Part shown: piece after piece, positions 1 through 61,739 of the stretch
How positions within the stretch are numbered: position 1 is the first letter of the stretch
Layout of the letters: every line of letters starts with the position of its first letter
From: Magnetovibrio sp.
GTDB taxonomy: Bacteria; Pseudomonadota; Alphaproteobacteria; Rhodospirillales; Magnetovibrionaceae
Reading direction: 5' to 3'
DNA: 61,739 nucleotides
NCBI GenBank assembly: GCA_028281525.1
Contig: JANQJR010000043.1
Location: 1 to 61,739 of the forward strand
Translations under genes and position numbers: made by a program
Notes under the pieces: model-generated
Told to the model about the DNA's origin: nothing
Database searches by the model: none
Seen by the model: the letters and a program-made list of their open reading frames with translations, nothing else

Positions 1-130
1 GCCGGGCGACAACATCGCGATGGACGTTGAGTTGATCGCGCCGATCGCCATGGACGAAGGCCTGCGCTTCGCCATCCGCGAAGGCGGGCGCACCGTCGGT
101 GCCGGCGTCGTCTCAAAGGTCATCGACTAA
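1..130 (+). CDS. tuf: Elongation factor Tu, C-terminal end (partial)
   Basis: The first 130 bases encode the last 42 residues of EF-Tu, ending in the typical [12 protein letters not shown] segment of domain III. The start lies outside the window. EF-Tu carries aminoacyl-tRNA to the ribosome as a GTP complex. Its position directly before rpsJ matches the usual str-to-S10 operon junction of alphaproteobacteria. Confidence 0.95.
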
Positions 131-145
131 AGCAACGGAACAAGC

Positions 146-174
146 CCCGCCCCAGAACACCCTTTGTGGGCGGG
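146..174 (+). promoter_or_regulatory. Dyad between tuf and rpsJ (possible attenuator)
   Basis: CCCGCCC (146-152) and GGGCGGG (168-174) form a perfect 7-bp stem with a 15-base loop in the 70-base gap between tuf and rpsJ. No U-run follows, so it is not a classical terminator. It could be a processing site or an attenuator at the entry of the S10 operon. That role is inferred. Confidence 0.4.
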
Positions 175-200
175 ACCTTCCAACTGGATAGGTTCGAAAC

Positions 201-509
201 ATGGAACACCAGAACATCCGCATCCGGCTCAAGGCCTTCGATCACCGCGTACTGGATCAGTCCGCGGGCGAGATCGTGAACACGGCGAAGCGCACCGGCG
301 CTGAGGTCCGTGGCCCGATTCCGCTGCCGACCCGGATCGAAAAGTTCACCGTTCTGCGCGGCCCGCACATCGACAAGAAGTCGCGCGAACAGTTCGAAAT
401 CCGTACGCACAAGCGCGTGCTGGACATTGTTGACCCCACCCCGCAGACCGTGGACGCGCTGATGAAGCTCGACTTGGCCGCCGGCGTGGACGTCGAAATC
501 AAACTCTAA
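201..509 (+). CDS. rpsJ: 30S ribosomal protein S10
   Basis: 102 residues, the normal S10 length. It has the family features near the start ([11 protein letters not shown]) and in the middle (GPIPLPT...[19 protein letters not shown]). S10 lies in the head of the small subunit and, as NusE, takes part in transcription antitermination. It is the first gene of the S10 operon here, 70 bases after tuf. The ATG start gives exactly the family N-terminus (MEHQNIRI). Confidence 0.98.
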
Positions 510-558
510 GCCGGTTCGTTCGAAGGACCGGAGAGGAAATAGGATAGGTAAGGGACCA

Positions 559-1335
559 ATGCGTACCGGATTAATTGCCCAAAAGGTCGGTATGTCCCGC
601 GTCTTTAAAGACGATGGCACACACGTACCCGTGACCGTGCTGAAAGTGGACAACTGCCAAGTCGTGGCGCATAAGACCGAGGACAAGGACGGCTACACTG
701 CCCTCCAGCTCGGTGTCGGCGCCGCCAAAGCCAAACGCCAAACCAAGGCCATGCGCGGCCACTTCGCCAAAGCGAAGGTCGAGCCGAAGCGCAAGCTCGC
801 GGAATTCCGCGTCGATGCCGACGGTTTGGTCAACGTCGGCGCTCAACTCGCCGCCAGCCACTTCGTCGGCGGTCAGTTCGTCGATGTGACCGGCACCTCC
901 ATCGGTAAAGGTTTCGCCGGTGGCATGAAGCGTCACAACTTCGGTGGCCTGCGTGCGTCTCACGGTGTGTCCATTTCTCACCGTTCCCACGGTTCGACCG
1001 GTCAGTGTCAGGACCCGGGCAAGGTGTTCAAGGGCAAGAAGATGGCCGGTCACATGGGCGCTGAGCGCGTGACCACGTTGAACCTGGAGGTCGTCTCCAC
1101 CGATGACGACCGCGGTCTGATCCTGGTCAAGGGCGCTGTCCCGGGCCACAAGGGTGGCTTCGTTTTGGTTCGCGACGCCGTGAAAAAGACGGCTCCGGAT
1201 GGCCTGCCGTTCCCCGCTCAATTGCTGAGCGCCGGTGAAGAGGCACCTGCCGAGGAAGCCCCGGCCGAAGAAACCGCTGTAGAAGCCCCGGCTGAAGAAG
1301 CCGCCGCTGACGCAGCCGAGGCCGAGAAGGAATAA
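559..1335 (+). CDS. rplC: 50S ribosomal protein L3 with an acidic C-terminal tail
   Basis: 258 residues. The L3 core is clear: [16 protein letters not shown] at the start and the central loop [17 protein letters not shown]...[20 protein letters not shown], which reaches toward the peptidyl transferase centre. The core ends near residue 225. The last ~32 residues are almost only Glu, Ala and Pro in an [12 protein letters not shown]-like repeat, longer than the bacterial core needs. Such acidic tails occur in some alphaproteobacterial ribosomal proteins; its function is unknown. Five bases separate it from rplD. Confidence 0.97.
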
Positions 1336-1340
1336 GAGCG

Positions 1341-1961
1341 ATGAAACTCGATGTGATTAGCCTCGAAAACAAGAAGGCCGGCTCGGTTGATCTGGACGAC
1401 GCCATCTTCGGCCTCGAAGTGCGCTCCGATCTGCTGGCCCGCGCCGTCAACTGGCAGTTGGCCAAGCGCCGTCAAGGCACCCATGCCGTTAAGGGCCGCA
1501 CCGACGTGTCCGGCGGCGGCAAAAAACCGTTCCGCCAAAAGGGCACCGGCTCCGCCCGTCAGGGTACGTCGCGCGCGCCGCAGCACCGCGGTGGTGGCGT
1601 GGTGTTCGGTCCGACCCCGCGCTCTTACGAGCACAAGTTGCCGAAAAAGGTCCGCAAGCTGGCGCTGAAAACCGCACTGTCCGCGAAGCAGGCCGAAGGC
1701 AAGCTGGTGGTGGTCGATACCGCTGAGCTGAAAGCGCCGAAGACCGCTGATCTGAACAAGAAGCTCACCGCGCTCGGTTGGGGTTCGGCTCTGGTCATTG
1801 ACGGCGCGGAAGTGAACAAGAACTTCGCGCTCGCCGCAGGCAACATCGTCGGCATCGACGTGCTGCCGAGCCAGGGCGCAAACGTTTACGACATCCTGCG
1901 TCACGACACGCTTGTGCTGACCCAGGACGCCGTGACCAAGTTGCAGGAGCGTTTGAAATGA
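1341..1961 (+). CDS. rplD: 50S ribosomal protein L4
   Basis: 206 residues, normal for L4. The conserved extended loop ([19 protein letters not shown]) lines the peptide exit tunnel. In enterobacteria L4 also represses the S10 operon through its leader; no comparable leader can be recognised here. The stop codon overlaps the rplW start as ATGA, indicating translational coupling. Confidence 0.98.
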
Positions 1962-2257
1962 GCGTCAGCAAGGAACGTATGTACGAAGTGATCCGCCGTC
2001 CGCTGATCACCGAAAAAGCGACGCTGGTCAGCGAACACAATCAAGTTGCGTTCGAAGTGGCCATGGACGCTTCCAAGCCGGAGATCCGCGCCGCGGTCGA
2101 AGGTCTGTTCAAAGTCAAGGTGACGGGTGTGAACACCCTGATCCAGAAGGGCAAGACCAAGCGTTTCCGTGGCCGCCCGGGCAAGCGCGATGATCTGAAA
2201 AAAGCGATCGTCACCTTGGCCGAAGGCGACTCCATCGATGTGACCACTGGCGTTTGA
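1958..2257 (+). CDS. rplW: 50S ribosomal protein L23
   Basis: 99 residues with the L23 signature [10 protein letters not shown] near the start and the loop [13 protein letters not shown]23 sits at the tunnel exit and docks trigger factor and SRP. It begins inside the last codons of rplD (ATGA overlap) and ends 12 bases before rplB. Confidence 0.98.
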
Positions 2258-2269
2258 GGAATTTAAGTC

Positions 2270-3097
2270 ATGGCACTGAAACAATACAAACCGTCGACGC
2301 CGTCGCAGCGTAATCTGGTTACGGTTGACCGTTCCGGCCTTCACAAAGGGGCTCCGGAAAAGAGCCTGACCGAAGGTCTGCGCAAGAACGGTGGGCGCAA
2401 CAACACCGGGCGCATCACCGCGCGCCGTATCGGTGGCGGCCACAAGCGCCGCTATCGCATCATCGATTTCAAGCGCAACAAGTTCGACGTCGTCGGCACC
2501 GTTGAGCGTTTGGAATACGATCCGAACCGCACCGCCTTCATCGCCCTGGTGGCGTATGAAGATGGCGAAAAGGCGTACATCATTGCGCCGCAGCGTCTGG
2601 CCGTGGGCGACAAGGTCGTCGCCGGCGAACATGCCGACATCAAGCCGGGCAACGCATTGCCGTTGGCCAACATCCCGGTCGGCACCATCATCCACAATGT
2701 GGAAATGAAGCCGGGCAAGGGCGCACAGATCGCGCGCAGCGCAGGCGCTTACGTGCAATTGGTCGGTAAGGACCAAGGCTACGCCCAGTTGCGTTTGATG
2801 TCCGGTGAACTGCGCTTGGTGCGTGGTGCGTGCATGGCGACCATCGGCGCCGTGTCCAACCCCGACCAGCAAAACATCAAGATTGGCAAGGCTGGCCGTA
2901 AGCGCTGGCTTGGCAAACGCCCGAGCGTGCGCGGCGTCGCCATGAACCCGGTCGATCACCCGCATGGCGGTGGCGAAGGCCGCACCTCCGGCGGCCGTCA
3001 CCCGGTTACCCCGTGGGGCAAGCCGACCAAGGGCAAGCGCACTCGTAAGAACAAAAAGACTGACGGCATGATCATGCGCCGTCGTCATGGCAAGTAA
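2270..3097 (+). CDS. rplB: 50S ribosomal protein L2
   Basis: 275 residues, the usual length. It begins [15 protein letters not shown], and the conserved C-terminal [10 protein letters not shown] contains the His needed at the peptidyl transferase centre. L2 joins the subunits and helps assemble 23S rRNA. It lies in the S10 operon between rplW and rpsS. Confidence 0.98.
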
Positions 3098-3111
3098 GTA
3101 GGAGAGACACC

Positions 3112-3390
3112 GTGCCGCGTTCCGTTTGGAAAGGTCCGTTCGTCGACGGTTATCTGCTCAAGAAGGCAGAGGCCGCCCGTGACGCCGGCCGCAACCAAGT
3201 CATCAAGACCTGGTCGCGTCGTTCCACCATTTTGCCGCAGTTTGTGGGTCTCACCTTTGGTGTCTACAACGGCAAGAAATTCGTCCCCGTGCTGGTGACC
3301 GAAGAAATGATCGGCCACAAGTTCGGTGAGTTCTCGCCGACCCGCACCTATCTGGGTCACGCTGCGGACAAGAAAGGCAAGAGGGCCTGA
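3112..3390 (+). CDS. rpsS: 30S ribosomal protein S19
   Basis: 92 residues with the S19 patterns [17 protein letters not shown] and [19 protein letters not shown]19 binds the 16S 3' domain in the small-subunit head with S13. The start is a GTG at 3112 after a clear AGGAGAG ribosome-binding site. The ATGGGT start of rplV follows two bases after the stop. Confidence 0.98.
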
Positions 3391-3392
3391 TC

Positions 3393-3773
3393 ATGGGTAA
3401 GAAAAGCTTTGAGCGCCCGCTGGCCGACAACGAAGCGATGGCTTTTGCGAAGATGATTCGCATCAGCCCGCAGAAGCTCAACTTGGTGTGCGGTTCGATC
3501 CGCGGCAAGAGCGCCGAGCAGGCTCTGGGCCAGCTGACGTTCTCCAAGCGTCGCATCGCGAACGACGTCAAGAAGCTCTTGGAAAGCGCCATCGCCAACG
3601 CCGAGAACAACCATCAGCTCGACGTCGACCGTTTGTACGTGGCGGAAGCCACCGTCGGGCGCGCGATGGTCATGAAACGCTGGAAGGCGCGCGCTCGTGG
3701 CCGCGTTGGCCGTATTCAAAAACCGTTCAGCAATCTGCGTTTGATTGTTCGTGAGCGCGAGGAGACCGCATAA
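3393..3773 (+). CDS. rplV: 50S ribosomal protein L22
   Basis: 126 residues, with the L22 helical region ([17 protein letters not shown]) and the long hairpin ending [14 protein letters not shown] that reaches into the exit tunnel, where macrolide-resistance changes occur. Its stop codon is directly followed by the rpsC start codon with no spacer. Confidence 0.97.
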
Positions 3774-4451
3774 ATGGGACATAAGATCAACCCGATCGGC
3801 TTCCGCCTGGGCGTCAACAAGACCTGGGATTCCCGTTGGTACGCCGACGACAACTACGCCGATCTGCTGCACGAAGACATCAAGATTCGCGATTACCTGG
3901 CCGACAAGCTCAAGCAGGCCAGCGTTTCGAAGATCGTGATCGAACGTCCGGCGAAGAAGGCCCGCGTGACGATCTACTCCGCCCGTCCGGGTGTGGTGAT
4001 TGGCAAGAAGGGCGCCGACATCGAAAAGCTGCGCGGCGACGTTGCCAAGATCACCGGCAACGACGTCAGCCTCAACATCGTCGAAGTCCGCAAGCCGGAA
4101 ATCGACGCCCAGTTGGTGGCCGACAACATCGCCCAGCAGTTGGAGCGCCGTGTTTCCACCCGCCGTGCTTTGAAGCGTGCCGTGCAGTCGGCCATGCGTC
4201 TGGGCGCGGAAGGCATCCGCATCAACTGCGCCGGCCGTCTGGGTGGCGCGGAAATCGCGCGCACCGTTTGGTACCGCGAAGGCCGCGTGCCGTTGCACAC
4301 GCTGCGCGCCGATGTGGACTACGCGACTTCGTCCGCGCACACCACGTATGGCGTGTGCGGCATCAAGGTCTGGATCTACAAGGGTGAAATCCTCGCCCAC
4401 GATCCGATGGCCACCGAGAAGAAGGCTTTGGCGCAGCAACCGCAGCGCTAA
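3774..4451 (+). CDS. rpsC: 30S ribosomal protein S3
   Basis: 225 residues. It begins [16 protein letters not shown] domain with [15 protein letters not shown] is followed by the S3 C-terminal domain ([20 protein letters not shown]). S3 lines the mRNA entry channel and has helicase-like activity. It starts immediately after the rplV stop. Confidence 0.98.
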
Positions 4452-4490
4452 GTCAGAGTTTAACGAGAAGAAGGCAAGGGAACCCAGCCA

Positions 4491-4907
4491 ATGCTGAGCC
4501 CCAAACGTACTAAGTTCCGTAAAGCCCACAAGGGCCGCATCCATGGCAAAGCCAAGGGTGGATTTACGCTGAATTTCGGCAGCTACGGCCTCAAGGCCAC
4601 GTCGCCGGAACGCGTGACCGCGCGCCAAATCGAAGCCGCGCGCCGCGCCATGACCCGTCACATGAAGCGTGCGGGCCGTGTGTGGATCCGCATCTTCCCG
4701 GATGTGCCCGTGTCCCAGAAGCCTGCCGAAGTTCGCCAGGGTAAGGGTAAGGGTACCCCGGAATACTGGGCGTGCCGCGTCAAACCCGGCCGCATCATGT
4801 TCGAAGTCGATGGTGTTCCTCGCGACGTTGCAGAGCGCGCGTTCGAATTGGCGGCCGCAAAGCTGCCGGTGAGCACCAAGTTCGTGTCCCGCTTCGGTGA
4901 GGAGTAA
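4491..4907 (+). CDS. rplP: 50S ribosomal protein L16
   Basis: 138 residues, starting [16 protein letters not shown] and with the conserved [21 protein letters not shown]16 contacts the A-site tRNA elbow and is needed for late 50S assembly. It is separated from rpsC by 39 bases and from rpmC by three. Confidence 0.98.
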
Positions 4908-4910
4908 GTT

Positions 4911-5114
4911 ATGAAAGCGACTGATATCCGCGCCAAAAGCGACGATGAGCTGAAAGACCAGTTGGTCGATCTCCGCAAGGAATCGTTCAACCTGCGTTTC
5001 CAGGCCGCCAGTGGCCAGCTCGAAAACACCGCGCGCAAAACGCAAGTCCGCAAGGACATCGCGCGCATCAAGACGATCCTGGGTGAGCGCGCCAGCGCCG
5101 CCGCAGCGTCGTAA
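4911..5114 (+). CDS. rpmC: 50S ribosomal protein L29
   Basis: 67 residues, two-helix L29 with the pattern [23 protein letters not shown]29 sits near the exit tunnel beside L23. The gene overlaps nothing and is followed 11 bases later by rpsQ. Confidence 0.97.
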
Positions 5115-5125
5115 GGAGTATAAGA

Positions 5126-5362
5126 ATGCCGAAACGTGTTCTTCAGGGTGTCGTGGTCAGCGACAAGCAGGACAAAACCGTTACCGTCCTGGTCGAGCGC
5201 CGCGTCATGCACCCGATCTACAAAAAGTACGTGCGCAAATCGAAGAAATATGCCGCGCACGACGAAAACAACGTTGTGAAAGAAGGCGAAATCGTTCGCA
5301 TCCGCGAATGCCGTCCGCTTTCGAAGCGTAAAACTTGGGAAGTTGTCACTGAGTCTGCTTAG
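5126..5362 (+). CDS. rpsQ: 30S ribosomal protein S17
   Basis: 78 residues, an OB-fold primary 16S rRNA-binding protein. Typical parts are [18 protein letters not shown] and the end [14 protein letters not shown]. The GGAGTATAAGA ribosome-binding region precedes the ATG. Confidence 0.97.
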
Positions 5363-5411
5363 AGCTCTGTCCCTTAAGCAGAGACCGTGACACGGAATAA
5401 AGGACAAACCC

Positions 5412-5780
5412 ATGATTCAGGCAGAATCCAATCTGGAGGTTGCTGACAATTCGGGCGCACGCCGGGTGCAATGCATCAAGGTGCTTGGCGGTTCGAAGCG
5501 TAAGTATGCTTCCGTCGGCGACGTGATCGTCGTTTCCGTGAAGGAAGCGATTCCGCGTGGCCGTGTCAAAAAGGGTGATGTGCACCGCGCTGTCGTGGTG
5601 CGCACGGCCAAGGACATCCATCGTCCGGACGGCCAGACCATCCGTTTTGATTCCAACGCAGCCGTGCTTTTGAACAACGCAGGCGAGCCCATCGGCACCC
5701 GTATCTTCGGCCCGGTGACCCGCGAACTGCGCTCCAAAAAGTACATGAAGATCATCTCCCTGGCGCCCGAGGTGTTGTGA
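5412..5780 (+). CDS. rplN: 50S ribosomal protein L14
   Basis: 122 residues, exactly the family length, with [20 protein letters not shown] and the C-terminal [10 protein letters not shown]14 forms part of an inter-subunit bridge. This is conventionally the first gene of the spc operon. The 49-base gap before it shows no clear promoter. Its stop overlaps the start of rplX (TGATG). Confidence 0.98.
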
Positions 5781-6091
5781 TGGCGAGCAAGATCAAAAAA
5801 GGCGACAAGGTCGTCGTGCTCACGGGCCGCTCCAAGGGCAAGACCGGCGAAGTGCTGAAGGTCATGCCGGGAGACAACCGTGCAATCGTGCAGGGCGTGA
5901 ACGTGGTCAAGCGCCACACCCGCCCTTCTCAGATGTCCGAAGGCGGCATCGTTGAAAAGGAAGCTCCGATCGACCTTTCCAACATCGCCCATTTGGACCC
6001 CAAAGACGACAAGCCGACCCGCGTCGGCTTCAAGGACGTCGACGGTCGCAAGGTGCGCTATGCCAAGCGCTCCGGCGAGGTCTTGGACTAA
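5780..6091 (+). CDS. rplX: 50S ribosomal protein L24
   Basis: 103 residues with the KOW motif [21 protein letters not shown]24 starts 50S assembly and lies near the tunnel exit. I chose the ATG at 5780, which overlaps the rplN stop, over an in-frame GTG three bases upstream, because ATG is the better codon and gives the usual N-terminus. Confidence 0.96.
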
Positions 6092-6106
6092 GGAAGGGCT
6101 GAGACA

Positions 6107-6664
6107 ATGGCACGTTTGAAAGAAATCTATAACGATCAGGTCGTTCCGGCTCTGAAAGAGGAGTTCAACTACGCGAACCCCATGCAGATCCCGAAACTGG
6201 AAAAGATCGTTCTCAACATGGGCGTCGGCGAAGCTTCGCAAGACAAGAAGAAGATCGACGGCCCCCTTGCGGACCTGACCGCGATCACCGGCCAAAAGCC
6301 CGTGACCACCAAAGCCAAGAAGTCCATCGCGGGCTTCAAACTGCGCGACGGTATGGTCATCGGCACCAAGGTGACGCTGCGCAAGGACCGCATGTATGAA
6401 TTTTACGACCGCTTGGTCAACATAGCGCTGCCGCGCGTGCGTGACTTCCGCGGCGTCAACGGCAACGGCTTTGACGGCAACGGCAACTTCGCCATGGGCC
6501 TGAAGGAGCAGATCGTGTTCCCCGAAATCGACTACGACAAGGTCGATAGCGTTCGCGGCATGGACATCGTCATCTGCACCACGGCGCGCACGGACGAAGA
6601 GGCGAAAGCACTGCTTCGCCACATGAACATGCCGTTCGCCGGCGAGACTGGAGGTAAGCAGTAA
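6107..6664 (+). CDS. rplE: 50S ribosomal protein L5
   Basis: 185 residues, with L5 patterns [19 protein letters not shown] and [17 protein letters not shown]5 binds 5S rRNA in the central protuberance and contacts the P-site tRNA. Its stop overlaps the rpsN start as TAATG. Confidence 0.98.
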
Positions 6665-6969
6665 TGGCTAAGAAAAGTGCAGTCGAGCGCAACAAGAAGC
6701 GCGAACGCCTGGTCAAGAAGTACGCCAATAAGCGTGCGAAGCTGAAAGCCATGACCAAGGACGAAAGCCTGTCCCTGGAAGAGCGTTTCGTGGCGCAGTT
6801 GAAGCTGGCCCAGTTGCCGCGCAACTCCGCTGAAAACCGTCTCCGCTTGCGTTGCGGCCTGACCGGCCGCCCGCGCGGTAACTATCGTAAATTCAAGCTC
6901 TCGCGCATCGCATTGCGTGATCTGGCGTCCACCGGGCAGATCCCCGGCGTCGTCAAGTCGAGCTGGTAA
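6664..6969 (+). CDS. rpsN: 30S ribosomal protein S14 (zinc-free type)
   Basis: 101 residues, the long form without CxxC zinc pairs. The C-terminal signature [16 protein letters not shown] is intact. S14 assembles into the small-subunit head. It is coupled to rplE by a one-base overlap. Confidence 0.98.
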
Positions 6970-6986
6970 GAGGGAGAGACAGACAG

Positions 6987-7385
6987 ATGTCCATGTCAGA
7001 TCCTTTGGGTGATATGCTGACCCGTATCCGCAACGGCCAGATGGCGAAGAAGTCCTCTATCGTTGCGCCCGCATCCAAGCTGCGCGCCAATGTGCTTGAC
7101 GTTCTCAAGCGCGAAGGCTTCATCCGCAGCTTCGAAGAAAGCGAAGCCCGCCCGGGCATCCGCGAGTTGACGATCGAACTGAAGTACCACGAAGGCGAAC
7201 CCGCCATTCAGGAGATTTCTCGCGTGTCCAAGCCCGGCCGCCGTGTGTATTCGAAGATCAAGGACTTAGATAAGGTCTACAACGGTCTTGGTATTTCCAT
7301 CATCTCCACCCCCCGCGGCGTCATGTCCGACGCCGAGGCCCGTGAGGCCAATGTGGGCGGTGAAGTGCTCTGCCAAGTGTTCTAA
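6987..7385 (+). CDS. rpsH: 30S ribosomal protein S8
   Basis: 132 residues, with the start [14 protein letters not shown] and the C-terminal [13 protein letters not shown] pattern. S8 binds helix 21 of 16S rRNA. In enterobacteria it is the translational repressor of the spc operon at rplE; no matching site was identified here. Confidence 0.98.
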
Positions 7386-7400
7386 GGGGAGATACAGAAA

Positions 7401-7934
7401 ATGTCTCGTATCGGTAAAAACCCCGTAGCCATTCCCGACGGTGTCACCGTTGAAGTGGTTGGGCAGACCGTCAACGCCAAGGGCAAGTTGGGTGAACTGT
7501 CCGCGACCCTGACCGACGACGTCGTTGTTTCCATCAACGACAACGAAGTGAAGGTCGATCCCCGCGAAGGCGCGCCGCGCGCGCGTCAGATGTGGGGCAT
7601 GTCGCGCAGCGTCATCCGCAATCTGGTGGAAGGCGTCTCCCAGGGCTTCTCCAAGAAGCTTCTGATCAGCGGCGTCGGTTACCGCGCCCAGGTGAAGGGT
7701 AAGGACTTGGTGATGCAGCTCGGCTTCAGCCACGAAGTCGTCTACCCGATCCCGGAAGGTATCGACATCAAATGCCCCGATCAGACGACGATCGAAATTT
7801 CCGGCGCCGACAAGCAGAAGGTCGGCCAGATCGCGTCCGAAATTCGCGGATATCGTCCGCCCGAGCCCTACAAGGGCAAGGGTGTCAAATACGAGGACGA
7901 GTACATCCTGCGTAAAGAAGGCAAGAAGAAGTAA
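7401..7934 (+). CDS. rplF: 50S ribosomal protein L6
   Basis: 177 residues with the internal duplication typical of L6: [12 protein letters not shown] at the start and the C-terminal [17 protein letters not shown]6 lies near the factor-binding site. It is followed 11 bases later by rplR. Confidence 0.98.
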
Positions 7935-7945
7935 GGTAAGGACCC

Positions 7946-8308
7946 ATGGCTAACGCGAAAAAACTGTTCGAGCGCCGCAAAAACCGTGCCCGCGCTCAAC
8001 TCGCCAAGAAAGCCGCCGGGCGTCCGCGCCTTTCGGTTTTCCGTTCCGGAAAGTACATCTACGCCCAGGTCATCGATGACTTGAAAGGCCACACCGTTGC
8101 GGCTGCTTCCAGCCTTGAGAAGGACCTGAAGTCCAAGCTCAAGTCCGGTTCCGACAGCGCCGCCGCCGCCGAAGTCGGCAAGCTCATCGCCGAGCGCGCC
8201 ACCAAGGCCGGCGTCAAGGACGTGGTCTTCGATCGTGGCGGCTATCGTTATCATGGCCGGGTGAAAGCCCTGGCCGACGCGGCCCGCGAAGCCGGTCTGG
8301 CGTTCTAA
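7946..8308 (+). CDS. rplR: 50S ribosomal protein L18
   Basis: 120 residues with [20 protein letters not shown] and the end [21 protein letters not shown]18 binds 5S rRNA and helps bring it into the 50S particle. A GGAGAG ribosome-binding site for rpsE overlaps the end of this gene. Confidence 0.98.
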
Positions 8309-8318
8309 GGAGAGTGTG

Positions 8319-8909
8319 ATGAATCAACCTGCTCAACAACGTGGTGACCGTCAGTCCCGTGGCGATCGTAAGCAACGCGGGGATCGCCGCGAGCGCGAAG
8401 ATGATGGCCTGATCGATCGTCTGGTCGGCATCAACCGCGTCTCCAAGGTGGTCAAGGGTGGCCGCAACTTCTCGTTCGCCGCCCTGGTCGTGGTCGGCGA
8501 CGGCAAGGGGCGTGTCGGTTTCGGTACCGGCAAAGCCCGCGAAGTTCCGGAAGCCATCCGCAAGGCGACCGACACCGCCAAGAAGAACATGGTCCGCATT
8601 CCGCTGCGCGAAGGGCGCACGCTGCACCACGACGTGGAAGGCCGCTTCGGCGCCGGCCGCGTGATCCTGCGCAGCGCGCCGGCTGGTACCGGCGTCATTG
8701 CGGGCGGTCCGATGCGCGCTATCTTTGAAACCATGGGTGTGCAAGACGTGGTCTGTAAGTCCACTGGTACGCAGAACCCGCACAACATGATCAAGGCCAC
8801 GTTCGCCGCCTTGAACCGTTGCGCGTCTCCGCGTTCCGTTGCCGCCCGCCGTGGCCTCAAGGTCAGCGACATCGTGTCGCGCCGTGGCGACGCGGAAGGT
8901 AAGGAGTAA
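8319..8909 (+). CDS. rpsE: 30S ribosomal protein S5
   Basis: 196 residues. The core has [30 protein letters not shown] and [15 protein letters not shown], which are the double-stranded RNA-binding and S5 C-terminal domains. The first ~25 residues are a charged extension rich in Arg, Gly and Asp (repeated RGDR). I prefer the ATG at 8319 to the in-frame GTG three bases upstream because of its spacing from AAGGAGAG. Confidence 0.97.
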
Positions 8910-8914
8910 GCCCC

Positions 8915-9109
8915 ATGGCTGCGAAAAAGCAAACCGTCAAGGTGACCCAGACCGGCAGCCCCATCGGCCGTCCGAAGGATCAGCTTGCGACGCTGAAGGG
9001 TTTGGGCCTGAACAAGATGAACCGTACCCGCGAACTGGAAGACACGCCTGCCGTGCGCGGCATGATCAACAAAGTGTCGCACCTGGTCCGGGTCGAGGGA
9101 GCCGGCTAA
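8915..9109 (+). CDS. rpmD: 50S ribosomal protein L30
   Basis: 64 residues, with the L30 core [16 protein letters not shown] and [19 protein letters not shown]. It lies between rpsE and rplO as in most bacteria. The 44-base gap to rplO has no obvious signal beyond the GAAGGAAAA ribosome-binding region. Confidence 0.97.
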
Positions 9110-9153
9110 CGCCGTTGCCCCTCACCGAAGGGTGTGACTGAAGGAAAAAGACA

Positions 9154-9654
9154 ATGAACCTCAATCAGATCAGCGACAAAGCGGGCGCGACCAAGAACCG
9201 CAAGCGTGTCGGCCGCGGTATCGGCTCCGGCACCGGTAAGACCGCTTCGCGCGGCGTGAAGGGTCAGAAGTCCCGCTCGGGCGTTTCGCTCGTCGGCTTC
9301 GAAGGTGGTCAGATGCCCCTGTTTCGGCGTTTGCCGAAGCGTGGCTTCAACAACATCTTCGCCAAGTCTTACGCCGCCTTCAACATCGGTGACCTGCAAA
9401 AGGCCATTGATAACAAGAAGTTCGATGCAAAGGCTAAGGTCAGCGAAGCGTCATTGCGCGAAGCCGGCCTGCTCAAGGGCCGCTATGACGGCATCCGCAT
9501 TCTGGCCCGCGGCGAATTGAAGGCGAAACTGACCATCGAAGCCGCCGGTGCCTCCAAGGCCGCCGTCCAAGCAGTGGAAAAGGCGGGTGGTAAGATCACC
9601 ATCGTTGAAGCGAAACCGGCCCCCAAGGCCGACGCTAAGTCCGAAGACGCGTAA
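9154..9654 (+). CDS. rplO: 50S ribosomal protein L15
   Basis: 166 residues. The Gly-rich N-terminal arm ([17 protein letters not shown]) threads through the 50S subunit; the C-terminal domain ends with a Lys/Ala/Asp-rich tail. It directly precedes secY, the usual spc order. Confidence 0.98.
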
Positions 9655-9681
9655 CAAGCCTTAGGCCGGGGACGATAGGGA

Positions 9682-11028
9682 ATGGCTTCTGCTGCCGAAC
9701 AAATGGCTCGCAACATGAATTTCGGCGCCTTTCGCAAGGCGACTGATCTTCAAAAGCGCATCTGGTTCACGCTGGGTGCGTTGATCGTGTACCGGTTGGG
9801 GACGTACATCCCGCTGCCGGGCATCGATCCGGTTGCGCTGGAAGAAATCTTCCGTCAGAACGCAGGCGGCCTTTTGGGCATGTTCGACATGTTCACCGGC
9901 GGCGCGTTATCGCGCATGACCATCTTTGCGCTCAACATCATGCCTTACATCTCCGCGGCCATCATCATGCAACTGATGACGGCGATCTCGCCGACGTTGG
10001 AGCAGATGAAGAAGGAAGGCGAATCGGGCCGTAAACGGATCAACCAATACACCCGCTATCTGACCGTGGTGATCACGATGATGCAGGCGTATGGAATCGC
10101 TGTGGGCCTGGAAAGCATGTCTGGCGGCTCCGCGGGTTCCGCCGTGATGGACGGCGGCTGGTTCTTCCGCTTCACCACCGTGGTGACGCTGACCGGCGGC
10201 ACCATGTTCCTGATGTGGTTGGGCGAGCAGATCACCCAGCGCGGCGTCGGCAACGGCATCTCGCTGATCATCTTCGCGGGCATCGTCGCCAACCTGCCCA
10301 GCGCGCTCGCAGGTACCCTGGAATTGGGCCGCACCGGCGCGCTCAGCACCATTTTCATCATCGGCCTGCTGGCCATGGCTGTGGCCGTGATCTTCGTGAT
10401 CGTGTTCATCGAACGCGCCCAGCGCCGCATCGTGGTGCAGTATCCGAAGCGTCAGCAGGGCAACCGCATGATGGGCGGCGAAAGCTCACACTTGCCGTTG
10501 AAAATCAACACCTCGGGCGTGATCCCGCCGATTTTTGCTGGCTCGATTCTGGGCCTGCCTGTGACCATCCTGGGCTTTTCCGCCGCAGGCGCCGGGCCGG
10601 AGTGGGTCACCACGCTGACCGCCTGGATGGGCCGCGGCCAGCCTGCGTATCTGTTGATCTACATCGGTTTGATCGTGTTTTTCGCGTTCTTCTACACCGC
10701 CGTGGTCTTCAATCCGCAGGACACGGCCGATAACCTGAAAAAATACGGCGGCTTCGTGCCCGGCATTCGCCCCGGCAAGAACACCGCCGAATACTTAGAC
10801 AAGGTCCTGACCCGTTTGACCGTGGTCGGGGCGGCTTATCTCGCGGCGGTTTGCTTGCTGCCGGAGATATTGATGTCTCAATACGCTGTACCGTTTTATT
10901 TCGGCGGGACCTCCCTACTGATCGTCGTGACCGTGACTTTGGATACGGTTGCTCAAGTTCAGTCCCATATGCTGGCGCACCAGTACGAAGGGCTGATTAA
11001 GAAGGCAAAACTAAGGGGGAGGAATTAA
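9682..11028 (+). CDS. secY: Protein translocase subunit SecY
   Basis: 448 residues with the expected ten membrane segments. Recognisable parts are YIPLPGIDP after the first segment, NIMPYISAAIIMQL, the loop YPKRQQGNRMMGG and KINTSGVIPPIFA. SecY forms the protein-conducting channel with SecE and SecG. Its place after rplO is conserved, and it is followed by adk with only three bases between. Confidence 0.98.
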   Translation: MASAAEQMARNMNFGAFRKATDLQKRIWFTLGALIVYRLGTYIPLPGIDPVALEEIFRQNAGGLLGMFDMFTGGALSRMTIFALNIMPYISAAIIMQLMTAISPTLEQMKKEGESGRKRINQYTRYLTVVITMMQAYGIAVGLESMSGGSAGSAVMDGGWFFRFTTVVTLTGGTMFLMWLGEQITQRGVGNGISLIIFAGIVANLPSALAGTLELGRTGALSTIFIIGLLAMAVAVIFVIVFIERAQRRIVVQYPKRQQGNRMMGGESSHLPLKINTSGVIPPIFAGSILGLPVTILGFSAAGAGPEWVTTLTAWMGRGQPAYLLIYIGLIVFFAFFYTAVVFNPQDTADNLKKYGGFVPGIRPGKNTAEYLDKVLTRLTVVGAAYLAAVCLLPEILMSQYAVPFYFGGTSLLIVVTVTLDTVAQVQSHMLAHQYEGLIKKAKLRGRN

Positions 11029-11031
11029 CCC

Positions 11032-11676
11032 ATGAATTTGATTCTTTTGGGCCCGCCGGGTGCGGGTAAGGGTACCCAGTCCAAACGTCTGGAAGACAAA
11101 TATTCCATCGTTCAGCTGTCCACCGGTGACATGCTGCGCGCCGCCGTTGCCTCGGGCAGCGAGATCGGCCAGCAGGCCAAGGCGGTCATGGAATCCGGCG
11201 GTCTGGTGTCCGACGAGCTGGTGATCGGCATTATTTCGGACCGTATTGACCAGGATGACTGCAAGAACGGCTTCATTCTCGACGGGTTCCCGCGCACCGT
11301 GCCCCAGGCAGAGGCCCTCGGAACCATGTTGGCTGAGAAATCCCTGCAGTTGAATCACGTGATCGAGCTGACAGTCGACGACGAAGCCATGGTGGAGCGG
11401 ATTTGCGGCCGCTATACGTGCTCCAAATGCGGCGCCGGCTATCACGATTCGTTCCAAAAACCCGCCACGGAAGGCGTTTGCGACAAGTGCGGTTCTACGG
11501 ATTTCACCCGCCGCGCTGACGACAACGAAGAAACCGTGCGCAATCGCTTGGAACAATACCACGAACAAACCGCGCCAATTTCAGCGTTTTACGCGGAAAA
11601 AGGCATTTTGAAAGAAGTTGACGGGATGGCGGATATCGATGTCGTGACCTCGTCACTGGAGAACATTATCGGTTGA
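11032..11676 (+). CDS. adk: Adenylate kinase with zinc-type lid
   Basis: 214 residues. The P-loop [10 protein letters not shown] is at the N-terminus and [13 protein letters not shown] is the core motif. The lid carries two CxxC pairs (CSKCGAGYH and CDKCGS), the zinc-binding lid form. It interconverts AMP, ADP and ATP. It is the last gene of the secY transcript here; a new promoter lies just downstream. Confidence 0.98.
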
Positions 11677-11687
11677 AAGACTTCGTG

Positions 11688-11715
11688 TTGACAGAAGGGC
11701 GGGAATTCTTATAAT
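11688..11715 (+). promoter_or_regulatory. Consensus sigma70-type promoter for the alpha operon
   Basis: TTGACA (11688-11693) and TATAAT (11710-11715) match the housekeeping consensus at all 12 positions, with a 16-base spacer, in the adk-rpsM gap. This suggests rpsM-rpsK-rpoA-rplQ is transcribed independently of the upstream ribosomal genes. A dyad GCGGGA (11699-11704) / TCCCGC (11715-11720) surrounds the -10 box and might be an operator or a leader hairpin. Confidence 0.8.
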
Positions 11716-11781
11716 CCCGCTCTTTCTACCCGATTTTACAACGCGAAGCCTTTGAAAACCAAAGGCTAAGGAGTACTGGCT

Positions 11782-12150
11782 TTGGCTCGAATCGCTGGCG
11801 TTAACATTCCGACCTCCAAACGGGTCGTGATTGCGCTTACCTACATCCATGGCATTGGCAACACCAAGGCCAAGGAAATCTGTGCGAAGGTCGGTATCCC
11901 GACCGAGCGCCGTGTCAACGAACTCACGGATGACGAAGTCATTCAGATTCGTGAGACCATCGACAACGACTACCAGGTCGAAGGCGACCTGCGTCGTGAA
12001 GTCGCGATGAACATCAAGCGTTTGATGGACCTGGGCTGCTATCGCGGCCTGCGTCACCGTCGTGGCCTGCCGGTCCGCGGCCAACGCACCAGCACCAACG
12101 CACGCACGCGCAAGGGCCCCGCGAAGCCCATTGCCGGCAAGAAGAAGTAA
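11782..12150 (+). CDS. rpsM: 30S ribosomal protein S13
   Basis: 122 residues starting [25 protein letters not shown] and ending with the basic tail [15 protein letters not shown]13 contacts the P-site tRNA and bridge B1. The start codon is TTG at 11782, set by the AAGGAG at 11768-11773. It is the first gene after the new promoter. Confidence 0.97.
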
Positions 12151-12161
12151 GAGGCTGAGTT

Positions 12162-12554
12162 ATGGCTAAAGCTGCAACCGCGCGTCCCCGTCGCCGCGAA
12201 CGCAAGAACATCGCTTCTGGCGTCGCCCACGTGAACGCCACGTTCAACAACACCATGATCACCATCACCGATGCCCAGGGCAACGCGATTTCCTGGTCGT
12301 CCGCCGGTGCTCAAGGTTTCAAGGGGTCGCGCAAGTCCACCCCTTACGCCGCGCAGATGGCTGCCGAAGATGCGGGCAAGAAGGCCCAGGATCACGGCAT
12401 GCAGACCCTTGAGGTCGAAGTCAAGGGCCCGGGTTCCGGTCGTGAATCCGCGCTGCGCGCCCTGCAGGCCGTCGGGTTCACCATCACGTCCATCCGCGAC
12501 GTGACCCCGATCCCGCACAACGGGTGTCGCCCGCGTAAACGCCGTCGCGTTTAA
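12162..12554 (+). CDS. rpsK: 30S ribosomal protein S11
   Basis: 130 residues with the S11 platform core ([18 protein letters not shown]) and C-terminus [17 protein letters not shown]11 lies on the small-subunit platform near the mRNA exit. Unlike in enterobacteria, rpsD (S4) does not follow. Confidence 0.98.
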
Positions 12555-12560
12555 CGGGCA

Positions 12561-12651
12561 GGTCCGCTTGCGGACCGCATTCTTGACGGCCCCGGGTGCT
12601 TGGGGCCGCGTATTTGAGTGAGGGCTCGTTAGAGCCCGTTAATGCATTAAC
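12561..12651 (+). promoter_or_regulatory. Array of four dyads between rpsK and rpoA
   Basis: Four consecutive dyads fill the 120-base gap: GGTCCG/CGGACC (12561-12576), GGCCCC/GGGGCC (12588-12607), GGGCTC/GAGCCC (12622-12637) and the perfect palindrome GTTAATGCATTAAC (12638-12651). None has a U-run. They may stabilise or process the mRNA, or bind a regulator ahead of rpoA. Confidence 0.5.
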
Positions 12652-12674
12652 GTGCCAGGCGTGAGGTCACAGCC

Positions 12675-13694
12675 GTGATTCAAAAAAATTGGCAGGAATT
12701 GATTAAACCGACGAAGCTCGATGTGGTTGCGGGGCATGACGCCTCGCGCGCCGCTGTCATTGTCGCTGAGCCGCTGGAACGCGGTTTCGGTCTGACCTTG
12801 GGCAACGCGCTTCGCCGAATTTTGCTTTCGTCTCTCCGTGGCGGCGCCGTGACGGCGATCCACGTGGATGGCGTGCTGCACGAATTCTCGTCCATCCCGG
12901 GCGTGCGCGAAGACGTCACCGACATCATCTTGAACATCAAAGGCATGGGTCTCAAGGTCCATTCCGAAGGTAAGAAAAAGATGACCTTGTCGGTGGAAAA
13001 GCCGGGTGAAATCACCGCCGGCATGATCGAAACCGGCCCCGACATCGAAGTGATGGACCCGGACCTGGTGCTGTTCCACCTGGACGAGGGCAAGAAGGTC
13101 AATATGGAATTCACGGTCGATACCGGTAAAGGCTATGTGCCCGCGTCGGAAAATCGCCCCGAAGATCCGCCCATCGGCCTGGTGCCCATCGACGCTGTGT
13201 TCTCGCCGGTGCGCAAAGTGAGCTACAAGATCGAAAACACCCGCGTGGGCCAGGCGACCGACCTGGACAAGCTGGCGATCGAGGTTCACACCAACGGCTC
13301 CGTCACTCCGGAAGACGCGGTTGCTTTGGCTGCGCGCATCTTGCAGGAACAACTCCGTCTGTTCGTCAACTTCGAAGAGCCGGAACAGGCCGTCGCCGAA
13401 GAAGACGTGCGCGACGAACTGCCGTTCAACAAGAATCTGCTGCGCAAGGTCGACGAATTGGAATTGTCGGTGCGTTCGGCCAACTGCTTGAAGAACGACA
13501 ACATCATCTACATCGGCGATCTGGTGCAAAAGACCGAAGCCGACATGCTGAGGACCCCGAACTTCGGCCGCAAGTCCTTGAACGAGATCAAGGAAGTGCT
13601 GGCGCAGATGGGCTTGCACTTGGGCATGGATATTCCCAACTGGCCGCCCGAAAATATCGAGGAACTGGCCAAGAAACTGGAAGAGCCGTACTAA
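12675..13694 (+). CDS. rpoA: RNA polymerase alpha subunit
   Basis: 339 residues. The N-terminal dimerisation domain has [19 protein letters not shown]; the C-terminal DNA-binding domain has [22 protein letters not shown] and [14 protein letters not shown]. The start is a GTG at 12675. It lies in the alpha operon between rpsK and rplQ, after an unusual run of dyads. Confidence 0.98.
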
Positions 13695-13844
13695 CACCCA
13701 TTTGGGGCTCTTTCTTCGACCACCCAGGGCCACAGGGGCCCACCCCGGCGTACTTGCCCGAAAGCGGGCTCAGGCGTCGGGATTTGCAATCTGACCCGCA
13801 GACCCAGCAATAGGGGCGGGCAGGATCAGGTAAGGAGAACCGTC

Positions 13845-14267
13845 ATGCGTCACGGTATGAAATTGCGCAAACTCAACCGCACCCATAGCCACCGCAAAGC
13901 TATGTTTTCGAACTTGGCGGTGTCCGTTCTGACCCACGAGCAGGTCAAGACCACGCTGCCGAAAGCCAAGGAAATGCGTTCCATCGTCGATAAGATGATC
14001 ACGCTGGGCAAGCGCGGCGATCTGCACGCGCGCCGTCAGGCCTTCGCCTACCTGCGCGACGATGCGGCCGTGTCCAAACTGTTCGACGTGTTGGCCGATC
14101 GCTATAAGGAGCGCCCGGGCGGCTACACCCGCGTGCTGAAGGCTGGTTTCCGTTATGGCGATGCCGCGCCGATGGCCTACCTGGAGCTGGTGGACCGCGA
14201 CCCAGCAGCCAAGGGTGCCGCCGACAAGGCCCGCGTCGAAACCGAAACGGCCGCCGAAGAAGAGTAA
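13845..14267 (+). CDS. rplQ: 50S ribosomal protein L17
   Basis: 140 residues: [20 protein letters not shown] at the start, then [17 protein letters not shown] and [20 protein letters not shown], followed by a short acidic tail. It is the last ribosomal gene of the cluster, preceded by a 150-base gap and followed by a terminator. Confidence 0.98.
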
Positions 14268-14293
14268 GCTTCGGCTCCGTAGAGACTGAACAG

Positions 14294-14318
14294 GGGGCAG
14301 CCTTCGGGCTGCCTCTTT
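14294..14318 (+). terminator. Rho-independent terminator after rplQ
   Basis: GGCAGCC (14296-14302), tetraloop TTCG and GGCTGCC (14307-14313), followed by TCTTT. It closes the ribosomal cluster. Confidence 0.85.
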
Positions 14319-14395
14319 GCGTTTGGGGTTTGTGGCATACTGGTTATGATAGAGAAGAGACCAACGGGGGAGGAGCCTTATGATGGGGGAGTCTT

Positions 14396-15514
14396 ATGAG
14401 CCTTTCGCAAAATACAGAGTATGCAAATGACAAATTGAGCGCGCGCATCAAGGAGATTCACGAAGAAGTCAAGACCTGGATGCCGCGCGTCAACCGCATT
14501 TCCGTGGCGCTGTACGAGCCGGAAACCGACATTTTGAAAACCTTCATCAACTCAACCGATGAGGGCAGTCCGCTTGCGCATTACGAGGCTGAATTGGCCA
14601 AGGTCGCCTCGCTTCAGCAAATGGCACAAGAACGCATTCCACGCGTGATCAACGACCTGACGGTTTTGGCCGGGAACGATACGGAGCACACACGTAAAGT
14701 TCTCGAAAAGGGCTATTTGTCCAGCTATACGGTGCCCATCTTGCACAATGACGATTTTCACGGCTTTGTGTTTTTCAATTCGTCCGAGCTGAATTACTTC
14801 ACGGAAACGGTTGCTTATAAACTCAGTGTATACGCGCAGTTGGTGGGCTTGTTGTGTATCACGGAGCTCAACACCATCCGTACTTTGCAAGCGGCGGTCA
14901 AGGCGGCGCGGGAAATCAGCCACTACCGCGATGAAGAAACCGGCGGGCATTTGATACGTATGGCCAATTTTTCGCGCATCATCGCAATGGAGTTGGCTCC
15001 GGGGCACAATCTCAGTGATGAATTCGTCGAATTCTTGTTTCATTTTTCTCCGCTACACGACATCGGCAAAATCGCGGTTCCCGACGAGATCTTGCTCAAA
15101 GAGGGCAAGTTGACCGATGAAGAACGCACCATCATGCAATCTCACGTGCCCAAAGGGGGGGAGATCGTTGAAAAGCTCATCAACGGTTTCAACATGGAAA
15201 AACTGCTGAAAATCGATATGCTGAGAAACATTGTTCTTTGCCATCACGAAGCCATGGACGGTAGTGGCTATCCACAAGGCTTGCGGGGCGATGAGATTCC
15301 TTTGGAGGCGCGTATCGTTTCCGTCGCGGATGTCTTTGACGCCTTGACCAGCGTGAGGCCCTATAAAGAAGCTTGGAGCAACGATGAGGCCTTTGCCTTT
15401 TTAAAAAATAAGAGCCCGAGCGTTTTCGATGAGCAGTGCGTGGACGCGCTTCTGTGTCAACGTGACCGGGTCGAGGACATTCAAAAGAGATTCCATGAAG
15501 ATAGTATTGGTTAA
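14396..15514 (+). CDS. HD-GYP domain protein (probable cyclic-di-GMP phosphodiesterase)
   Basis: 372 residues. Residues ~1-160 look like a GAF-type sensor region with no membrane segment. Residues ~170-360 are an HD-GYP domain with HDIGK (HD at 221-222), HHEAMDGSGYP (GYP at 291-293) and VADVFDAL. These metal-binding motifs are intact, so hydrolysis of cyclic di-GMP is expected from the family; the ligand of the sensor region is unknown. GGGGGAG lies five bases before the ATG. Its last 20 bases overlap the start of the next gene, suggesting coupling. Confidence 0.9.
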   Translation: MSLSQNTEYANDKLSARIKEIHEEVKTWMPRVNRISVALYEPETDILKTFINSTDEGSPLAHYEAELAKVASLQQMAQERIPRVINDLTVLAGNDTEHTRKVLEKGYLSSYTVPILHNDDFHGFVFFNSSELNYFTETVAYKLSVYAQLVGLLCITELNTIRTLQAAVKAAREISHYRDEETGGHLIRMANFSRIIAMELAPGHNLSDEFVEFLFHFSPLHDIGKIAVPDEILLKEGKLTDEERTIMQSHVPKGGEIVEKLINGFNMEKLLKIDMLRNIVLCHHEAMDGSGYPQGLRGDEIPLEARIVSVADVFDALTSVRPYKEAWSNDEAFAFLKNKSPSVFDEQCVDALLCQRDRVEDIQKRFHEDSIG

Positions 15515-16931
15515 AGAGTTCCGTGCGCTTACGTTGGGCGTGACGCTTTTGGTTTGTGGCGTGGCGTCCGTTTCGGGACACGCACAAGATCGCAGAGTGC
15601 CCCAGTCGCGCCAACAGGTGCAGCTCAGTTATGCACCGTTGGTCAAACGTACCGCGCCGGCGGTGGTCAACATCTACACCGCCAAGACCGTGCGCACGCG
15701 CAAATTCACGCCGCTGTTCGACGACCCGTTCTTCCGCCGTTTTTTCGGCAATCAAATTCAGCGCGCCGTGCCGGGCCCGAAAAAGAAAGTACAGAATTCG
15801 CTGGGCTCCGGCGTGATCGTCGATGGCGACGGCTTGGTGGTGACCAACAATCACGTTTTGCAAGGTGCGGAAGAGATCACCGTGGTGCTCAACGACGGGC
15901 GTGAATTCAAGGCGGAAACCGTGGGCAAGGACGTGCGCACCGACATCGCGGTGCTCAGGCTCAACCTCACCAACGGTCAGCAACTGCCGTACCTGCGTTT
16001 GAGCGATTCGGACCAATTGCAGGTGGGCGATCTGGTGCTCGCCATCGGCAATCCCTTTGGCGTCGGCCAGACGGTGACCAGCGGCATTGTTTCCGCGCTG
16101 GCGCGCAAATCGGGCCTTTCGGATTTGACATCCTTCATCCAGACCGACGCGGCCATCAATCCGGGCAATTCCGGCGGCGCACTGGTGGACGTGCGTGGGA
16201 ACCTGATCGGCATCAACACCGCGATCTTTTCCAAGACCGGCGCGTCCCACGGCATCGGCTTCGCCATCCCGTCGAATATGGTCAACCGCGTCGTCACCTC
16301 GCTGGTGACCAGTGGCGACGTGGTGCGCCCGTGGCTGGGCGCGAAGGGCCAGGGGGTCACGGCGGACATCGCCGAAAGTCTCGGCATGCCGCGTCCGTTT
16401 GGTGTCATGATCACCGGCGTCTACCCGAACGGCCCGGCGGCGCGTGCGGGACTTCAGGTTGGCGACGTGGTGTTGGCCATTGATGGCAAGGAAGTGCGCG
16501 ACGCCCAGGATTTGCGCTTTCGCATCGCCACGCTCGCGCTCGGCGGGCAGGCGCGCATCGACATCATGCGCCGGGGCGGGGGGGCGAGTTTGAGCGTTGA
16601 TCTGCTGGCGCCCCCGGAAATTCCCGCGCGCAATGAAACCCTGTTGCGCGGCCGCCATCCGTTCGAGGGCGCCGTGGTTGCCAACTTATCACCCAAGCTG
16701 GCCGACGAACTGGGCTTCGAGCACGAAAAGACCGGTGTGATCATTCGCGGCCTGGACCGCAAGGGCGGCGCGGCGCGTTTAGGTTTTGAAAATGGCGACA
16801 TCGTTTTGAAGGTCAACGGCGTGAAAATCACCAGCGTGCGCCAATTGACGGAGAACCTGCAGGAAACGGCGTCGGCCTGGGTCATTCGGATCGAGCGTGA
16901 TGGACAGGAAAGTAATATAGTCATTAGGTAG
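15495..16931 (+). CDS. Do/HtrA-family periplasmic serine protease
   Basis: 478 residues. A signal peptide covers ~1-30. The trypsin-like domain has the triad H120 (TNNHV), D150 (RTDIAVL) and S226 (NPGNSGGAL). Two PDZ domains follow at ~275-360 and ~385-470. This is the DegP/DegQ plan for degrading or refolding misfolded envelope proteins. I start at the ATG at 15495 because it opens on the signal peptide; a longer frame exists upstream inside the HD-GYP gene. The stop codon lies inside the left arm of an inverted repeat (16926-16946). Confidence 0.93.
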   Translation: MKIVLVKEFRALTLGVTLLVCGVASVSGHAQDRRVPQSRQQVQLSYAPLVKRTAPAVVNIYTAKTVRTRKFTPLFDDPFFRRFFGNQIQRAVPGPKKKVQNSLGSGVIVDGDGLVVTNNHVLQGAEEITVVLNDGREFKAETVGKDVRTDIAVLRLNLTNGQQLPYLRLSDSDQLQVGDLVLAIGNPFGVGQTVTSGIVSALARKSGLSDLTSFIQTDAAINPGNSGGALVDVRGNLIGINTAIFSKTGASHGIGFAIPSNMVNRVVTSLVTSGDVVRPWLGAKGQGVTADIAESLGMPRPFGVMITGVYPNGPAARAGLQVGDVVLAIDGKEVRDAQDLRFRIATLALGGQARIDIMRRGGGASLSVDLLAPPEIPARNETLLRGRHPFEGAVVANLSPKLADELGFEHEKTGVIIRGLDRKGGAARLGFENGDIVLKVNGVKITSVRQLTENLQETASAWVIRIERDGQESNIVIR

Positions 16932-17191
16932 TAAACTCATAAATGGGATGAGAAGTGGCGCTGAAACGGTCAAGAAAGGCTAGGAAAAGCCCGCCGGGCG
17001 GGGTGGCGCCCCCGTCCAAGGGCTCTGACGACGGCTTTCAAAGTCGTTTCAACGTCCGGAGGATATGGCGCATTTGCCTGTCCTCGGTGTTGAAAAACCT
17101 TGAAAACCAATCGGGTTTCCTGCGGTTTTCCGCCTTGTGGACAAACAAATTCGCGCATACCATTTCCATTCCATTTATGAGCTTACTACCT
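16926..17191. repeat. Element bounded by a 21-bp inverted repeat between the protease gene and rarA
   Basis: The left arm at 16926-16946 and the right arm at 17171-17191 are reverse complements with one mismatch in 21 bases, and weaker pairing continues outward (TCATT / AATGA). The ~224 bases between carry no convincing gene. The left arm contains the protease stop codon; the right arm ends three bases before the rarA ATG. It could be a miniature mobile element or a regulatory structure. Confidence 0.6.
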
Positions 17192-17193
17192 CA

Positions 17194-18510
17194 ATGACGT
17201 CGCTGTTTGAAGATCAGGCCCCACGCCCCCTGGCGGACCGCCTGCGTCCCGCCACGTTGGCGGACGTGGTGGGGCAAGGCCATCTTTTGGACGGGGAAGG
17301 CCCTCTGGGGCGCATGGTGGCGCACGAACGGCTGTCCAGCCTGATCCTGTGGGGGCCGCCCGGTACCGGCAAAACCACCATCGCGCGGTTGTTGGCGGAT
17401 CACACCAACCTCTACTTCGAACCGCTGTCCGCGGTCTTTTCCGGCGTTGCGGATTTGAAAAAGGTCTTCGCTCGCGCCAAGGAACGCCGCACGGCGGGGC
17501 AGGGCACGCTTCTGTTCATTGATGAAATCCACCGCTTCAACCGCGCCCAACAGGACGGGTTTCTGCCGTATGTGGAAAACGGCACGGTGATTCTGGTTGG
17601 CGCCACCACGGAAAACCCGTCATTCGAACTGAACGCCGCGTTGCTGTCGCGTTGCCAGGTTTTGGTGTTGAACCGTCTGGACGATCACGCCTTGGAAGAA
17701 CTGTTGAGCCGCGCCGAAGACGACACCGGCAAAACCCTGCCGTTGGATTTGGATGCGCGCGCCGCGTTGCGCGCCATGGCGGACGGCGACGGGCGTTATC
17801 TGCTCAATATGGCCGAGGAACTGTTGGAGCTTCCCGAAACCCAGGACCCGCTTAAGACCGGAGACTTGGCCCGCGTGGTGCAAAAGCGCCTGCCGCTTTA
17901 CGACAAGTCCCAGGAAGGGCACTACAACCTCATTTCCGCCCTGCACAAGTCGCTGCGCGGCTCGGACACCGATGCGGCGCTCTATTGGTTTTCGCGCATG
18001 ATCGACGGCGGCGAGGATCCGCACTTCATCGCCCGGCGCTTGACCCGTTTCGCCGTGGAAGACATCGGCCTGGCCGACCCAAATGCGCTCACTCAGGCGA
18101 TCGCCGCATGGCAGGCGTATGAGCGTCTCGGCACGCCGGAAGGGGAGCTGGCCCTGGTGCAGTTGGTCATTTATCTGGGCACCGCGCCCAAGTCCAACGC
18201 GGCCTATAAAGCTGAGAAAGCCGCCAAGCGCGCGGCGCGGGACACCGGTTCGCTGATGCCGCCCATGCACATCCTCAACGCCCCGACCAAGATGATGAAG
18301 GAACTGGGTTACGGCGCGGGCTACGACTACGACCACGACGCCGAGGACGGCTTTTCCAGGCAGAATTACTTCCCCGACGCCATGGCGCGCCAGCGTTTCT
18401 ACACGCCCAAGGAGGTTGGCTTCGAGCGCGATATCGCCAAGCGCCTAGCCTATTGGGACAAGTTGCGGTCCAAGCGCAACGCCGATGATGAGGAGGAGGG
18501 TGGCGCATGA
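17194..18510 (+). CDS. rarA: Replication-associated recombination protein A (MgsA/RarA, AAA+ ATPase)
   Basis: 438 residues. It has the family start PLADRLRPATLADVVGQ, Walker A GPPGTGKTT, Walker B LLFIDEIHRFNRAQQD and the C-terminal tetramerisation region (LISALHKSLRGSDTDAALYW). RarA works at stalled replication forks with SSB. I start at the ATG at 17194, just right of the inverted repeat, giving the normal length; an upstream in-frame start would add 19 atypical residues. The end overlaps crcB (ATGA). Confidence 0.95.
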   Translation: MTSLFEDQAPRPLADRLRPATLADVVGQGHLLDGEGPLGRMVAHERLSSLILWGPPGTGKTTIARLLADHTNLYFEPLSAVFSGVADLKKVFARAKERRTAGQGTLLFIDEIHRFNRAQQDGFLPYVENGTVILVGATTENPSFELNAALLSRCQVLVLNRLDDHALEELLSRAEDDTGKTLPLDLDARAALRAMADGDGRYLLNMAEELLELPETQDPLKTGDLARVVQKRLPLYDKSQEGHYNLISALHKSLRGSDTDAALYWFSRMIDGGEDPHFIARRLTRFAVEDIGLADPNALTQAIAAWQAYERLGTPEGELALVQLVIYLGTAPKSNAAYKAEKAAKRAARDTGSLMPPMHILNAPTKMMKELGYGAGYDYDHDAEDGFSRQNYFPDAMARQRFYTPKEVGFERDIAKRLAYWDKLRSKRNADDEEEGGA

Positions 18511-18905
18511 ACCCGCAGTTGCTGTTGTTTGTGGCGCTGGGCGGCGCCATCGGCGCGGTCGGGCGCTTTACGGTAATGAGCGCCGTCGGCCACATGTCCC
18601 ACATCTGGGGATGGGCGATGTTTCCGTGGGGGACGCTCAGCGTCAACGTGCTGGGCGCGTTCATTCTCGGCGCGGTGATCGAAGTGTCCGCCCTGGTTTG
18701 GTCGCCCAGTCCGGAAATCCGCGCCATGGTCGTCGTCGGCATGCTCGGCGCATTCACGACGTTCTCGACGTTCTCGATGGATCTGTATTATTTGCTGGAC
18801 CGCGGTGCGCTGATTTCCGCCGCAGTGTATGCGGTGGGGTCTGTGGCGATTTGCTTGGCGGCGTTCTGGTTCGGGCTCTACGTCTTCCGCGCCATTATTA
18901 CATAA
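18507..18905 (+). CDS. crcB: Fluoride exporter CrcB/Fluc
   Basis: 132 residues, four membrane segments. Family motifs are present: GGAIGAVGRF, PWGTLSVNVLGAF and GMLGAFTTFSTFSMD, with the conserved Asn and Phe of the fluoride pore. It forms a dual-topology dimeric channel that lets fluoride leave the cell. It is coupled to rarA by an ATGA overlap, so it has no room for its own fluoride riboswitch. Confidence 0.95.
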   Translation: MNPQLLLFVALGGAIGAVGRFTVMSAVGHMSHIWGWAMFPWGTLSVNVLGAFILGAVIEVSALVWSPSPEIRAMVVVGMLGAFTTFSTFSMDLYYLLDRGALISAAVYAVGSVAICLAAFWFGLYVFRAIIT

Positions 18906-18934
18906 AAATATTGCAATTTAATGAGCTAATCGGC

Positions 18935-18949
18935 GCAATCCCTGATTGC
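18935..18949 (+). promoter_or_regulatory. Candidate operator upstream of hemerythrin 1
   Basis: GCAATC-CCT-GATTGC is a perfect 6-bp dyad with a 3-base centre. It lies in the 109-base gap before the first hemerythrin gene and overlaps where a -35 box would be for the TATAAT at 18965-18970. The same half-site recurs before the second hemerythrin (19406-19425), including an identical GGCGCAATC. Confidence 0.5.
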
Positions 18950-18964
18950 CATTTGATACTGTCG

Positions 18965-18970
18965 TATAAT
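18965..18970 (+). promoter_or_regulatory. Likely -10 element for the hemerythrin genes
   Basis: TATAAT stands 44 bases before the hemerythrin ATG. A -35 box at the right distance would be CTGATT (18942-18947), a poor match lying inside the dyad, as expected for an activator-dependent or repressed promoter. Confidence 0.45.
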
Positions 18971-19014
18971 TTCCATACCCTTTTGTCCGCCAGATGTTGT
19001 TGCGGACCACCCCG

Positions 19015-19419
19015 ATGAGAACCATAAATTGGAACGACGATCTGAGTGTCGGAATCGCGGAAATCGATGAAGACCACCGCCACTTGGTCCAGTACCTGAA
19101 CGATCTGTTCGCCGCCTGCTTCGCCGGGCAGGGGCCCGCTGTTCTGAAAAAGACCCTGGCCCACGTCAAGGAATACACCCGCGTCCATTTCGCGCATGAA
19201 GAAGACTACATGCGCAAGGTCGGGTTTCCGGACCTGCAAAGCCACCACGAACAGCACGCGGAACTGATTTCCGAGCTCGACGATTTGATCGAGGAGTTCG
19301 AAAGCGGCGCGGATCACGAACTCAGCAACAAGACCCTGCAGTTTCTCGAAGACTGGCTGCTGCATCATATTTTGATCGAGGATAAGAGAATCGGACGTCA
19401 CACTGGCGCAATCGATTGA
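19015..19419 (+). CDS. Bacteriohemerythrin 1
   Basis: 134 residues, a single four-helix di-iron domain. All expected ligands are visible: His in DEDHRHLV, HFAHEED (His and Glu four apart), HHEQHAEL and LLHHILIED. Such proteins bind oxygen reversibly and may supply, store or sense oxygen. I chose the ATG at 19015, which gives the family start (TINWNDDLSVGI), over an upstream ATG at 18994. It is adjacent to a second, diverged copy. Confidence 0.92.
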   Translation: MRTINWNDDLSVGIAEIDEDHRHLVQYLNDLFAACFAGQGPAVLKKTLAHVKEYTRVHFAHEEDYMRKVGFPDLQSHHEQHAELISELDDLIEEFESGADHELSNKTLQFLEDWLLHHILIEDKRIGRHTGAID

Positions 19420-19425
19420 TTGCGC
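19406..19425 (+). promoter_or_regulatory. Second GCAATC dyad between the two hemerythrin genes
   Basis: GCGCAATC-GATT-GATTGCGC is a perfect 8-bp dyad overlapping the stop codon of hemerythrin 1. It matches the half-sites at 18935-18949. As RNA it could also fold as an intercistronic hairpin. Confidence 0.5.
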
Positions 19426-19450
19426 TTTGGGTACACAAGGAGATGGGGCC

Positions 19451-19870
19451 TTGAAGACCGTTAAATGGCAAGAAATCGAGTGGAGCGACGATCTGGCGGT
19501 GGAAATCATCGACATCGATCAGGACCACAAACACCTCGTCAAACACATGGACGCGTTGTTCAAGGCCTGCCATGCGGGCCTGAGCGCGGAGGTGATCAAG
19601 ATGCTGCTCTTTCAGCTTTACCGCTACACCCGCGAGCATTTCGCCCATGAAGAGGACGTGATGCGCAGGCAGCGCTTTCCCGGCGTCGAAGACCACCGCG
19701 CCAAACACGCCGAACTGATCGAGGCGCTGGACGATCTTATCGAAAGTTTCGAAATCGACCCCAATAGGCAATTGACCGAACAGACGCTGGATTTCCTGCG
19801 CGATTGGCTTTTGCATCACATCATGGTCGATGACAAAAAGATCGCCCACCACATCGGCGCGGTGTTTTGA
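19451..19870 (+). CDS. Bacteriohemerythrin 2
   Basis: 139 residues, with the same iron ligand pattern as its neighbour: DQDHKHLV, HFAHEEDVM, HRAKHAEL and LLHHIMVDD. It is a tandem paralogue about half identical by eye. The start is a TTG at 19451, placed eight bases after AAGGAG (19437-19442); an earlier in-frame TTG would add residues upstream of that site. Confidence 0.9.
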   Translation: MKTVKWQEIEWSDDLAVEIIDIDQDHKHLVKHMDALFKACHAGLSAEVIKMLLFQLYRYTREHFAHEEDVMRRQRFPGVEDHRAKHAELIEALDDLIESFEIDPNRQLTEQTLDFLRDWLLHHIMVDDKKIAHHIGAVF

Positions 19871-19913
19871 TCCTTGGTCTTGATGCCCAAACTGCGTTAC
19901 CTTGCCGCCCGTT

Positions 19914-20912
19914 ATGAGCGGCGGTGTGCAAATCCTGACCGTAGCGCCGGAGGACGACGGCCTGCGTCTCGACAAGTGGTTCAAGAAGCACTACCCGGGG
20001 CTGAGCTTCGGGCGGCTGCAAAAGCTGCTGCGCACTGGGCAGGTGCGTGTCGAGGGCAAGAAGGCGAAGGAGGCCGCCCTGCGTCTGGAGGCGGGCCAAA
20101 GCGTGCGCGTGCCGCCGCTGGAGCGGGAAAAAGCCCCCGTCAAGCCCGCGAAGAAGGATGCGTCGCGTTTAAGCGCCGAAGACGTTGCGGCAATTCGGGA
20201 GTGGGTCCTGCACCAGGACGACCACGTCATCATCCTCAACAAACCGGCCGGGTTGGCGGTGCAGGGCGGAAGCGGCACCAAAAAGCACATCGACGGCATG
20301 CTCGAAGCGTTGAAGGGCAACCGTGCGGATAAACCGCGCCTGGTGCACCGTCTGGACAAGGACACCTCGGGCGTGCTGGTGTTGGCGCGCAGCCAAAAGG
20401 CCGCACAGGCCTTGACCGCGGCGTTTCGCACCAAGGCGGTGCGCAAGGCCTATTGGGCGGTGGTGGTGGGCGTGCCGGAGCGCACCGAAGGCCGCATTGA
20501 CCTGCCGTTGGCCAAACGGCCCGGCAAGGCCGGGGAGCGTATGGACATCGACGAATTCAGCGGCAAACGCGCGGTGAGCCAATTCCGCGTGATCGATCAG
20601 GCCGGACAGCGCGCCGCTTGGCTGGAGCTGGAACCCGTGACGGGGCGCACCCACCAACTGCGCGTGCACATGCAGGCCATCGGCACGCCCATTTTGGGTG
20701 ACGGCAAATACGGCGGCCAAGGGGCTTTTCTGCCGGGGGGCGATCTGGCGAAGCAGCTTCATCTCCACGCCCGTGCCATCCGCTTCCCCCATCCCGGCGG
20801 CGGGACATTGGAGGTTACGGCGCCGCTGCCCGATCACATGAAAACGACCTGGGCGTATCTGGGATTTGATGAAGCTGCCGCGCCTGCGCCTTTCTTTGAA
20901 GACTTGCCGTAA
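19914..20912 (+). CDS. rluC: RluC/RluD-type 23S rRNA pseudouridine synthase
   Basis: 332 residues. An N-terminal S4 RNA-binding domain (~15-75) is followed by the catalytic domain with HRLDKDTSGVLVLAR holding the active-site Asp, then the YWAVV and GRTHQLRVHM motifs. It converts specific uridines in 23S rRNA. The ATG at 19914 is preferred to a TTG four codons upstream. The rarA-crcB-rluC order is common in alphaproteobacteria; here two hemerythrins have been inserted. Confidence 0.9.
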   Translation: MSGGVQILTVAPEDDGLRLDKWFKKHYPGLSFGRLQKLLRTGQVRVEGKKAKEAALRLEAGQSVRVPPLEREKAPVKPAKKDASRLSAEDVAAIREWVLHQDDHVIILNKPAGLAVQGGSGTKKHIDGMLEALKGNRADKPRLVHRLDKDTSGVLVLARSQKAAQALTAAFRTKAVRKAYWAVVVGVPERTEGRIDLPLAKRPGKAGERMDIDEFSGKRAVSQFRVIDQAGQRAAWLELEPVTGRTHQLRVHMQAIGTPILGDGKYGGQGAFLPGGDLAKQLHLHARAIRFPHPGGGTLEVTAPLPDHMKTTWAYLGFDEAAAPAPFFEDLP

Positions 20913-21128
20913 TGGGAGGCCGTCATCCGGTCTTGTGCCGGGTGCTCGGCGCGATTCGTTCTTTGCATTTTGCGAATTCTTCGGAAGAATCTTGGAATGA
21001 CCGTTCCAAAATACAAACGCAAACGCCCTTTAATGTTATGTGTAACCTTAATAAATAATAATAAATACCTGATTATAAACATAAGTATTTACTGACCTTA
21101 GCTTTTCATTCCTGGCATCGCGCTTGCT

Positions 21129-21152
21129 CATCTTCAAGAAACGCTGAAGATG
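21129..21152 (+). promoter_or_regulatory. Hairpin abutting the ribosome-binding site of the secreted protein gene
   Basis: CATCTTCA (21129-21136), an 8-base loop and TGAAGATG (21145-21152) form a perfect 8-bp stem ending just at the GGAGAAG ribosome-binding site, 10 bases before the ATG. It could control translation. The rest of the gap from 20913 is AT-rich with no recognised gene. Confidence 0.45.
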
Positions 21153-21162
21153 GAGAAGAACG

Positions 21163-21735
21163 ATGACCCCCCGATGGCCCAGAACGGGCCGTAATTTTAC
21201 CGCCCCTATACTCCGCGCGTTGGTGCGCAACCGGCCCGAGCCCATGGCTTTTAGCGCCTTTTCATGGGCGTGGGTTGGACTGGTGTTGATGTTTTTGATC
21301 GTCACGGTATCCCCCAGCGATGCCCGTAGCGAACCGGCGCCTTTGCGTAATCCGCCCACCACGGCGGCGGCCGTGCCTCAACCTTTGTTGCCGCGCGTGC
21401 TGCACAGGCCCAAGGTGCCCATGACCCAAGCGCTCGAGATCAAGGCGGCCTGCATCGACGGTACCGTCGTCTTTACCGTGAAGAACGGTGCGCGGCGCTG
21501 GGAAGCGCGCGGACATCTACGGGTCGTCGACGCCGAAACGCAAACCGTGTTGCGGGAACGCCGGCTGCGTTTCGATGCGGGGCAATCCGCGTCGTTTCGT
21601 TTCAAACCCGATCCGTTTGCCATCAAGCGTTATCGCGTGATGCTCTCGCTGCCGGATGGCGGCATGACCTACGTCAAAAGCTTCCGTGGCGCGTGTCCCC
21701 AGCTGCAATCTGAGGTTGTTGAGGCAAGGCGTTGA
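21163..21735 (+). CDS. Secreted or membrane-anchored protein of unknown family (paralogue A)
   Basis: 190 residues; I do not recognise the family. Residues ~32-52 are a hydrophobic signal or anchor after a basic N-terminus, then a Pro-rich linker (~58-85) and a domain of about 100 residues. That domain shares a pattern with the protein at 23642: LEIKAACIDGTVVF, a Trp (RRWEARGHLRV), ERRLRF and GQSASFRFK, with two Cys that could form a disulphide. It lies 67 bases before a two-component system, so a signal or target role is inferred from context only. Confidence 0.7.
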   Translation: MTPRWPRTGRNFTAPILRALVRNRPEPMAFSAFSWAWVGLVLMFLIVTVSPSDARSEPAPLRNPPTTAAAVPQPLLPRVLHRPKVPMTQALEIKAACIDGTVVFTVKNGARRWEARGHLRVVDAETQTVLRERRLRFDAGQSASFRFKPDPFAIKRYRVMLSLPDGGMTYVKSFRGACPQLQSEVVEARR

Positions 21736-21802
21736 ATTTTCATTGAAATGAGTTCACATTGGTGGGGCCAGACGCAAGGACGCCGGAGAACCGGGGGGAC
21801 AC

Positions 21803-22483
21803 ATGCGTATCTTGCTCGTTGAAGATAATCTCAAACTGTCCACGTACGTACGGCGTGGCTTGGAAAATGAAGATTTCACCGTGGATGGCGTCGGCACTTT
21901 GGCCGACGCGGAAGTCGCGTTGGACACGGCGCCGTATGATCTGATGGTTTTGGATTTGGGCCTACCGGATGGCGACGGCCTCGATCTGCTCAAGAAACTG
22001 CGCGCCCAGGACAACCACCTGCCGGTCTTGGTCTTGACCGCACGCGATGGCGTCGACGATCGAGTCAAAGGCCTCAACGCCGGGGCCGATGATTACCTGC
22101 TGAAGCCGTTTGCCGTGGAAGAGCTGGCCGCCCGCTTACGCGCGCTGTTGCGCCGACCCGATGGCGCGCTGGGCAACAGTTTGAAGGTCGGCAACATCGT
22201 GTTCGACACATCGTCCCGCGAAGTTCGAGTGGGCCAGAATCTGATCAAGATCTCGCGCAAGGAAATGGGGGTCTTGGAACAGCTTATGCGCCGTTCCGGC
22301 AAGGTGGTGCCGAAAGATATCCTGGAAAGCAAACTTTACGGTTTTGATGAAGAGGTATCCCCCAATTCCCTGGAGGCCCATATTTCGCGCTTGCGCAAAC
22401 GTTTGAGCCAGGCCGAAGCCTCGGTCACGATCCACACCTTGCGTGGTGTGGGGTACTTGCTTTCGGACAACGCGGACGGATAG
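21803..22483 (+). CDS. OmpR-family response regulator
   Basis: 226 residues. The receiver domain (1-120) has the acidic pair in VEDN, the phospho-acceptor Asp in LMVLDLGLPDGDG, Thr in VLTARD and Lys in LLKPF. The winged-helix DNA-binding domain follows (~130-222: SLEAHISRLRKRL, TLRGVGYLL). It resembles the QseB/PmrA group. Four bases separate it from the kinase gene. Confidence 0.93.
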   Translation: MRILLVEDNLKLSTYVRRGLENEDFTVDGVGTLADAEVALDTAPYDLMVLDLGLPDGDGLDLLKKLRAQDNHLPVLVLTARDGVDDRVKGLNAGADDYLLKPFAVEELAARLRALLRRPDGALGNSLKVGNIVFDTSSREVRVGQNLIKISRKEMGVLEQLMRRSGKVVPKDILESKLYGFDEEVSPNSLEAHISRLRKRLSQAEASVTIHTLRGVGYLLSDNADG

Positions 22484-22487
22484 GGGC

Positions 22488-23390
22488 ATGGTGACCCGTC
22501 GGCATCGTGTCGCGCGTATCGCGCTGTTGAGTGTGGTGGTGACCTCCGTACTCACTCTGGTTTGGGAGTTTTTTTTCCAAGTTCCGGTTTATGCCGCCTT
22601 CGGTTGGCGCGAACAGCCGGCGGAAATGATTGTCCAGTGGGGGCACGTTTTGACCACCATCTTGTTTTCCGCGATCGCGGTAGTGGTCATGTCGATTCTC
22701 GCCCTGCGCCTGATACGCGAACTACGCGCCAAAGACGACGCCATGCGTCAGAAAAACGAGGAGATGCTCACCTTCTCCGCCGACATGGCGCATGAGCTCC
22801 GCACCCCCTTGGCTGTATTGCAAGCGCACATGGATGCGATGGACGCCGGTGGTGTGCCCACGCCTTTGCGTGAAGATGTGAGCCGCATTACCCGAATCGT
22901 TGAGCAGGTCTTGGCGAAATCGCGCATCGAAGCCATCGAAGTCCAGCCGGACGAACAGGCGGATCTGTCTGAGATTTGTTCGTTTATCGCAACGTATCTT
23001 GCGCCGCTGGTGATCAAGGAGGGCCGCTCCATCGCATTGATCGGGGCGGAACAGCCGGTGCTGATCAACGGCAATAGTTTCGCTCTGGAGCAGGCTGTGC
23101 GCAACTTGGTCGAAAACGCCATCAAGTATTCGTCGCGCGATTCCACCATCACGATCGAGGTTACACCGGAGCCATCGATTCGCGTGATCGACACGGGGCG
23201 TGGTGTTCCCGCCCATGCACGCGAACAGATTTTCGAGCGATTCCACCGCGCCGATCGGCGCAGCAATGGCTCAGGTTTGGGCTTGCCCATCGTGCGCCGA
23301 GTCGCCGAGGCTCATGGCGGCTCCGTGACCGTGGAAGATGCGCCTGCGGGGGGGGCGGTGTTTGTTTTGCGCTTCCCCAAAACCAAATAA
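22488..23390 (+). CDS. Membrane sensor histidine kinase
   Basis: 300 residues. Two membrane segments (~9-30 and ~50-75) enclose only about 20 residues outside, so it probably senses within the membrane or through a partner protein. The phospho-acceptor His is in DMAHELRTPLAVL; the ATP-binding domain has NLVENAIKYS, DTGRGVP and GSGLGLPIV. I start at the ATG at 22488; a longer frame runs back into the regulator gene. With so small a sensor loop, the flanking secreted proteins are plausible partners (inference). Confidence 0.92.
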   Translation: MVTRRHRVARIALLSVVVTSVLTLVWEFFFQVPVYAAFGWREQPAEMIVQWGHVLTTILFSAIAVVVMSILALRLIRELRAKDDAMRQKNEEMLTFSADMAHELRTPLAVLQAHMDAMDAGGVPTPLREDVSRITRIVEQVLAKSRIEAIEVQPDEQADLSEICSFIATYLAPLVIKEGRSIALIGAEQPVLINGNSFALEQAVRNLVENAIKYSSRDSTITIEVTPEPSIRVIDTGRGVPAHAREQIFERFHRADRRSNGSGLGLPIVRRVAEAHGGSVTVEDAPAGGAVFVLRFPKTK

Positions 23391-23641
23391 AAAAACCTTA
23401 ACACTCTGATCTAAAAACAAACATACAGCCATGTGCGGGGTAAAAATTCTCCCTGTCAGGTAGTTGTCAGCTTGCCCGTGCAGAGTTGTCTTCAGCGCCG
23501 GACGATGATCGCCACACACCACACAACAACGATCACGGACGGCAAAGAAGGTCTGTGTACTTAACAAAGTGCACTTGAGGAAAGGGACGGCCTCGTTTGG
23601 GCTCATCCACGCGAAGCCAGAGGTTTAAAACCAACAATGGA

Positions 23642-24052
23642 ATGAAACCCATGAGCTTCACTCGACACATAATGGGAGTAGTTAGCGCCGTTGGCCTGAG
23701 CGCCGCGGCCATGGGCACCGCCCAGGCGCAAATGGCCACGCAGATGACACAAGCAGCAGCGACGCCGCAAGTGTTCTTGCAGTTGGAAATCACCAGCGCC
23801 TGCACGGACAAAGGAGCAGTGTTCAAGATTATCAATCGCGGCGACAAGTGGCCGCAGACGGGGTACTTGCGGCTTTACCACGCCGACAGCAAAACCCCCA
23901 TCGGCGAACGCCGATTGCGTTTGGCTCCGGGACAGAAGGTGTCTTTCGTGGTCAAGGATAAGATTATGAACGGCAAACCCGTCGCCGTTTGGGTCGAACC
24001 CGAATGGTACAAGCGGGAGATGGAATACGACGCGAGCATCAAGTGCCAGTGA
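23642..24052 (+). CDS. Secreted protein of unknown family (paralogue B)
   Basis: 136 residues. A signal peptide (~1-27, ending AQAQ) precedes a domain matching the one at 21163: LEITSACTDKGAVFKI, a Trp in DKWPQTGYLRLY, GERRLRLAPGQKVSF and a late Cys. Both proteins have two Cys. The start could be 23642 or the ATG at 23651. It lies 251 bases after the kinase gene, in the same direction; that gap holds a weak dyad at 23555-23574 but no gene. Confidence 0.75.
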   Translation: MKPMSFTRHIMGVVSAVGLSAAAMGTAQAQMATQMTQAAATPQVFLQLEITSACTDKGAVFKIINRGDKWPQTGYLRLYHADSKTPIGERRLRLAPGQKVSFVVKDKIMNGKPVAVWVEPEWYKREMEYDASIKCQ

Positions 24053-24123
24053 TGCGCGTAGAGAGATTTAGGTTTCCACGGCCTCTCTCATTGTCTGGCG
24101 CCCCATAGGGGTCGTGGAATCAA

Positions 24124-24164
24124 GTCACCGGGCCTCTTGCGTGGGCCGCCAGAGGTCCGGTGAC
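24124..24164. repeat. Long imperfect hairpin downstream of paralogue B
   Basis: GTCACCGGGCCTCT and AGAGGTCCGGTGAC pair over 14 bases with one G-T wobble around a 13-base loop. No U-run follows, so it differs from the adjoining terminator. Confidence 0.5.
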
Positions 24165-24173
24165 ACCCATTCA

Positions 24174-24205
24174 AAAAGCCCGGAACGATGGCGTTCCGGG
24201 CTTTT
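24174..24205. terminator. Bidirectional terminator between convergent genes
   Basis: A perfect 13-bp stem, AAAAGCCCGGAAC / GTTCCGGGCTTTT, with a 6-base loop. Poly-A and poly-T flanks let it act for paralogue B (plus) and for the transporter (minus). Confidence 0.88.
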
Positions 24206-24271
24206 CGTATTTGGCCGGGCTTTTCGTATTTGGCCGGGCTTTTCGTATTTGGCCGGGCTTTTTGTATTTGG
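24196..24271. repeat. Four tandem copies of a 19-bp unit derived from the terminator
   Basis: The unit CCGGGCTTTTCGTATTTGG repeats at 24196, 24215, 24234 and 24253; the last copy has one change (C to T). The first copy contains the right half of the terminator stem, so the array multiplied a U-tract-bearing segment, probably by replication slippage. It ends just before the transporter stop codon. Confidence 0.85.
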
Positions 24272-24279
24272 CAAAAGTC

Positions 24280-25830
24280 TTAATTGATGAACACCACTGG
24301 GGCCAGCAGCCACACCACCGCCGCAATCACCAAGATGGCCGTGACATTGACCAAAAAACCGGCACGCGCCATGTCGGCAACGGCCAGATAGCCACCGCCG
24401 AAGACGATGGCGTTGGGTGGCGTCGCCACCGGCATCATGAACGCCATGGAGGCTCCCAGCGCAGCGGGAATCAGCAACATCATCGGCTCCGCCCCCATGA
24501 TGGCGGCCAACGCCGCGATCACCGGCAGGAACGTTGCGGTGGTGGCGGTGTTGGAGGTGAGTTCGGTCAAGAACACGATCACCGCAGTGACCAGGACGAT
24601 GGTGAAAATCAGCTTCAGTCCGGAAAACACCGTCATGGCTGCGCCGATCCAGTCGGCCAATCCGCTGGCGGACACTTGCGACGCGAGGCTCAGGCCACCA
24701 CCGAACAAGATCAGCACCCCCCACGGCAGGCGTTTGGCCCAATCCCAGTTGAGCAGGAATTCCCGTTCTTTCAGACTGACCGGGATGGCGAACAGAACGA
24801 CCCCCGCCGTGACGGCGATGCCGGGATCCGTGAGGCCGCCGAGAAAAGGAAAGGCGTGTTGTAATATAGGCCGGGTGATCCACAGAAGCGCGGTCGCGGC
24901 GAACACGGCGGCGACCAGCTTTTCGGGTTTGGAAAACGGCGGCAAGGCATCGCGTTCTCCGGCGATGGCGCTGGCGGCACCGGGCAGCTCGTAGGCGCCT
25001 AAGCGGAACACGATACGGGTCAGGATCAACCAGCCCAGCACCAGCATGACCAAGGTGGTGGGAAGGCCTAAGACCATCCATTGGGCGAAGCCGATCTCCA
25101 GGCCGAAATGTTCCAGCACGAACCCTGCGAGAAGCGCGTTGGGCGGCGTGCCCACCAGGGTCGCCACGCCGCCCATGCTGGCGCCATAAGCCGTGGCGAT
25201 CAACAGCGCCTTGGCGAACGGCGTGCCCGCGAAACCTTGGGTGCGATCGTCACGGCTTGCGGCCACGACGATGCCGATGACCGAGAGCGCGATGGGCAGC
25301 ATCATCACCGTCGATGCGGTGTTGCTGATCCACATGCTCAAACCCGCCGCGGTGACCATGAACGCGCCGATCAATTGGCGCGGTTTGGTTCCGGCGCGCG
25401 CCAGCACGAACAGGGCGATGCGTTTGTGTAGGCCCCAGCGTTCCACCGCCAACGCGATCATGAAACCGCCCAGAAAGAGGAAAATCAACGGATTCGCGTA
25501 GGGTGTTGCGACGGCCTTGATGGTGCTGAGGCCCAGCAGGGGAAACAACGCCAGCGGCAACAGCGCCGTAGCGGCTACCGGGATGGCCTCGGTCAGCCAC
25601 CAGATCGCCATCAGTGCCGCTACGGCGGCGACCTTCCACGCCGCAGCCGGCATGTCGCCGGGTGCGGGCAGCAGCAGCATCGCCGCACACACGCCCGCGC
25701 CCAAAATCAATCCGAACCAGGCCGGCAGGCGCTGGCTTGCGGCGTGGTGGGCGTGGTTTTGCGGGATGGTTTCCGGTGATGCGGTGTCGCGCAGGGATTG
25801 CGCCGGGGCGGGGTTGCGTTTCTCAGACAT
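24280..25830 (-). CDS. SLC13/DASS-family anion (dicarboxylate) symporter
   Basis: 516 residues, about 12 membrane segments after a ~35-residue cytoplasmic N-terminus. Both halves carry the family's Ser-Asn-Thr motifs (WISNTAST and LTSNTATT) within the re-entrant hairpins that bind sodium and substrate, plus GTPPNALL and ATPPNAIV loops. Members take up succinate, citrate or sulfate with sodium. The substrate cannot be read from sequence. It is divergent from the HAD phosphatase gene and ends at a shared terminator. Confidence 0.9.
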   Translation of the reverse strand: MSEKRNPAPAQSLRDTASPETIPQNHAHHAASQRLPAWFGLILGAGVCAAMLLLPAPGDMPAAAWKVAAVAALMAIWWLTEAIPVAATALLPLALFPLLGLSTIKAVATPYANPLIFLFLGGFMIALAVERWGLHKRIALFVLARAGTKPRQLIGAFMVTAAGLSMWISNTASTVMMLPIALSVIGIVVAASRDDRTQGFAGTPFAKALLIATAYGASMGGVATLVGTPPNALLAGFVLEHFGLEIGFAQWMVLGLPTTLVMLVLGWLILTRIVFRLGAYELPGAASAIAGERDALPPFSKPEKLVAAVFAATALLWITRPILQHAFPFLGGLTDPGIAVTAGVVLFAIPVSLKEREFLLNWDWAKRLPWGVLILFGGGLSLASQVSASGLADWIGAAMTVFSGLKLIFTIVLVTAVIVFLTELTSNTATTATFLPVIAALAAIMGAEPMMLLIPAALGASMAFMMPVATPPNAIVFGGGYLAVADMARAGFLVNVTAILVIAAVVWLLAPVVFIN

Positions 25831-25879
25831 GTGACCGATCTTACAGTCAGCGTTTGCAAATGCCAGTTACACTTTCAGG

Positions 25880-26572
25880 ATGATGCTTGTGACGGATACC
25901 CCTTTGCATCTGGCGGTTTTCGATTGCGATGGAACCCTGGTCGATAGCCAGAGCTCCATCGTTGCCGCCATGCATGCGGCGTGCGATGTCCATGGTTTCG
26001 AAAAGCCCGCCGCCGCAGCCGTGAGACGGGTGGTGGGACTGCCGTTGGAGGTCGCCATTCGCCGCTTGATGCCCCATGTGGACCACGATTTGTCCCAGGT
26101 GGTCTCGGAAAGCTACAAGGCTGCATTTTTCGAACTGCGCCAAGCGGGTGGCGTGCAAGAACCCCTGTTTCCCGGTATGGGCGGGGTTTTGGATACGCTG
26201 GATGCGGCGGGCTGGCTGATGGGCATCGCCACTGGAAAATCCCACCGGGGCCTGGTTTCAACCCTAAAACATCACAAGTTGTATGATCGGTTCGTCACAC
26301 ATCAGACGGCGGATCGGGCGCAAGGCAAGCCGCATCCCGATATGATGTACAGGGCCATGAACGAAACCGGCGCGGAGCCACAAGACACAGTTATGATCGG
26401 CGACACCACCTTCGACATCGAAATGGCCGCCAACGCGAACGTGCGTTCCATCGGCGTGGCCTGGGGTTATCATGAAACTCAGGAATTGTTGGACGCGGGT
26501 GCGGTCCGGGTGGTGAGCAGCGCCGAAGAGCTATCCCAAGCGTTATTCGCGATGATGGAAGGCAGACGATGA
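25880..26572 (+). CDS. HAD-family phosphatase (phosphoglycolate-phosphatase-like)
   Basis: 230 residues. HAD motif I is FDCDGTLVDS with the nucleophile Asp, motif II is GIATGKS, motif III involves GKPHPD and motif IV is MIGDTTFDIEMA. A helical cap at ~20-85 puts it in the Gph-like subfamily. Substrate is uncertain. Its stop overlaps the AsmA start (ATGA). In related genomes this group follows rluC, fitting the local order. Confidence 0.87.
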   Translation: MMLVTDTPLHLAVFDCDGTLVDSQSSIVAAMHAACDVHGFEKPAAAAVRRVVGLPLEVAIRRLMPHVDHDLSQVVSESYKAAFFELRQAGGVQEPLFPGMGGVLDTLDAAGWLMGIATGKSHRGLVSTLKHHKLYDRFVTHQTADRAQGKPHPDMMYRAMNETGAEPQDTVMIGDTTFDIEMAANANVRSIGVAWGYHETQELLDAGAVRVVSSAEELSQALFAMMEGRR

Positions 26573-28659
26573 GAAAAGCGTTGAACGTCCTGGGCGCCTT
26601 ATTCGTGGTGATGGTGGCGGCCGTGGTGGCGGCTGTCGTGGTGTTGAGCTCGGCGGACTACAACCAGTTCAAGCCGGATCTGGAAAAACTGGTTAAGGAC
26701 GCCACTGGACGCGATCTCGTCGTTCAAGGCGATCTGGAGCTGACGATTTCCCTCAACCCGGCGCTCAGCGTTTCCGGTGTGACCCTGTCCAATGCGGATT
26801 GGGGGCGTGATCAACCGATGATCAAGTTGGAGCGCCTGGACGCGCGCGTCGCCGTGTTGCCGCTGTTTTCCGGGAAGCTGGATGTGGAATACATCCTCAT
26901 CGATGGTCTCGACCTGCTGTTGGAAACGGACGGCAAGGGGCTCGCCAACTGGGAATTTGAAACGGGCGGAAGCTCCGGGTCTCACACGCTGGAAAGGGAC
27001 GGGATGGCGCTCAATCCGCAGATTGAAGACGTGCGCCTGGAAAACGTGCGGGTGACCTACATTGACGGTGCGACGCAGTCGGAAGTGGCGGGTGCGATCG
27101 ATCTCGCCGACTTCAGCGCCGCGGATAAGGATAGTCCGCTCAAGGGACATCTGGAAGCCAAGTTGAATGGCGTACCGTTGGATATCGATGTGGTGCTCGG
27201 TTCGCTCGCCCAGCTGGTGGGCAGCGAAGGCGACCCATTCCCGGTGAGTATGAAAATGACCGGTCCGGGGCTCAGCGCCGAAGTGACGGGCAGCGTTGAA
27301 CAGCCACGCCAGGGTATGGTGGTGGATGCACGCGTTCACGCCACGGCCAAGGACACGGGTATTGTCGGGCGCTTGGTCGGGGTTGAGTTTCCCACCCTGA
27401 ATGGCATCGAGGTGCGTGCAAACGTCACCGGTGGGGGCACGGCTTACGTATTGAAGGGCTTGGACGTGCAAGCCGGAAACTCCGACTTTTCAGGCAGCGC
27501 CGATTTAGACCTAAGCGGAAAGGTGCCGGACCTCAACGCCAAGCTTTCTTCCAATGTTTTGTACCTTAAGGAATTGGCCGGACTTCAAGGCGCCAAGGAT
27601 GAGGGCGTCGAGGATAAGGACAAGACGCCGGCCGCCAAAATCTTCACTTCAGACCCGTTGCCGCTCGGCACGCTCAAGACGCTCAACGCCGACGTGCGTT
27701 ACACCGCCAAGCGCATCACGGCAGAGCCGCTGCGCATGACGAACGTGCACGCCAATATGACGTTGAAGGATGGCAAGCTGACGTTCACGCCGCTCTCCGC
27801 TACGCTGGATTCCGGGCGTATTAGCGCGCGCGGCGTGGTCGATGCGTCCAAGAAAACGCCTCAGGTCGATGCACATGTGTCCTTCCGGGATGTGGAAGCC
27901 GGCGCCTTGGCGGCGTTGGCTGGGCAAGGGCGCATCGTCAGTCTCAAGCTCGATGGCGAGATGGATATGAAGGCCAGCGGCTTGTCCACCCAGGAGATCG
28001 CCGCGAGTTTGAACGGCTATTCCAACGTGATCGGGCGTAACGGCGAAATCCATGACAAGGTGTTTACTGAACTGACCGAAGGCATCGGCTCTATCTTCCC
28101 CTGGGCGAAAAACCAGGACGCCGGCAAGATCACCTGCATGGTGGCGAAGCTGCCGTTCAAGAACGGGGTGGGGACCGCCGAGACCGTGATGCTGGACACC
28201 ACCGGCGTGTTGGTGCGGATCACGGGCGACGTCGACATGGCGAAAGAAACTTTGAACATGACCGTGCACACGCATGCGAAGCAGGCCAGTCTTGCCAGCT
28301 TCGCCGTGCCGATACACATCAAAGGCACGTTTGTGAAACCGGACATCAAGGTCAACCCCGGCGAGGCGGTGGTCGGCACCGTGGAAAACATCGTCAAGGC
28401 GCCGGCGGAATTGATCGGCGATTTGTTGAAGGGGACCGTGTCGTTGCTGGAAACGGACAAAGAAAAAAAGGCCGCGGCCGCCAAGGATGACCCTTGCATC
28501 CAAGCACTCAGTGGAGGTAAGACCACGGCCACACCCGAACCCACCGCCCAGCCCGAGAACGAACCGGCTGCAAAACCGGACGACATTCCCAGCACGTCCA
28601 CCGGTGACGTGAAGCAGGATTTGGAGAATTTCGGCAAGGGGCTGGAGAAACTCTTCTAG
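26569..28659 (+). CDS. AsmA-family envelope protein
   Basis: 696 residues. One N-terminal membrane anchor (~5-28) is followed by the AsmA start pattern (YNQFKPDLEKLVKDATGRDL...GDLEL, then NADWG) and a long beta-rich region. The AsmA C-terminal domain is near 440-600; the tail (~640-690) is Pro/Glu-rich and disordered. AsmA proteins bridge the inner and outer membranes and affect lipid homeostasis. It is coupled to the HAD gene and followed 12 bases later by ATP12. Confidence 0.88.
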   Translation: MRKALNVLGALFVVMVAAVVAAVVVLSSADYNQFKPDLEKLVKDATGRDLVVQGDLELTISLNPALSVSGVTLSNADWGRDQPMIKLERLDARVAVLPLFSGKLDVEYILIDGLDLLLETDGKGLANWEFETGGSSGSHTLERDGMALNPQIEDVRLENVRVTYIDGATQSEVAGAIDLADFSAADKDSPLKGHLEAKLNGVPLDIDVVLGSLAQLVGSEGDPFPVSMKMTGPGLSAEVTGSVEQPRQGMVVDARVHATAKDTGIVGRLVGVEFPTLNGIEVRANVTGGGTAYVLKGLDVQAGNSDFSGSADLDLSGKVPDLNAKLSSNVLYLKELAGLQGAKDEGVEDKDKTPAAKIFTSDPLPLGTLKTLNADVRYTAKRITAEPLRMTNVHANMTLKDGKLTFTPLSATLDSGRISARGVVDASKKTPQVDAHVSFRDVEAGALAALAGQGRIVSLKLDGEMDMKASGLSTQEIAASLNGYSNVIGRNGEIHDKVFTELTEGIGSIFPWAKNQDAGKITCMVAKLPFKNGVGTAETVMLDTTGVLVRITGDVDMAKETLNMTVHTHAKQASLASFAVPIHIKGTFVKPDIKVNPGEAVVGTVENIVKAPAELIGDLLKGTVSLLETDKEKKAAAAKDDPCIQALSGGKTTATPEPTAQPENEPAAKPDDIPSTSTGDVKQDLENFGKGLEKLF

Positions 28660-28671
28660 ATTACAGTGCCC

Positions 28672-29370
28672 ATGACCAAACGATTTTACAAAGAAGCCGC
28701 AACCGTCAATGCGGATGGCGCTTTTAGCGTCACCTTGGACGGGCGCGCCATCAAAACGCCCGCAGGTAAAACATTGGTGTTGCCGACTAAGGCTTTGGCG
28801 GAAGCGATTGCGGCGGAATGGGACGCGCAAGGTGACGAGGTCAATCCCCAGTCCATGCCGCTGATGCAGTTGGCGGGCACCGCCATCGACCGGGTGCCGG
28901 CGGTGCGGGGCAGCCTGATCGACGGCTTGTTGCGCTACGTCGATACCGACTTGCTGTGCTACCGCGCATCGCAGCCTCCGGAATTGGTGCAGCGTCAAGC
29001 CGAGGTCTGGCAGCCTTTGTTGGATTGGGCGGAAGAAACGTTCGGTGCGAAACTGAACGTGGTCGAAGGCGTGCTGCCCGCGACCCAGGACGACAGCGCC
29101 AAAACCGGTTTCGCTGCGGCCATGTCGGAGATGGACGATTGGCAGTTGACGGCGTTGGCGGAAATGGTCGGCGTGGCGGGTTCCATCGTCGTCGGTTTCG
29201 CCATGTATGCGGGCGCGCTGGACGGGGCCCAAGCGTTCAAGGTGTGCCATCTGGACGAAGATCACCAGATCGAACGCTGGGGCGAAGACGCGGAGGCCAT
29301 GGCGCGGCGCGATAAAATCCGTGAAGAGTTGCACCATGCGGTCACGTTTCTGAGTTTGCTCAACCGATGA
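28672..29370 (+). CDS. ATP12-family F1-ATPase assembly chaperone
   Basis: 232 residues. It starts KRFYKEA and has VTLDGRAIKTPAGKTLVLPT and EWDAQGDEVNPQSMPLMQLAGTAID, the typical ATP12 pattern of alphaproteobacteria and mitochondria. The family helps assemble the F1 alpha subunit. The start could also be a GTG two codons earlier. The 258 bases after it contain only a hairpin and AT-rich DNA. Confidence 0.9.
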   Translation: MTKRFYKEAATVNADGAFSVTLDGRAIKTPAGKTLVLPTKALAEAIAAEWDAQGDEVNPQSMPLMQLAGTAIDRVPAVRGSLIDGLLRYVDTDLLCYRASQPPELVQRQAEVWQPLLDWAEETFGAKLNVVEGVLPATQDDSAKTGFAAAMSEMDDWQLTALAEMVGVAGSIVVGFAMYAGALDGAQAFKVCHLDEDHQIERWGEDAEAMARRDKIREELHHAVTFLSLLNR

Positions 29371-29440
29371 TAGTCATGGTTGCGTCATAGATACTCTTTG
29401 CGATAATTCGTAACCTCCTCATATATTGAACGAAAGAAGT

Positions 29441-29464
29441 AACTGAGCATACCAATGCTCAGTT
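29441..29464. promoter_or_regulatory. Perfect 10-bp hairpin upstream of the repeat protein/chemoreceptor operon
   Basis: AACTGAGCAT / ATGCTCAGTT with loop ACCA. There is no U-run. It could be an operator for the next operon, 165 bases downstream, or an mRNA element. Confidence 0.5.
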
Positions 29465-29628
29465 GGTGAACTTGTGTGGTTAAACTACATTTTTGTATGA
29501 GAAATGGGTCAGATGCACATAAATTTATTACGCAAAAGCCGGGTGTTAATGGGTAAGGCTTGGCGGAATGGGAATACGGTGGCGCTGGAACGGGTGTCGA
29601 GCGCCGATGTCAGAGGAGGTTCATGCCC

Positions 29629-30546
29629 ATGAAACGCATACTGTGCGCCCTTGGTATTGTCGCGAGCATGTTTGTGCTGCATCCGGCGCAAGCGGCGGAA
29701 AAAATTACGCCATCGCATGTTTATCAAGTGGTGGACAATGTGGTGTATGAGTTGGAGCTGTTGCTCGACGCGAACTTTTCGAATGCCGATGTCGCCATGA
29801 TTCCGGCCAACAACAAGCGGCCGCGCCATGTGATCCAAGGCGCGCAAGAGGTCTTGCGCAAAATCTCGGTTCTGAAACAAATCAACGGTCTGACCATGGG
29901 TCCGATCGCCCCGTTGCCGATACGCGAAATCACACCTGCCGACGTGAAAACACAGGTGGATCGCATTCTCAAGGAAGTGCGCGACTTGCGCCCCGTATTC
30001 AAGATCACGAAGACGGCCAAGAAAGCGTCCTTGCAAGATGGCAAGACACCGTCCGACGTCTACGCCCGCATGCTGCAGGCCAGCGCCATGATCGACCGGC
30101 TGGATATTCCAGCCATCGTGCCGAACGATGTCTATCGTTTGGCCTTGGCGATTGTATCGGATGTGAAGCAGATTCATGCATCCGTGGGCTCGACAGCTCC
30201 CGCGCAAGTGAGCGGCGATTTTTCATCCAAAAAACCGCCGGACGTCTACGCACATGGCCATGATGTGCTGGTCGCCTTGAAGGGCTTGGTCGAACAGAGC
30301 GAGGCGTTCGAGGTCGCGGGCGGCATTGCTGTTCCCCCTAAGAAAGAAGGCAAGTTGGTGCCCGCAGACGTCCTGGAAATGCTCAACACCATTTTGGCCG
30401 AGTTGTCATCGTTGAAAGTGTCGTCGGGGGCAAAGCAGCCGACCCCGGTGATCCCGCCGCAATCCGGTAAAACGCCGGGCAACGTGTATGAGCAACTCGA
30501 AATCGCCATGAGCTATGTGCAGGTGATGAAGGAGGGCGCGCTATGA
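29629..30546 (+). CDS. Secreted repeat protein coupled to a chemoreceptor; family not recognised
   Basis: 305 residues. A signal peptide covers ~1-23 (ending AQAA). The rest is built of about eight repeats, each opening with Pro-x-[Asp/His/Asn]-Val, often Tyr: Pro at ~28, 65, 103, 141, 165, 204, 245 and 283, mostly 37-41 residues apart. Examples are [27 protein letters not shown] and TPGNVYE; each is followed by a hydrophobic helix. I chose the ATG at 29629, nine bases after AGAGGAGGT. Its last codons overlap the chemoreceptor start (ATGA), so a periplasmic partner or ligand-binding role is inferred. Confidence 0.8.
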
Positions 30547-32375
30547 ACGCTCAAATCGATACCGCAAACCGCGGCATGCTGTCCGGTGTCGCCGGACGTG
30601 TGGTGGCGCTGGCGGTTGTTCCGATCGTGATTTTCGCCGTGCTCAATGTGGCGTTGGCGACCAACACATCCGGGCTTTTCGAGCGCACGCTTGAGAGCAT
30701 CGAGCGGGAAATTCTGCAAGAAGAAACGATCGCGGAAAAAGCGCGGTTGGTCGAGGAGCATATGCTTGATGTCGTGCTGGCGTTTGGCAAACTCAAAGAC
30801 GCCCACCAGCGCTTGCTGTTGACCGGCAATGTATCCGCGGCCGATGCTGTTTTGAAGGCGCGCACGGATACGGCGGAAAAAGCCGCGCATTTGTTCGAGA
30901 GCGCCGAAGCGTTGAAGGCGGCTTTGGACGACGCGGAGTTGCTGAGCGGTGAACAGTCCGAGCTGGACTTAAAGCGTATAAACTTCGTCATCCGGGCCTC
31001 AGGTAATTTATCGCGGTTGTTCGGTATTTTCGCCGAGGCCAATGACCGCACCATCGCCTTGATCGGGGCCGGCAACCTCGAAGCGGCGCAAACCAATTTC
31101 CTGTTCGAGGAGGCCGCGCGTTTAGGCGCGTTGAACGCCAACGTTTCAAAATCGTCGGGCATTCTGGCGGAGATGCTGATCAGTACCGGGAAGGCGTTTG
31201 CGGCGAAAACCCATGCCAACCGCGAGGCGGCGAACGACCAGGTCGAGGCGACGGCTTTGATGAGTTATGTCGGCGTGGCGATCGCCTTTATTGTTTTGTC
31301 GGGCATTGCCGGATGGTTCGCCGTCTTTAAGTTGTCCCGTCCATTGCGCGGTATGGTCGGTGTGATGATGGAACTGGCCAACGGCCACAATGACATCGAC
31401 ATTCCCGAAGCGGGCAACGATGAAATCGGTGACATGGCGAATGGCCTTCAGGTGTTCAAGGACAACGCCCTGGAAGTCGAACGTCTGGCCGAGCAGCAAC
31501 GCAAGGAGCAAGCCGAAAAGGAAGCGCGCCAAAAAAGCATCGACGAATTGCTGAGCAATTTTGACAACGCCATCGGCGCCGCTTTGGGTGATCTGACCGG
31601 ATCGTCCGGCTCCATGCGCCAAACGGCGGAAAACATGTCGTCGACCGCGGCGCAAACCAGTCAACAAAGCCAGGCGGCGGCTGCGGCGTCGACCCAGGCC
31701 TCCGCCAACGTGCAAACGGTGGCGAGCGCTTCCGAAGAGCTGTCCGCATCGATCCAGGAGGTCAACCAGCAGGTGAGCCGTTCCGCGCAAATCGCCGGAC
31801 GGGCGATGGAGGAAGCCAAAGTCAGCAACGACAAGGTTCTGGGTTTGGCCGCCGCCGCCGACAAGATCGGCGAAGTGGTGGCCCTGATCACCGATATTGC
31901 GGACCAGACCAATCTGTTGGCGCTGAACGCAACCATCGAAGCCGCGCGCGCCGGAGAGGCGGGCAAGGGCTTCGCGGTGGTGGCCTCGGAAGTGAAGAAC
32001 TTGGCCAACCAAACGGCCAAGGCGACGGAGGAAATCTCCGCCCAGATTCAATCCATGCAGGCGGCGACCGGCGATGCCGTGGAGTCCATGAAAGGCGTCA
32101 GCTCGATCATTGAAGAAGTCAATGAAATCGCCGCGACCATCGCTGCCGCCATGGAAGAGCAGGGCGCGACCACTCAGGATATCGCGCGCAACGTTCAGGA
32201 AGCCGCCAAGGGCACCACCGAAGTGGACAGCAATGTCGCGGGCGTGAGCTCGGCGGCGGAAGAAACCGGCGAAGCCGCTGGGGTCGTGTTGGAAGCCGCC
32301 AGCGCCATGGGTGATCGGGCGGAAAGCTTGCGCCGGGAAGTGGAAAGCTTCTTGCAAAACGTCAAAGCAGCTTAA
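30543..32375 (+). CDS. Methyl-accepting chemotaxis protein
   Basis: 610 residues. TM1 is at ~18-40, a helical periplasmic sensor of ~200 residues follows, TM2 is at ~240-262, then HAMP (~265-315) and a coiled-coil signalling domain whose hairpin tip reads [18 protein letters not shown]. The long helical sensor resembles the HBM type. It signals through CheA/CheW to the flagella. It is translated from an ATGA overlap with the repeat protein, suggesting both act together. Confidence 0.93.
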
Positions 32376-32396
32376 ATCAAACGTACCCAAAAAAAC

Positions 32397-32430
32397 AAAA
32401 GGGCAGCCCTTCCGGGGCGTCGCCCTTTTT
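32397..32430. terminator. Terminator between the chemoreceptor and the Anbu gene
   Basis: AAAAGGGC (32397-32404) pairs with GCCCTTTTT (32422-32430), with further pairing inside the GC-rich loop. Poly-A and poly-T sides suit both converging genes. Confidence 0.75.
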
Positions 32431-32445
32431 GTGTGCGCATGCTGA

Positions 32446-33192
32446 TTACATCCAGTCGGGCGGGGGCAGGGTCAGGTAGGCGTTGCGCAGTGCATCCGAC
32501 CATGTGTTGGACAGTTGTTCGAAATACGGATCGTTTTCATAGATCCTGGTCTTCAAGTCGATGGTTTGCGTGTCTTTGCGCATAATGACCAAGTCCAGTG
32601 GAAAGCCCACGGACAAGTTTGAGCGCACAGTGGAATCCATCGACAGCAACGCCAGTTTCACGCCGTCCATCAACGTGGTTGCGTCGTAACACAGCACCCG
32701 GTCCAAAATCGGCTTGCCGTATTTGTGTTCGCCGATTTGCAAGAACGGTGTGTCCGGGGTGGCGTTGATGAAGTTGCCCGCCGCATACACCTCGAACAGG
32801 CGCAATGTGCGGCCTTTAAGTTGTCCACCCAACAGGAACGAGGCGGAAAACGGGGTGTCCTGCGCCCTCATCGCTTCGGCGTCCTCAGAGTGGACTTGGC
32901 GCACGGCGCGGCCCACCAACCGTGCGGCCTGAAACATGGTGGGCACGGTCATCATGGTTTCAGGTGCGCCGTCGTCGTTGTCTTCCAGGGGCAGGCCTTC
33001 CTCTAGCATGTTCACCACCGATTGCGTGATGGCCAGGTTGCCCGCAGCCATCAGCACGATGGTGCGCTCACCTTCCTGTTCCCAGGTGTAGGTCTTGGAG
33101 TAGGTGGAGATGTTGTCCACGCCTGCGTTGGTGCGCGTGTCGGCGAGCATCACCAAGCCTTCGTCCAAGTACAAACCGACGCAATAGGTCAT
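32446..33192 (-). CDS. Anbu-type proteasome-related peptidase
   Basis: 248 residues. It begins MTYCVGLYLDEGLVMLADTRTNAG, the Ntn-hydrolase start with Thr after the initiator Met as the presumed nucleophile, and continues with the Anbu core (ILDRVLCYDATTLMDGVKLA and SNLSVGFPLDL). Anbu is the ancestral beta subunit relative of the proteasome and HslV. I start at the ATG at 33192, leaving out 14 atypical upstream residues. It is the last gene of the classical four-gene Anbu cluster. Confidence 0.9.
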   Translation of the reverse strand: MTYCVGLYLDEGLVMLADTRTNAGVDNISTYSKTYTWEQEGERTIVLMAAGNLAITQSVVNMLEEGLPLEDNDDGAPETMMTVPTMFQAARLVGRAVRQVHSEDAEAMRAQDTPFSASFLLGGQLKGRTLRLFEVYAAGNFINATPDTPFLQIGEHKYGKPILDRVLCYDATTLMDGVKLALLSMDSTVRSNLSVGFPLDLVIMRKDTQTIDLKTRIYENDPYFEQLSNTWSDALRNAYLTLPPPDWM

Positions 33193-33266
33193 TTTCAGTC
33201 TCTCGTCTTTTCCGACAATACGCCCGTACTGCAAGCGCTCACCCCCCTCGTTCGCGGGGAAGGCGA

Positions 33267-34088
33267 TTATTGTTGAGCTCCCCCGGATTGTGCGACCCGC
33301 ACGCTGACGGCCAGGGCCTCATCCCCGCCGCCGCGGCGCATACCGCGAACCGGCGAGGCTTCCTGATAATCCAGGCCGACGCCGACTCGAACATAATGAT
33401 CCGTCGCCGAAACGCGATTGGCAACGTCAAATGCGACCCAGCCGAGGTCAGTCACCAACGCTTCCGCCCACGCATGCGCGGCCTCGCTCTCCGCGCCGGC
33501 TTCGGAATGCAGCAGATAACCCGATACGTAGCGCGCCGGGATGCCGATGGAGCGCGCCGCCGCGATGAACACATGGGCATGGTCCTGGCATACGCCGCGC
33601 CCGTTGGTCAGCGCTTCGATGGCGGTGGTCATGACATGCGTTTCACCGGTCTGGTAGTCGATGGCGTCGCGAATCGAACCCATCAGGCGGTGCAACATAT
33701 CCAGCTCTCCATCGCAGTCCGATTGCGCCACCCGGGCCAACGCACGGATTGCGCCGTCAGGCTTGGTCTGATCGGTTTCGCGCAAATAGAAGATGGGCGG
33801 GAAGGGCTCAACGGTGCCGCTGACCACACCGTTGGTGTTCAGGGTTTCGACACGGCCGCGCACCCGGATGCGCACTTCTTCGTGCAGTCTGTCAATGACC
33901 AGAGTGTGGGTGACGTTGCCGAAACTGTCGGAAAAGGCGTGCAACAGGCCCGCACGCGGGGCTTCGACCGACCAGTTGCGCACGATTTGCCCGTCGAAGG
34001 GCTGCGGGGTCAAGCGCAGGCTCTGGATTGAATAGCTGACAGGCTGCTCATAGGTGTAGACGGTTTCGTGGTCGATGGTGATGTGCAT
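33267..34088 (-). CDS. Transglutaminase-like cysteine protein of the Anbu cluster
   Basis: 273 residues. An N-terminal beta region (~1-80: HETVYTYEQPVSYSIQSLRL) precedes the transglutaminase-like core with the catalytic Cys in GRGVCQDHAHVF, the His in HAWAEALV and the Asp in FDVAN. In related clusters this enzyme accompanies alpha-E and ATP-grasp proteins and is thought to act on peptides or isopeptides; the substrate is unknown. Confidence 0.9.
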   Translation of the reverse strand: MHITIDHETVYTYEQPVSYSIQSLRLTPQPFDGQIVRNWSVEAPRAGLLHAFSDSFGNVTHTLVIDRLHEEVRIRVRGRVETLNTNGVVSGTVEPFPPIFYLRETDQTKPDGAIRALARVAQSDCDGELDMLHRLMGSIRDAIDYQTGETHVMTTAIEALTNGRGVCQDHAHVFIAAARSIGIPARYVSGYLLHSEAGAESEAAHAWAEALVTDLGWVAFDVANRVSATDHYVRVGVGLDYQEASPVRGMRRGGGDEALAVSVRVAQSGGAQQ

Positions 34089-34106
34089 CTCTTCGGCTTT
34101 CCCGCC

Positions 34107-35057
34107 TTACAGATAGAAATGAAAATTTTTGGCGATTTCCTGACCCAGCGCGCTATTGCGTTCCAGGAATTTGGTCAGGTATTCGTGCAGGCCCGCTTGA
34201 TAGATGTCTTGGATCTTGGCGTAGTCCAGTTCCGCATGCATCTTACCCGCCAAACGTTGGCAGTCGTAGCGCTGGCCATGGTTCCGTGCGATGGTGCCCA
34301 AATAGCGGTCCACTTGGCTCAAGGTGTAGACCAGGGAGCGCGGCATCTCGTGTCTCAGGATCAAAAGTTCCGCCACCTTCCACGGTTCGATGGCGTCGCG
34401 GTAGACCCAGTGGTACGACCCCAGCGCGGACACGGAACGCAGTACGGTCGCCCATTGGTAATAGTCGACCGAGCCGCCGATCATCTGGCCTTCCGGCAAC
34501 AGCACGTGAAACTTCACGTCGAGGATGCGCGCGGTGTTGTCCGTGCGCTCCAAGAACCCGCCGACATTGATGAAGTGGTACGCTTCGTCGCGCAGCATGG
34601 TGCCCAACATGGCGCCACGAAACAGCGTGGAGCGGGTCTTCACCCAATCCAGGAACGGAAGCAGGTTGTCCTTGTTCAAGGATTTGAGCCACTGCCCGCT
34701 GAATTCAAGCCAGGTGTCGTTAAGGCTTTCCCACATTTCGTTGGTCAACGCCGTGCGCACCGCCCTTGCATTGGTGCGCGCGGTCTTCAAACACGCGTGG
34801 ATGGACGACGGGTTGTCCGCGTCCAACGCAATGTAGCTGATCACCGTTTCCAGATTGGCTTCGCCGTGCTTTTTCAGCAGGCCCGCTTCACCCGCGGCGG
34901 CGACGGCGGATGACGGCCATTCGTTGCGCGTGCCGCCGCCTTCCAGGTCGGGCATCTGGCTCATGCGGTAGCCGACTTCGAGGATACGCGCCAGATTCTC
35001 CGCGCGTTCCATATAGCGGCCCATCCAATACAGGCTGGCTGCGGTGCGGCTCAGCAT
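34107..35057 (-). CDS. Alpha-E domain protein (DUF403)
   Basis: 316 residues, all helical, starting LSRTAASLYWMGRYMERAEN, with repeated Glu-rich helices and FLERTDNTARILDVKFH. It always accompanies the circularly permuted ATP-grasp protein. Its start overlaps that gene's stop by seven bases. The biochemical role is not established. Confidence 0.9.
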   Translation of the reverse strand: MLSRTAASLYWMGRYMERAENLARILEVGYRMSQMPDLEGGGTRNEWPSSAVAAAGEAGLLKKHGEANLETVISYIALDADNPSSIHACLKTARTNARAVRTALTNEMWESLNDTWLEFSGQWLKSLNKDNLLPFLDWVKTRSTLFRGAMLGTMLRDEAYHFINVGGFLERTDNTARILDVKFHVLLPEGQMIGGSVDYYQWATVLRSVSALGSYHWVYRDAIEPWKVAELLILRHEMPRSLVYTLSQVDRYLGTIARNHGQRYDCQRLAGKMHAELDYAKIQDIYQAGLHEYLTKFLERNSALGQEIAKNFHFYL

Positions 35058-36553
35058 GACGCCCCTCCATTATGCCTGAAAGCGTCTTCCAGAACCCAGG
35101 TGTCCTTGGTGCCGCCGCCCTGGGACGAGTTGACCACCAGCGAGCCTTGGTTCATGGCGACGCGGGTCAACCCGCCCGGCACCAGACGGACCTTGTCTGC
35201 GCCGACCAGGACGAAAGGTCTCAGGTCCACATGGCGGGGGGCATAGCCGTCAGAAACGAAGGTTGGCGTGGTGGACAGCGCCAAGGTCGGCTGGGCGATG
35301 AAGTCGTCGGGGTCCGCCTTGATGCGCTGTGCATAAGCTTCGCGTTCCTCTTGGGTCGACGCCGGGCCCACCAGCATGCCGTAACCGCCGAAGCCCGCGA
35401 CCTCCTTGACCACCAGTTCGTCCAAGTGTTCCAAGACGTATTTGTAATCGTCGTTGCGTGCGCACCAAAAGGTCGGCACGTTCTTCAGGATCGGCTCCTC
35501 ACCCAGATAAAAACGGATCATCTTCGGCACGTACATGTAGATGGCCTTGTCGTCGGCGATGCCGCCGCCCACCGCGTTGGTGAGCGTCACGCCGCCCGCG
35601 CGGTACACGTTCATGATGCCGGGCACGCCCAAGGCGCTGTCGGAACGGAACGCCAGCGGGTCGAGGAAGTCGTCGTCGATGCGCCGGTAGATCACGTCGA
35701 CCCGCTGCGGGCCTTGGGTGGTGCGCATGAACACCGTGTTGTCCTTGACGAACAGGTCTTGGCCCTCGACCAGTTCCACGCCCATCTTGTCGGCGAGGAA
35801 CGTGTGTTCGTAATAAGCGGCGTTGTAGAGGCCCGGCGACAGAACAACCACCGTGGGATCGCCTTCGCACGACGGCGGCGCGACGGATTTGAGACTCGCG
35901 AGCAATTCATCTGGATAGCGTTCCACCGGCGCGACTTGGTGGCGGCTGAACAGGTCGGGGAACAGACGCATCATCACTTCGCGGTTCTGCAGCATGTAGG
36001 ATACGCCGGACGGCGTGCGGGTGTTGTCTTCCAGGACGTAAAAATCCACCGCCCCGGTGCGCACCAGATCGATCCCGGCGACGTGGGTGTAGATGCCGCC
36101 GGGAACAGACACGCCGCGCATTTCCGGCAAGAAAGATTTGTTCTGCAACACCAAATGTTCGGGCACGAGCCCCGCGCGGATGATCTCGCGTTCGTGATAG
36201 ACATCGTGCATGAACATGTTGAGCGCACGGACCCGCTGCTCCAACCCACGCGCCATAAACGCCCATTCCTTGGCCAGCAACAGGCGGGGGATGATGTCAA
36301 ACGGGATCAGGCGCTCCGGGTCGCCGCCTTCGCCGTAGACCGCAAACGTGATGCCGATGCGCCGAAACAAGGCTTCGGCTTCGGTCTGGCGGACCTTGAG
36401 CATGTCGCGGGGCGCCTTGACCATCCAGTCCGCCAGTTGCTCCATGCCCGGATGAGGCTGGCCGTTGGGCTGCACCAGTTCGTCGTAAAAATTTGCGAAG
36501 TCTTCCGGCAGGTCTTCCGTATCTTGGTCTTGGTTGTTTTGGGGGTCGCTCAT
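35051..36553 (-). CDS. Circularly permuted ATP-grasp peptide-ligase-like protein
   Basis: 500 residues. The family patterns are the ENTRTPSGVSYML-like segment, SPGLYNAAYYEH, and VYRRIDDDFLDP; the ATP-grasp region with FGGYGMLVGP follows at ~360-400. Such proteins probably form amide bonds with ATP. It is the promoter-proximal gene of the Anbu cluster. I start at the ATG at 36553 (MSDPQNNQ); an in-frame upstream start would add 14 residues. Confidence 0.9.
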   Translation of the reverse strand: MSDPQNNQDQDTEDLPEDFANFYDELVQPNGQPHPGMEQLADWMVKAPRDMLKVRQTEAEALFRRIGITFAVYGEGGDPERLIPFDIIPRLLLAKEWAFMARGLEQRVRALNMFMHDVYHEREIIRAGLVPEHLVLQNKSFLPEMRGVSVPGGIYTHVAGIDLVRTGAVDFYVLEDNTRTPSGVSYMLQNREVMMRLFPDLFSRHQVAPVERYPDELLASLKSVAPPSCEGDPTVVVLSPGLYNAAYYEHTFLADKMGVELVEGQDLFVKDNTVFMRTTQGPQRVDVIYRRIDDDFLDPLAFRSDSALGVPGIMNVYRAGGVTLTNAVGGGIADDKAIYMYVPKMIRFYLGEEPILKNVPTFWCARNDDYKYVLEHLDELVVKEVAGFGGYGMLVGPASTQEEREAYAQRIKADPDDFIAQPTLALSTTPTFVSDGYAPRHVDLRPFVLVGADKVRLVPGGLTRVAMNQGSLVVNSSQGGGTKDTWVLEDAFRHNGGASC

Positions 36554-36874
36554 GCAGAGCTGTCTCCTGGGTTGGGGGCATACCCATTTACGCAACGCAC
36601 ATGCCAGCTCAACGAGGGCTGAGCCGGTTGGGAATCAGGGGATTTTAAAGGGTTTTTGCCGTGGCGCAGCCAAAAATCGCATAAATTTTAATCATGGCGG
36701 GAATGGTGCTCAAAAATGCATCATCTGAGGAATGTCCCATTATTGGAGTTACCACCACCAGATTGCGATCAATGCAGGACTGCGAAGCAATGCGTTGGAC
36801 CTTCTGTGTGACGCTTGGGGTTAGCAAGGTTCCGAAGTGTGCGGGACAGTTAGACTTGTTTAGTTATGCGTTTT
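36554..36874. other. 321-base gap without a convincing gene
   Basis: This gap separates the Anbu cluster from the low-GC operon; both lie on the minus strand. It must hold the Anbu cluster promoter, but no strong -35/-10 pair was seen. A TTTAAAAT stretch near 36636-36645 is a possible -10. No inverted terminal repeats or tRNA were found, and the short frames in it look random. Confidence 0.5.
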
Positions 36875-37519
36875 TCATGAAACGTCCGACATGGTCGAGA
36901 TGAAAACCATCTCTTTACCATTTGCGACCGAAGATAAATTGGGAAGGTCCCGTTTCCAATACCCAGTTTCCAAATCCCAGAAAAAGGGGAACATCTTTCC
37001 AGGATAGAGATCAACAGACACCTCTTGAACGTAATAAATCCAGCAAAATACAGCGAGCTCTTCAATGATGAAAGATGCGGAAAGTTCTTGAGCATCTTGA
37101 CTGTTGATTCCGCCCCATTCGGATACGTAGCCAAGAATTTCAGAGCGAAACAAAGGGGACGTTTCGAATGCTGATTTTAATTCCTTGCGAAAGGATTTTA
37201 CATTCTGCCGACTGTCAAAGTCGGGCCACCTTTGTATGCGCAAGAATTCGGGGTCGGATTGTGCGAACACACGGTAAACCATAGCTTCCCGTTCATCGCC
37301 AATTTTTATGTTTTTTTCTAGCATGCCAGCGGTTGGGGTCGACAATTGCTGCAAAGAGGCATCATTGTAAGCATAAGGAATGTCAACAATCGTAACTTGC
37401 AGAGGTTTGTTGTAGTCCTCTGCAAGACGGCGAATGTTTGAAAACCAGGACTTTGAAAAGTTCTTATTTCGTGAGGAATAACCTACCCCAAACGCCTTGC
37501 TCTCATGCAAAGAGGACAT
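36875..37519 (-). CDS. Divergent tRNA-dependent cyclodipeptide synthase (CDPS)
   Basis: 214 residues. The catalytic-serine region GVGYSSRNKNFS (Ser15, Asn18, Phe21) aligns position by position with the GxSxxNxxFS motif of characterised CDPSs such as AlbC. LRIQRW, then SAFETSPLF, matches the next helices. SASFIIEELAVF carries the catalytic Glu154, with Phe150 in the place of the usual Tyr. CDPSs take aminoacyl groups from two charged tRNAs to make cyclic dipeptides. The ATG at 37519 follows GGAGAAAGGA; it leaves the N-terminus ~20 residues short of AlbC, so an alternative start is possible. It is lower in GC than its neighbours. Confidence 0.72.
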   Translation of the reverse strand: MSSLHESKAFGVGYSSRNKNFSKSWFSNIRRLAEDYNKPLQVTIVDIPYAYNDASLQQLSTPTAGMLEKNIKIGDEREAMVYRVFAQSDPEFLRIQRWPDFDSRQNVKSFRKELKSAFETSPLFRSEILGYVSEWGGINSQDAQELSASFIIEELAVFCWIYYVQEVSVDLYPGKMFPFFWDLETGYWKRDLPNLSSVANGKEMVFISTMSDVS

Positions 37520-37584
37520 AAAGTCCTTTCTCCGAGAAGTTACGACAACTGAACCAATGAAAGGCAGTTGGATTTGTGCCTTGG

Positions 37585-38229
37585 TCAGGTGAGCTCGACG
37601 ACGTGGTTCCAATCTTTTGATCCTGATAATTCTGACGCTTGAATTTGTAATCGCTGCCAATTTGTTGCCCTCTGCTCTAGATAAAGCAGAACAACGCCAG
37701 GCCACACTCCAGGCCACATCAATACGAGTATATATAGCCAATCGGACTGCCAAGCCTGAGGTAGCGAGATGAAGACGATCGAGATGAACAGTGTTGAGAG
37801 AAAAATGAAAACGATCTTATTCCAGGACGTACAGTTGTAGATTCGACTCTTCAGCAAATCCCATGTTGTGATCATTTGAAGCATCAGAATATTTACGTCT
37901 TTCACGTCCTCGATATAGAAACGAGAAATTTGTGTTTGAACAACCAATTGGTTGCCGTCTTTGTAAATGGCGGCTTGCTGCAGGTCGTGGCTTGGCCGGA
38001 TATAGAGATAATTGCTGCCCAACCATCCATTCGCAGAGTGAACAAACTTTGTCAGTTTGCCACGTAAAGCCAGAAAAGACGCAGCTGACGCTAGAAAAGC
38101 AATAAGGAAGGGAGTGAGCTGCCCCGCAAGGGCAACCCCTATTATCTCGTTTGCAAGTGAAACGATCAGGTCGATGACGCTACTGGGGTCTATGGATGGT
38201 GGAGGTGGTGCTTGGGTTATCTTTTCCAC
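37585..38229 (-). CDS. Membrane protein of unknown function, middle gene of the CDPS operon
   Basis: 214 residues; the family is not recognised. About four membrane segments are seen: two near the N-terminus (~18-36 and ~38-56) and two at ~137-156 and ~164-185. A polar region (~60-130) between the pairs has a beta-rich stretch (YLYIRPSHDL, ISRFYIEDVKDV). It starts at a GTG after a perfect AGGAGGAG. It lies 12 bases after the permease gene and 65 bases before the CDPS, so a helper role in export or synthesis is inferred. Confidence 0.75.
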   Translation of the reverse strand: MEKITQAPPPPSIDPSSVIDLIVSLANEIIGVALAGQLTPFLIAFLASAASFLALRGKLTKFVHSANGWLGSNYLYIRPSHDLQQAAIYKDGNQLVVQTQISRFYIEDVKDVNILMLQMITTWDLLKSRIYNCTSWNKIVFIFLSTLFISIVFISLPQAWQSDWLYILVLMWPGVWPGVVLLYLEQRATNWQRLQIQASELSGSKDWNHVVELT

Positions 38230-38241
38230 TTTCTCCTCCTC

Positions 38242-39897
38242 TTAGACGGTTTCTGATTGAGGTTTGCGCGATGCTGTCATGCCGACTAGGCAAACCAAAA
38301 AAGAAGTGCAGATCGCAGAAATTGACGGAAACACCAATGTGGCAAGATAGGGCAAGCCAAACGGGTTGAAGGAATTGATCGTGCCAACGGCGGCACCCAA
38401 AAGAACCGCGGATATTAACCACACGGTAGGTATTGAGGGTACAAAAATACGCATCAACATGGGGGGGGCAAAAACCAGCCCCCAGGAATAGACTGCGCCA
38501 AGAAGTACGAACGCATCAATGCCCCCCGCGATTTGTGCAGCGGCTATGGCAAGCATAATGACGATAACAAAGAACAAGGAAGCGAACCGTGCTTTGAGTT
38601 TGCCGCCGGTAATGGAATCTATGGCGCCCATCTGGCCGATAGCGATCACCCCTGAATCGAGTGTGCTGTAGAGTACAGAGATGATGAACAGTGAGAGTGA
38701 AACCAGCACAGTAATCTGGATGAGGGTGCCATTTTCGGCCCCACTTAGGACCAGTTGAACAAATTGGTCAAAAACGTTCGCTGCACCAGGCTCAATAAGT
38801 CCTGAGACACGAAGCGCAATGCCCAAAAAGATTCCAATAGACCACGTGGCCGGAGATGGGATCGCTGTTGACAATATGCTTGCTCTTAAAAAAGAAGAGT
38901 TCGCTTCATCATTTTGCGTTTTCTTCAGGATAGAAATACGGTGATAGGCTGTGTAGTCACTGAACTGCCAAAGAATATTGGCAAGAGAAAAACCAATAAT
39001 TGGCCAGATGCCGTTTGGCTCACGCCACATTGACAGTAGGCCCGGAATGACGCTGCCTGTCGCAGTTGAAGCAATATCTTCTTGGCCGAGGTAAAACAAC
39101 ACACAGATCAGAAGTGCTATTGCAGCCCCGATACTGGGAAGTATCGGGATTTCGATGGATATATTGATTGAGAGCGCTTTATAGATGCCGCGCAATGCAA
39201 CAGGCCACAGCAAGATTGTTGCGTAGAGAATTATTGTCGTGATCAGCAAGACATGCGCATCGAGCCTGTTCGCGATCACTGTCTGATCTAAGACGTAACA
39301 AATGAGAAGAGAAGAGGTGATATAGGATATAAACAATTGCATTTTATCCGTAGCGACGACCTTCTTCATGCCCCCAATCGCCGCGTATGCCATCATGAGA
39401 ATCATGAGCAGCGCGAATACCGCCCAGTAGGCGTCTGCGCGGCTTAATTCCGGTTTGTCATTGATCAGAGCGCTCGTGAGGAACTGAGATGAAAAGTACA
39501 TTTCAGTGTAGATCAGCCCCGATAAGCTGGCCGAAAAAATGAGGGCTGATATTATTTTTAAACGGGCATTGTCACCGAAAAGCAGTTCGAAAAGGGTTCT
39601 ATGCTTTTTTGTGAATTGAGCAAGAACGGGTGCAAATGCTGAAAACGCAATGATGCCGAGCAGCCAGGTAATGATAAAGATGAAGTTCGACCATCCGTAC
39701 GTAAATCCCCAGTAAATAAAATATATGGTGACTGCGACTTGAAAGCTGTATGCGACAGTGGTGCTTGCGTAATCCGAAGCTGTTGCTTTTTGCGACATGA
39801 AGAAGAAGCTGTTGTGGTCTTGTCGAACATCTGCCCTGTAAAGCCCCACCGCCATAAACACCATTGCAGCGGTAGCAATAACAAATAATGCCAACAT
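38242..39897 (-). CDS. SSS-like solute:sodium symporter, first gene of the CDPS operon
   Basis: 551 residues, about 13 membrane segments, LeuT-type fold inferred. GGMKKVVATDKMQLFISYI matches the conserved core of the sodium:solute symporter family, and LANILWQFSDYTAYHR matches a later SSS segment. Only 12 bases separate it from the next gene. The substrate is unknown; in this operon a cyclic dipeptide, or a precursor amino acid, is possible. GGAGGGG precedes the ATG. Base composition is clearly poorer in GC than the ribosomal and pcc regions. Confidence 0.82.
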   Translation of the reverse strand: MLALFVIATAAMVFMAVGLYRADVRQDHNSFFFMSQKATASDYASTTVAYSFQVAVTIYFIYWGFTYGWSNFIFIITWLLGIIAFSAFAPVLAQFTKKHRTLFELLFGDNARLKIISALIFSASLSGLIYTEMYFSSQFLTSALINDKPELSRADAYWAVFALLMILMMAYAAIGGMKKVVATDKMQLFISYITSSLLICYVLDQTVIANRLDAHVLLITTIILYATILLWPVALRGIYKALSINISIEIPILPSIGAAIALLICVLFYLGQEDIASTATGSVIPGLLSMWREPNGIWPIIGFSLANILWQFSDYTAYHRISILKKTQNDEANSSFLRASILSTAIPSPATWSIGIFLGIALRVSGLIEPGAANVFDQFVQLVLSGAENGTLIQITVLVSLSLFIISVLYSTLDSGVIAIGQMGAIDSITGGKLKARFASLFFVIVIMLAIAAAQIAGGIDAFVLLGAVYSWGLVFAPPMLMRIFVPSIPTVWLISAVLLGAAVGTINSFNPFGLPYLATLVFPSISAICTSFLVCLVGMTASRKPQSETV

Positions 39898-40220
39898 TGT
39901 TTTTCCCCTCCACTCGTAACAGCTAGCACCTTAATCGCTGTCTCTCTTTCAATATGTTGAAGACAAGTTTTAGGAAAACTTATCTCACTTAATGGTGGTA
40001 TATCAAGTGGTCATGAGTCTTTATGGGATGGTATTTTTAAGGTGGTGGCATGACGATATGATCTTGTAATAATTGTGCATTGTCAGGAGTTAAATGCGTG
40101 TAACGCTTGCGGTAATGTGAGCTGTTTGGAGCCCTGATTAAGTGTCAGGATCGAAGGGGAGTTACCTCAACTCTGTTGGGAAAAAGAGATCGTGTTTGAA
40201 ATTAGCGACAAAAAGGGGGC
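39898..40220. other. 323-base intergenic gap
   Basis: This AT-rich gap holds the candidate promoter at 39965-40006. No gene, RNA or mobile element end was recognised in it. It marks the right edge of the low-GC segment. Confidence 0.5.
39965..40006 (-). promoter_or_regulatory. Candidate promoter and operator of the CDPS operon
   Basis: Read on the minus strand, TTGATA (40001-40006) and GATAAG (39979-39984) are 16 bases apart and make a plausible promoter 80 bases before the permease. A palindrome AAGTTTT-AGG-AAAACTT (39965-39981) overlaps the -10 box and may be an operator. Confidence 0.4.
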
Positions 40221-40784
40221 TCAAGCCTGCTCGGACCCCTCTTCTTCCGGCAGTTGGTGGCGGAAGATCACCGGCAATTGGGTGAGGCTGAACAGCAATG
40301 TGAGCGGCATGATGGCGAAGACCTTGAAACTCACCCAGAAATCCGTGCTTTGCGTGCGCCACACCACCTCGTTCAGCACCGCGAGGAAGAGGAAAAACCA
40401 GGCCCAGCGCCACGTCAAAATGCGCCAACCTTCGTCGTCGATGTCGAGCGTGCTGCTCAGCACCGACTTCAGATAGCTTTTCTTGAACGCCAAACCGATG
40501 AACAGGATCGCGCCGAACATGGTGTTGACGATGGTCGGCTTGAGTTTGATGAACAGCTCGTCTTCGAGATAAAGCGTCAGCCCGCCAAACACCAAAACCA
40601 CGACGGCGGTGACCACCGGCAACGTGGCGATGTGGCCCATGTAGAAATAAGAGATGGCCAGCGAGATCATCACCGCGACCATGAACACGCCCGTGGCCAT
40701 GAAGATGCCGTGCGATGAATTGACGAAGAAAAACAGGACCAGAGGCCCGATCTCGATGGCCATTTTTGTGAGCGCTTTGTCCAT
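40221..40784 (-). CDS. yciB: Septation protein A / inner-membrane protein YciB
   Basis: 187 residues with five to six membrane segments. Family motifs are GPLVLFFFVN near the start, KPTIVNTMFGAILF, and RWAWFFLFLAVLNEVVW with FWVSFKVF. YciB/IspZ proteins affect cell-envelope synthesis and septation. The divergent pccB gene starts 150 bases away. Confidence 0.92.
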   Translation of the reverse strand: MDKALTKMAIEIGPLVLFFFVNSSHGIFMATGVFMVAVMISLAISYFYMGHIATLPVVTAVVVLVFGGLTLYLEDELFIKLKPTIVNTMFGAILFIGLAFKKSYLKSVLSSTLDIDDEGWRILTWRWAWFFLFLAVLNEVVWRTQSTDFWVSFKVFAIMPLTLLFSLTQLPVIFRHQLPEEEGSEQA

Positions 40785-40835
40785 GGCGTGCTTATATCAA
40801 GTGGATTAAGTTGAGGAAATGACGGATTTGTAAAT

Positions 40836-40870
40836 TTTGCCTTGCACAATGCACTTCGCAAGTGCAAAAA
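40836..40870 (+). promoter_or_regulatory. Palindromic candidate operator upstream of pccB
   Basis: TGCACTT-CGC-AAGTGCA (40850-40866) is a perfect 7-bp dyad, nested in a wider TTTGC...GCAAA symmetry. It lies 70 bases before pccB, next to a CATAAT (40877-40882). In alphaproteobacteria ScfR/PccR-type regulators bind TTTGC/GCAAA sites before propionyl-CoA carboxylase genes; the match here is partial. Confidence 0.5.
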
Positions 40871-40934
40871 ACTCGTCATAATAATAAAAATACATAACAA
40901 TAAGCCTGTCACAGAGAGACCCGGGGAAAATCCA

Positions 40935-42467
40935 GTGCACGACATCATCGAAGAATTGGACAAACGCCGTCAGCAAGCGCGTATGGGCGGCGGACAACGG
41001 CGTATCGACACCCAGCACGCCAAAGGCAAACTCACCGCGCGCGAGCGCATTGAATTGTTGCTCGATCCGGGCTCGTTCGAAGAGTGGGACATGTTCGTGG
41101 AGCACGGCTGCACCGACTTCGGCATGGACAAGCAATCCATTCCCGGCGACGGCGTGGTGACCGGCTACGGCACCGTCAACGGCCGCTTGATTTTCGTCTT
41201 CAGCCAGGATTTCACCGTGTTCGGCGGATCGCTGAGCGAGGCCCACGCCAACAAGATCGCCAAGATCATGGACCAAGCCATGAAAGTCGGCGCACCGGTG
41301 ATCGGCTTGAATGATTCCGGCGGTGCGCGCATCCAGGAAGGCATTGACTCCTTGGCGGGATATGCCGAAGTCTTTACCCGCAACGTGTTGGCGTCGGGCG
41401 TGATCCCGCAGATTTCCGTGATCATGGGCCCGTGCGCGGGTGGGGCGGTGTATTCCCCGGCCATGACCGATTTCATCTTCATGGTCGAAGACACGTCCTA
41501 CATGTTCGTCACCGGCCCGGATGTCGTCAAAACCGTGACCCACGAAGAGGTCACCCAGGAAGAACTGGGCGGCGCGTCGGCGCACACGGCGAAGTCCGGC
41601 GTGGCGCACAATGCGTTCACCAACGATGCCGAAGCGCTGCTTTATCTGCGCCGTTTCATCGATTTCCTGCCCGCCAACAACAAAGAAAAGCCGCCGGTGC
41701 GCCCGACGCCCGACAGCCCCGACCGCGTGGAGATGTCGCTGGACACCCTGATCCCCGACAACCCCAACAAGCCCTACGATATGAAGGAGCTGATCGAAAA
41801 GGTCGTCGACGAAGGCGATTTCTTCGAACTGATGCCGAACTATGCGGCCAACATCATCATTGGCTTCGCACGCATCGAAGGCTCCACCGTCGGTGTCGTC
41901 GCCAACCAGCCGATGGTTCTGGCGGGGTGTCTGGACATCGACAGCTCGCTCAAGGCCGCCCGCTTCGTGCGCTACTGCGACGCGTTCAATATCCCCATCG
42001 TGACCTTCGTCGACGTGCCGGGCTTCCTGCCCGGCACCGCGCAGGAACACGGCGGCATCATCACCCACGGCGCGAAGTTGCTGTATGCCTTCACCGAAGC
42101 CACCGTGCCGAAGGTCACCGTCATCACGCGCAAAGCCTACGGCGGTGCGTATGACGTGATGAGTTCCAAGCACCTGCGCGGCGACGTCAATTTCGCCTGG
42201 CCCAGCGCGGAGATCGCGGTGATGGGGCCGAAAGGCGCGGTGGAAATCATTTTCCGCGCCGACATGGGTGATCCGGACAAGATCGAGCAGCGCACCGAAG
42301 AATACCGCAAGGCCTTCGCCAACCCGTTCGTCGCGGGCAAGCGCGGTTTCATCGACGACGTGATCATGCCGCACAATACCCGCGTGCGCATCTCGCGCTC
42401 GTTGCGCATGCTCAAGGACAAGAAGGTTGAAAACCCGTGGAAAAAGCATGGGAACATTCCGCTCTAA
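40935..42467 (+). CDS. pccB: Propionyl-CoA carboxylase beta subunit (carboxyltransferase)
   Basis: 510 residues, exactly the usual length when started at the GTG at 40935. It has the crotonase-like carboxyltransferase fold: [11 protein letters not shown] and [13 protein letters not shown] in the N-half and the acyl-CoA region [25 protein letters not shown] in the C-half. It moves carboxyl from biotin to propionyl-CoA, giving methylmalonyl-CoA. The biotin-bearing subunit is encoded two genes later. Confidence 0.95.
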
Positions 42468-42499
42468 GCGGAAGCGGATCGCCTGGGGAGGCGCGTCAC

Positions 42500-42721
42500 A
42501 TGGCCATGGACGAGCAAAAGCACAAAGAAAGGATGAAGGTGTTGGGCCGGTTCGGCGGCTTGATGGTGGCGTTCTTCGCCGCCGTCTACCTGGCCGTTTA
42601 TCTCAACATCACCTACAGCCCGGGTGTTCCGTGGTTCCTGATCGTGCTGGTTGTCGGTGGCTATTTCATCGTGCCCAAGGCGAAAGACGTGATGTCGATG
42701 TTCGACGACCATAAAACTTAA
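42500..42721 (+). CDS. Small membrane protein between pccB and pccA
   Basis: 73 residues, family not recognised. Two membrane segments (~17-35 and ~45-60) are separated by a short loop with SPGVP. A GGGGAGG ribosome-binding site lies eight bases before the ATG at 42500. It shares the pcc transcript, 32 bases after pccB and 60 before pccA. Confidence 0.75.
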   Translation: MAMDEQKHKERMKVLGRFGGLMVAFFAAVYLAVYLNITYSPGVPWFLIVLVVGGYFIVPKAKDVMSMFDDHKT

Positions 42722-42781
42722 AATGCACCACCCGCGCCCGGTTGCATGGTGCGCACTGAGATTTGAGAAGGGACCTCCCAT

Positions 42782-44899
42782 ATGTCCGCCCAAAAGTCAG
42801 CGAAGAAAACTTCCAAGAAAGCGCCCGCGAAGAAGGCTGCTGCTCAGAAGACACAGGCAAAAAAAGCCGTCTCTAAGAAGACCGCGGCGAAGAAGCCGAA
42901 GATGTTCAAAAAGATTCTCATCGCCAACCGTGGCGAAATCGCGTGCCGCGTGATCCGCAGTGCGAAGAAGATGGGCATCAAGACCGTTGCGGTTTATTCC
43001 GAAGCGGACCGCGATGCTTTGCACGTTTTGGAAGCGGACGAAGCGTATTGCATCGGCCCGGCGGCTTCCGCCGAGAGCTACCTGCGTGCCGACAAGATCA
43101 TCGACGTGATTAAGAAGTCCAAGGCCGAAGCGGTGCATCCGGGCTACGGCTTTCTGTCGGAAAATGCAGCGTTCTGCCGCAAGTTGAAGCGCGCGGGTAT
43201 CGCCTTCATCGGCCCCAACGAGCTGGCGATCAAGGCCATGGGCGATAAGATCGAGTCCAAGAAGCTCGCCGAAAAGGCCAAGGTCTCCACGGTGCCGGGT
43301 TACACCGAAGCGCTCAAGGACTTCAAGGAAGCCAAGAAGGTGGCGCACGACATCGGCTATCCGGTGATGCTCAAGGCCTCCGCCGGCGGCGGAGGCAAGG
43401 GCATGCGTGTGTGCGAAAACGACGAAGATCTCCAAGAAGCGTTCGTCTCTGCCGTGCGCGAAGCCAAGTCCAGCTTCGGCGACGACCGCGTGTTCATCGA
43501 AAAGTTCATCGTCAATCCGCGCCACATCGAAATCCAGGTGATGGCCGACCAGCATGGCAACGTGGTGTATCTGGGCGAGCGTGAATGCTCCATCCAGCGC
43601 CGCCACCAGAAGGTCATCGAAGAAGCGCCGTCGCCGTTCATCGATCCCGACACCCGCAAGGCCATGGGCGAAGAAGCCGTGGCGCTTTCGAAAGCGGTGA
43701 AATACGTCTCGGCGGGCACGGTGGAATTCATCGTCGACCAGGAAAAGAATTTTTACTTCCTGGAAATGAACACCCGCCTGCAGGTGGAACACCCGGTGAC
43801 TGAGTTGGTCACCGGTCTGGATCTGGTGGAGTTGATGATCCGCGTTGCCGCGGGCGAGGTGCTGCCGATCACCCAGGACGACGTGAAACTGGACGGCTGG
43901 GCGATTGAATCGCGCGTCTATGCCGAAGACCCGTTTCGCAATTTTCTGCCGTCCATCGGCCGTTTGACCCGCTACCAAGCGCCGGAGGGCGAGGGCGTGC
44001 GCGTCGACACCGGGGTCTATGAAGGCGGCGAAATCTCCATGCACTACGACCCGATGATCGCCAAGCTGATCACCTACGGGGCGGATCGCGACCAGGCGAT
44101 CAAGACCATGAGCCATGCCTTGGACGGCTATTACATCCGCGGCGTGCAACACAACATTCCGTTCCTGTCGGCCTTGATGAATCATCCGCGCTTTATCGAG
44201 GGGCGTTTGTCCACGGGCTTTATCGCCGAAGAATACCCGGACGGTTTCAGCTTCGACGATGTGGTACACGATGATCCATCGATCATGATTGCCGTGGCCG
44301 CCAGCATGCACATGGCCTATCAGGATCGTGCGGCCAGCATCTCGGGCCAGCAGGACGGACACGAACGCCAGGTGTCTGAGAACTGGATCGTGATGCTGGG
44401 CAAGAAGGCCTTGCCGGTGCAAGTGGTGCAAGTGGAAGGCGGCTTCGACGTCACCATCTCCGCCAAAGGGTTCCCCAAGGACGCCATCGAGGTGCGCAGC
44501 GGTTGGCAATTGGGCGAAGTGGTGTTCGAAGGCACCGTGACCGGGCGCGAAGTCGTCATCCAGGCCGAAAGGCTGGAGGTGGGCTACCGCTTGCTGCACG
44601 CGGGCTCCCAGGCCGACATCCGGGTGCTCTCGGAAACGGCGGCGCGGCTTTACGAATATATGCCCGAGAAATTGCCGCCCGATACCTCCAAGCTGCTGAT
44701 GTCGCCGATGCCGGGCTTGTTGCTGTCGGTGTCCGTCGAAGTCGGCCAGGAGGTCAAGGCCGGTGAAGAACTGGCGGTGATCGAAGCGATGAAAATGGAA
44801 AACGTGCTTCGCGCGGCGCAGGACGGTACAATTAAAGACGTGAGCGCTGGGCCGGGCGACAGTTTGGCCGTGGACCAGGTGATCCTGTCCTTCGAGTAA
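42782..44899 (+). CDS. pccA: Propionyl-CoA carboxylase alpha subunit (biotin carboxylase plus BCCP)
   Basis: 705 residues. The biotin carboxylase domain starts MFKKILIANRGEIACRVIRSAK at residue 41 and includes GGGGKGMR and EMNTRLQVEHPVTE. The C-terminal biotinyl domain has EAMKMEN, the Lys that carries biotin. The first 40 residues are a Lys/Ala-rich extension (KKAPAKKAAAQ) like histone H1 tails and unusual for this enzyme. The ATG at 42782 is taken as the start because the frame is open and the extension is strongly biased in composition; start at residue 41 (42902) cannot be excluded. Confidence 0.93.
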   Translation: MSAQKSAKKTSKKAPAKKAAAQKTQAKKAVSKKTAAKKPKMFKKILIANRGEIACRVIRSAKKMGIKTVAVYSEADRDALHVLEADEAYCIGPAASAESYLRADKIIDVIKKSKAEAVHPGYGFLSENAAFCRKLKRAGIAFIGPNELAIKAMGDKIESKKLAEKAKVSTVPGYTEALKDFKEAKKVAHDIGYPVMLKASAGGGGKGMRVCENDEDLQEAFVSAVREAKSSFGDDRVFIEKFIVNPRHIEIQVMADQHGNVVYLGERECSIQRRHQKVIEEAPSPFIDPDTRKAMGEEAVALSKAVKYVSAGTVEFIVDQEKNFYFLEMNTRLQVEHPVTELVTGLDLVELMIRVAAGEVLPITQDDVKLDGWAIESRVYAEDPFRNFLPSIGRLTRYQAPEGEGVRVDTGVYEGGEISMHYDPMIAKLITYGADRDQAIKTMSHALDGYYIRGVQHNIPFLSALMNHPRFIEGRLSTGFIAEEYPDGFSFDDVVHDDPSIMIAVAASMHMAYQDRAASISGQQDGHERQVSENWIVMLGKKALPVQVVQVEGGFDVTISAKGFPKDAIEVRSGWQLGEVVFEGTVTGREVVIQAERLEVGYRLLHAGSQADIRVLSETAARLYEYMPEKLPPDTSKLLMSPMPGLLLSVSVEVGQEVKAGEELAVIEAMKMENVLRAAQDGTIKDVSAGPGDSLAVDQVILSFE

Positions 44900-44919
44900 C
44901 AAGAAAATTAAGGGGTTAG

Positions 44920-45339
44920 ATGACGGACGACAAGAACAACGATAACGTCGTTCCATTCCGTAAACCGGGCGCGATTCGGCCCGCTCAGGCCGATTCCAAG
45001 CGGGAGCGGGTTCGCCGTCACCAAATGCCCAAGCCGCAATTCCAGCACCACGACAGGGTCGTGCGCCTGCATGCGCGCGGCTTGGTGCAATCGGATGCGT
45101 TCGTGCGCTGGCTGGTGGAGGAGGCCACGAAACTTCACCTGGACGGTTGGGCGCGTTCGGCCCCCGACAATTCCATGGATATTCTGCTGGCGGGCGAGGA
45201 GGGGGACGTGCGCCAGATGCTCGACTACCTCAATGACGGCCCGCGCCCGGTGGACATGTTGCTGGTCGAGGAAGTGGTGCTTAAGGGCGACGAGCCCATG
45301 TGGCAGGGCTTTCACCATCTGTCTCCCCGGGGTGCGTAA
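44920..45339 (+). CDS. Acylphosphatase-like protein lacking catalytic residues
   Basis: 139 residues. A polar N-terminus (~1-44) precedes a domain that aligns along its length with acylphosphatase: HARGLVQSDAFVRWLVEEA, then LDGWARS, LAGEEGDVRQML and GPRPVDMLLVEEV. The catalytic Arg position is Val62 and the catalytic Asn position is Ser80, so it should be inactive as an acylphosphatase. The intact enzyme follows 16 bases downstream, implying duplication and divergence. Function unknown. Confidence 0.75.
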   Translation: MTDDKNNDNVVPFRKPGAIRPAQADSKRERVRRHQMPKPQFQHHDRVVRLHARGLVQSDAFVRWLVEEATKLHLDGWARSAPDNSMDILLAGEEGDVRQMLDYLNDGPRPVDMLLVEEVVLKGDEPMWQGFHHLSPRGA

Positions 45340-45355
45340 TGGGGGGGCGTAAGTC

Positions 45356-45631
45356 TTGAGCGCTGTGCACGTGATCATATCGGGCCGAGTCCAAGGCGTG
45401 TGGTATCGCGCCTGGACGCAAAAGGCGGCTTTGGAGCTGGGGTTGAGCGGATGGGTGCGCAACCGCTTGGATGGCACGGTGGAAGCGGTGTTCAGTGGCA
45501 CGCCCGAGCAGGTCGAGACGATGATCGCCAAGTGCCGCAAGGGCCCGCCCTTGGCGAAGGTCAAGGATATCCAGCGCACGGATACCAACCCGCCAGGCGA
45601 GAGCGGGTTCGAGCTGTTGGAGACGCGTTAA
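45356..45631 (+). CDS. acyP: Acylphosphatase
   Basis: 91 residues. The active site is intact: GRVQGVWYRAWTQ with Arg18 and LSGWVRNRLDG with Asn36. It hydrolyses acyl phosphates. The start is a TTG at 45356, eight bases after a G-rich ribosome-binding stretch; a GTG three codons later is the alternative. It lies beside its degenerate paralogue. Confidence 0.93.
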   Translation: MSAVHVIISGRVQGVWYRAWTQKAALELGLSGWVRNRLDGTVEAVFSGTPEQVETMIAKCRKGPPLAKVKDIQRTDTNPPGESGFELLETR

Positions 45632-45644
45632 GCCCGCCCTTCGT

Positions 45645-45735
45645 GTCATTGTGAGGAACGTAGAGACGAAGCAATCCAGCAGCATGCCGTAGATGGTTTT
45701 CTGGATTGCTTCGCGGTTTCGCCGCTCGCAATGAC
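45645..45735. repeat. REP-like palindromic intergenic repeat
   Basis: The left part (GTCATTGTGAGGAACGTAGA, then GACGAAGCAATCCAG) and right part (CTGGATTGCTTCG...CGCAATGAC) are near reverse complements. This is the dispersed 'GAAGCAATCCAG' palindrome seen in many alphaproteobacterial genomes. It sits between convergent genes, where it may stop transcription. Confidence 0.8.
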
Positions 45736-45737
45736 GC

Positions 45738-46874
45738 TCAATCGGTTTTTAAATTGAAATCCTTGCGGCCCAAAGACTGACCGTTCACCAAGATTTCCAC
45801 ACTGTGTGTGCCTGCATAATAGCGCCGTGTTGTCACCGGTTTGATGGCGTGGCGTTTACTGGCGTTGAAGGTTTTGCCGCCCACTAGTTCCAGAGTCTTC
45901 CACTTGAACACCTTCGGACTGGTTTTCCCGTTGGCGCGCACATGGTGGATGGCGTAGTCGAGGATCAAAGGCTGCGTCGATTTGGCCGCGGATGTGATCT
46001 CCACATCGAAGGCGAGTGTCTCGCCCATGGCAATCTCGGCAGAAGAAAGCTCGAAGCTTTCGAGGCGCACTTTGGGTTTACCGTAGCCCAGCGCTTTGAG
46101 CGCATCCGCGTGTCCGGCCTTGATCAGGGTACGCATGGCGTGGCGCACAAGCCGTTCGCGGTTTTGATCCGCATCTTTCATCCAAGACTGTGCGGTGGCG
46201 GCGGCGACATCGGGATGGTCCTTGGAAATGTCGTTGAGATTGTTGGCCACGGATCGGCGCACATATTCGGAGCTATCGTCCTTTAGCCCCTCCAAAAGAT
46301 CGAGCACCGGTGCGGGATCCCGGATGAAGGCTTTGAGCTGAATGCCCCATGGCAGTCGGGGGCGGGATCCTTCGCTGACCAAGCGGCGCACGTGTTCATT
46401 TTCGTCTGTCCGCCAAGCGGCCAGCTTCCGCAACGTGTTTTGTGGATGATGGATCAGAAATGGGCGGATGGCGAATTCGGACGAGAAACGCATCGTCATG
46501 GCCTTCAACGCGTCCAGGGACAGGGGCACGTCGCCTAGGCCCCGGCGCGCCACGTAATCGGCCATGGGCATCACGGCCCAGCCGCGAATGCCCCGGTTCG
46601 TCGCACCGCTTTGAAGCGCATCCAAAGGCGCATCCGTCACCGGGTCCAAGCTGCCGGTCAACACCGCCACGGCTTGGGGAAAGTCGTCCGGCAGGTAGCG
46701 TTCCAGCGCATCGGTGATCTGCGCGGCGCGCGCTTTCAGCTCCAGGTTTTCGAGGCCGCGTTGGGCTTCAGTGGCGAAACCGCCCGCGTCGAACGGCGGA
46801 TGCACGCGGCCCAAATGTTCGGCCATGGCGTCGATCACGTGGGCGTTGAAAAGGTTTTTGAACGGCTCCGGCAT
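45738..46874 (-). CDS. DNA alkylation repair protein (AlkD/HEAT-repeat family)
   Basis: 378 residues. It is a HEAT-like helical protein with DNENEHVRRLVSEGSRPRLP and SSEYVRRSVANNLNDISKDHP, patterns of the COG4335 group. AlkD relatives remove alkylated bases by wrapping DNA. A C-terminal domain (~270-378) is beta-rich and of unclear function, which makes it longer than AlkD itself. It is downstream of, and codirectional with, the kinase gene. Confidence 0.75.
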   Translation of the reverse strand: MPEPFKNLFNAHVIDAMAEHLGRVHPPFDAGGFATEAQRGLENLELKARAAQITDALERYLPDDFPQAVAVLTGSLDPVTDAPLDALQSGATNRGIRGWAVMPMADYVARRGLGDVPLSLDALKAMTMRFSSEFAIRPFLIHHPQNTLRKLAAWRTDENEHVRRLVSEGSRPRLPWGIQLKAFIRDPAPVLDLLEGLKDDSSEYVRRSVANNLNDISKDHPDVAAATAQSWMKDADQNRERLVRHAMRTLIKAGHADALKALGYGKPKVRLESFELSSAEIAMGETLAFDVEITSAAKSTQPLILDYAIHHVRANGKTSPKVFKWKTLELVGGKTFNASKRHAIKPVTTRRYYAGTHSVEILVNGQSLGRKDFNLKTD

Positions 46875-46989
46875 GGGCGGCAGTGTATCCTAGGCTGTGT
46901 CCTCAATTGTGGGACGGCAATGGTATGCGCGAATTTGTTTGTCGGCTAGATGCAAGAACGCCGTAAACCTCATCGGTTTTCAAGTCAGC

Positions 46990-48411
46990 CTAACCGCCCG
47001 TAAAGATGAATGCCCCACCATTGCCGCCGCCGCCATCGCCGGTTTGACGTTTGACCATAATGTCCGGCGGGAACACCAACCGCGCAGTGGTGCCCTTGCC
47101 CGGCTTCGACGTCAGTTCCAAGGTGCCGCCATGCAGTTCCATCATCAGCTTGACCAGGGGGAGGCCCAGGCCGGTGCCGGGTTCATGTTGGATTTCGGGT
47201 CCGTGGCGGATTTGTCCGAACGGCTGCATGGCGAGCTTCAACTCATCGGCGGTCATGCCGTCCCCTTGGTCGGTGATGGTAATGGATAAGCCGCCGTTCG
47301 CGGTTTGCACAGCGTTGAGCGTGACCTGGGTATCGCCATGCGAAAATTTGATCGCGTTGGACAGCAGGTTCACCACGCATTGCACCACGCGCCGTCGGTC
47401 GATGCGGAAATCCGGCAGGTCTTCCGCGATGTCCAGCGTGACGTGGACGCTGTACGTGTCCAAAAGCCCGGCCACCAGCCGGTTGGCTTGACGGATGATT
47501 TCTTTCACCGGGTAAACGTCGGCGTCCAATTCGATCTTGTTGGCTTCGGCTTTGGATAAGTCGAGGATATCGTTGATCAGGTCCAACAGGTGCTTGCCGC
47601 TTTTTTCGATGTCGCCGGCGTATTCTTTGTACTTGGGCGGCAAAGGGCCCATGGTTTCTTGCTCCATCATGCCGGAGAAACCGATGATGCCGGTGAGTGG
47701 CGTGCGCAGCTCGTGGCTCATGTTTGCAAGGAATGCGGACTTGGCCTGGCTGGCTTCTTCGGCGCGTTGTTCTGAGGTTTGCGCATGCGTCAGCAGGCTG
47801 CGCGCCCGCAAGGTCTCGTTCATCAGCAAGGCGACCATCAAAAGTGCTCCGACGATGACCACGATCATCGAAAATTCTAACGCCAATGTGCGTTGTTCCA
47901 CATCCTCCGTGTAGGTCTCTGTCGCATCGTTGGTGCTGGTGATCACCAAAGACGCCAAGCCGTTCAAGCGCGACGAAAACGGCCCCAACTGGGTGTGGAT
48001 GCGGTTCAAGGCGGTGTGGTCCCCGGGTTCCAGGGCTTCTATGGCTGGTTTCAATTCGGACAGAGTGCCTTGCAATTCGCTGACCGTGCCGGCAATGTCC
48101 TCAAAAGCGTGCAATTCCGCCATGCCCGGGGTTTCCAAGATCGCCGCGATGCGGCCCCTGAGGATGTCATAGCGCCGCATGGCGTCGTGATGCGAAGCGC
48201 TTCCGTGTCCGTTAGCGTACATGCGAAGGATGTGCAGCGTGCGCTCCAGTTCCAAGGTCACCTGCGCCACCGCCCAAAGCTCCGTTTGGGCGCGGTTGAC
48301 TTCGACGTTGTGGCGTTCGCCCAGGCTTGAGAAGCTAATGACCGTGAACACCGCGATCACGGAAAACAGCGATAACGCCAGAAACATAACAATGATCGGT
48401 TTGCGGCCCAT
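46990..48411 (-). CDS. Hybrid-lacking membrane histidine kinase
   Basis: 473 residues. TM1 is at ~6-28, a helical periplasmic sensor at ~30-175, TM2 at ~180-205. No HAMP is evident. The DHp helix has FLANMSHELRTPLTGIIGF and the ATPase domain has CVVNLLSNAIKFS, ITDQGDGM and GTGLGLPLV. The tail is Gly-rich. No response regulator adjoins it, so its partner is unknown; unlinked receiver proteins occur further right in this window. Confidence 0.9.
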   Translation of the reverse strand: MGRKPIIVMFLALSLFSVIAVFTVISFSSLGERHNVEVNRAQTELWAVAQVTLELERTLHILRMYANGHGSASHHDAMRRYDILRGRIAAILETPGMAELHAFEDIAGTVSELQGTLSELKPAIEALEPGDHTALNRIHTQLGPFSSRLNGLASLVITSTNDATETYTEDVEQRTLALEFSMIVVIVGALLMVALLMNETLRARSLLTHAQTSEQRAEEASQAKSAFLANMSHELRTPLTGIIGFSGMMEQETMGPLPPKYKEYAGDIEKSGKHLLDLINDILDLSKAEANKIELDADVYPVKEIIRQANRLVAGLLDTYSVHVTLDIAEDLPDFRIDRRRVVQCVVNLLSNAIKFSHGDTQVTLNAVQTANGGLSITITDQGDGMTADELKLAMQPFGQIRHGPEIQHEPGTGLGLPLVKLMMELHGGTLELTSKPGKGTTARLVFPPDIMVKRQTGDGGGGNGGAFIFTGG

Positions 48412-48427
48412 GCTCTGAGAGGTGTCC

Positions 48428-48577
48428 TTACATCACATCGGTTGTGTGCAACCGCACGCAGGTATGATGGAACGGGAAGGGAGCATATGCGGGCAGCCAA
48501 ACACCCGCCCTCGCCGCTGCGATAGCACGCGCAACGTCGCCCAGGCGCATGTGCGCCGTTTCGATCCGCCGGATCAT
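48428..48577 (-). CDS. Possible small protein upstream of the histidine kinase
   Basis: 49 residues starting MIRRIETAHMRLGDVARAI. A strong GGGGAGGG precedes the ATG and it ends 17 bases before the kinase start. No family is recognised. It may be a leader peptide or noise. Confidence 0.35.
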   Translation of the reverse strand: MIRRIETAHMRLGDVARAIAAARAGVWLPAYAPFPFHHTCVRLHTTDVM

Positions 48578-48716
48578 TGACCCTCCCCAGGTGAAGCGCA
48601 CAGCAGGCGCATACCCTTCGTTTTCGCACACTTACGCATGCGCGACGCCCCGACTTCGCCCCAACCTTTATGATAGGCTTGATTTTTGTGCGCGTCCATG
48701 CACGCATGCAGGATAC

Positions 48717-49385
48717 TCAGTCTATATCCACGGTCCGCCGCGCGAAGACTGCTTCGAACGTGCGCCGCAGGACCTGGTCCACGTCGGGCAGAGGGGCGTG
48801 GACGCCCAACGCCTTGAGTGACGTGACGCCGTGCTCGGAGACGCCGCAGGGCACGATGCCGCCGAAGTGGCTCAAATCCGGGGCGACGTTGAGGGCGAGC
48901 CCGTGAAAGCTCACCCATTTGCGCACCCGCACGCCGATGGCGCCGATTTTGTCTTCTTTGCCCGTACCCCGCTCGACCCAGATGCCGACCCGCCCCTCGC
49001 GGCGCTCCCCGGTGATGCCGAAGGCCTGGAGGGTGCGGATCATCAACTCTTCCAGGTCGTGCACGTAGGCGCGCACGTCCGAACCGTGACGCTTCAAATC
49101 CAGCATGACGTAGGCCACCCGCTGGCCGGGGCCGTGGTAGGTGTATTGCCCGCCGCGGCCGGTCTCGAACACGGGAAACCGCTCGCCGTCCAGCAGGTCG
49201 GACGCCTCAGCGCTGGTGCCTGCGGTGTAAAGCGGCGGGTGCTCCAACAGCCACACCATTTCAGCCGCGTGCCCGGCGCGGATTTCGGCCACGCGCCGCT
49301 CCATGAAGGCGTGCGCGGTCTCATAGTCCACCAGAGCGTCGCTCACGCGCCATTCGACCGCCGGGAAGTCCTGGAAATCCGCCAT
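48717..49385 (-). CDS. lipB: Lipoyl(octanoyl) transferase
   Basis: 222 residues. LipB motifs are [21 protein letters not shown] and [21 protein letters not shown] with the catalytic Lys, then GIVPCGV with the catalytic Cys. It moves octanoyl from acyl carrier protein to lipoyl domains. It is divergent from tRNA-Leu; the 114-base gap between them shows no recognisable signal. Confidence 0.95.
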
Positions 49386-49499
49386 TTTGCTCTTCTATCC
49401 GGATATCGCTTCGTCTTTGCTTGATTGGGCTGACAGTATTCGCTATACCCCCCACAGGCAACGCCCAAGACGATGGGCGATCGGTTGCCGAAAACCTTT

Positions 49500-49587
49500 G
49501 CGGTCGTGGCGGAACTGGTAGACGCGCAGCGTTGAGGTCGCTGTGGGCATTGCGCCCGTGGAAGTTCGAGTCTTCTCGACCGCACCA
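49500..49587 (+). tRNA. tRNA-Leu (anticodon GAG)
   Basis: The acceptor stem GCGGTCG (49500) pairs with CGACCGC (49577-49583) followed by encoded ACCA. The anticodon stem CAGCG/CGCTG holds loop TTGAGGT, giving GAG. A long variable arm (GTGGGCATTGCGCCCGT) shows class II, as expected for Leu. A terminator follows. Confidence 0.93.
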
Positions 49588-49592
49588 AAATC

Positions 49593-49631
49593 AAAGGGCT
49601 CGCTCAATCATTTCTGGGCGGGCCCTTTTTT
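49593..49631 (+). terminator. Terminator after tRNA-Leu
   Basis: AAAGGGCTCGC (49593-49603) and GCGGGCCCTTT (49618-49628) pair with one wobble and a U-run follows. Confidence 0.8.
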
Positions 49632-49692
49632 CGTTCCGGCTTGTCGGCTATACGACTATAACTGACGGGCAGGGGATGAAGGAGAGGTCGTG

Positions 49693-51159
49693 ATGAGCGA
49701 TCAGGACCTGAATGAGCGCAACGATGACCAGACCGAAGGCGGTGCGCCGTCCGGCCTGATCGGGGCGTCCGACCCGGACAGCCCAACGGATCCCAGCGAC
49801 ACTTATGACGGTTTGCACGGCGATGTGGTTGACACCATCGTCGACGCCATCGAGGCCGATAACGTCCAGATTCTACGCGAGTTGGTCGCACCCCTGCACT
49901 TTTCCGACGCCGCCGACCTGATCGAGCGTTTGAGCCCCGAGCAGCGCAAAACGCTGCTGGAAGCCACCAGCGACGTGTTGGACGCCGATCTCTTCGCCGA
50001 ACTGGATGAAACCGTTCGCGACGAGGTGGTGGACATCGTCGGCCTCGACGCCGTGGCCGAAGTGGTTGCCGAACTGGAAACCGACGATGCGGTGGAAATC
50101 GTCGACGAACTGGAAGACCACGAGCAGCAGAAGGTCCTCGACGCCATTCCCGCGGCGGAGCGCACCCTGATCGAAGAGGGGCTGTCCTTTGAGGAGGACA
50201 CCGCGGGCCGTCTGATGCAGCGCGCCGTCATGACCGTGCCGCAGTTCTGGTCGGTGGGCGAAACCATCGATTTCATGCGCGAGATCGCCGAACAGGACGA
50301 ATGGGAGACCCCCAACGTTTTTTACGACATCGTCGTCGTGGACCCGCGCCACAAACCGGTGGGCACCATCCCGCTGAGCACGCTTTTGCAACACAAGCGT
50401 CCGGTGCCGGTCAGCGACATCATGCACGAACGCATGAAACTGATTCCCGTCGACATGGATCAGGAAGAAGTCGCCTTCCTGTTTCGCCAGCGCGACCTGG
50501 TGTCCGCTCCGGTGGTCGGGGATGAGGGCCGCCTGGTCGGCATGATCACCATCGACGACGTCGTCGACATCATCGACGAAGAAGCCGAAGAGGATATCTT
50601 GGCTTTGGGCGGTGTGCGCGAAGATGACTTGTATTCCGCGACGCTGGACACCACCAAGCAACGTTTTTCCTGGCTGTTCGTGAACCTCTTGACCGCGATC
50701 CTGGCATCCGTCGTGATCGGGTTTTTCCAAGGCACCATCGAACAGGTGGTGGCGTTGGCGGTGCTGATGCCCATTGTCGCCTCCATGGGCGGCAACGCCG
50801 GCACCCAGACCCTGACGGTGGCGGTGCGCGCTCTGGCGACCAAAGAGTTGACCGCGACCAATGCGTTGCGCCAAATCGGCAAGGAGATTCTGGTCGGCGG
50901 GGTCAACGGCGTGGTGTTCGCGGTGCTGATGGGCGGTGTGGCGTGGGCGTGGTTCGCTTCGCCGGAGATCGGGTTGGTGATCGCCATGGCGATGATCGTT
51001 AATATGATCGTTGCGGGTCTGTTCGGCGCGATCATTCCCATTGCGCTGGACCGGCGCGGGATCGACCCGGCGGTGGCGTCCAGCGTGTTTCTCACCACCG
51101 TCACCGACGTGGTCGGATTCTTGGTGTTTTTGGGGCTCGGCGCGGTGTTTTTGCTTTAG
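49693..51159 (+). CDS. mgtE: Magnesium transporter MgtE
   Basis: 488 residues. A cytoplasmic N-domain rich in Asp and Glu (~45-160) is followed by two CBS domains (~170-300), a plug helix and five membrane segments (~320-488) with GGNAGTQTLTVAVRALA, the pore-lining motif. Magnesium bound to the N and CBS domains closes the channel. The ATG at 49693 has GGAGAGG five bases before it; a GTG one codon earlier is weaker. Confidence 0.95.
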   Translation: MSDQDLNERNDDQTEGGAPSGLIGASDPDSPTDPSDTYDGLHGDVVDTIVDAIEADNVQILRELVAPLHFSDAADLIERLSPEQRKTLLEATSDVLDADLFAELDETVRDEVVDIVGLDAVAEVVAELETDDAVEIVDELEDHEQQKVLDAIPAAERTLIEEGLSFEEDTAGRLMQRAVMTVPQFWSVGETIDFMREIAEQDEWETPNVFYDIVVVDPRHKPVGTIPLSTLLQHKRPVPVSDIMHERMKLIPVDMDQEEVAFLFRQRDLVSAPVVGDEGRLVGMITIDDVVDIIDEEAEEDILALGGVREDDLYSATLDTTKQRFSWLFVNLLTAILASVVIGFFQGTIEQVVALAVLMPIVASMGGNAGTQTLTVAVRALATKELTATNALRQIGKEILVGGVNGVVFAVLMGGVAWAWFASPEIGLVIAMAMIVNMIVAGLFGAIIPIALDRRGIDPAVASSVFLTTVTDVVGFLVFLGLGAVFLL

Positions 51160-51189
51160 GCATTCAGCTTGCGGAGAAAGGACCAGCAT

Positions 51190-51873
51190 ATGCCCACTGT
51201 GATGATTACCGGCGCAAACCGTGGCTTGGGGCTCGAATTCGCGCGGCAATACGCCGCCGACGGTTGGAAGGTGATCGCCACATGCCGTGCCCCGGCCCGG
51301 GCGGATGGGTTGAGGACCATCGATGGGGTGGACGTCCATGCGCTTGACGTCGATGACTTCGATGCGGTGGCGGAACTGGCCGAAACCTTAAACGGCACCG
51401 CCATCGACGTTCTGATCAACAACGCCGGGATTTACGGCCCCAAAGGCTACAGCCTGGACGAAATGGATTTCAATGTGTGGCGCGATGTGATGTACACCAA
51501 TGCCATGGCGCCGCTTCGAGTTTCGCAATGTTTCGCGCCGCATGTTGCTGCTTCCGCGCTGAAATGCATCGCCACGCTGAGTTCCAAGATGGGCTCCATG
51601 GCGGACAACACGTCGGGGGGCAGCTACATCTACCGTTCCTCCAAGGCCGCCGTGAACGCGGTGATGAAAAGCTTGGCGCACGATCTGGCGGGCCAAGGGA
51701 TTGGCGTGCTGATCCTGCATCCCGGTTGGGTGCGCACAGACATGGGCGGTCCTGCGGGCCTGATCGATGCGGATTTCAGCGTAGCGGGCATGCGCCAAGT
51801 GATTGCGGCGCGTGGGGATTTGAGCCACAGCGGTGGGTTCTTCAATTACGACGGCGCGGAAATTCCTTGGTAA
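51190..51873 (+). CDS. Short-chain dehydrogenase/reductase
   Basis: 227 residues. It has the cofactor motif TGANRGLG, NNAG, the catalytic Ser in LSSKMGS and the Tyr-x3-Lys in YRSSK. It resembles the CsgA/C-factor-like SDR group. The substrate is unknown. The ATG at 51190 follows GGAGAAAGGA, so the upstream extension is not used. Confidence 0.88.
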   Translation: MPTVMITGANRGLGLEFARQYAADGWKVIATCRAPARADGLRTIDGVDVHALDVDDFDAVAELAETLNGTAIDVLINNAGIYGPKGYSLDEMDFNVWRDVMYTNAMAPLRVSQCFAPHVAASALKCIATLSSKMGSMADNTSGGSYIYRSSKAAVNAVMKSLAHDLAGQGIGVLILHPGWVRTDMGGPAGLIDADFSVAGMRQVIAARGDLSHSGGFFNYDGAEIPW

Positions 51874-51921
51874 AATAGTTCATGAACACCACCAGATTGT
51901 TCCAGCGAGGGAAGCTGATCG

Positions 51922-52440
51922 ATGCCTTTCCAGCATGACGCGCATATCGCCAAATTGCGTATATTGGTCGTCGAGCCCTTTTCCCAGTTGCGTGAAATTC
52001 TGCGTGACATCCTCCAGCGCGGTATCGGTGTCAGCGAGGTTTACGAGGCGCGCACCGGGGAGAGCGCCATGAAAATGCTGCACGATTTACCGTGCGATCT
52101 GGTGATCGTCGACGCAGGCATAGAGCCCATGGGCGGTGTGGAACTGACCCGTATGATCCGCGCCGGTGAAGACAATGTGGACCCTTACATGCCGGTGATC
52201 GTGATGTCCGGCCATGCGAGCCTGGACGAAATCATAGCGGCGCGCGATGCCGGTGCGAACGATTACGTCGCCAAGCCACTGTCGGCGAAAATCCTGGCTT
52301 TACGCCTGCATGCCCTGGTCGAACGGCCGCGTCCGTTTATCCGGTCCAACAACTTCTTCGGACCCGACCGTCGGCGCCATCACAAGCTCATTTTTCAGGG
52401 CCAAGAACGGCGCATCCGGGACGTCGGGGACACGGCCTAG
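51922..52440 (+). CDS. Receiver-domain protein with FFGPDRRR tail (1)
   Basis: 172 residues: a single receiver domain (~12-130) and a short basic tail carrying SNNFFGPDRRR. The phospho-acceptor Asp is in LVIVDAGI and the Lys in YVAKPLS, but the acidic pair is VEP, so only one acidic residue remains. No output domain is seen. It has a same-length paralogue at 58872. Confidence 0.87.
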   Translation: MPFQHDAHIAKLRILVVEPFSQLREILRDILQRGIGVSEVYEARTGESAMKMLHDLPCDLVIVDAGIEPMGGVELTRMIRAGEDNVDPYMPVIVMSGHASLDEIIAARDAGANDYVAKPLSAKILALRLHALVERPRPFIRSNNFFGPDRRRHHKLIFQGQERRIRDVGDTA

Positions 52441-52455
52441 GGGTGGATCGTCTTA

Positions 52456-52469
52456 AGTGAAATCACTTT
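52456..52469. repeat. Short palindrome upstream of DUF1489 gene
   Basis: AAGTGA-AA-TCACTT is a perfect 6-bp dyad just after the receiver gene. It may be an operator. Confidence 0.35.
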
Positions 52470-52597
52470 GGCGTTTCCGTCTAGGACGTGCATCCGCCCA
52501 TCGTCCATGTGCTAGAGTGCGTTCATGGATGAGATTGACGCTCATATACATCAACCTCATCCGCGACCTAGACCGGAAATTGGAGCAATGAGACGCA

Positions 52598-53026
52598 ATG
52601 CTGCACATGATCAAATTGGCGGTGGGGGTGGAGGATTTCGACCATTTGGCCCAGTTGCAGCAAAACCGCATCGCCCAGAACGTGACCAAAGGGCTGTCAC
52701 CCCATCCGCGCCACATCACCCGGATGGTGCCCCGGCGTCAAAAGGCGCTGTTGGACGGCGGTTCGATATACTGGGTGATCAAGGGCGCTGTCCGCGCGCG
52801 CCAGAAGCTGCTTGGGTTTGAAGAAATCTACGACGAAGAAGGAACCCGACGGTGCGCCATTGTGCTCGACCCGCAGTTGGCGCCAACCCGTGCGACGCCG
52901 CACCGCGCCTTTCAGGGGTGGCGCTATCTGGACCCCGCCAAGGCGCCGCCCGATTCCAAAGTTGCACATCAAACCGATTTACCCGCTGAGCTTGTGGCCG
53001 ATCTGGAGGCTTTGGGCCTGCTTTGA
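52598..53026 (+). CDS. DUF1489 family protein
   Basis: 142 residues, with the family start MIKLAVGVEDFDHL and GGSIYWVIKGAVRARQKLLGF; the C-half has AFQGWRYL. The family is widespread in alphaproteobacteria and has no known function. The start may be 52598 or the ATG three codons later. Confidence 0.85.
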   Translation: MLHMIKLAVGVEDFDHLAQLQQNRIAQNVTKGLSPHPRHITRMVPRRQKALLDGGSIYWVIKGAVRARQKLLGFEEIYDEEGTRRCAIVLDPQLAPTRATPHRAFQGWRYLDPAKAPPDSKVAHQTDLPAELVADLEALGLL

Positions 53027-53146
53027 AAACGGCTATGGCTGGGGCTAAGGTTTTTCCTTTAAGGCTTTGATTGAAAAAGATACACTGCCGGCATAACGGA
53101 GTGTGTGAGTGATGGCTGTGCAGCATTTGGGGGATGTGGAAACAGA

Positions 53147-53557
53147 ATGAACGCTGTCGAAGTTACGGATATCAACATCTTGATTGTTGAGGACAACGTG
53201 CATTTTCGCACGCTGATTCGATCGATATTGCAGGCTTTGGGCTTCTCCAAGTTGGAGGAGGCCCAAGACGGTCTTGAGGCCTTGGAGCTTCTGGGTGACA
53301 CGACCGTGTCGCGGCCAGATTTGGTGATCCTGGATTGGAAGATGGAGGGCATGGACGGCGTCGAGTGCGTGCGCCAGATCAGGGCGCTTTCGTGCGATAA
53401 CAGCCAAGTGCCGATTATTATGGTGACCGGCTACACCGAAACCAGTTTGCAGAAAGAGGCGCGTGAAGCGGGCGTAAACGATTTTCTCGGCAAACCCATT
53501 TCGCCCCAATCCCTGCTGGGGCGCATCGTCTCGGTTATTGAAAGCACGCGCGTCTAA
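53147..53557 (+). CDS. CheY-like single-domain response regulator
   Basis: 136 residues, receiver domain only. The full set of residues is present: the acidic pair in IVEDN, Asp in LVILDWKMEGMDG, Thr in MVTGYT and Lys in FLGKPIS. I start at the ATG at 53147. Its kinase partner is not adjacent; the kinase at 46990 is a candidate by distance only. Confidence 0.9.
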   Translation: MNAVEVTDINILIVEDNVHFRTLIRSILQALGFSKLEEAQDGLEALELLGDTTVSRPDLVILDWKMEGMDGVECVRQIRALSCDNSQVPIIMVTGYTETSLQKEAREAGVNDFLGKPISPQSLLGRIVSVIESTRV

Positions 53558-53688
53558 GGCGTGTTTACGGCTTCGGTTCTTTATGACAAAACAGTGGCAG
53601 ACTGGCGCGCTTTGCGTGTAAGGTTTCGGCAGCGATTCTCGGATATTCAACGGGATGTTTAAAGCGATTTCCAAAAGGCGGGGATTCT

Positions 53689-54168
53689 ATGGCAGGCAGT
53701 GTGAACAAGGTCATTTTGGTCGGCAATTTGGGCCGTGATCCGGAAGTGCGCTATACCCAGGACAACAAGAAGATCGTCAACATGTCGGTCGCCACGTCTG
53801 AGAGTTGGAAGGACCGCAACACTGGGGAGCGCCGCGAAAAAACCGAATGGCACCGTGTGGTGATCTTCAATGAAGGCCTCGCCAACATCGCCGAGCAGTA
53901 CCTGCGCAAAGGCTCCAAAGTTTACATCGAAGGCCAGTTGCAGACGCGCAAGTGGCAAGATCAAAGTGGCCAGGACAAGTATTCCACCGAAGTGGTGCTG
54001 CAGGGCTTCAACTGCGCCATGACCATGCTCGATAGCCGCGACGGCGGCGGCGGTTCCGGCGGCGGTGGTTTCGACAGCGGCCCCGGCGGTGGTTCGGGCG
54101 GCGGCGATTTCGGTGGCGGCGGGGGGCCGGCTCCGGGCGCCGATCTGGACGACGAAATTCCGTTTTAG
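53689..54168 (+). CDS. ssb: Single-stranded DNA-binding protein
   Basis: 159 residues. The OB-fold starts [19 protein letters not shown] and includes [21 protein letters not shown] Gly-rich linker (~115-148) leads to the acidic tip DDEIPF, which recruits replication and repair proteins including RarA. It lies upstream of gyrA. Confidence 0.97.
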
Positions 54169-54214
54169 TTTTCTGTTTCGGGGGAGGAAGCTTCCATTTG
54201 GAAGTCAACTCGAG

Positions 54215-54245
54215 AAAGCCGGGTGGTTTGCCATCCGGCTTTTTT
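54215..54245 (+). terminator. Terminator after ssb
   Basis: AAAGCCGGGTGG and CCATCCGGCTTT pair with one wobble around TTTG, followed by a run of T. Confidence 0.85.
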
Positions 54246-54330
54246 CGTGGCTGGAAAATAGGGCGATTTCTCGGTTTTTTCACCCCCTCAAACACCCCCG
54301 AAAAAAGCCTGTCATAATCCCGTCATTTGG

Positions 54331-54395
54331 TTGTTTTCGGGGGGGCGAAATGCTAGATTTTAGGCCTCGGAAAGCGGTCTGAACGGGCCGCTTTT
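54331..54395 (+). promoter_or_regulatory. Candidate promoter and leader hairpin for gyrA
   Basis: TTGTTT (54331-54336), a 17-base spacer and TGC-TAGATT (54354-54359) form a weak extended -10 promoter. Downstream AAAGCGGTC / GGCCGCTTT (54371-54394) makes a 9-bp leader stem followed by T-rich DNA, a possible attenuator. Confidence 0.4.
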
Positions 54396-54433
54396 GGCCC
54401 ATAATAACCTATTGAACTCACAGGGAATTTTCT

Positions 54434-57232
54434 TTGTCGTCCGAATCGTCCGCGCCACCCCCCTCGCGTGAGGAGGGATTCGAATCCGTTGCCATCGAAG
54501 AGGAGATGAAATCCTCCTATCTCGATTACGCCATGAGCGTCATCGTGAGCCGCGCTTTGCCCGATGTGCGCGACGGCTTGAAACCGGTGCACCGGCGCAT
54601 CGTGCATGCGATGAACGAGAACGGCTACGACGCCACCAAACCCTACCGTAAGTCGGCGCGCATCGTCGGTGACGTCATGGGTAAGTATCACCCCCACGGC
54701 GACAGCGCGATCTACGACGCCATGGTGCGCATGGCGCAGAACTTCTCGCTACGCTTGCCGCTGATCGACGGGCAGGGCAATTTCGGCTCCATGGACGGCG
54801 ACCGCGCGGCGGCGATGCGTTACACCGAGGCGCGTATGGCGAAGTCCGCGCATGCGCTGATCGACGACATCGACAAGGACACCGTCGACTTCCAACCCAA
54901 CTACGACGACACCCAACGCGAACCGACGGTGCTTCCGGCGCGCTTTCCCAATCTGTTGGTCAACGGTGCGGGTGGTATCGCGGTGGGCATGGCGACCAAC
55001 ATTCCGCCGCACAATCTGGGCGAGGTGCTGGACGGTTGCATGGCGTTGATCGAAAATCCGGGCATCTCCATCGACGGCCTGATGGAGCATGTCAAGGCGC
55101 CGGACTTTCCCACCGGCGGGCTGATCATGGGCCGCCAAGGCATCCATTCGGCGTTCCACACCGGGCGCGGTTCCATCGTCATGCGCGGCCGCACCGAGAT
55201 CGAAGAGCGAGCCAAAGGCCGTGAGGCCATCGTCATCACCGAAGTGCCCTATCAGGTCAACAAGGCGCGCATGGTCGAAATCATGGCCGAATGCGTACGC
55301 GACAAGAAGATCGAAGGCATTTCCGACATCCGCGATGAATCGGACCGTCACGGCGTGCGCGTGGTGGTCGAAGTTAAGAAGGACGCCATGGCGGAGGTGG
55401 TTTTGAACCAGTTGTTCAAATTCACGCCGCTGCAGACCAGTTTCGGCGTCAACATGCTGGCGCTCAATCAGGGCCGTCCGCAGTTGATGAACCTGAAGGA
55501 TATTCTTCAAGCCTTCGTCAGCTTCCGCGAAGAGGTTATCCGCCGGCGCACCATTTTCGAGTTGGGCAAGGCGCGCGACAAGGCGCACCTGTTGGTGGGG
55601 CTCGCCATCGCGGTCGCCAACATCGACGAGGTGATTGCGTTGATCCGGGGCGCCGCCAATCCGCAAATCGCGCGCGAAGAATTGATGGCACGCGACTGGC
55701 CCGCGGGCGACGTCAAGCCACTGATCGATCTGATCGACGAGCCGGGCCGCCAAGTGTCCGAGGACGGCACCTACAAACTGTCCGAAGCACAGGCCCGCGG
55801 CATCTTGGAATTGCGCCTGCACCGCTTAACGGGGTTGGAGCGCGACAAGATCGCCGAAGACCTCCGGGCGCTTGGCGAGGAAATCCAGGAACTGCTTTCC
55901 ATTCTCGGTTCGCGCGAAAAGCTTTACGGCGTGCTCACCGACGAATTGGAGGAGATGCGCGACCAGTTCGCCAATGAGCGGCGCACATCCTTGGAAGAGG
56001 CCGAGTTCGAACACGACATCGAAGACCTGATCCAGCGCGAAGACATGGTCGTGACCGTGTCCAACACCGGCTACATCAAGCGCGTGCCGCTGTCGACCTA
56101 TCGCGCCCAACGGCGCGGCGGCAAGGGGCGCGCGGGCATGTCGACCCGCGACGAGGATTTCGTCAGCCAGGTGTTCGTGGTCAACACCCACACGCCGGTG
56201 CTGTTTTTCTCAAGCACCGGCATGGTCTACAAGCTCAAGGTCTACAAGCTGCCGTTGGGATCGCCGACCGCGCGCGGTCAGGCGATGGTCAATCTGTTGC
56301 CGCTGGACCAGGGCGAAACCATCTCCACCATGATGCCCCTGCCCGAGGACGAGGACACTTGGGGGCAGATGTTCGTGATGTTCGCGACCGCGTCGGGCGG
56401 GGTGCGGCGCAATGCGCTCTCGGACTTCACCAACGTCATGGCCAACGGCAAGATCGCCATGAAGCTGGACGAAGGCGACCGTCTGGTCGGCGTACAGGTT
56501 TGCAGCGAGCAAGACGATGTGCTGCTGGCGGCGAAGAACGGCAAGTGCATCCGCTTCCCGGTGTCCAAGAAGGACGACAGCGGCAATGAAAAGGGCGTGC
56601 GCGTGTTCGCCAGCCGCGCATCCACAGGCGTGCGCGGCATGAAGTTGGGCAAAGGCGACGAGGTGATTTCCATGTCCATCGTGCGCCACGTGGATTTCGA
56701 AACGGAAGAGCGCGATGCGTACCTCAAGGTGCAGAGCGCGCGCCGCCGCGCGGCATCCGGCGAAGGGGACGGCGAAGAGTTGATCACCGACCCCACCCAG
56801 TTGAACTTGCCGGAAGAACGCTTTACTGAACTGGAAGCCCAGGAAGAGTTCATCCTGACCATCACCGAAAATGGCTTCGGCAAGCGGACGTCTGCGTATG
56901 AATACCGCATCGCGGGCCGTGGCGGGCAAGGCATCACCAACATCGAAACCAACAAGCGCAACGGCAACGTGGTCGCCTCGTTCCCGGTGGAACAATCCGA
57001 TCAGTTGGTGATGGTGTCCGATGGCGGACAATTGATCCGCACCACGGTCGTGGACATTCGTATTGCCGGGCGCAACACCCAGGGTGTTACACTGTTCAAG
57101 ACCGCAGAGGACGAACACGTAGTGTCCGTCACCCGCTTATCCGATGATGATGGGGCCGAGGATGGCGAAGGCGATGAAGCGGGCGAAACCGATGAGACGG
57201 ACGCACAAGACGGCGATCAGGACGGCGCTTAA
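54434..57232 (+). CDS. gyrA: DNA gyrase subunit A
   Basis: 932 residues. The breakage-reunion domain has [32 protein letters not shown] (quinolone region with the wild-type Ser and Asp) and [11 protein letters not shown] with the active-site Tyr. The C-terminal beta-pinwheel has [10 protein letters not shown], the GyrA box that separates gyrase from topoisomerase IV. The tail is acidic. The start is TTG at 54434, eight bases after AGGGA. Confidence 0.97.
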
Positions 57233-57247
57233 CGGAGACCTCCCCCC

Positions 57248-57790
57248 ATGTCGAATTCCCAAACGTCGAATTCCACACCTGAACCGAAGATGCGCATCGG
57301 CGTCTACCCCGGCACGTTTGATCCGCCCACCAATGGGCATATGGACATCATCTGCCGCGCCACCAAGCTGGTCGACAAGCTGATCATCGCGGTTGCGGTC
57401 AATGCGGGCAAGGGGCCGCTGTTCACGCTGGATGAACGCGTGTCGATGGTCCAAGAAGAGTTGAAGGCCGCCGGGAACTGCAACGGCGTGGATATCGAGG
57501 TGCGGCCCTTCGACAACCTGCTGGTGGACTTCGCGTCCGATGTCGGCGCGAACGTGATCGTGCGTGGTTTGCGCGCGGTGTCAGACTTCGAATACGAATT
57601 CCAGATGGCGGGCATGAACTCCCGCCTGCGCCCCGGGTTGGAGACGGCGTTTTTGATGGCGTCCGATAAGAACCAGTTCATTTCCAGCCGGTTCGTGAAG
57701 GAAATCGGGCGTTTGGGCGGCGATATCCGCCACTTTGTTTCCGATGCCGTGGCCGCGCGCGTGATCAAGCGGGTCGAGGACAACGTTTAA
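57248..57790 (+). CDS. coaD: Phosphopantetheine adenylyltransferase
   Basis: 180 residues. The nucleotidyltransferase motif YPGTFDPPTNGHMDII is at residue ~19 and DKNQFISSRFVKEI is near the end. It makes dephospho-CoA in coenzyme A synthesis. The ATG at 57248 follows GGAG by ten bases, giving a 14-residue polar lead; the ATG at 57290 would give the standard length. It follows gyrA by 15 bases. Confidence 0.93.
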   Translation: MSNSQTSNSTPEPKMRIGVYPGTFDPPTNGHMDIICRATKLVDKLIIAVAVNAGKGPLFTLDERVSMVQEELKAAGNCNGVDIEVRPFDNLLVDFASDVGANVIVRGLRAVSDFEYEFQMAGMNSRLRPGLETAFLMASDKNQFISSRFVKEIGRLGGDIRHFVSDAVAARVIKRVEDNV

Positions 57791-57795
57791 GGCCC

Positions 57796-57815
57796 GGGCG
57801 CTAGGCCCCGCGCCC
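57796..57815 (+). terminator. Possible weak terminator after coaD
   Basis: GGGCGC and GCGCCC pair around an 8-base loop; an A-run rather than a T-run follows, so the call is weak. Confidence 0.3.
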
Positions 57816-57930
57816 AAAAAGGGGGCTTGACCGGGACGCTTGAGCGCCTTAAGTTCCGCCCCGCACGGCCCCCAACCCGTCGCGGATTCGGGGCCGCCTT
57901 TGTCCCAGACAATTATGCCCCTGGCATTGC

Positions 57931-58006
57931 GCGCGCTTAGCTCAGTTGGTAGAGCAACTGACTTTTAATCAGTAGGTCATAGGTTCGAATCCTATAGCGC
58001 GTACCA
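57931..58006 (+). tRNA. tRNA-Lys (anticodon TTT)
   Basis: The acceptor GCGCGCT pairs with AGCGCGT (first pair G-U) before encoded ACCA. The anticodon stem ACTGA/TCAGT holds CTTTTAA, giving TTT. T-loop GTTCGAATC is normal. A strong terminator follows. Confidence 0.95.
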
Positions 58007-58012
58007 ATCAAA

Positions 58013-58045
58013 AAACGCCCCGGCCCGTTATCGGCCGGGGCGTTT
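58013..58045 (+). terminator. Terminator after tRNA-Lys
   Basis: AAACGCCCCGGCC and GGCCGGGGCGTTT form a perfect 13-bp stem with a 7-base loop. It may also serve the converging gene at 58069. Confidence 0.9.
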
Positions 58046-58068
58046 GCTTTTGTTGGATCGGGTGACGA

Positions 58069-58650
58069 TCAGCGTAGCTTCACGCGGTCGAGCCACTTGT
58101 ATTTTCCGTATGGTTCAAGACAGCGGGCTTTTTTCTTGGCCTTGCGGATTTTGTGGCACTCGTCCCGGGCCTTCTTGATTTTGATTTGCTTCTTGATCTG
58201 TTTGGCGGCGGCCAAGTCATAAGAGGAAGGCTGTTTGGGCGCGAGTGCGGATTTGAGCCGTTGCACCAAGGGCATGTTGCCCTTCCACCACGCGCAGCCG
58301 GCCACGGCGTACTTTCTGTTCATCCAGGTGTAGTGCATGTATTCGATGTGGGTGTGGTACTTGCCTTGCGCTTTGGCGTGATCGCGTTCGTGCTTGACGA
58401 CTTCCTTGTGCGTTTTTTCCAGCCATTTTTGCAGCCTCGCGGCCTCTTTCCCGCCGGACGCTGCGCCGGATTTGAAGTTCATACTTCGCATGCGCTTCAA
58501 AAACGCGCCGTATTCCGCGCGCAGTTGCGCGCCGCATTGGTCGTCGCGCGTCGAATGGATGGTGTTGTCGGCTGCCGATGCGCCGGAGGTGAAGGATGCC
58601 ACCGCGATGGCTGCGAGAATGTACAGATGAGGGCCGCGCAAGTAGATCAT
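58069..58650 (-). CDS. Secreted protein with an HExxH motif (putative metallopeptidase-like)
   Basis: 193 residues. A signal peptide covers ~1-26 (ASA/A). HERDHAKAQG (87-96) has the zinc-protease HExxH pattern, followed by HTHIEYMHYTWMNRKYAVAG, which recalls the SprA-related family's Tyr- and Val-Gly-rich region after HEQAH. Four or so Cys may form disulphides. The C-terminus is very basic (KKQIKIKKAR). Catalysis is unproven; whether a third ligand exists is unclear. Confidence 0.6.
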   Translation of the reverse strand: MIYLRGPHLYILAAIAVASFTSGASAADNTIHSTRDDQCGAQLRAEYGAFLKRMRSMNFKSGAASGGKEAARLQKWLEKTHKEVVKHERDHAKAQGKYHTHIEYMHYTWMNRKYAVAGCAWWKGNMPLVQRLKSALAPKQPSSYDLAAAKQIKKQIKIKKARDECHKIRKAKKKARCLEPYGKYKWLDRVKLR

Positions 58651-58871
58651 GGCGCAACTCTAGCAGTGATTGATGGCGGTGTGGGAGGCTAATTTTTTGA
58701 CTGTCATGGATATTGATGGCGCTTGCTATTTTAGGTAGAGTGAATATTATGTTATGCATCCGGAATGCGGCGCCGGGCTTAGGAGCCTACCCCTAAAGCC
58801 CAACAATGAGATCCAGGAAAGGAGTTCAGTCGGATCTGATCGGAGGGATACCTCCGGCGGGAGGGAAAGCC

Positions 58872-59390
58872 ATGCAAGGTTATGTGCTCACGGAACTCAG
58901 GGTTCTGGTGGTCGAAAAACAATTGTTCATGCGCCGTCTATTGGGCGACGTCATGAGACAGTTGGGCATCCGCAACGTGGTTAAGGTCGCCAACATCCGC
59001 GAAGGGGTTGAGGTCGTCAGCAAGCATGATTTCGACTTGGTGCTGTTGGATTGGGCCCCGGACATGGACGCCGTGAAGTTTTTGTCCGTGGTGCGCTCCG
59101 CGGAGGCCAGCCGCAATCCGTTCATTCCGGTGATCGTGATCACGGCGTATTCGGAACATAAACGCGTCTGCGAAGCGCGCGACGCGGGCATGACCGAATA
59201 CCTGGTCAAGCCGATTTCGGCCCAGGCGTTGTATGCGCGCATCAAGGCGACCATCGAACGCCACCGCAAGTTCATCAAAACCGGCAGCTTTTTCGGCCCC
59301 GACCGGCGTCGGCGTGATGACGCGCCCCCGGGCGGCGAACGGCGCAAGTACCGTCCGCTGGCACAAAACGTTTCGGGGCAAAACGTTTAG
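58872..59390 (+). CDS. Receiver-domain protein with FFGPDRRR tail (2)
   Basis: 172 residues, same length and plan as the protein at 51922: receiver domain, then TGSFFGPDRRRRDD. Asp is in LVLLDWAP and Lys in YLVKPIS; the acidic pair is VEK, again with only one acidic residue. The ATG at 58872 follows GGGAGGG. It converges on the cyclic-nucleotide-binding gene. Confidence 0.87.
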   Translation: MQGYVLTELRVLVVEKQLFMRRLLGDVMRQLGIRNVVKVANIREGVEVVSKHDFDLVLLDWAPDMDAVKFLSVVRSAEASRNPFIPVIVITAYSEHKRVCEARDAGMTEYLVKPISAQALYARIKATIERHRKFIKTGSFFGPDRRRRDDAPPGGERRKYRPLAQNVSGQNV

Positions 59391-59400
59391 GACCTGAACT

Positions 59401-59772
59401 TTAAACCGTCAGTTCGATGATCTGTTGGGCCTGTTGGCGCAAGCGGTTGGTGAAGGTTTGCAGCAACAGGCTGATGACCTGGTCGGAATTGCTCAGGCGC
59501 TTTTGGAATTCTTCCTTGGAAATCACCAGCACGTCGGTGTTGTCCAGCGCGATGGCGGTCGCGGCGCGGGGCGCGTCGTCGATCAGAGCCATTTCGCCGA
59601 TGATTTGCCCTTTTTTTACCGTCGCAATGGTGCGCTGATAGTCATCCTTGCCGGTTTTGGTGATTTTGACTTCGCCGGATTTGATCAGGTAGGCGTGCTC
59701 TCCGCGTGCGCCTTCTGTAAAAATCGTATCGCCAATTTTGTAACTGCGACTTTCCATATGTGGTCCATTCAC
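59401..59772 (-). CDS. Single-domain cyclic-nucleotide-binding protein
   Basis: 123 residues, a CRP-like beta-roll with no DNA-binding domain. The phosphate-binding cassette IGEMALIDDAPRAATA is intact, so cAMP or cGMP binding is plausible. A C-terminal helix (~95-120) is the hinge. The start may be the ATG at 59772 or one five codons later. It may act as a free regulatory subunit. Confidence 0.85.
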   Translation of the reverse strand: MNGPHMESRSYKIGDTIFTEGARGEHAYLIKSGEVKITKTGKDDYQRTIATVKKGQIIGEMALIDDAPRAATAIALDNTDVLVISKEEFQKRLSNSDQVISLLLQTFTNRLRQQAQQIIELTV

Positions 59773-59865
59773 GCCGTTCGGTGTCGGGTACTCCCGCGAG
59801 GGTGGATACCGTATACATCATATGATTGAATCGATCGTTATTTCCAGCCCATTCGCATGAAATTT

Positions 59866-60006
59866 CTAGAGCGCGATCGACTTAATCTTGGTCCCGTTGT
59901 GAACAAGATTAAGTCGTGAATCGCCCTCTAAACATTTGATGAGAGACGGATTCACGTCTTAATCCGCATCGCTTTAGCGATTCAGATTAAGACGATCCGG
60001 CTCTAG
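59866..60006. repeat. 141-bp element that can fold into a four-way (cloverleaf) structure
   Basis: An outer stem (CTAGAGC...GATCG with CGATC...GCTCTAG) encloses three arms: CGACTTAATCTT/AAGATTAAGTCG (59878-59916), GTGAATC/GATTCAC, and CGTCTTAATC/GATTAAGACG (59955-59994), the last holding a nested ATCGCT/AGCGAT. No gene is present in 59773-60084; the remaining bases hold nothing recognised. Confidence 0.7.
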
Positions 60007-60084
60007 GTCGTCCAGCGGTGGAAACCCTTAGCCTGCCTTGATAGATTGGGGCAGCGAAAACCACAACTGAGGGGGGATGCGTTC

Positions 60085-60498
60085 ATGGACGCCATCTTAC
60101 AGACCATTCAGACCGGATTGCCGGTTTTGGCCATGCATTTGAGCCTGACCGTCGCTTTGTTCGTTTTGGGCGTGTTCGCCTACGTCAAGATCACGCCGCA
60201 TCACGAATTCCAACTGGTGCGCGACGGCAATCAGGCGGCGGGGCTGTCGCTGTCCGGCGTGGTGATCGGCATGGCCATGCCGTTGGCGTTCTCCCTGGCG
60301 GCCAGCGTCAACGAATGGGATATCCTGTTGTGGGGCTTTATTGTGGTCGTGCTGCAGATGCTGGCGTTTGTCGCCGCGCACCTGCTGTTGCGCGATCTGT
60401 CGCAACGCATCGAAAACGGCGAGATGGCGGCGGCTTGGGTGTTGTTCAGCTTCAACGTCTCGCTCGCCATGCTGTTGTCGGCGGCCATTTCCGGATAA
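60085..60498 (+). CDS. DUF350 family membrane protein
   Basis: 137 residues, four membrane segments. The family pattern of repeated paired helices is seen: VRDGNQAAGLSLSGVVIGMAMPLA and ENGEMAAAWVLFSFNVSLAM. The ATG at 60085 follows GAGGGGGGA. Its function is unknown. It precedes a protease gene by six bases. Confidence 0.82.
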   Translation: MDAILQTIQTGLPVLAMHLSLTVALFVLGVFAYVKITPHHEFQLVRDGNQAAGLSLSGVVIGMAMPLAFSLAASVNEWDILLWGFIVVVLQMLAFVAAHLLLRDLSQRIENGEMAAAWVLFSFNVSLAMLLSAAISG

Positions 60499-60504
60499 CC
60501 ATCC

Positions 60505-61344
60505 ATGCGTGGGATCGATCGTTTTTTGATGTTGGTGCTGTTCGCCGCCGTGTTGGGGCGGGCCGCGTACCTTGCGGTTTTCGACCCCAATCCGGCCTCA
60601 GTGCGCACCCCCGCGGTCATGCGCTCGGCGCTGGTCATGCCGCCTCGCGTTGCGGGTTCGGACTTGCCGGATATGAAGATATCGGCCTCTCAAAACAAGC
60701 CGGGCCGGCTCTATACCGGGACGGCCTTCGCCCTGTCGGACCGGGGACATTGGTTGACGGCCACCCATGTGGTCGAGGGCTGTAAATTTCTTCTGATCGG
60801 CAGGGAGCGCCGCGCGGGAGAGTTCGACTTTCAAGCAAGCGACAGTTGGCGGCCGGTGGAAGGTCTCGACGTCGCCATTATGGATGGTGCGGGCGGCATG
60901 CCGGGGTTGGTGATTTCCGACCAAACCGTGCCAAAAGGCGCTAAGGGATACTTCGTCGGTTATCCCGGCGGCGACCCCCATGCGGGGTACGTAACGCTAA
61001 TTGGGCGTTCGCGCATGGTGCGCGCGTCTGAGCGGCGCAAGGAAATTGCCGATGTGTGGGCGCTGCGCGACATGACGCCGAAGCAAGAGGGCGGTTTGAG
61101 TTTGGGGGGAGCCAGCGGCGGTCCGTTGTTCAATGAGCGGGGCCAAGTGGTGGGCATGATGTCGGCGGGCAACGACCGGCGGGGGCGGTTGATCACGTCG
61201 GTCCTCCCGGGGTTGGAGCCGGTGCAGCCCTTTTCCGATCCGGCCTATGCGCCGGACATCAAGCTGACGCCGTCCAATTACGTGGATTTCGGGCGGACCT
61301 TGCGCGAGCGCGGCTTGGTGACCCGGGTGAATTGCCGGACGTAA
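60505..61344 (+). CDS. Membrane-anchored trypsin-like serine protease
   Basis: 279 residues. A signal anchor (~6-25) is followed by a chymotrypsin-fold domain with the triad His88 (TATHVV), Asp122 (GLDVAIMDG) and Ser204 (GLSLGGASGGPLF). No PDZ domain is present, unlike Do proteases. It probably cleaves, or protects, an envelope target; pairing with the DUF350 protein suggests a shared job. Confidence 0.88.
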   Translation: MRGIDRFLMLVLFAAVLGRAAYLAVFDPNPASVRTPAVMRSALVMPPRVAGSDLPDMKISASQNKPGRLYTGTAFALSDRGHWLTATHVVEGCKFLLIGRERRAGEFDFQASDSWRPVEGLDVAIMDGAGGMPGLVISDQTVPKGAKGYFVGYPGGDPHAGYVTLIGRSRMVRASERRKEIADVWALRDMTPKQEGGLSLGGASGGPLFNERGQVVGMMSAGNDRRGRLITSVLPGLEPVQPFSDPAYAPDIKLTPSNYVDFGRTLRERGLVTRVNCRT

Positions 61345-61382
61345 TGCTCTGGGCCTCATGCGGTGCGTGCTAAACTTGCAAG

Positions 61383-61739
61383 ATGTTGCAACACGCACCC
61401 GACAACAAAACCGGACAAAAGCCCTTCGACGGCGGCGACGATCAATTGGTCTGCGCCCAGTGCGGGGCGCTGGTGACGCGTCGGCAGTGGGCTATCAGTA
61501 TCGATGGACGGGGAGAACATTTCTGCGTCAATCCTCATGGGATCGAGTTTCGCGTGTTGAGCTTCGCGGACGCCCCCGGTGCCAAGGCCTCTGGCCCGGC
61601 CACCACGGAGGCCACATGGTTCGCTGGGTACGCCTGGCGCATGGCGGCGTGTGGGGCGTGCGACGCACACCTGGGATGGCGGTTCGAAGGGGCGCGCAGC
61701 CCCAACCGGTTTTACGGTCTGATCCGTTCAGCGCTTGCC
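61383..61739 (+). CDS. Cereblon-like CULT-domain protein (3' end outside window)
   Basis: 119 codons open to the window edge, no stop. Zinc ligands are Cys24/Cys27 (CAQC) and Cys90/Cys93 (CGAC). Trp79, Trp85 and Trp99 match the tri-tryptophan pocket that binds thalidomide and uracil-like ligands in cereblon; the region CDAHLGWRFEG and YGLIR is typical. It strongly resembles the small bacterial CULT protein known from Magnetospirillum. Its natural ligand in bacteria is unknown. Confidence 0.9.
   Translation, partial: MLQHAPDNKTGQKPFDGGDDQLVCAQCGALVTRRQWAISIDGRGEHFCVNPHGIEFRVLSFADAPGAKASGPATTEATWFAGYAWRMAACGACDAHLGWRFEGARSPNRFYGLIRSALA

Follow-up and report, generated by a model that had tools for sequence, protein, structure and literature searches.

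A low-GC gene island of Magnetovibrio sp. encoding a divergent cyclodipeptide synthase homologue and two membrane proteins

Here we analyzed a low-GC gene island lying between an ATP-grasp gene and ispZ in a contig of Magnetovibrio sp., the window being the whole stretch of 61,739 nucleotides. The island spans approximately positions 36600 to 40220, as judged from alignment and GC content, and holds three open reading frames, all on the minus strand and at the places and with the gaps given in an earlier note on this DNA: a 551-amino-acid permease resembling the sodium:solute symporter (SSS) type (gene 1, 38242 to 39897, ATG start), a 214-amino-acid membrane protein of no known family (gene 2, 37585 to 38229, GTG start) and a divergent, XYP-like homologue of the cyclodipeptide synthases (CDPSs) of 214 amino acids (gene 3, 36875 to 37519, read from the ATG at 37519 in an open frame that is longer). 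Genes 1 and 2 are separated by 12 bases (38230 to 38241) and genes 2 and 3 by 65 bases (37520 to 37584). Ahead of every start there is a purine-rich ribosome-binding-like stretch on the same strand, read by eye and in keeping with the sites claimed previously, namely GGAGGGG 5' of gene 1 (39905 to 39911), AGGAGG 5' of gene 2 (38235 to 38240) and AAGGA, only four bases from the ATG at 37519, 5' of gene 3 (37524 to 37528). The library search of the three genes yielded no oxidase, methyltransferase or P450, as had been noted, and no regulator among them. Three promoter-like sites were counted where shuffles led one to expect 5.1, and three terminator-like sites against an expected 3.8, so that neither kind was in excess; Rfam gave no match within 36000 to 41000.

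The base composition of the three genes sets them apart from the surrounding DNA, with GC contents of 0.44 to 0.47 compared with 0.56 to 0.62 in eight other genes of the window (two of them the direct neighbours), and with GC3 values of 0.474, 0.507 and 0.531 compared with 0.736 to 0.830 in the same eight genes. The lower GC reported earlier is found in both measures, and the non-coding DNA at the two outer sides of the island has GC contents of 0.48 and 0.42. In two of the five same-genus genomes (G012 and G016) the block is absent between ispZ and the ATP-grasp gene; their alignments to the window stop at 36490 and 36448 and resume at 40231 and 40263, respectively, and the short matches at 36546 to 36575 and 36546 to 36568 are the start of the ATP-grasp gene. 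Because the two flanking genes lie 0.12 to 0.27 kb apart in these genomes, compared with about 3.7 kb in the window, the block was either gained here or lost in both of them. The GC3 values and the absence from G012 and G016 support a low-GC, island-like block, as the claim of an acquired operon had supposed. As regards a mobile-element origin, no striking direct or inverted repeats were seen. Tight gene spacing and the single insertion were counted for an operon.

The library models placed the gene 3 protein below their curated cut-offs, with 21 bits (E 2e-4; cut-off 45) for TIGR04539 and 11.4 bits (cut-off 27) for PF16715. A profile of six XYP-type CDPS rows scored the protein at 39.2 bits, with an E value of 3.9e-10 calculated for 18950 sequences, and profile A7, made of four CDPSs that were themselves recovered by a profile containing the query, gave 31.6 bits, compared with at most 8.7 bits in 3000 shuffles and 3.8 bits for the top scorer among the 518 remaining stop-to-stop frames of the window that reach at least 60 codons. 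Twelve plasmid CDPS loci were fetched, of which seven entered the tree and nine (two without a defined start) supplied the known CDPSs of the NYH-rich profile A1; this profile gave the gene 3 protein only 6.5 bits, the shuffle maximum being 5.7. By hhalign the protein reached 92.9% to A7 and 74.6% to A1, compared with 0.1% for the middle membrane protein as control. When the query was added to A1 and the set realigned (A2), the scores of solved CDPSs that are in neither alignment rose, from 20.9 to 29.9 bits for 5ocd, 18.7 to 22.3 for 5mlp, 47.9 to 54.7 for 9j61, 30.2 to 41.5 for 7qat and 32.1 to 38.5 for 9gun, and NYH-type chains such as 6ez3, 6ztu and AlbC dropped by 5 to 13 bits. From these comparisons of sequences we conclude that the gene 3 product is a real but divergent CDPS homologue, and the earlier claim of CDPS homology is upheld by the XYP profile (39 bits), the alignments and the tree.

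Direct searches with the gene 3 protein found little else. With phmmer there was no match among solved structures at E up to 10, and the single-sequence structure model was of low confidence (mean pLDDT 49) and too poor for use, Foldseek ranking YvmC (3oqj) 33rd of 36 with it (E 9.5) and giving nothing at E 0.001. No relative was detected by sequence search in genome contigs, viral contigs, plasmids or phages, only the protein's own copy was found in 18 family genomes and in 398 phylum genomes, and profile A6 recovered only its own gene in 77 order genomes. The search of the class with A2 matched nine of 385 genomes, the source genome included; the matches in G791 (17.5 bits, with an internal stop) and G297 (17.3 bits) were dropped, and six were used. 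A match to phrog_25115 (E 0.079) was too weak and was left unused, and the one weak TIGR04539 match in the 398 phylum genomes (20.6 bits; neighbours by eye other enzymes and a regulator) was judged to be chance, in a search at E 0.001 that did not recover the window's own gene.

Examination of the catalytic positions agreed with the earlier reading of a conserved serine motif and catalytic glutamate with phenylalanine in place of the usual tyrosine. In the alignments Ser15 (37475 to 37477, minus strand, within GYSSRNKNF) is equivalent to the catalytic Ser37 of AlbC, Glu154 (37058 to 37060, minus strand), invariant in two alignments, to Glu182, and Tyr172-Pro173 (37001 to 37006, minus strand) to Tyr202-Pro203, the pair that, with position 40 free, defines the XYP subfamily (PMC7613923). 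Position 40 is Asn here, Tyr172-Pro173-Gly174 aligns with the Tyr-Pro-Gly of four CDPSs and is invariant in the five rows of A6, and the Ser, Glu-Glu and Tyr-Pro-Gly elements are conserved in order. Phe150 (37070 to 37072, minus strand) stands where the tyrosine of the YxxxE helix (Tyr178 in AlbC) is expected, a tyrosine present in all 18 other aligned rows, whose conservation among active CDPSs is described as almost strict (PMC7566563). Because the Y178F change impairs AlbC, affecting the formation of the first aminoacyl-enzyme (PMC5935735), the activity of the homologue is uncertain, and the earlier assumption of an active enzyme is unsupported. In the tree the query groups with seven rows labelled XYP in this analysis (99/97), apart from 11 others, with a highest identity of 19% in the tree alignment (to the G790 CDPS); as far as aligned residues can place it, the homologue is on the XYP side, on a very long branch (3.38), and the program that built the tree cautions about long-branch joins.

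In XYP enzymes the catalytic serine is described as preceded by a basic beta2 strand containing K-phi-X-F, and the N-terminal strand as binding tRNA (PMC7566563). The 214-amino-acid form of the gene 3 protein is without most of this strand, and K-phi-X-F is absent from that form. An alternative TTG start at 37612 would give 245 amino acids, with RRK in the upstream in-frame stretch; scored with A7, this extension was matched or beaten by 116 of 500 and 246 of 1000 shuffled extensions, and codon shuffling reproduced the open stretch running through the end of gene 2 in 532 of 20000 trials, synonymous shuffling in 1931 of 20000. These results neither favour the TTG start nor make it unlikely.

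The permease has 11 hydrophobic segments on a simple scale and carries TxxE at residue 101, GGMKKVVATDKMQ at 175 and STLDS at 411. The succession of GG-x-basic-...-TD-x-x-Q and S-T-x-D-S is what we take to be the signature of the SSS family (PF00474). The pattern GG...TD..Q, written after the permease's own GGMKKVVATDKMQ, turned up by shuffling in 8 cases out of 200000. Across all loci and the window, 1538 frames in total, its only carriers were the permease, in three records, and two proteins matched by PF00474. Both this pattern and STxDS were present in only two of the nine PF00474-matched proteins compared (L017 and L034 having both), in the same order as in the permease, although with 157 and 143 residues between the second and third stretches compared with 236 in the permease. 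The claim of a sodium symporter is backed by SSS-type signatures but not by the Pfam SSF model (PF00474), which gave no match at E up to 10. By hhalign the permease was weakly related to small SSF sets (probability 4.8% and 2.0%, P 0.0084 and 0.025), and an HMM of nine SSF proteins did not separate it from shuffles, scores as high being reached in 129 of 1000 shuffles and in 44 of 1000 block shuffles. Its single-sequence structure model (pLDDT 41) was likewise too poor and had no useful match, phmmer found no relative among solved structures, and there were none in plasmids or viral contigs and only its own copy in 398 phylum and 297 order genomes. The DNA pattern for Y-W-G-x-x-Y-G-W hit 17 stretches in genome contigs, none encoding the permease (best tblastn E 0.16), and weak library matches to SMIM43 (E 0.13) and CARF_TM (E 0.0086, 14.4 bits) were not used. 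Those SSS carriers that have an established function import their solutes, and none is known to export; export of the product by the symporter, as had been proposed, is unsupported. The gene 2 protein has a soluble loop framed by four hydrophobic segments and matched nothing in Pfam, NCBIfam, PADLOC or PHROGs; in the plasmids and viral contigs searched it had no plasmid match and no credible viral-contig match, the sole one (25 residues, antisense to phage-type genes) being attributed to chance.

Taken together, the trio is real and divergent and its earlier interpretation is partly supported. The explanation that we favour, at somewhat less than an even chance, is that of a horizontally acquired operon for an XYP-type CDPS homologue using aminoacyl-tRNA, together with its own transport pair; the island, the gene order, the CDPS homology, the retained Ser, Glu and Tyr-Pro and the SSS signatures are the parts of it seen directly. 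Ser15 would accept the aminoacyl group from one aminoacyl-tRNA, a second would supply the next residue and Tyr172 would aid ring closure, the product being an unmodified cyclodipeptide whose synthesis would be slow because Phe150 is without the usual hydroxyl. More tentatively, the SSS-like carrier and the middle membrane protein might transport the cyclodipeptide or else an amino acid that serves as its precursor; import is perhaps as likely as export, or likelier.

Phe150 against tyrosine in all 18 rows, the very long branch, the short N-terminus and the effect of Y178F on the first aminoacyl-enzyme of AlbC (PMC5935735) would fit a protein that has kept the CDPS fold and lost full catalysis, taking one aminoacyl group from a tRNA or only binding charged tRNA, and which, together with the membrane pair, would serve in sensing, hydrolysis or transfer and make no cyclodipeptide. 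We regard this as unlikely though deserving of serious weight, since the protein retains Ser, Glu and Tyr-Pro, all of which would be needless in a non-catalytic one. A related and decidedly speculative proposal, to which we give a small probability, is that the CDPS fold has a membrane-coupled branch, in which the truncated, Tyr-to-Phe homologue would depend entirely on a symporter-like carrier and on a membrane protein dedicated to it and would release no free cyclodipeptide, for example by charging a membrane-held substrate or by letting the level of charged tRNA gate amino-acid uptake.

The three genes may also have arrived together without forming one system, an orphan CDPS-like gene sharing a transcript, or simply a landing site, with an unrelated transporter pair. 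The gap of 65 bases before the CDPS gene compared with 12 between the membrane genes points in this direction, as does the lack of homologues of either membrane gene in the searches made; likewise, none of the six related CDPS loci of the same class carries the permease or the middle protein, and functional linkage of the trio is unsupported. The earlier note had held that homologues of the three genes never co-occurring would speak against it: CDPS relatives do occur without the other two genes, which is a weak form of that condition. The same strand, the same low GC3 in all three genes and their presence in one block of about 3.7 kb without striking repeats make such a co-arrival rather improbable. 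Very little probability attaches to a chance match of gene 3, for which the scores under curated cut-offs, the empty phmmer search, the narrow excess of A1 over its shuffles and the recovery of A7's members by a profile holding the query could be adduced, against the XYP profile score, the hhalign result, the ordered Ser, Glu-Glu and Tyr-Pro-Gly and the raised scores of solved XYP enzymes. Equally improbable is a true CDPS whose membrane partners are efflux or immunity proteins against a toxic cyclodipeptide aimed at competitors: the island distribution and the MFS genes beside CDPS genes in two of the ten annotated plasmid stretches viewed would suit it, yet SSS carriers are not known to export, and there is no regulator among the three genes.

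If active, the favoured CDPS homologue would be a CDPS functioning with phenylalanine at an almost strictly conserved position in an operon without a tailoring enzyme, and would make it possible to test cleanly which carriers move unmodified cyclodipeptides and whether CDPSs serve such products; if inactive, it would be an example of the CDPS fold put to another use together with membrane proteins. In either case curated profile cut-offs miss CDPS homologues this divergent.

Solved XYP CDPSs (9j61, 5ocd, 5mlq and 5mlp) have the catalytic Ser, Glu and Tyr-Pro in common with the gene 3 protein, and 9j61, the nearest row by tree path, also S-x-x-N-x-N-F after the catalytic serine, whereas the gene 3 protein differs in having Phe for Tyr178, a shorter N-terminus in its 214-amino-acid form and scores below the curated cut-offs. 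The pairing of gene types has been described before, sodium solute symporters being reported near CDPS genes in a section that names no locus (Giessen and Marahiel 2014, PMC4159871 section 2.1); the same review describes CDPS loci as generally holding at least one tailoring enzyme, in contrast to the trio analyzed here. A CDPS gene likewise adjoins a membrane transporter gene in yvmC-cypX / yvmBA of Bacillus, where YvmA is described as a putative permease (PMC4992311), and in the plasmid-borne CDPS-P450 clusters annotated with an MFS gene. In these Bacillus and plasmid clusters, however, the transporter is of the MFS type and a P450 as well as MarR regulators are annotated, whereas the trio of Magnetovibrio combines its CDPS homologue with an SSS-like carrier and a membrane protein of no known family, with neither tailoring enzyme nor regulator.

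The three genes lie on the minus strand (39897-36875) and encode a 551-aa polytopic membrane protein (the permease, 38242-39897), a 214-aa membrane protein (the middle protein, 37585-38229) and a 214-aa soluble homologue of cyclodipeptide synthases (CDPSs; 36875-37519). Their strand and intergenic gaps of 12 and 65 bases are as the earlier note had read them, and the lower GC that it had claimed relative to the surroundings was borne out: GC3 was 0.47-0.53 in the trio versus 0.74-0.83 in eight other genes of the window, and the codon index 0.34-0.39 versus 0.63-0.75 in those eight genes, from which the index itself was derived. Among plasmid records, the nearest matches of the host's acyl-CoA carboxylase gene come from Azospirillum and Niveispirillum (77-79% in the eight rows listed), which suggests an alphaproteobacterial host. 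The trio sits in a low-GC island (about 36600-40220) between an ATP-grasp gene and ispZ, which are about 3.7 kb apart in the window and 0.12-0.17 kb apart by ORF ends in two genomes of the same genus, G012 and G016 (0.23-0.27 kb between the aligned stretches flanking the junction). Two other genomes of the genus, G013 and G014, matched on the ispZ side only, and G015 matched on both sides but on different contigs. The island was thus gained here or else lost in both G012 and G016, and base composition favours gain. At its ends no tRNA, striking repeat or RNA family was seen. In G015 (locus L078) and G014 (L079) the position next to ispZ, downstream of it, is taken not by the ATP-grasp gene but by another ORF, some 320 aa long, so that the junction is a variable place within the genus.

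The CDPS homologue scored below the cut-offs of both family models (TIGR04539, 21 bits, E 2e-4, cut-off 45; PF16715, 11.4 bits, E 0.26, cut-off 27), and phmmer matched it to no solved structure. Profile comparison by hhalign gave a probability of 74.6% against A1, an alignment of nine plasmid CDPSs, with 0.1% for the middle protein as control. A profile that included the homologue (A2) was used on 385 genomes of the class and yielded six CDPSs, five of which exceed the TIGR04539 cut-off unaided (62.2, 64.2, 55.3, 212 and 166.9 bits), the sixth falling short by 0.3 bits. Against four of these six (A7) the hhalign probability rose to 92.9%, and the A7 profile, mildly circular because its members came from a profile holding the homologue, gave it 31.6 bits, with 3000 shuffles reaching at most 8.7 and the best of 518 other window frames 3.8; with stretches of 5ocd and 9j61 added to the four, the score was 39.2 bits. 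The non-circular A1, rich in NYH-type enzymes, gave 6.5 bits versus a shuffle maximum of 5.7. In a check less prone to circularity, the homologue was the one protein added to A1, with the rows realigned between the two profiles: solved XYP enzymes present in neither alignment then scored higher (5ocd, 20.9 to 29.9; 5mlp, 18.7 to 22.3; 9j61, 47.9 to 54.7; 7qat, 30.2 to 41.5 bits), and NYH-type chains lost 5 to 13 bits.

The main rival to our reading, which we consider less likely, is that the CDPS fold has been retained with reduced or altered chemistry. By alignment the catalytic positions are kept (Ser15, Glu154 and Tyr172-Pro173, corresponding to AlbC Ser37, Glu182 and Tyr202-Pro203) and Asn occupies position 40. 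Where the 18 other alignment rows all have the Tyr of YxxxE, the homologue has Phe150, so that the earlier description of a conserved Ser and Glu with Phe for the usual Tyr holds. Because the Y178F change in AlbC impairs activity and formation of the first aminoacyl-enzyme (PMC5935735), the activity of the homologue is in doubt. Judged by its Tyr-Pro, the protein appears to fall with the XYP subfamily as defined in PMC7613923 and PMC7566563; the tree agrees, grouping it with seven rows labelled XYP by their motif (support 99/97), on a branch of 3.38 changes per column; the tree program warns of long-branch joins.

The 214-aa form has only 14 residues ahead of the catalytic Ser, and the tRNA-binding strand beta2 of XYP enzymes would therefore be absent from it; 9gun, a solved chain of Porphyromonas gingivalis that bears the name CDPS (207 aa, possibly a construct), likewise matches A1 from residue 3. 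A longer form of 245 aa from TTG 37612 is possible, and profile scores favour neither. The frame is open for 99 codons upstream of ATG 37519 (37520-37816), across the middle gene's final 77 codons. When that gene was shuffled, an equally long open stretch inside it arose 532 times in 20000 with codon shuffling and 1931 times in 20000 with synonymous shuffling. Start-codon errors are one suggested reason for inactive CDPSs (Gondry et al., PMC5816076).

The permease had been read as a sodium-solute-symporter (SSS)-like protein, for which signature stretches speak, although the family comparisons do not. No Pfam SSF match (PF00474) was obtained even at E 10, hhalign to small SSF sets was weak (4.8% and 2.0%), and the score of a nine-protein SSF HMM on the full-length protein was reached by plain shuffles in 129 of 1000 cases and by block shuffles in 44 of 1000. 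The HMM alignment runs collinearly from residue 3 to residue 191, where it closes with GGMKKVVATDKMQ; further on in the permease, at residue 411, lies an STLDS motif. A pattern written from the first of these stretches turned up in 8 shuffles out of 200000. A scan of 1538 frames of 100 codons or more, taken from the window and all loci, found it in no proteins but the permease (three records of one gene) and the PF00474-matched L017 and L034. Of the SSF proteins used for comparison, nine in number, seven lack the strict pattern. We call the permease SSS-like, not a member of the family. In the middle protein a loop of some 80 residues is flanked by hydrophobic segments, four in all (18-36, 37-55, 139-157 and 164-182); searches of Pfam, NCBIfam, PADLOC and PHROGs assigned it to no family.

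The reading that we prefer, tentatively and at a little under even chances, is that the CDPS homologue would still use aminoacyl-tRNAs to yield an unmodified cyclodipeptide, while the SSS-like carrier and the middle protein would transport a precursor or the cyclodipeptide, in either direction. To our knowledge, SSS carriers of known function take up solutes, which counts against the export implied in the earlier note.

No permease homologue was found in plasmids or viral contigs, and only its own copy was recovered among 398 genomes of the phylum and 297 of the order; no credible middle protein homologue appeared in viral contigs or plasmids. In the six CDPS regions of the class (4.2 to 15 kb), tblastn detected neither of the two proteins (best E 1.5 for each). 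Ten annotated plasmid CDPS stretches, mostly covering 2 kb per side, held an annotated MFS gene in two cases and an annotated SSS gene in none; a further two plasmid stretches are unannotated.

Other CDPS neighbourhoods were observed alongside. In three other genomes of the class an XYP-type CDPS gene adjoins one for an HTH_3 (XRE-type) protein 214-216 aa long (L091:5739-7111, L092:1839-3228, L093:2352-3825), and the C-terminal halves of these HTH_3 proteins look alike on alignment; this is a recurrent pair, of which no description was found in the literature searched. CDPSs also occur in linkage with sensor kinases. In genome G735 a single frame of 746 aa combines a CDPS with PAS and HATPase domains (L089:6640-8880), in G706 a PAS-HATPase gene comes after the CDPS gene (L090:7333-9247), and in a plasmid of Legionella lytica the CDPS gene overlaps one that encodes PAS, HisKA, HATPase, receiver and Hpt domains (L006:4965-7719). 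PAS domains near CDPSs have been reported (PMC5767969), and no title on a CDPS-sensor kinase fusion was found in the literature searched. Streptomyces plasmid CDPS genes adjoin metal-related genes, namely a heavy-metal P-type ATPase and ArsR/heavy-metal regulators (L010, L011) or a BlaI/MecI/CopY regulator and CopC (L009), which hints at a metal-related role for these enzymes.

No description of an operon of the trio's make-up was found in the literature searched, which lay mostly outside subscription journals. Divergent CDPSs have been described in Legionella, Rickettsiella and chlamydiae (Aravind and co-workers, PMC2922099) and predicted in Candidatus Megaira (PMC10132079), reports that fit the small-genome CDPS relatives found here. 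According to Giessen and Marahiel (PMC4159871), ABC, MFS and sodium solute symporters and TonB receptors often lie near CDPS genes, and CDPS loci generally carry at least one tailoring enzyme; the pairing of an SSS carrier with a CDPS is thus known in kind. What is unusual about the trio is its lack of tailoring enzymes, its membrane partner without known family and the degree of divergence of its CDPS.
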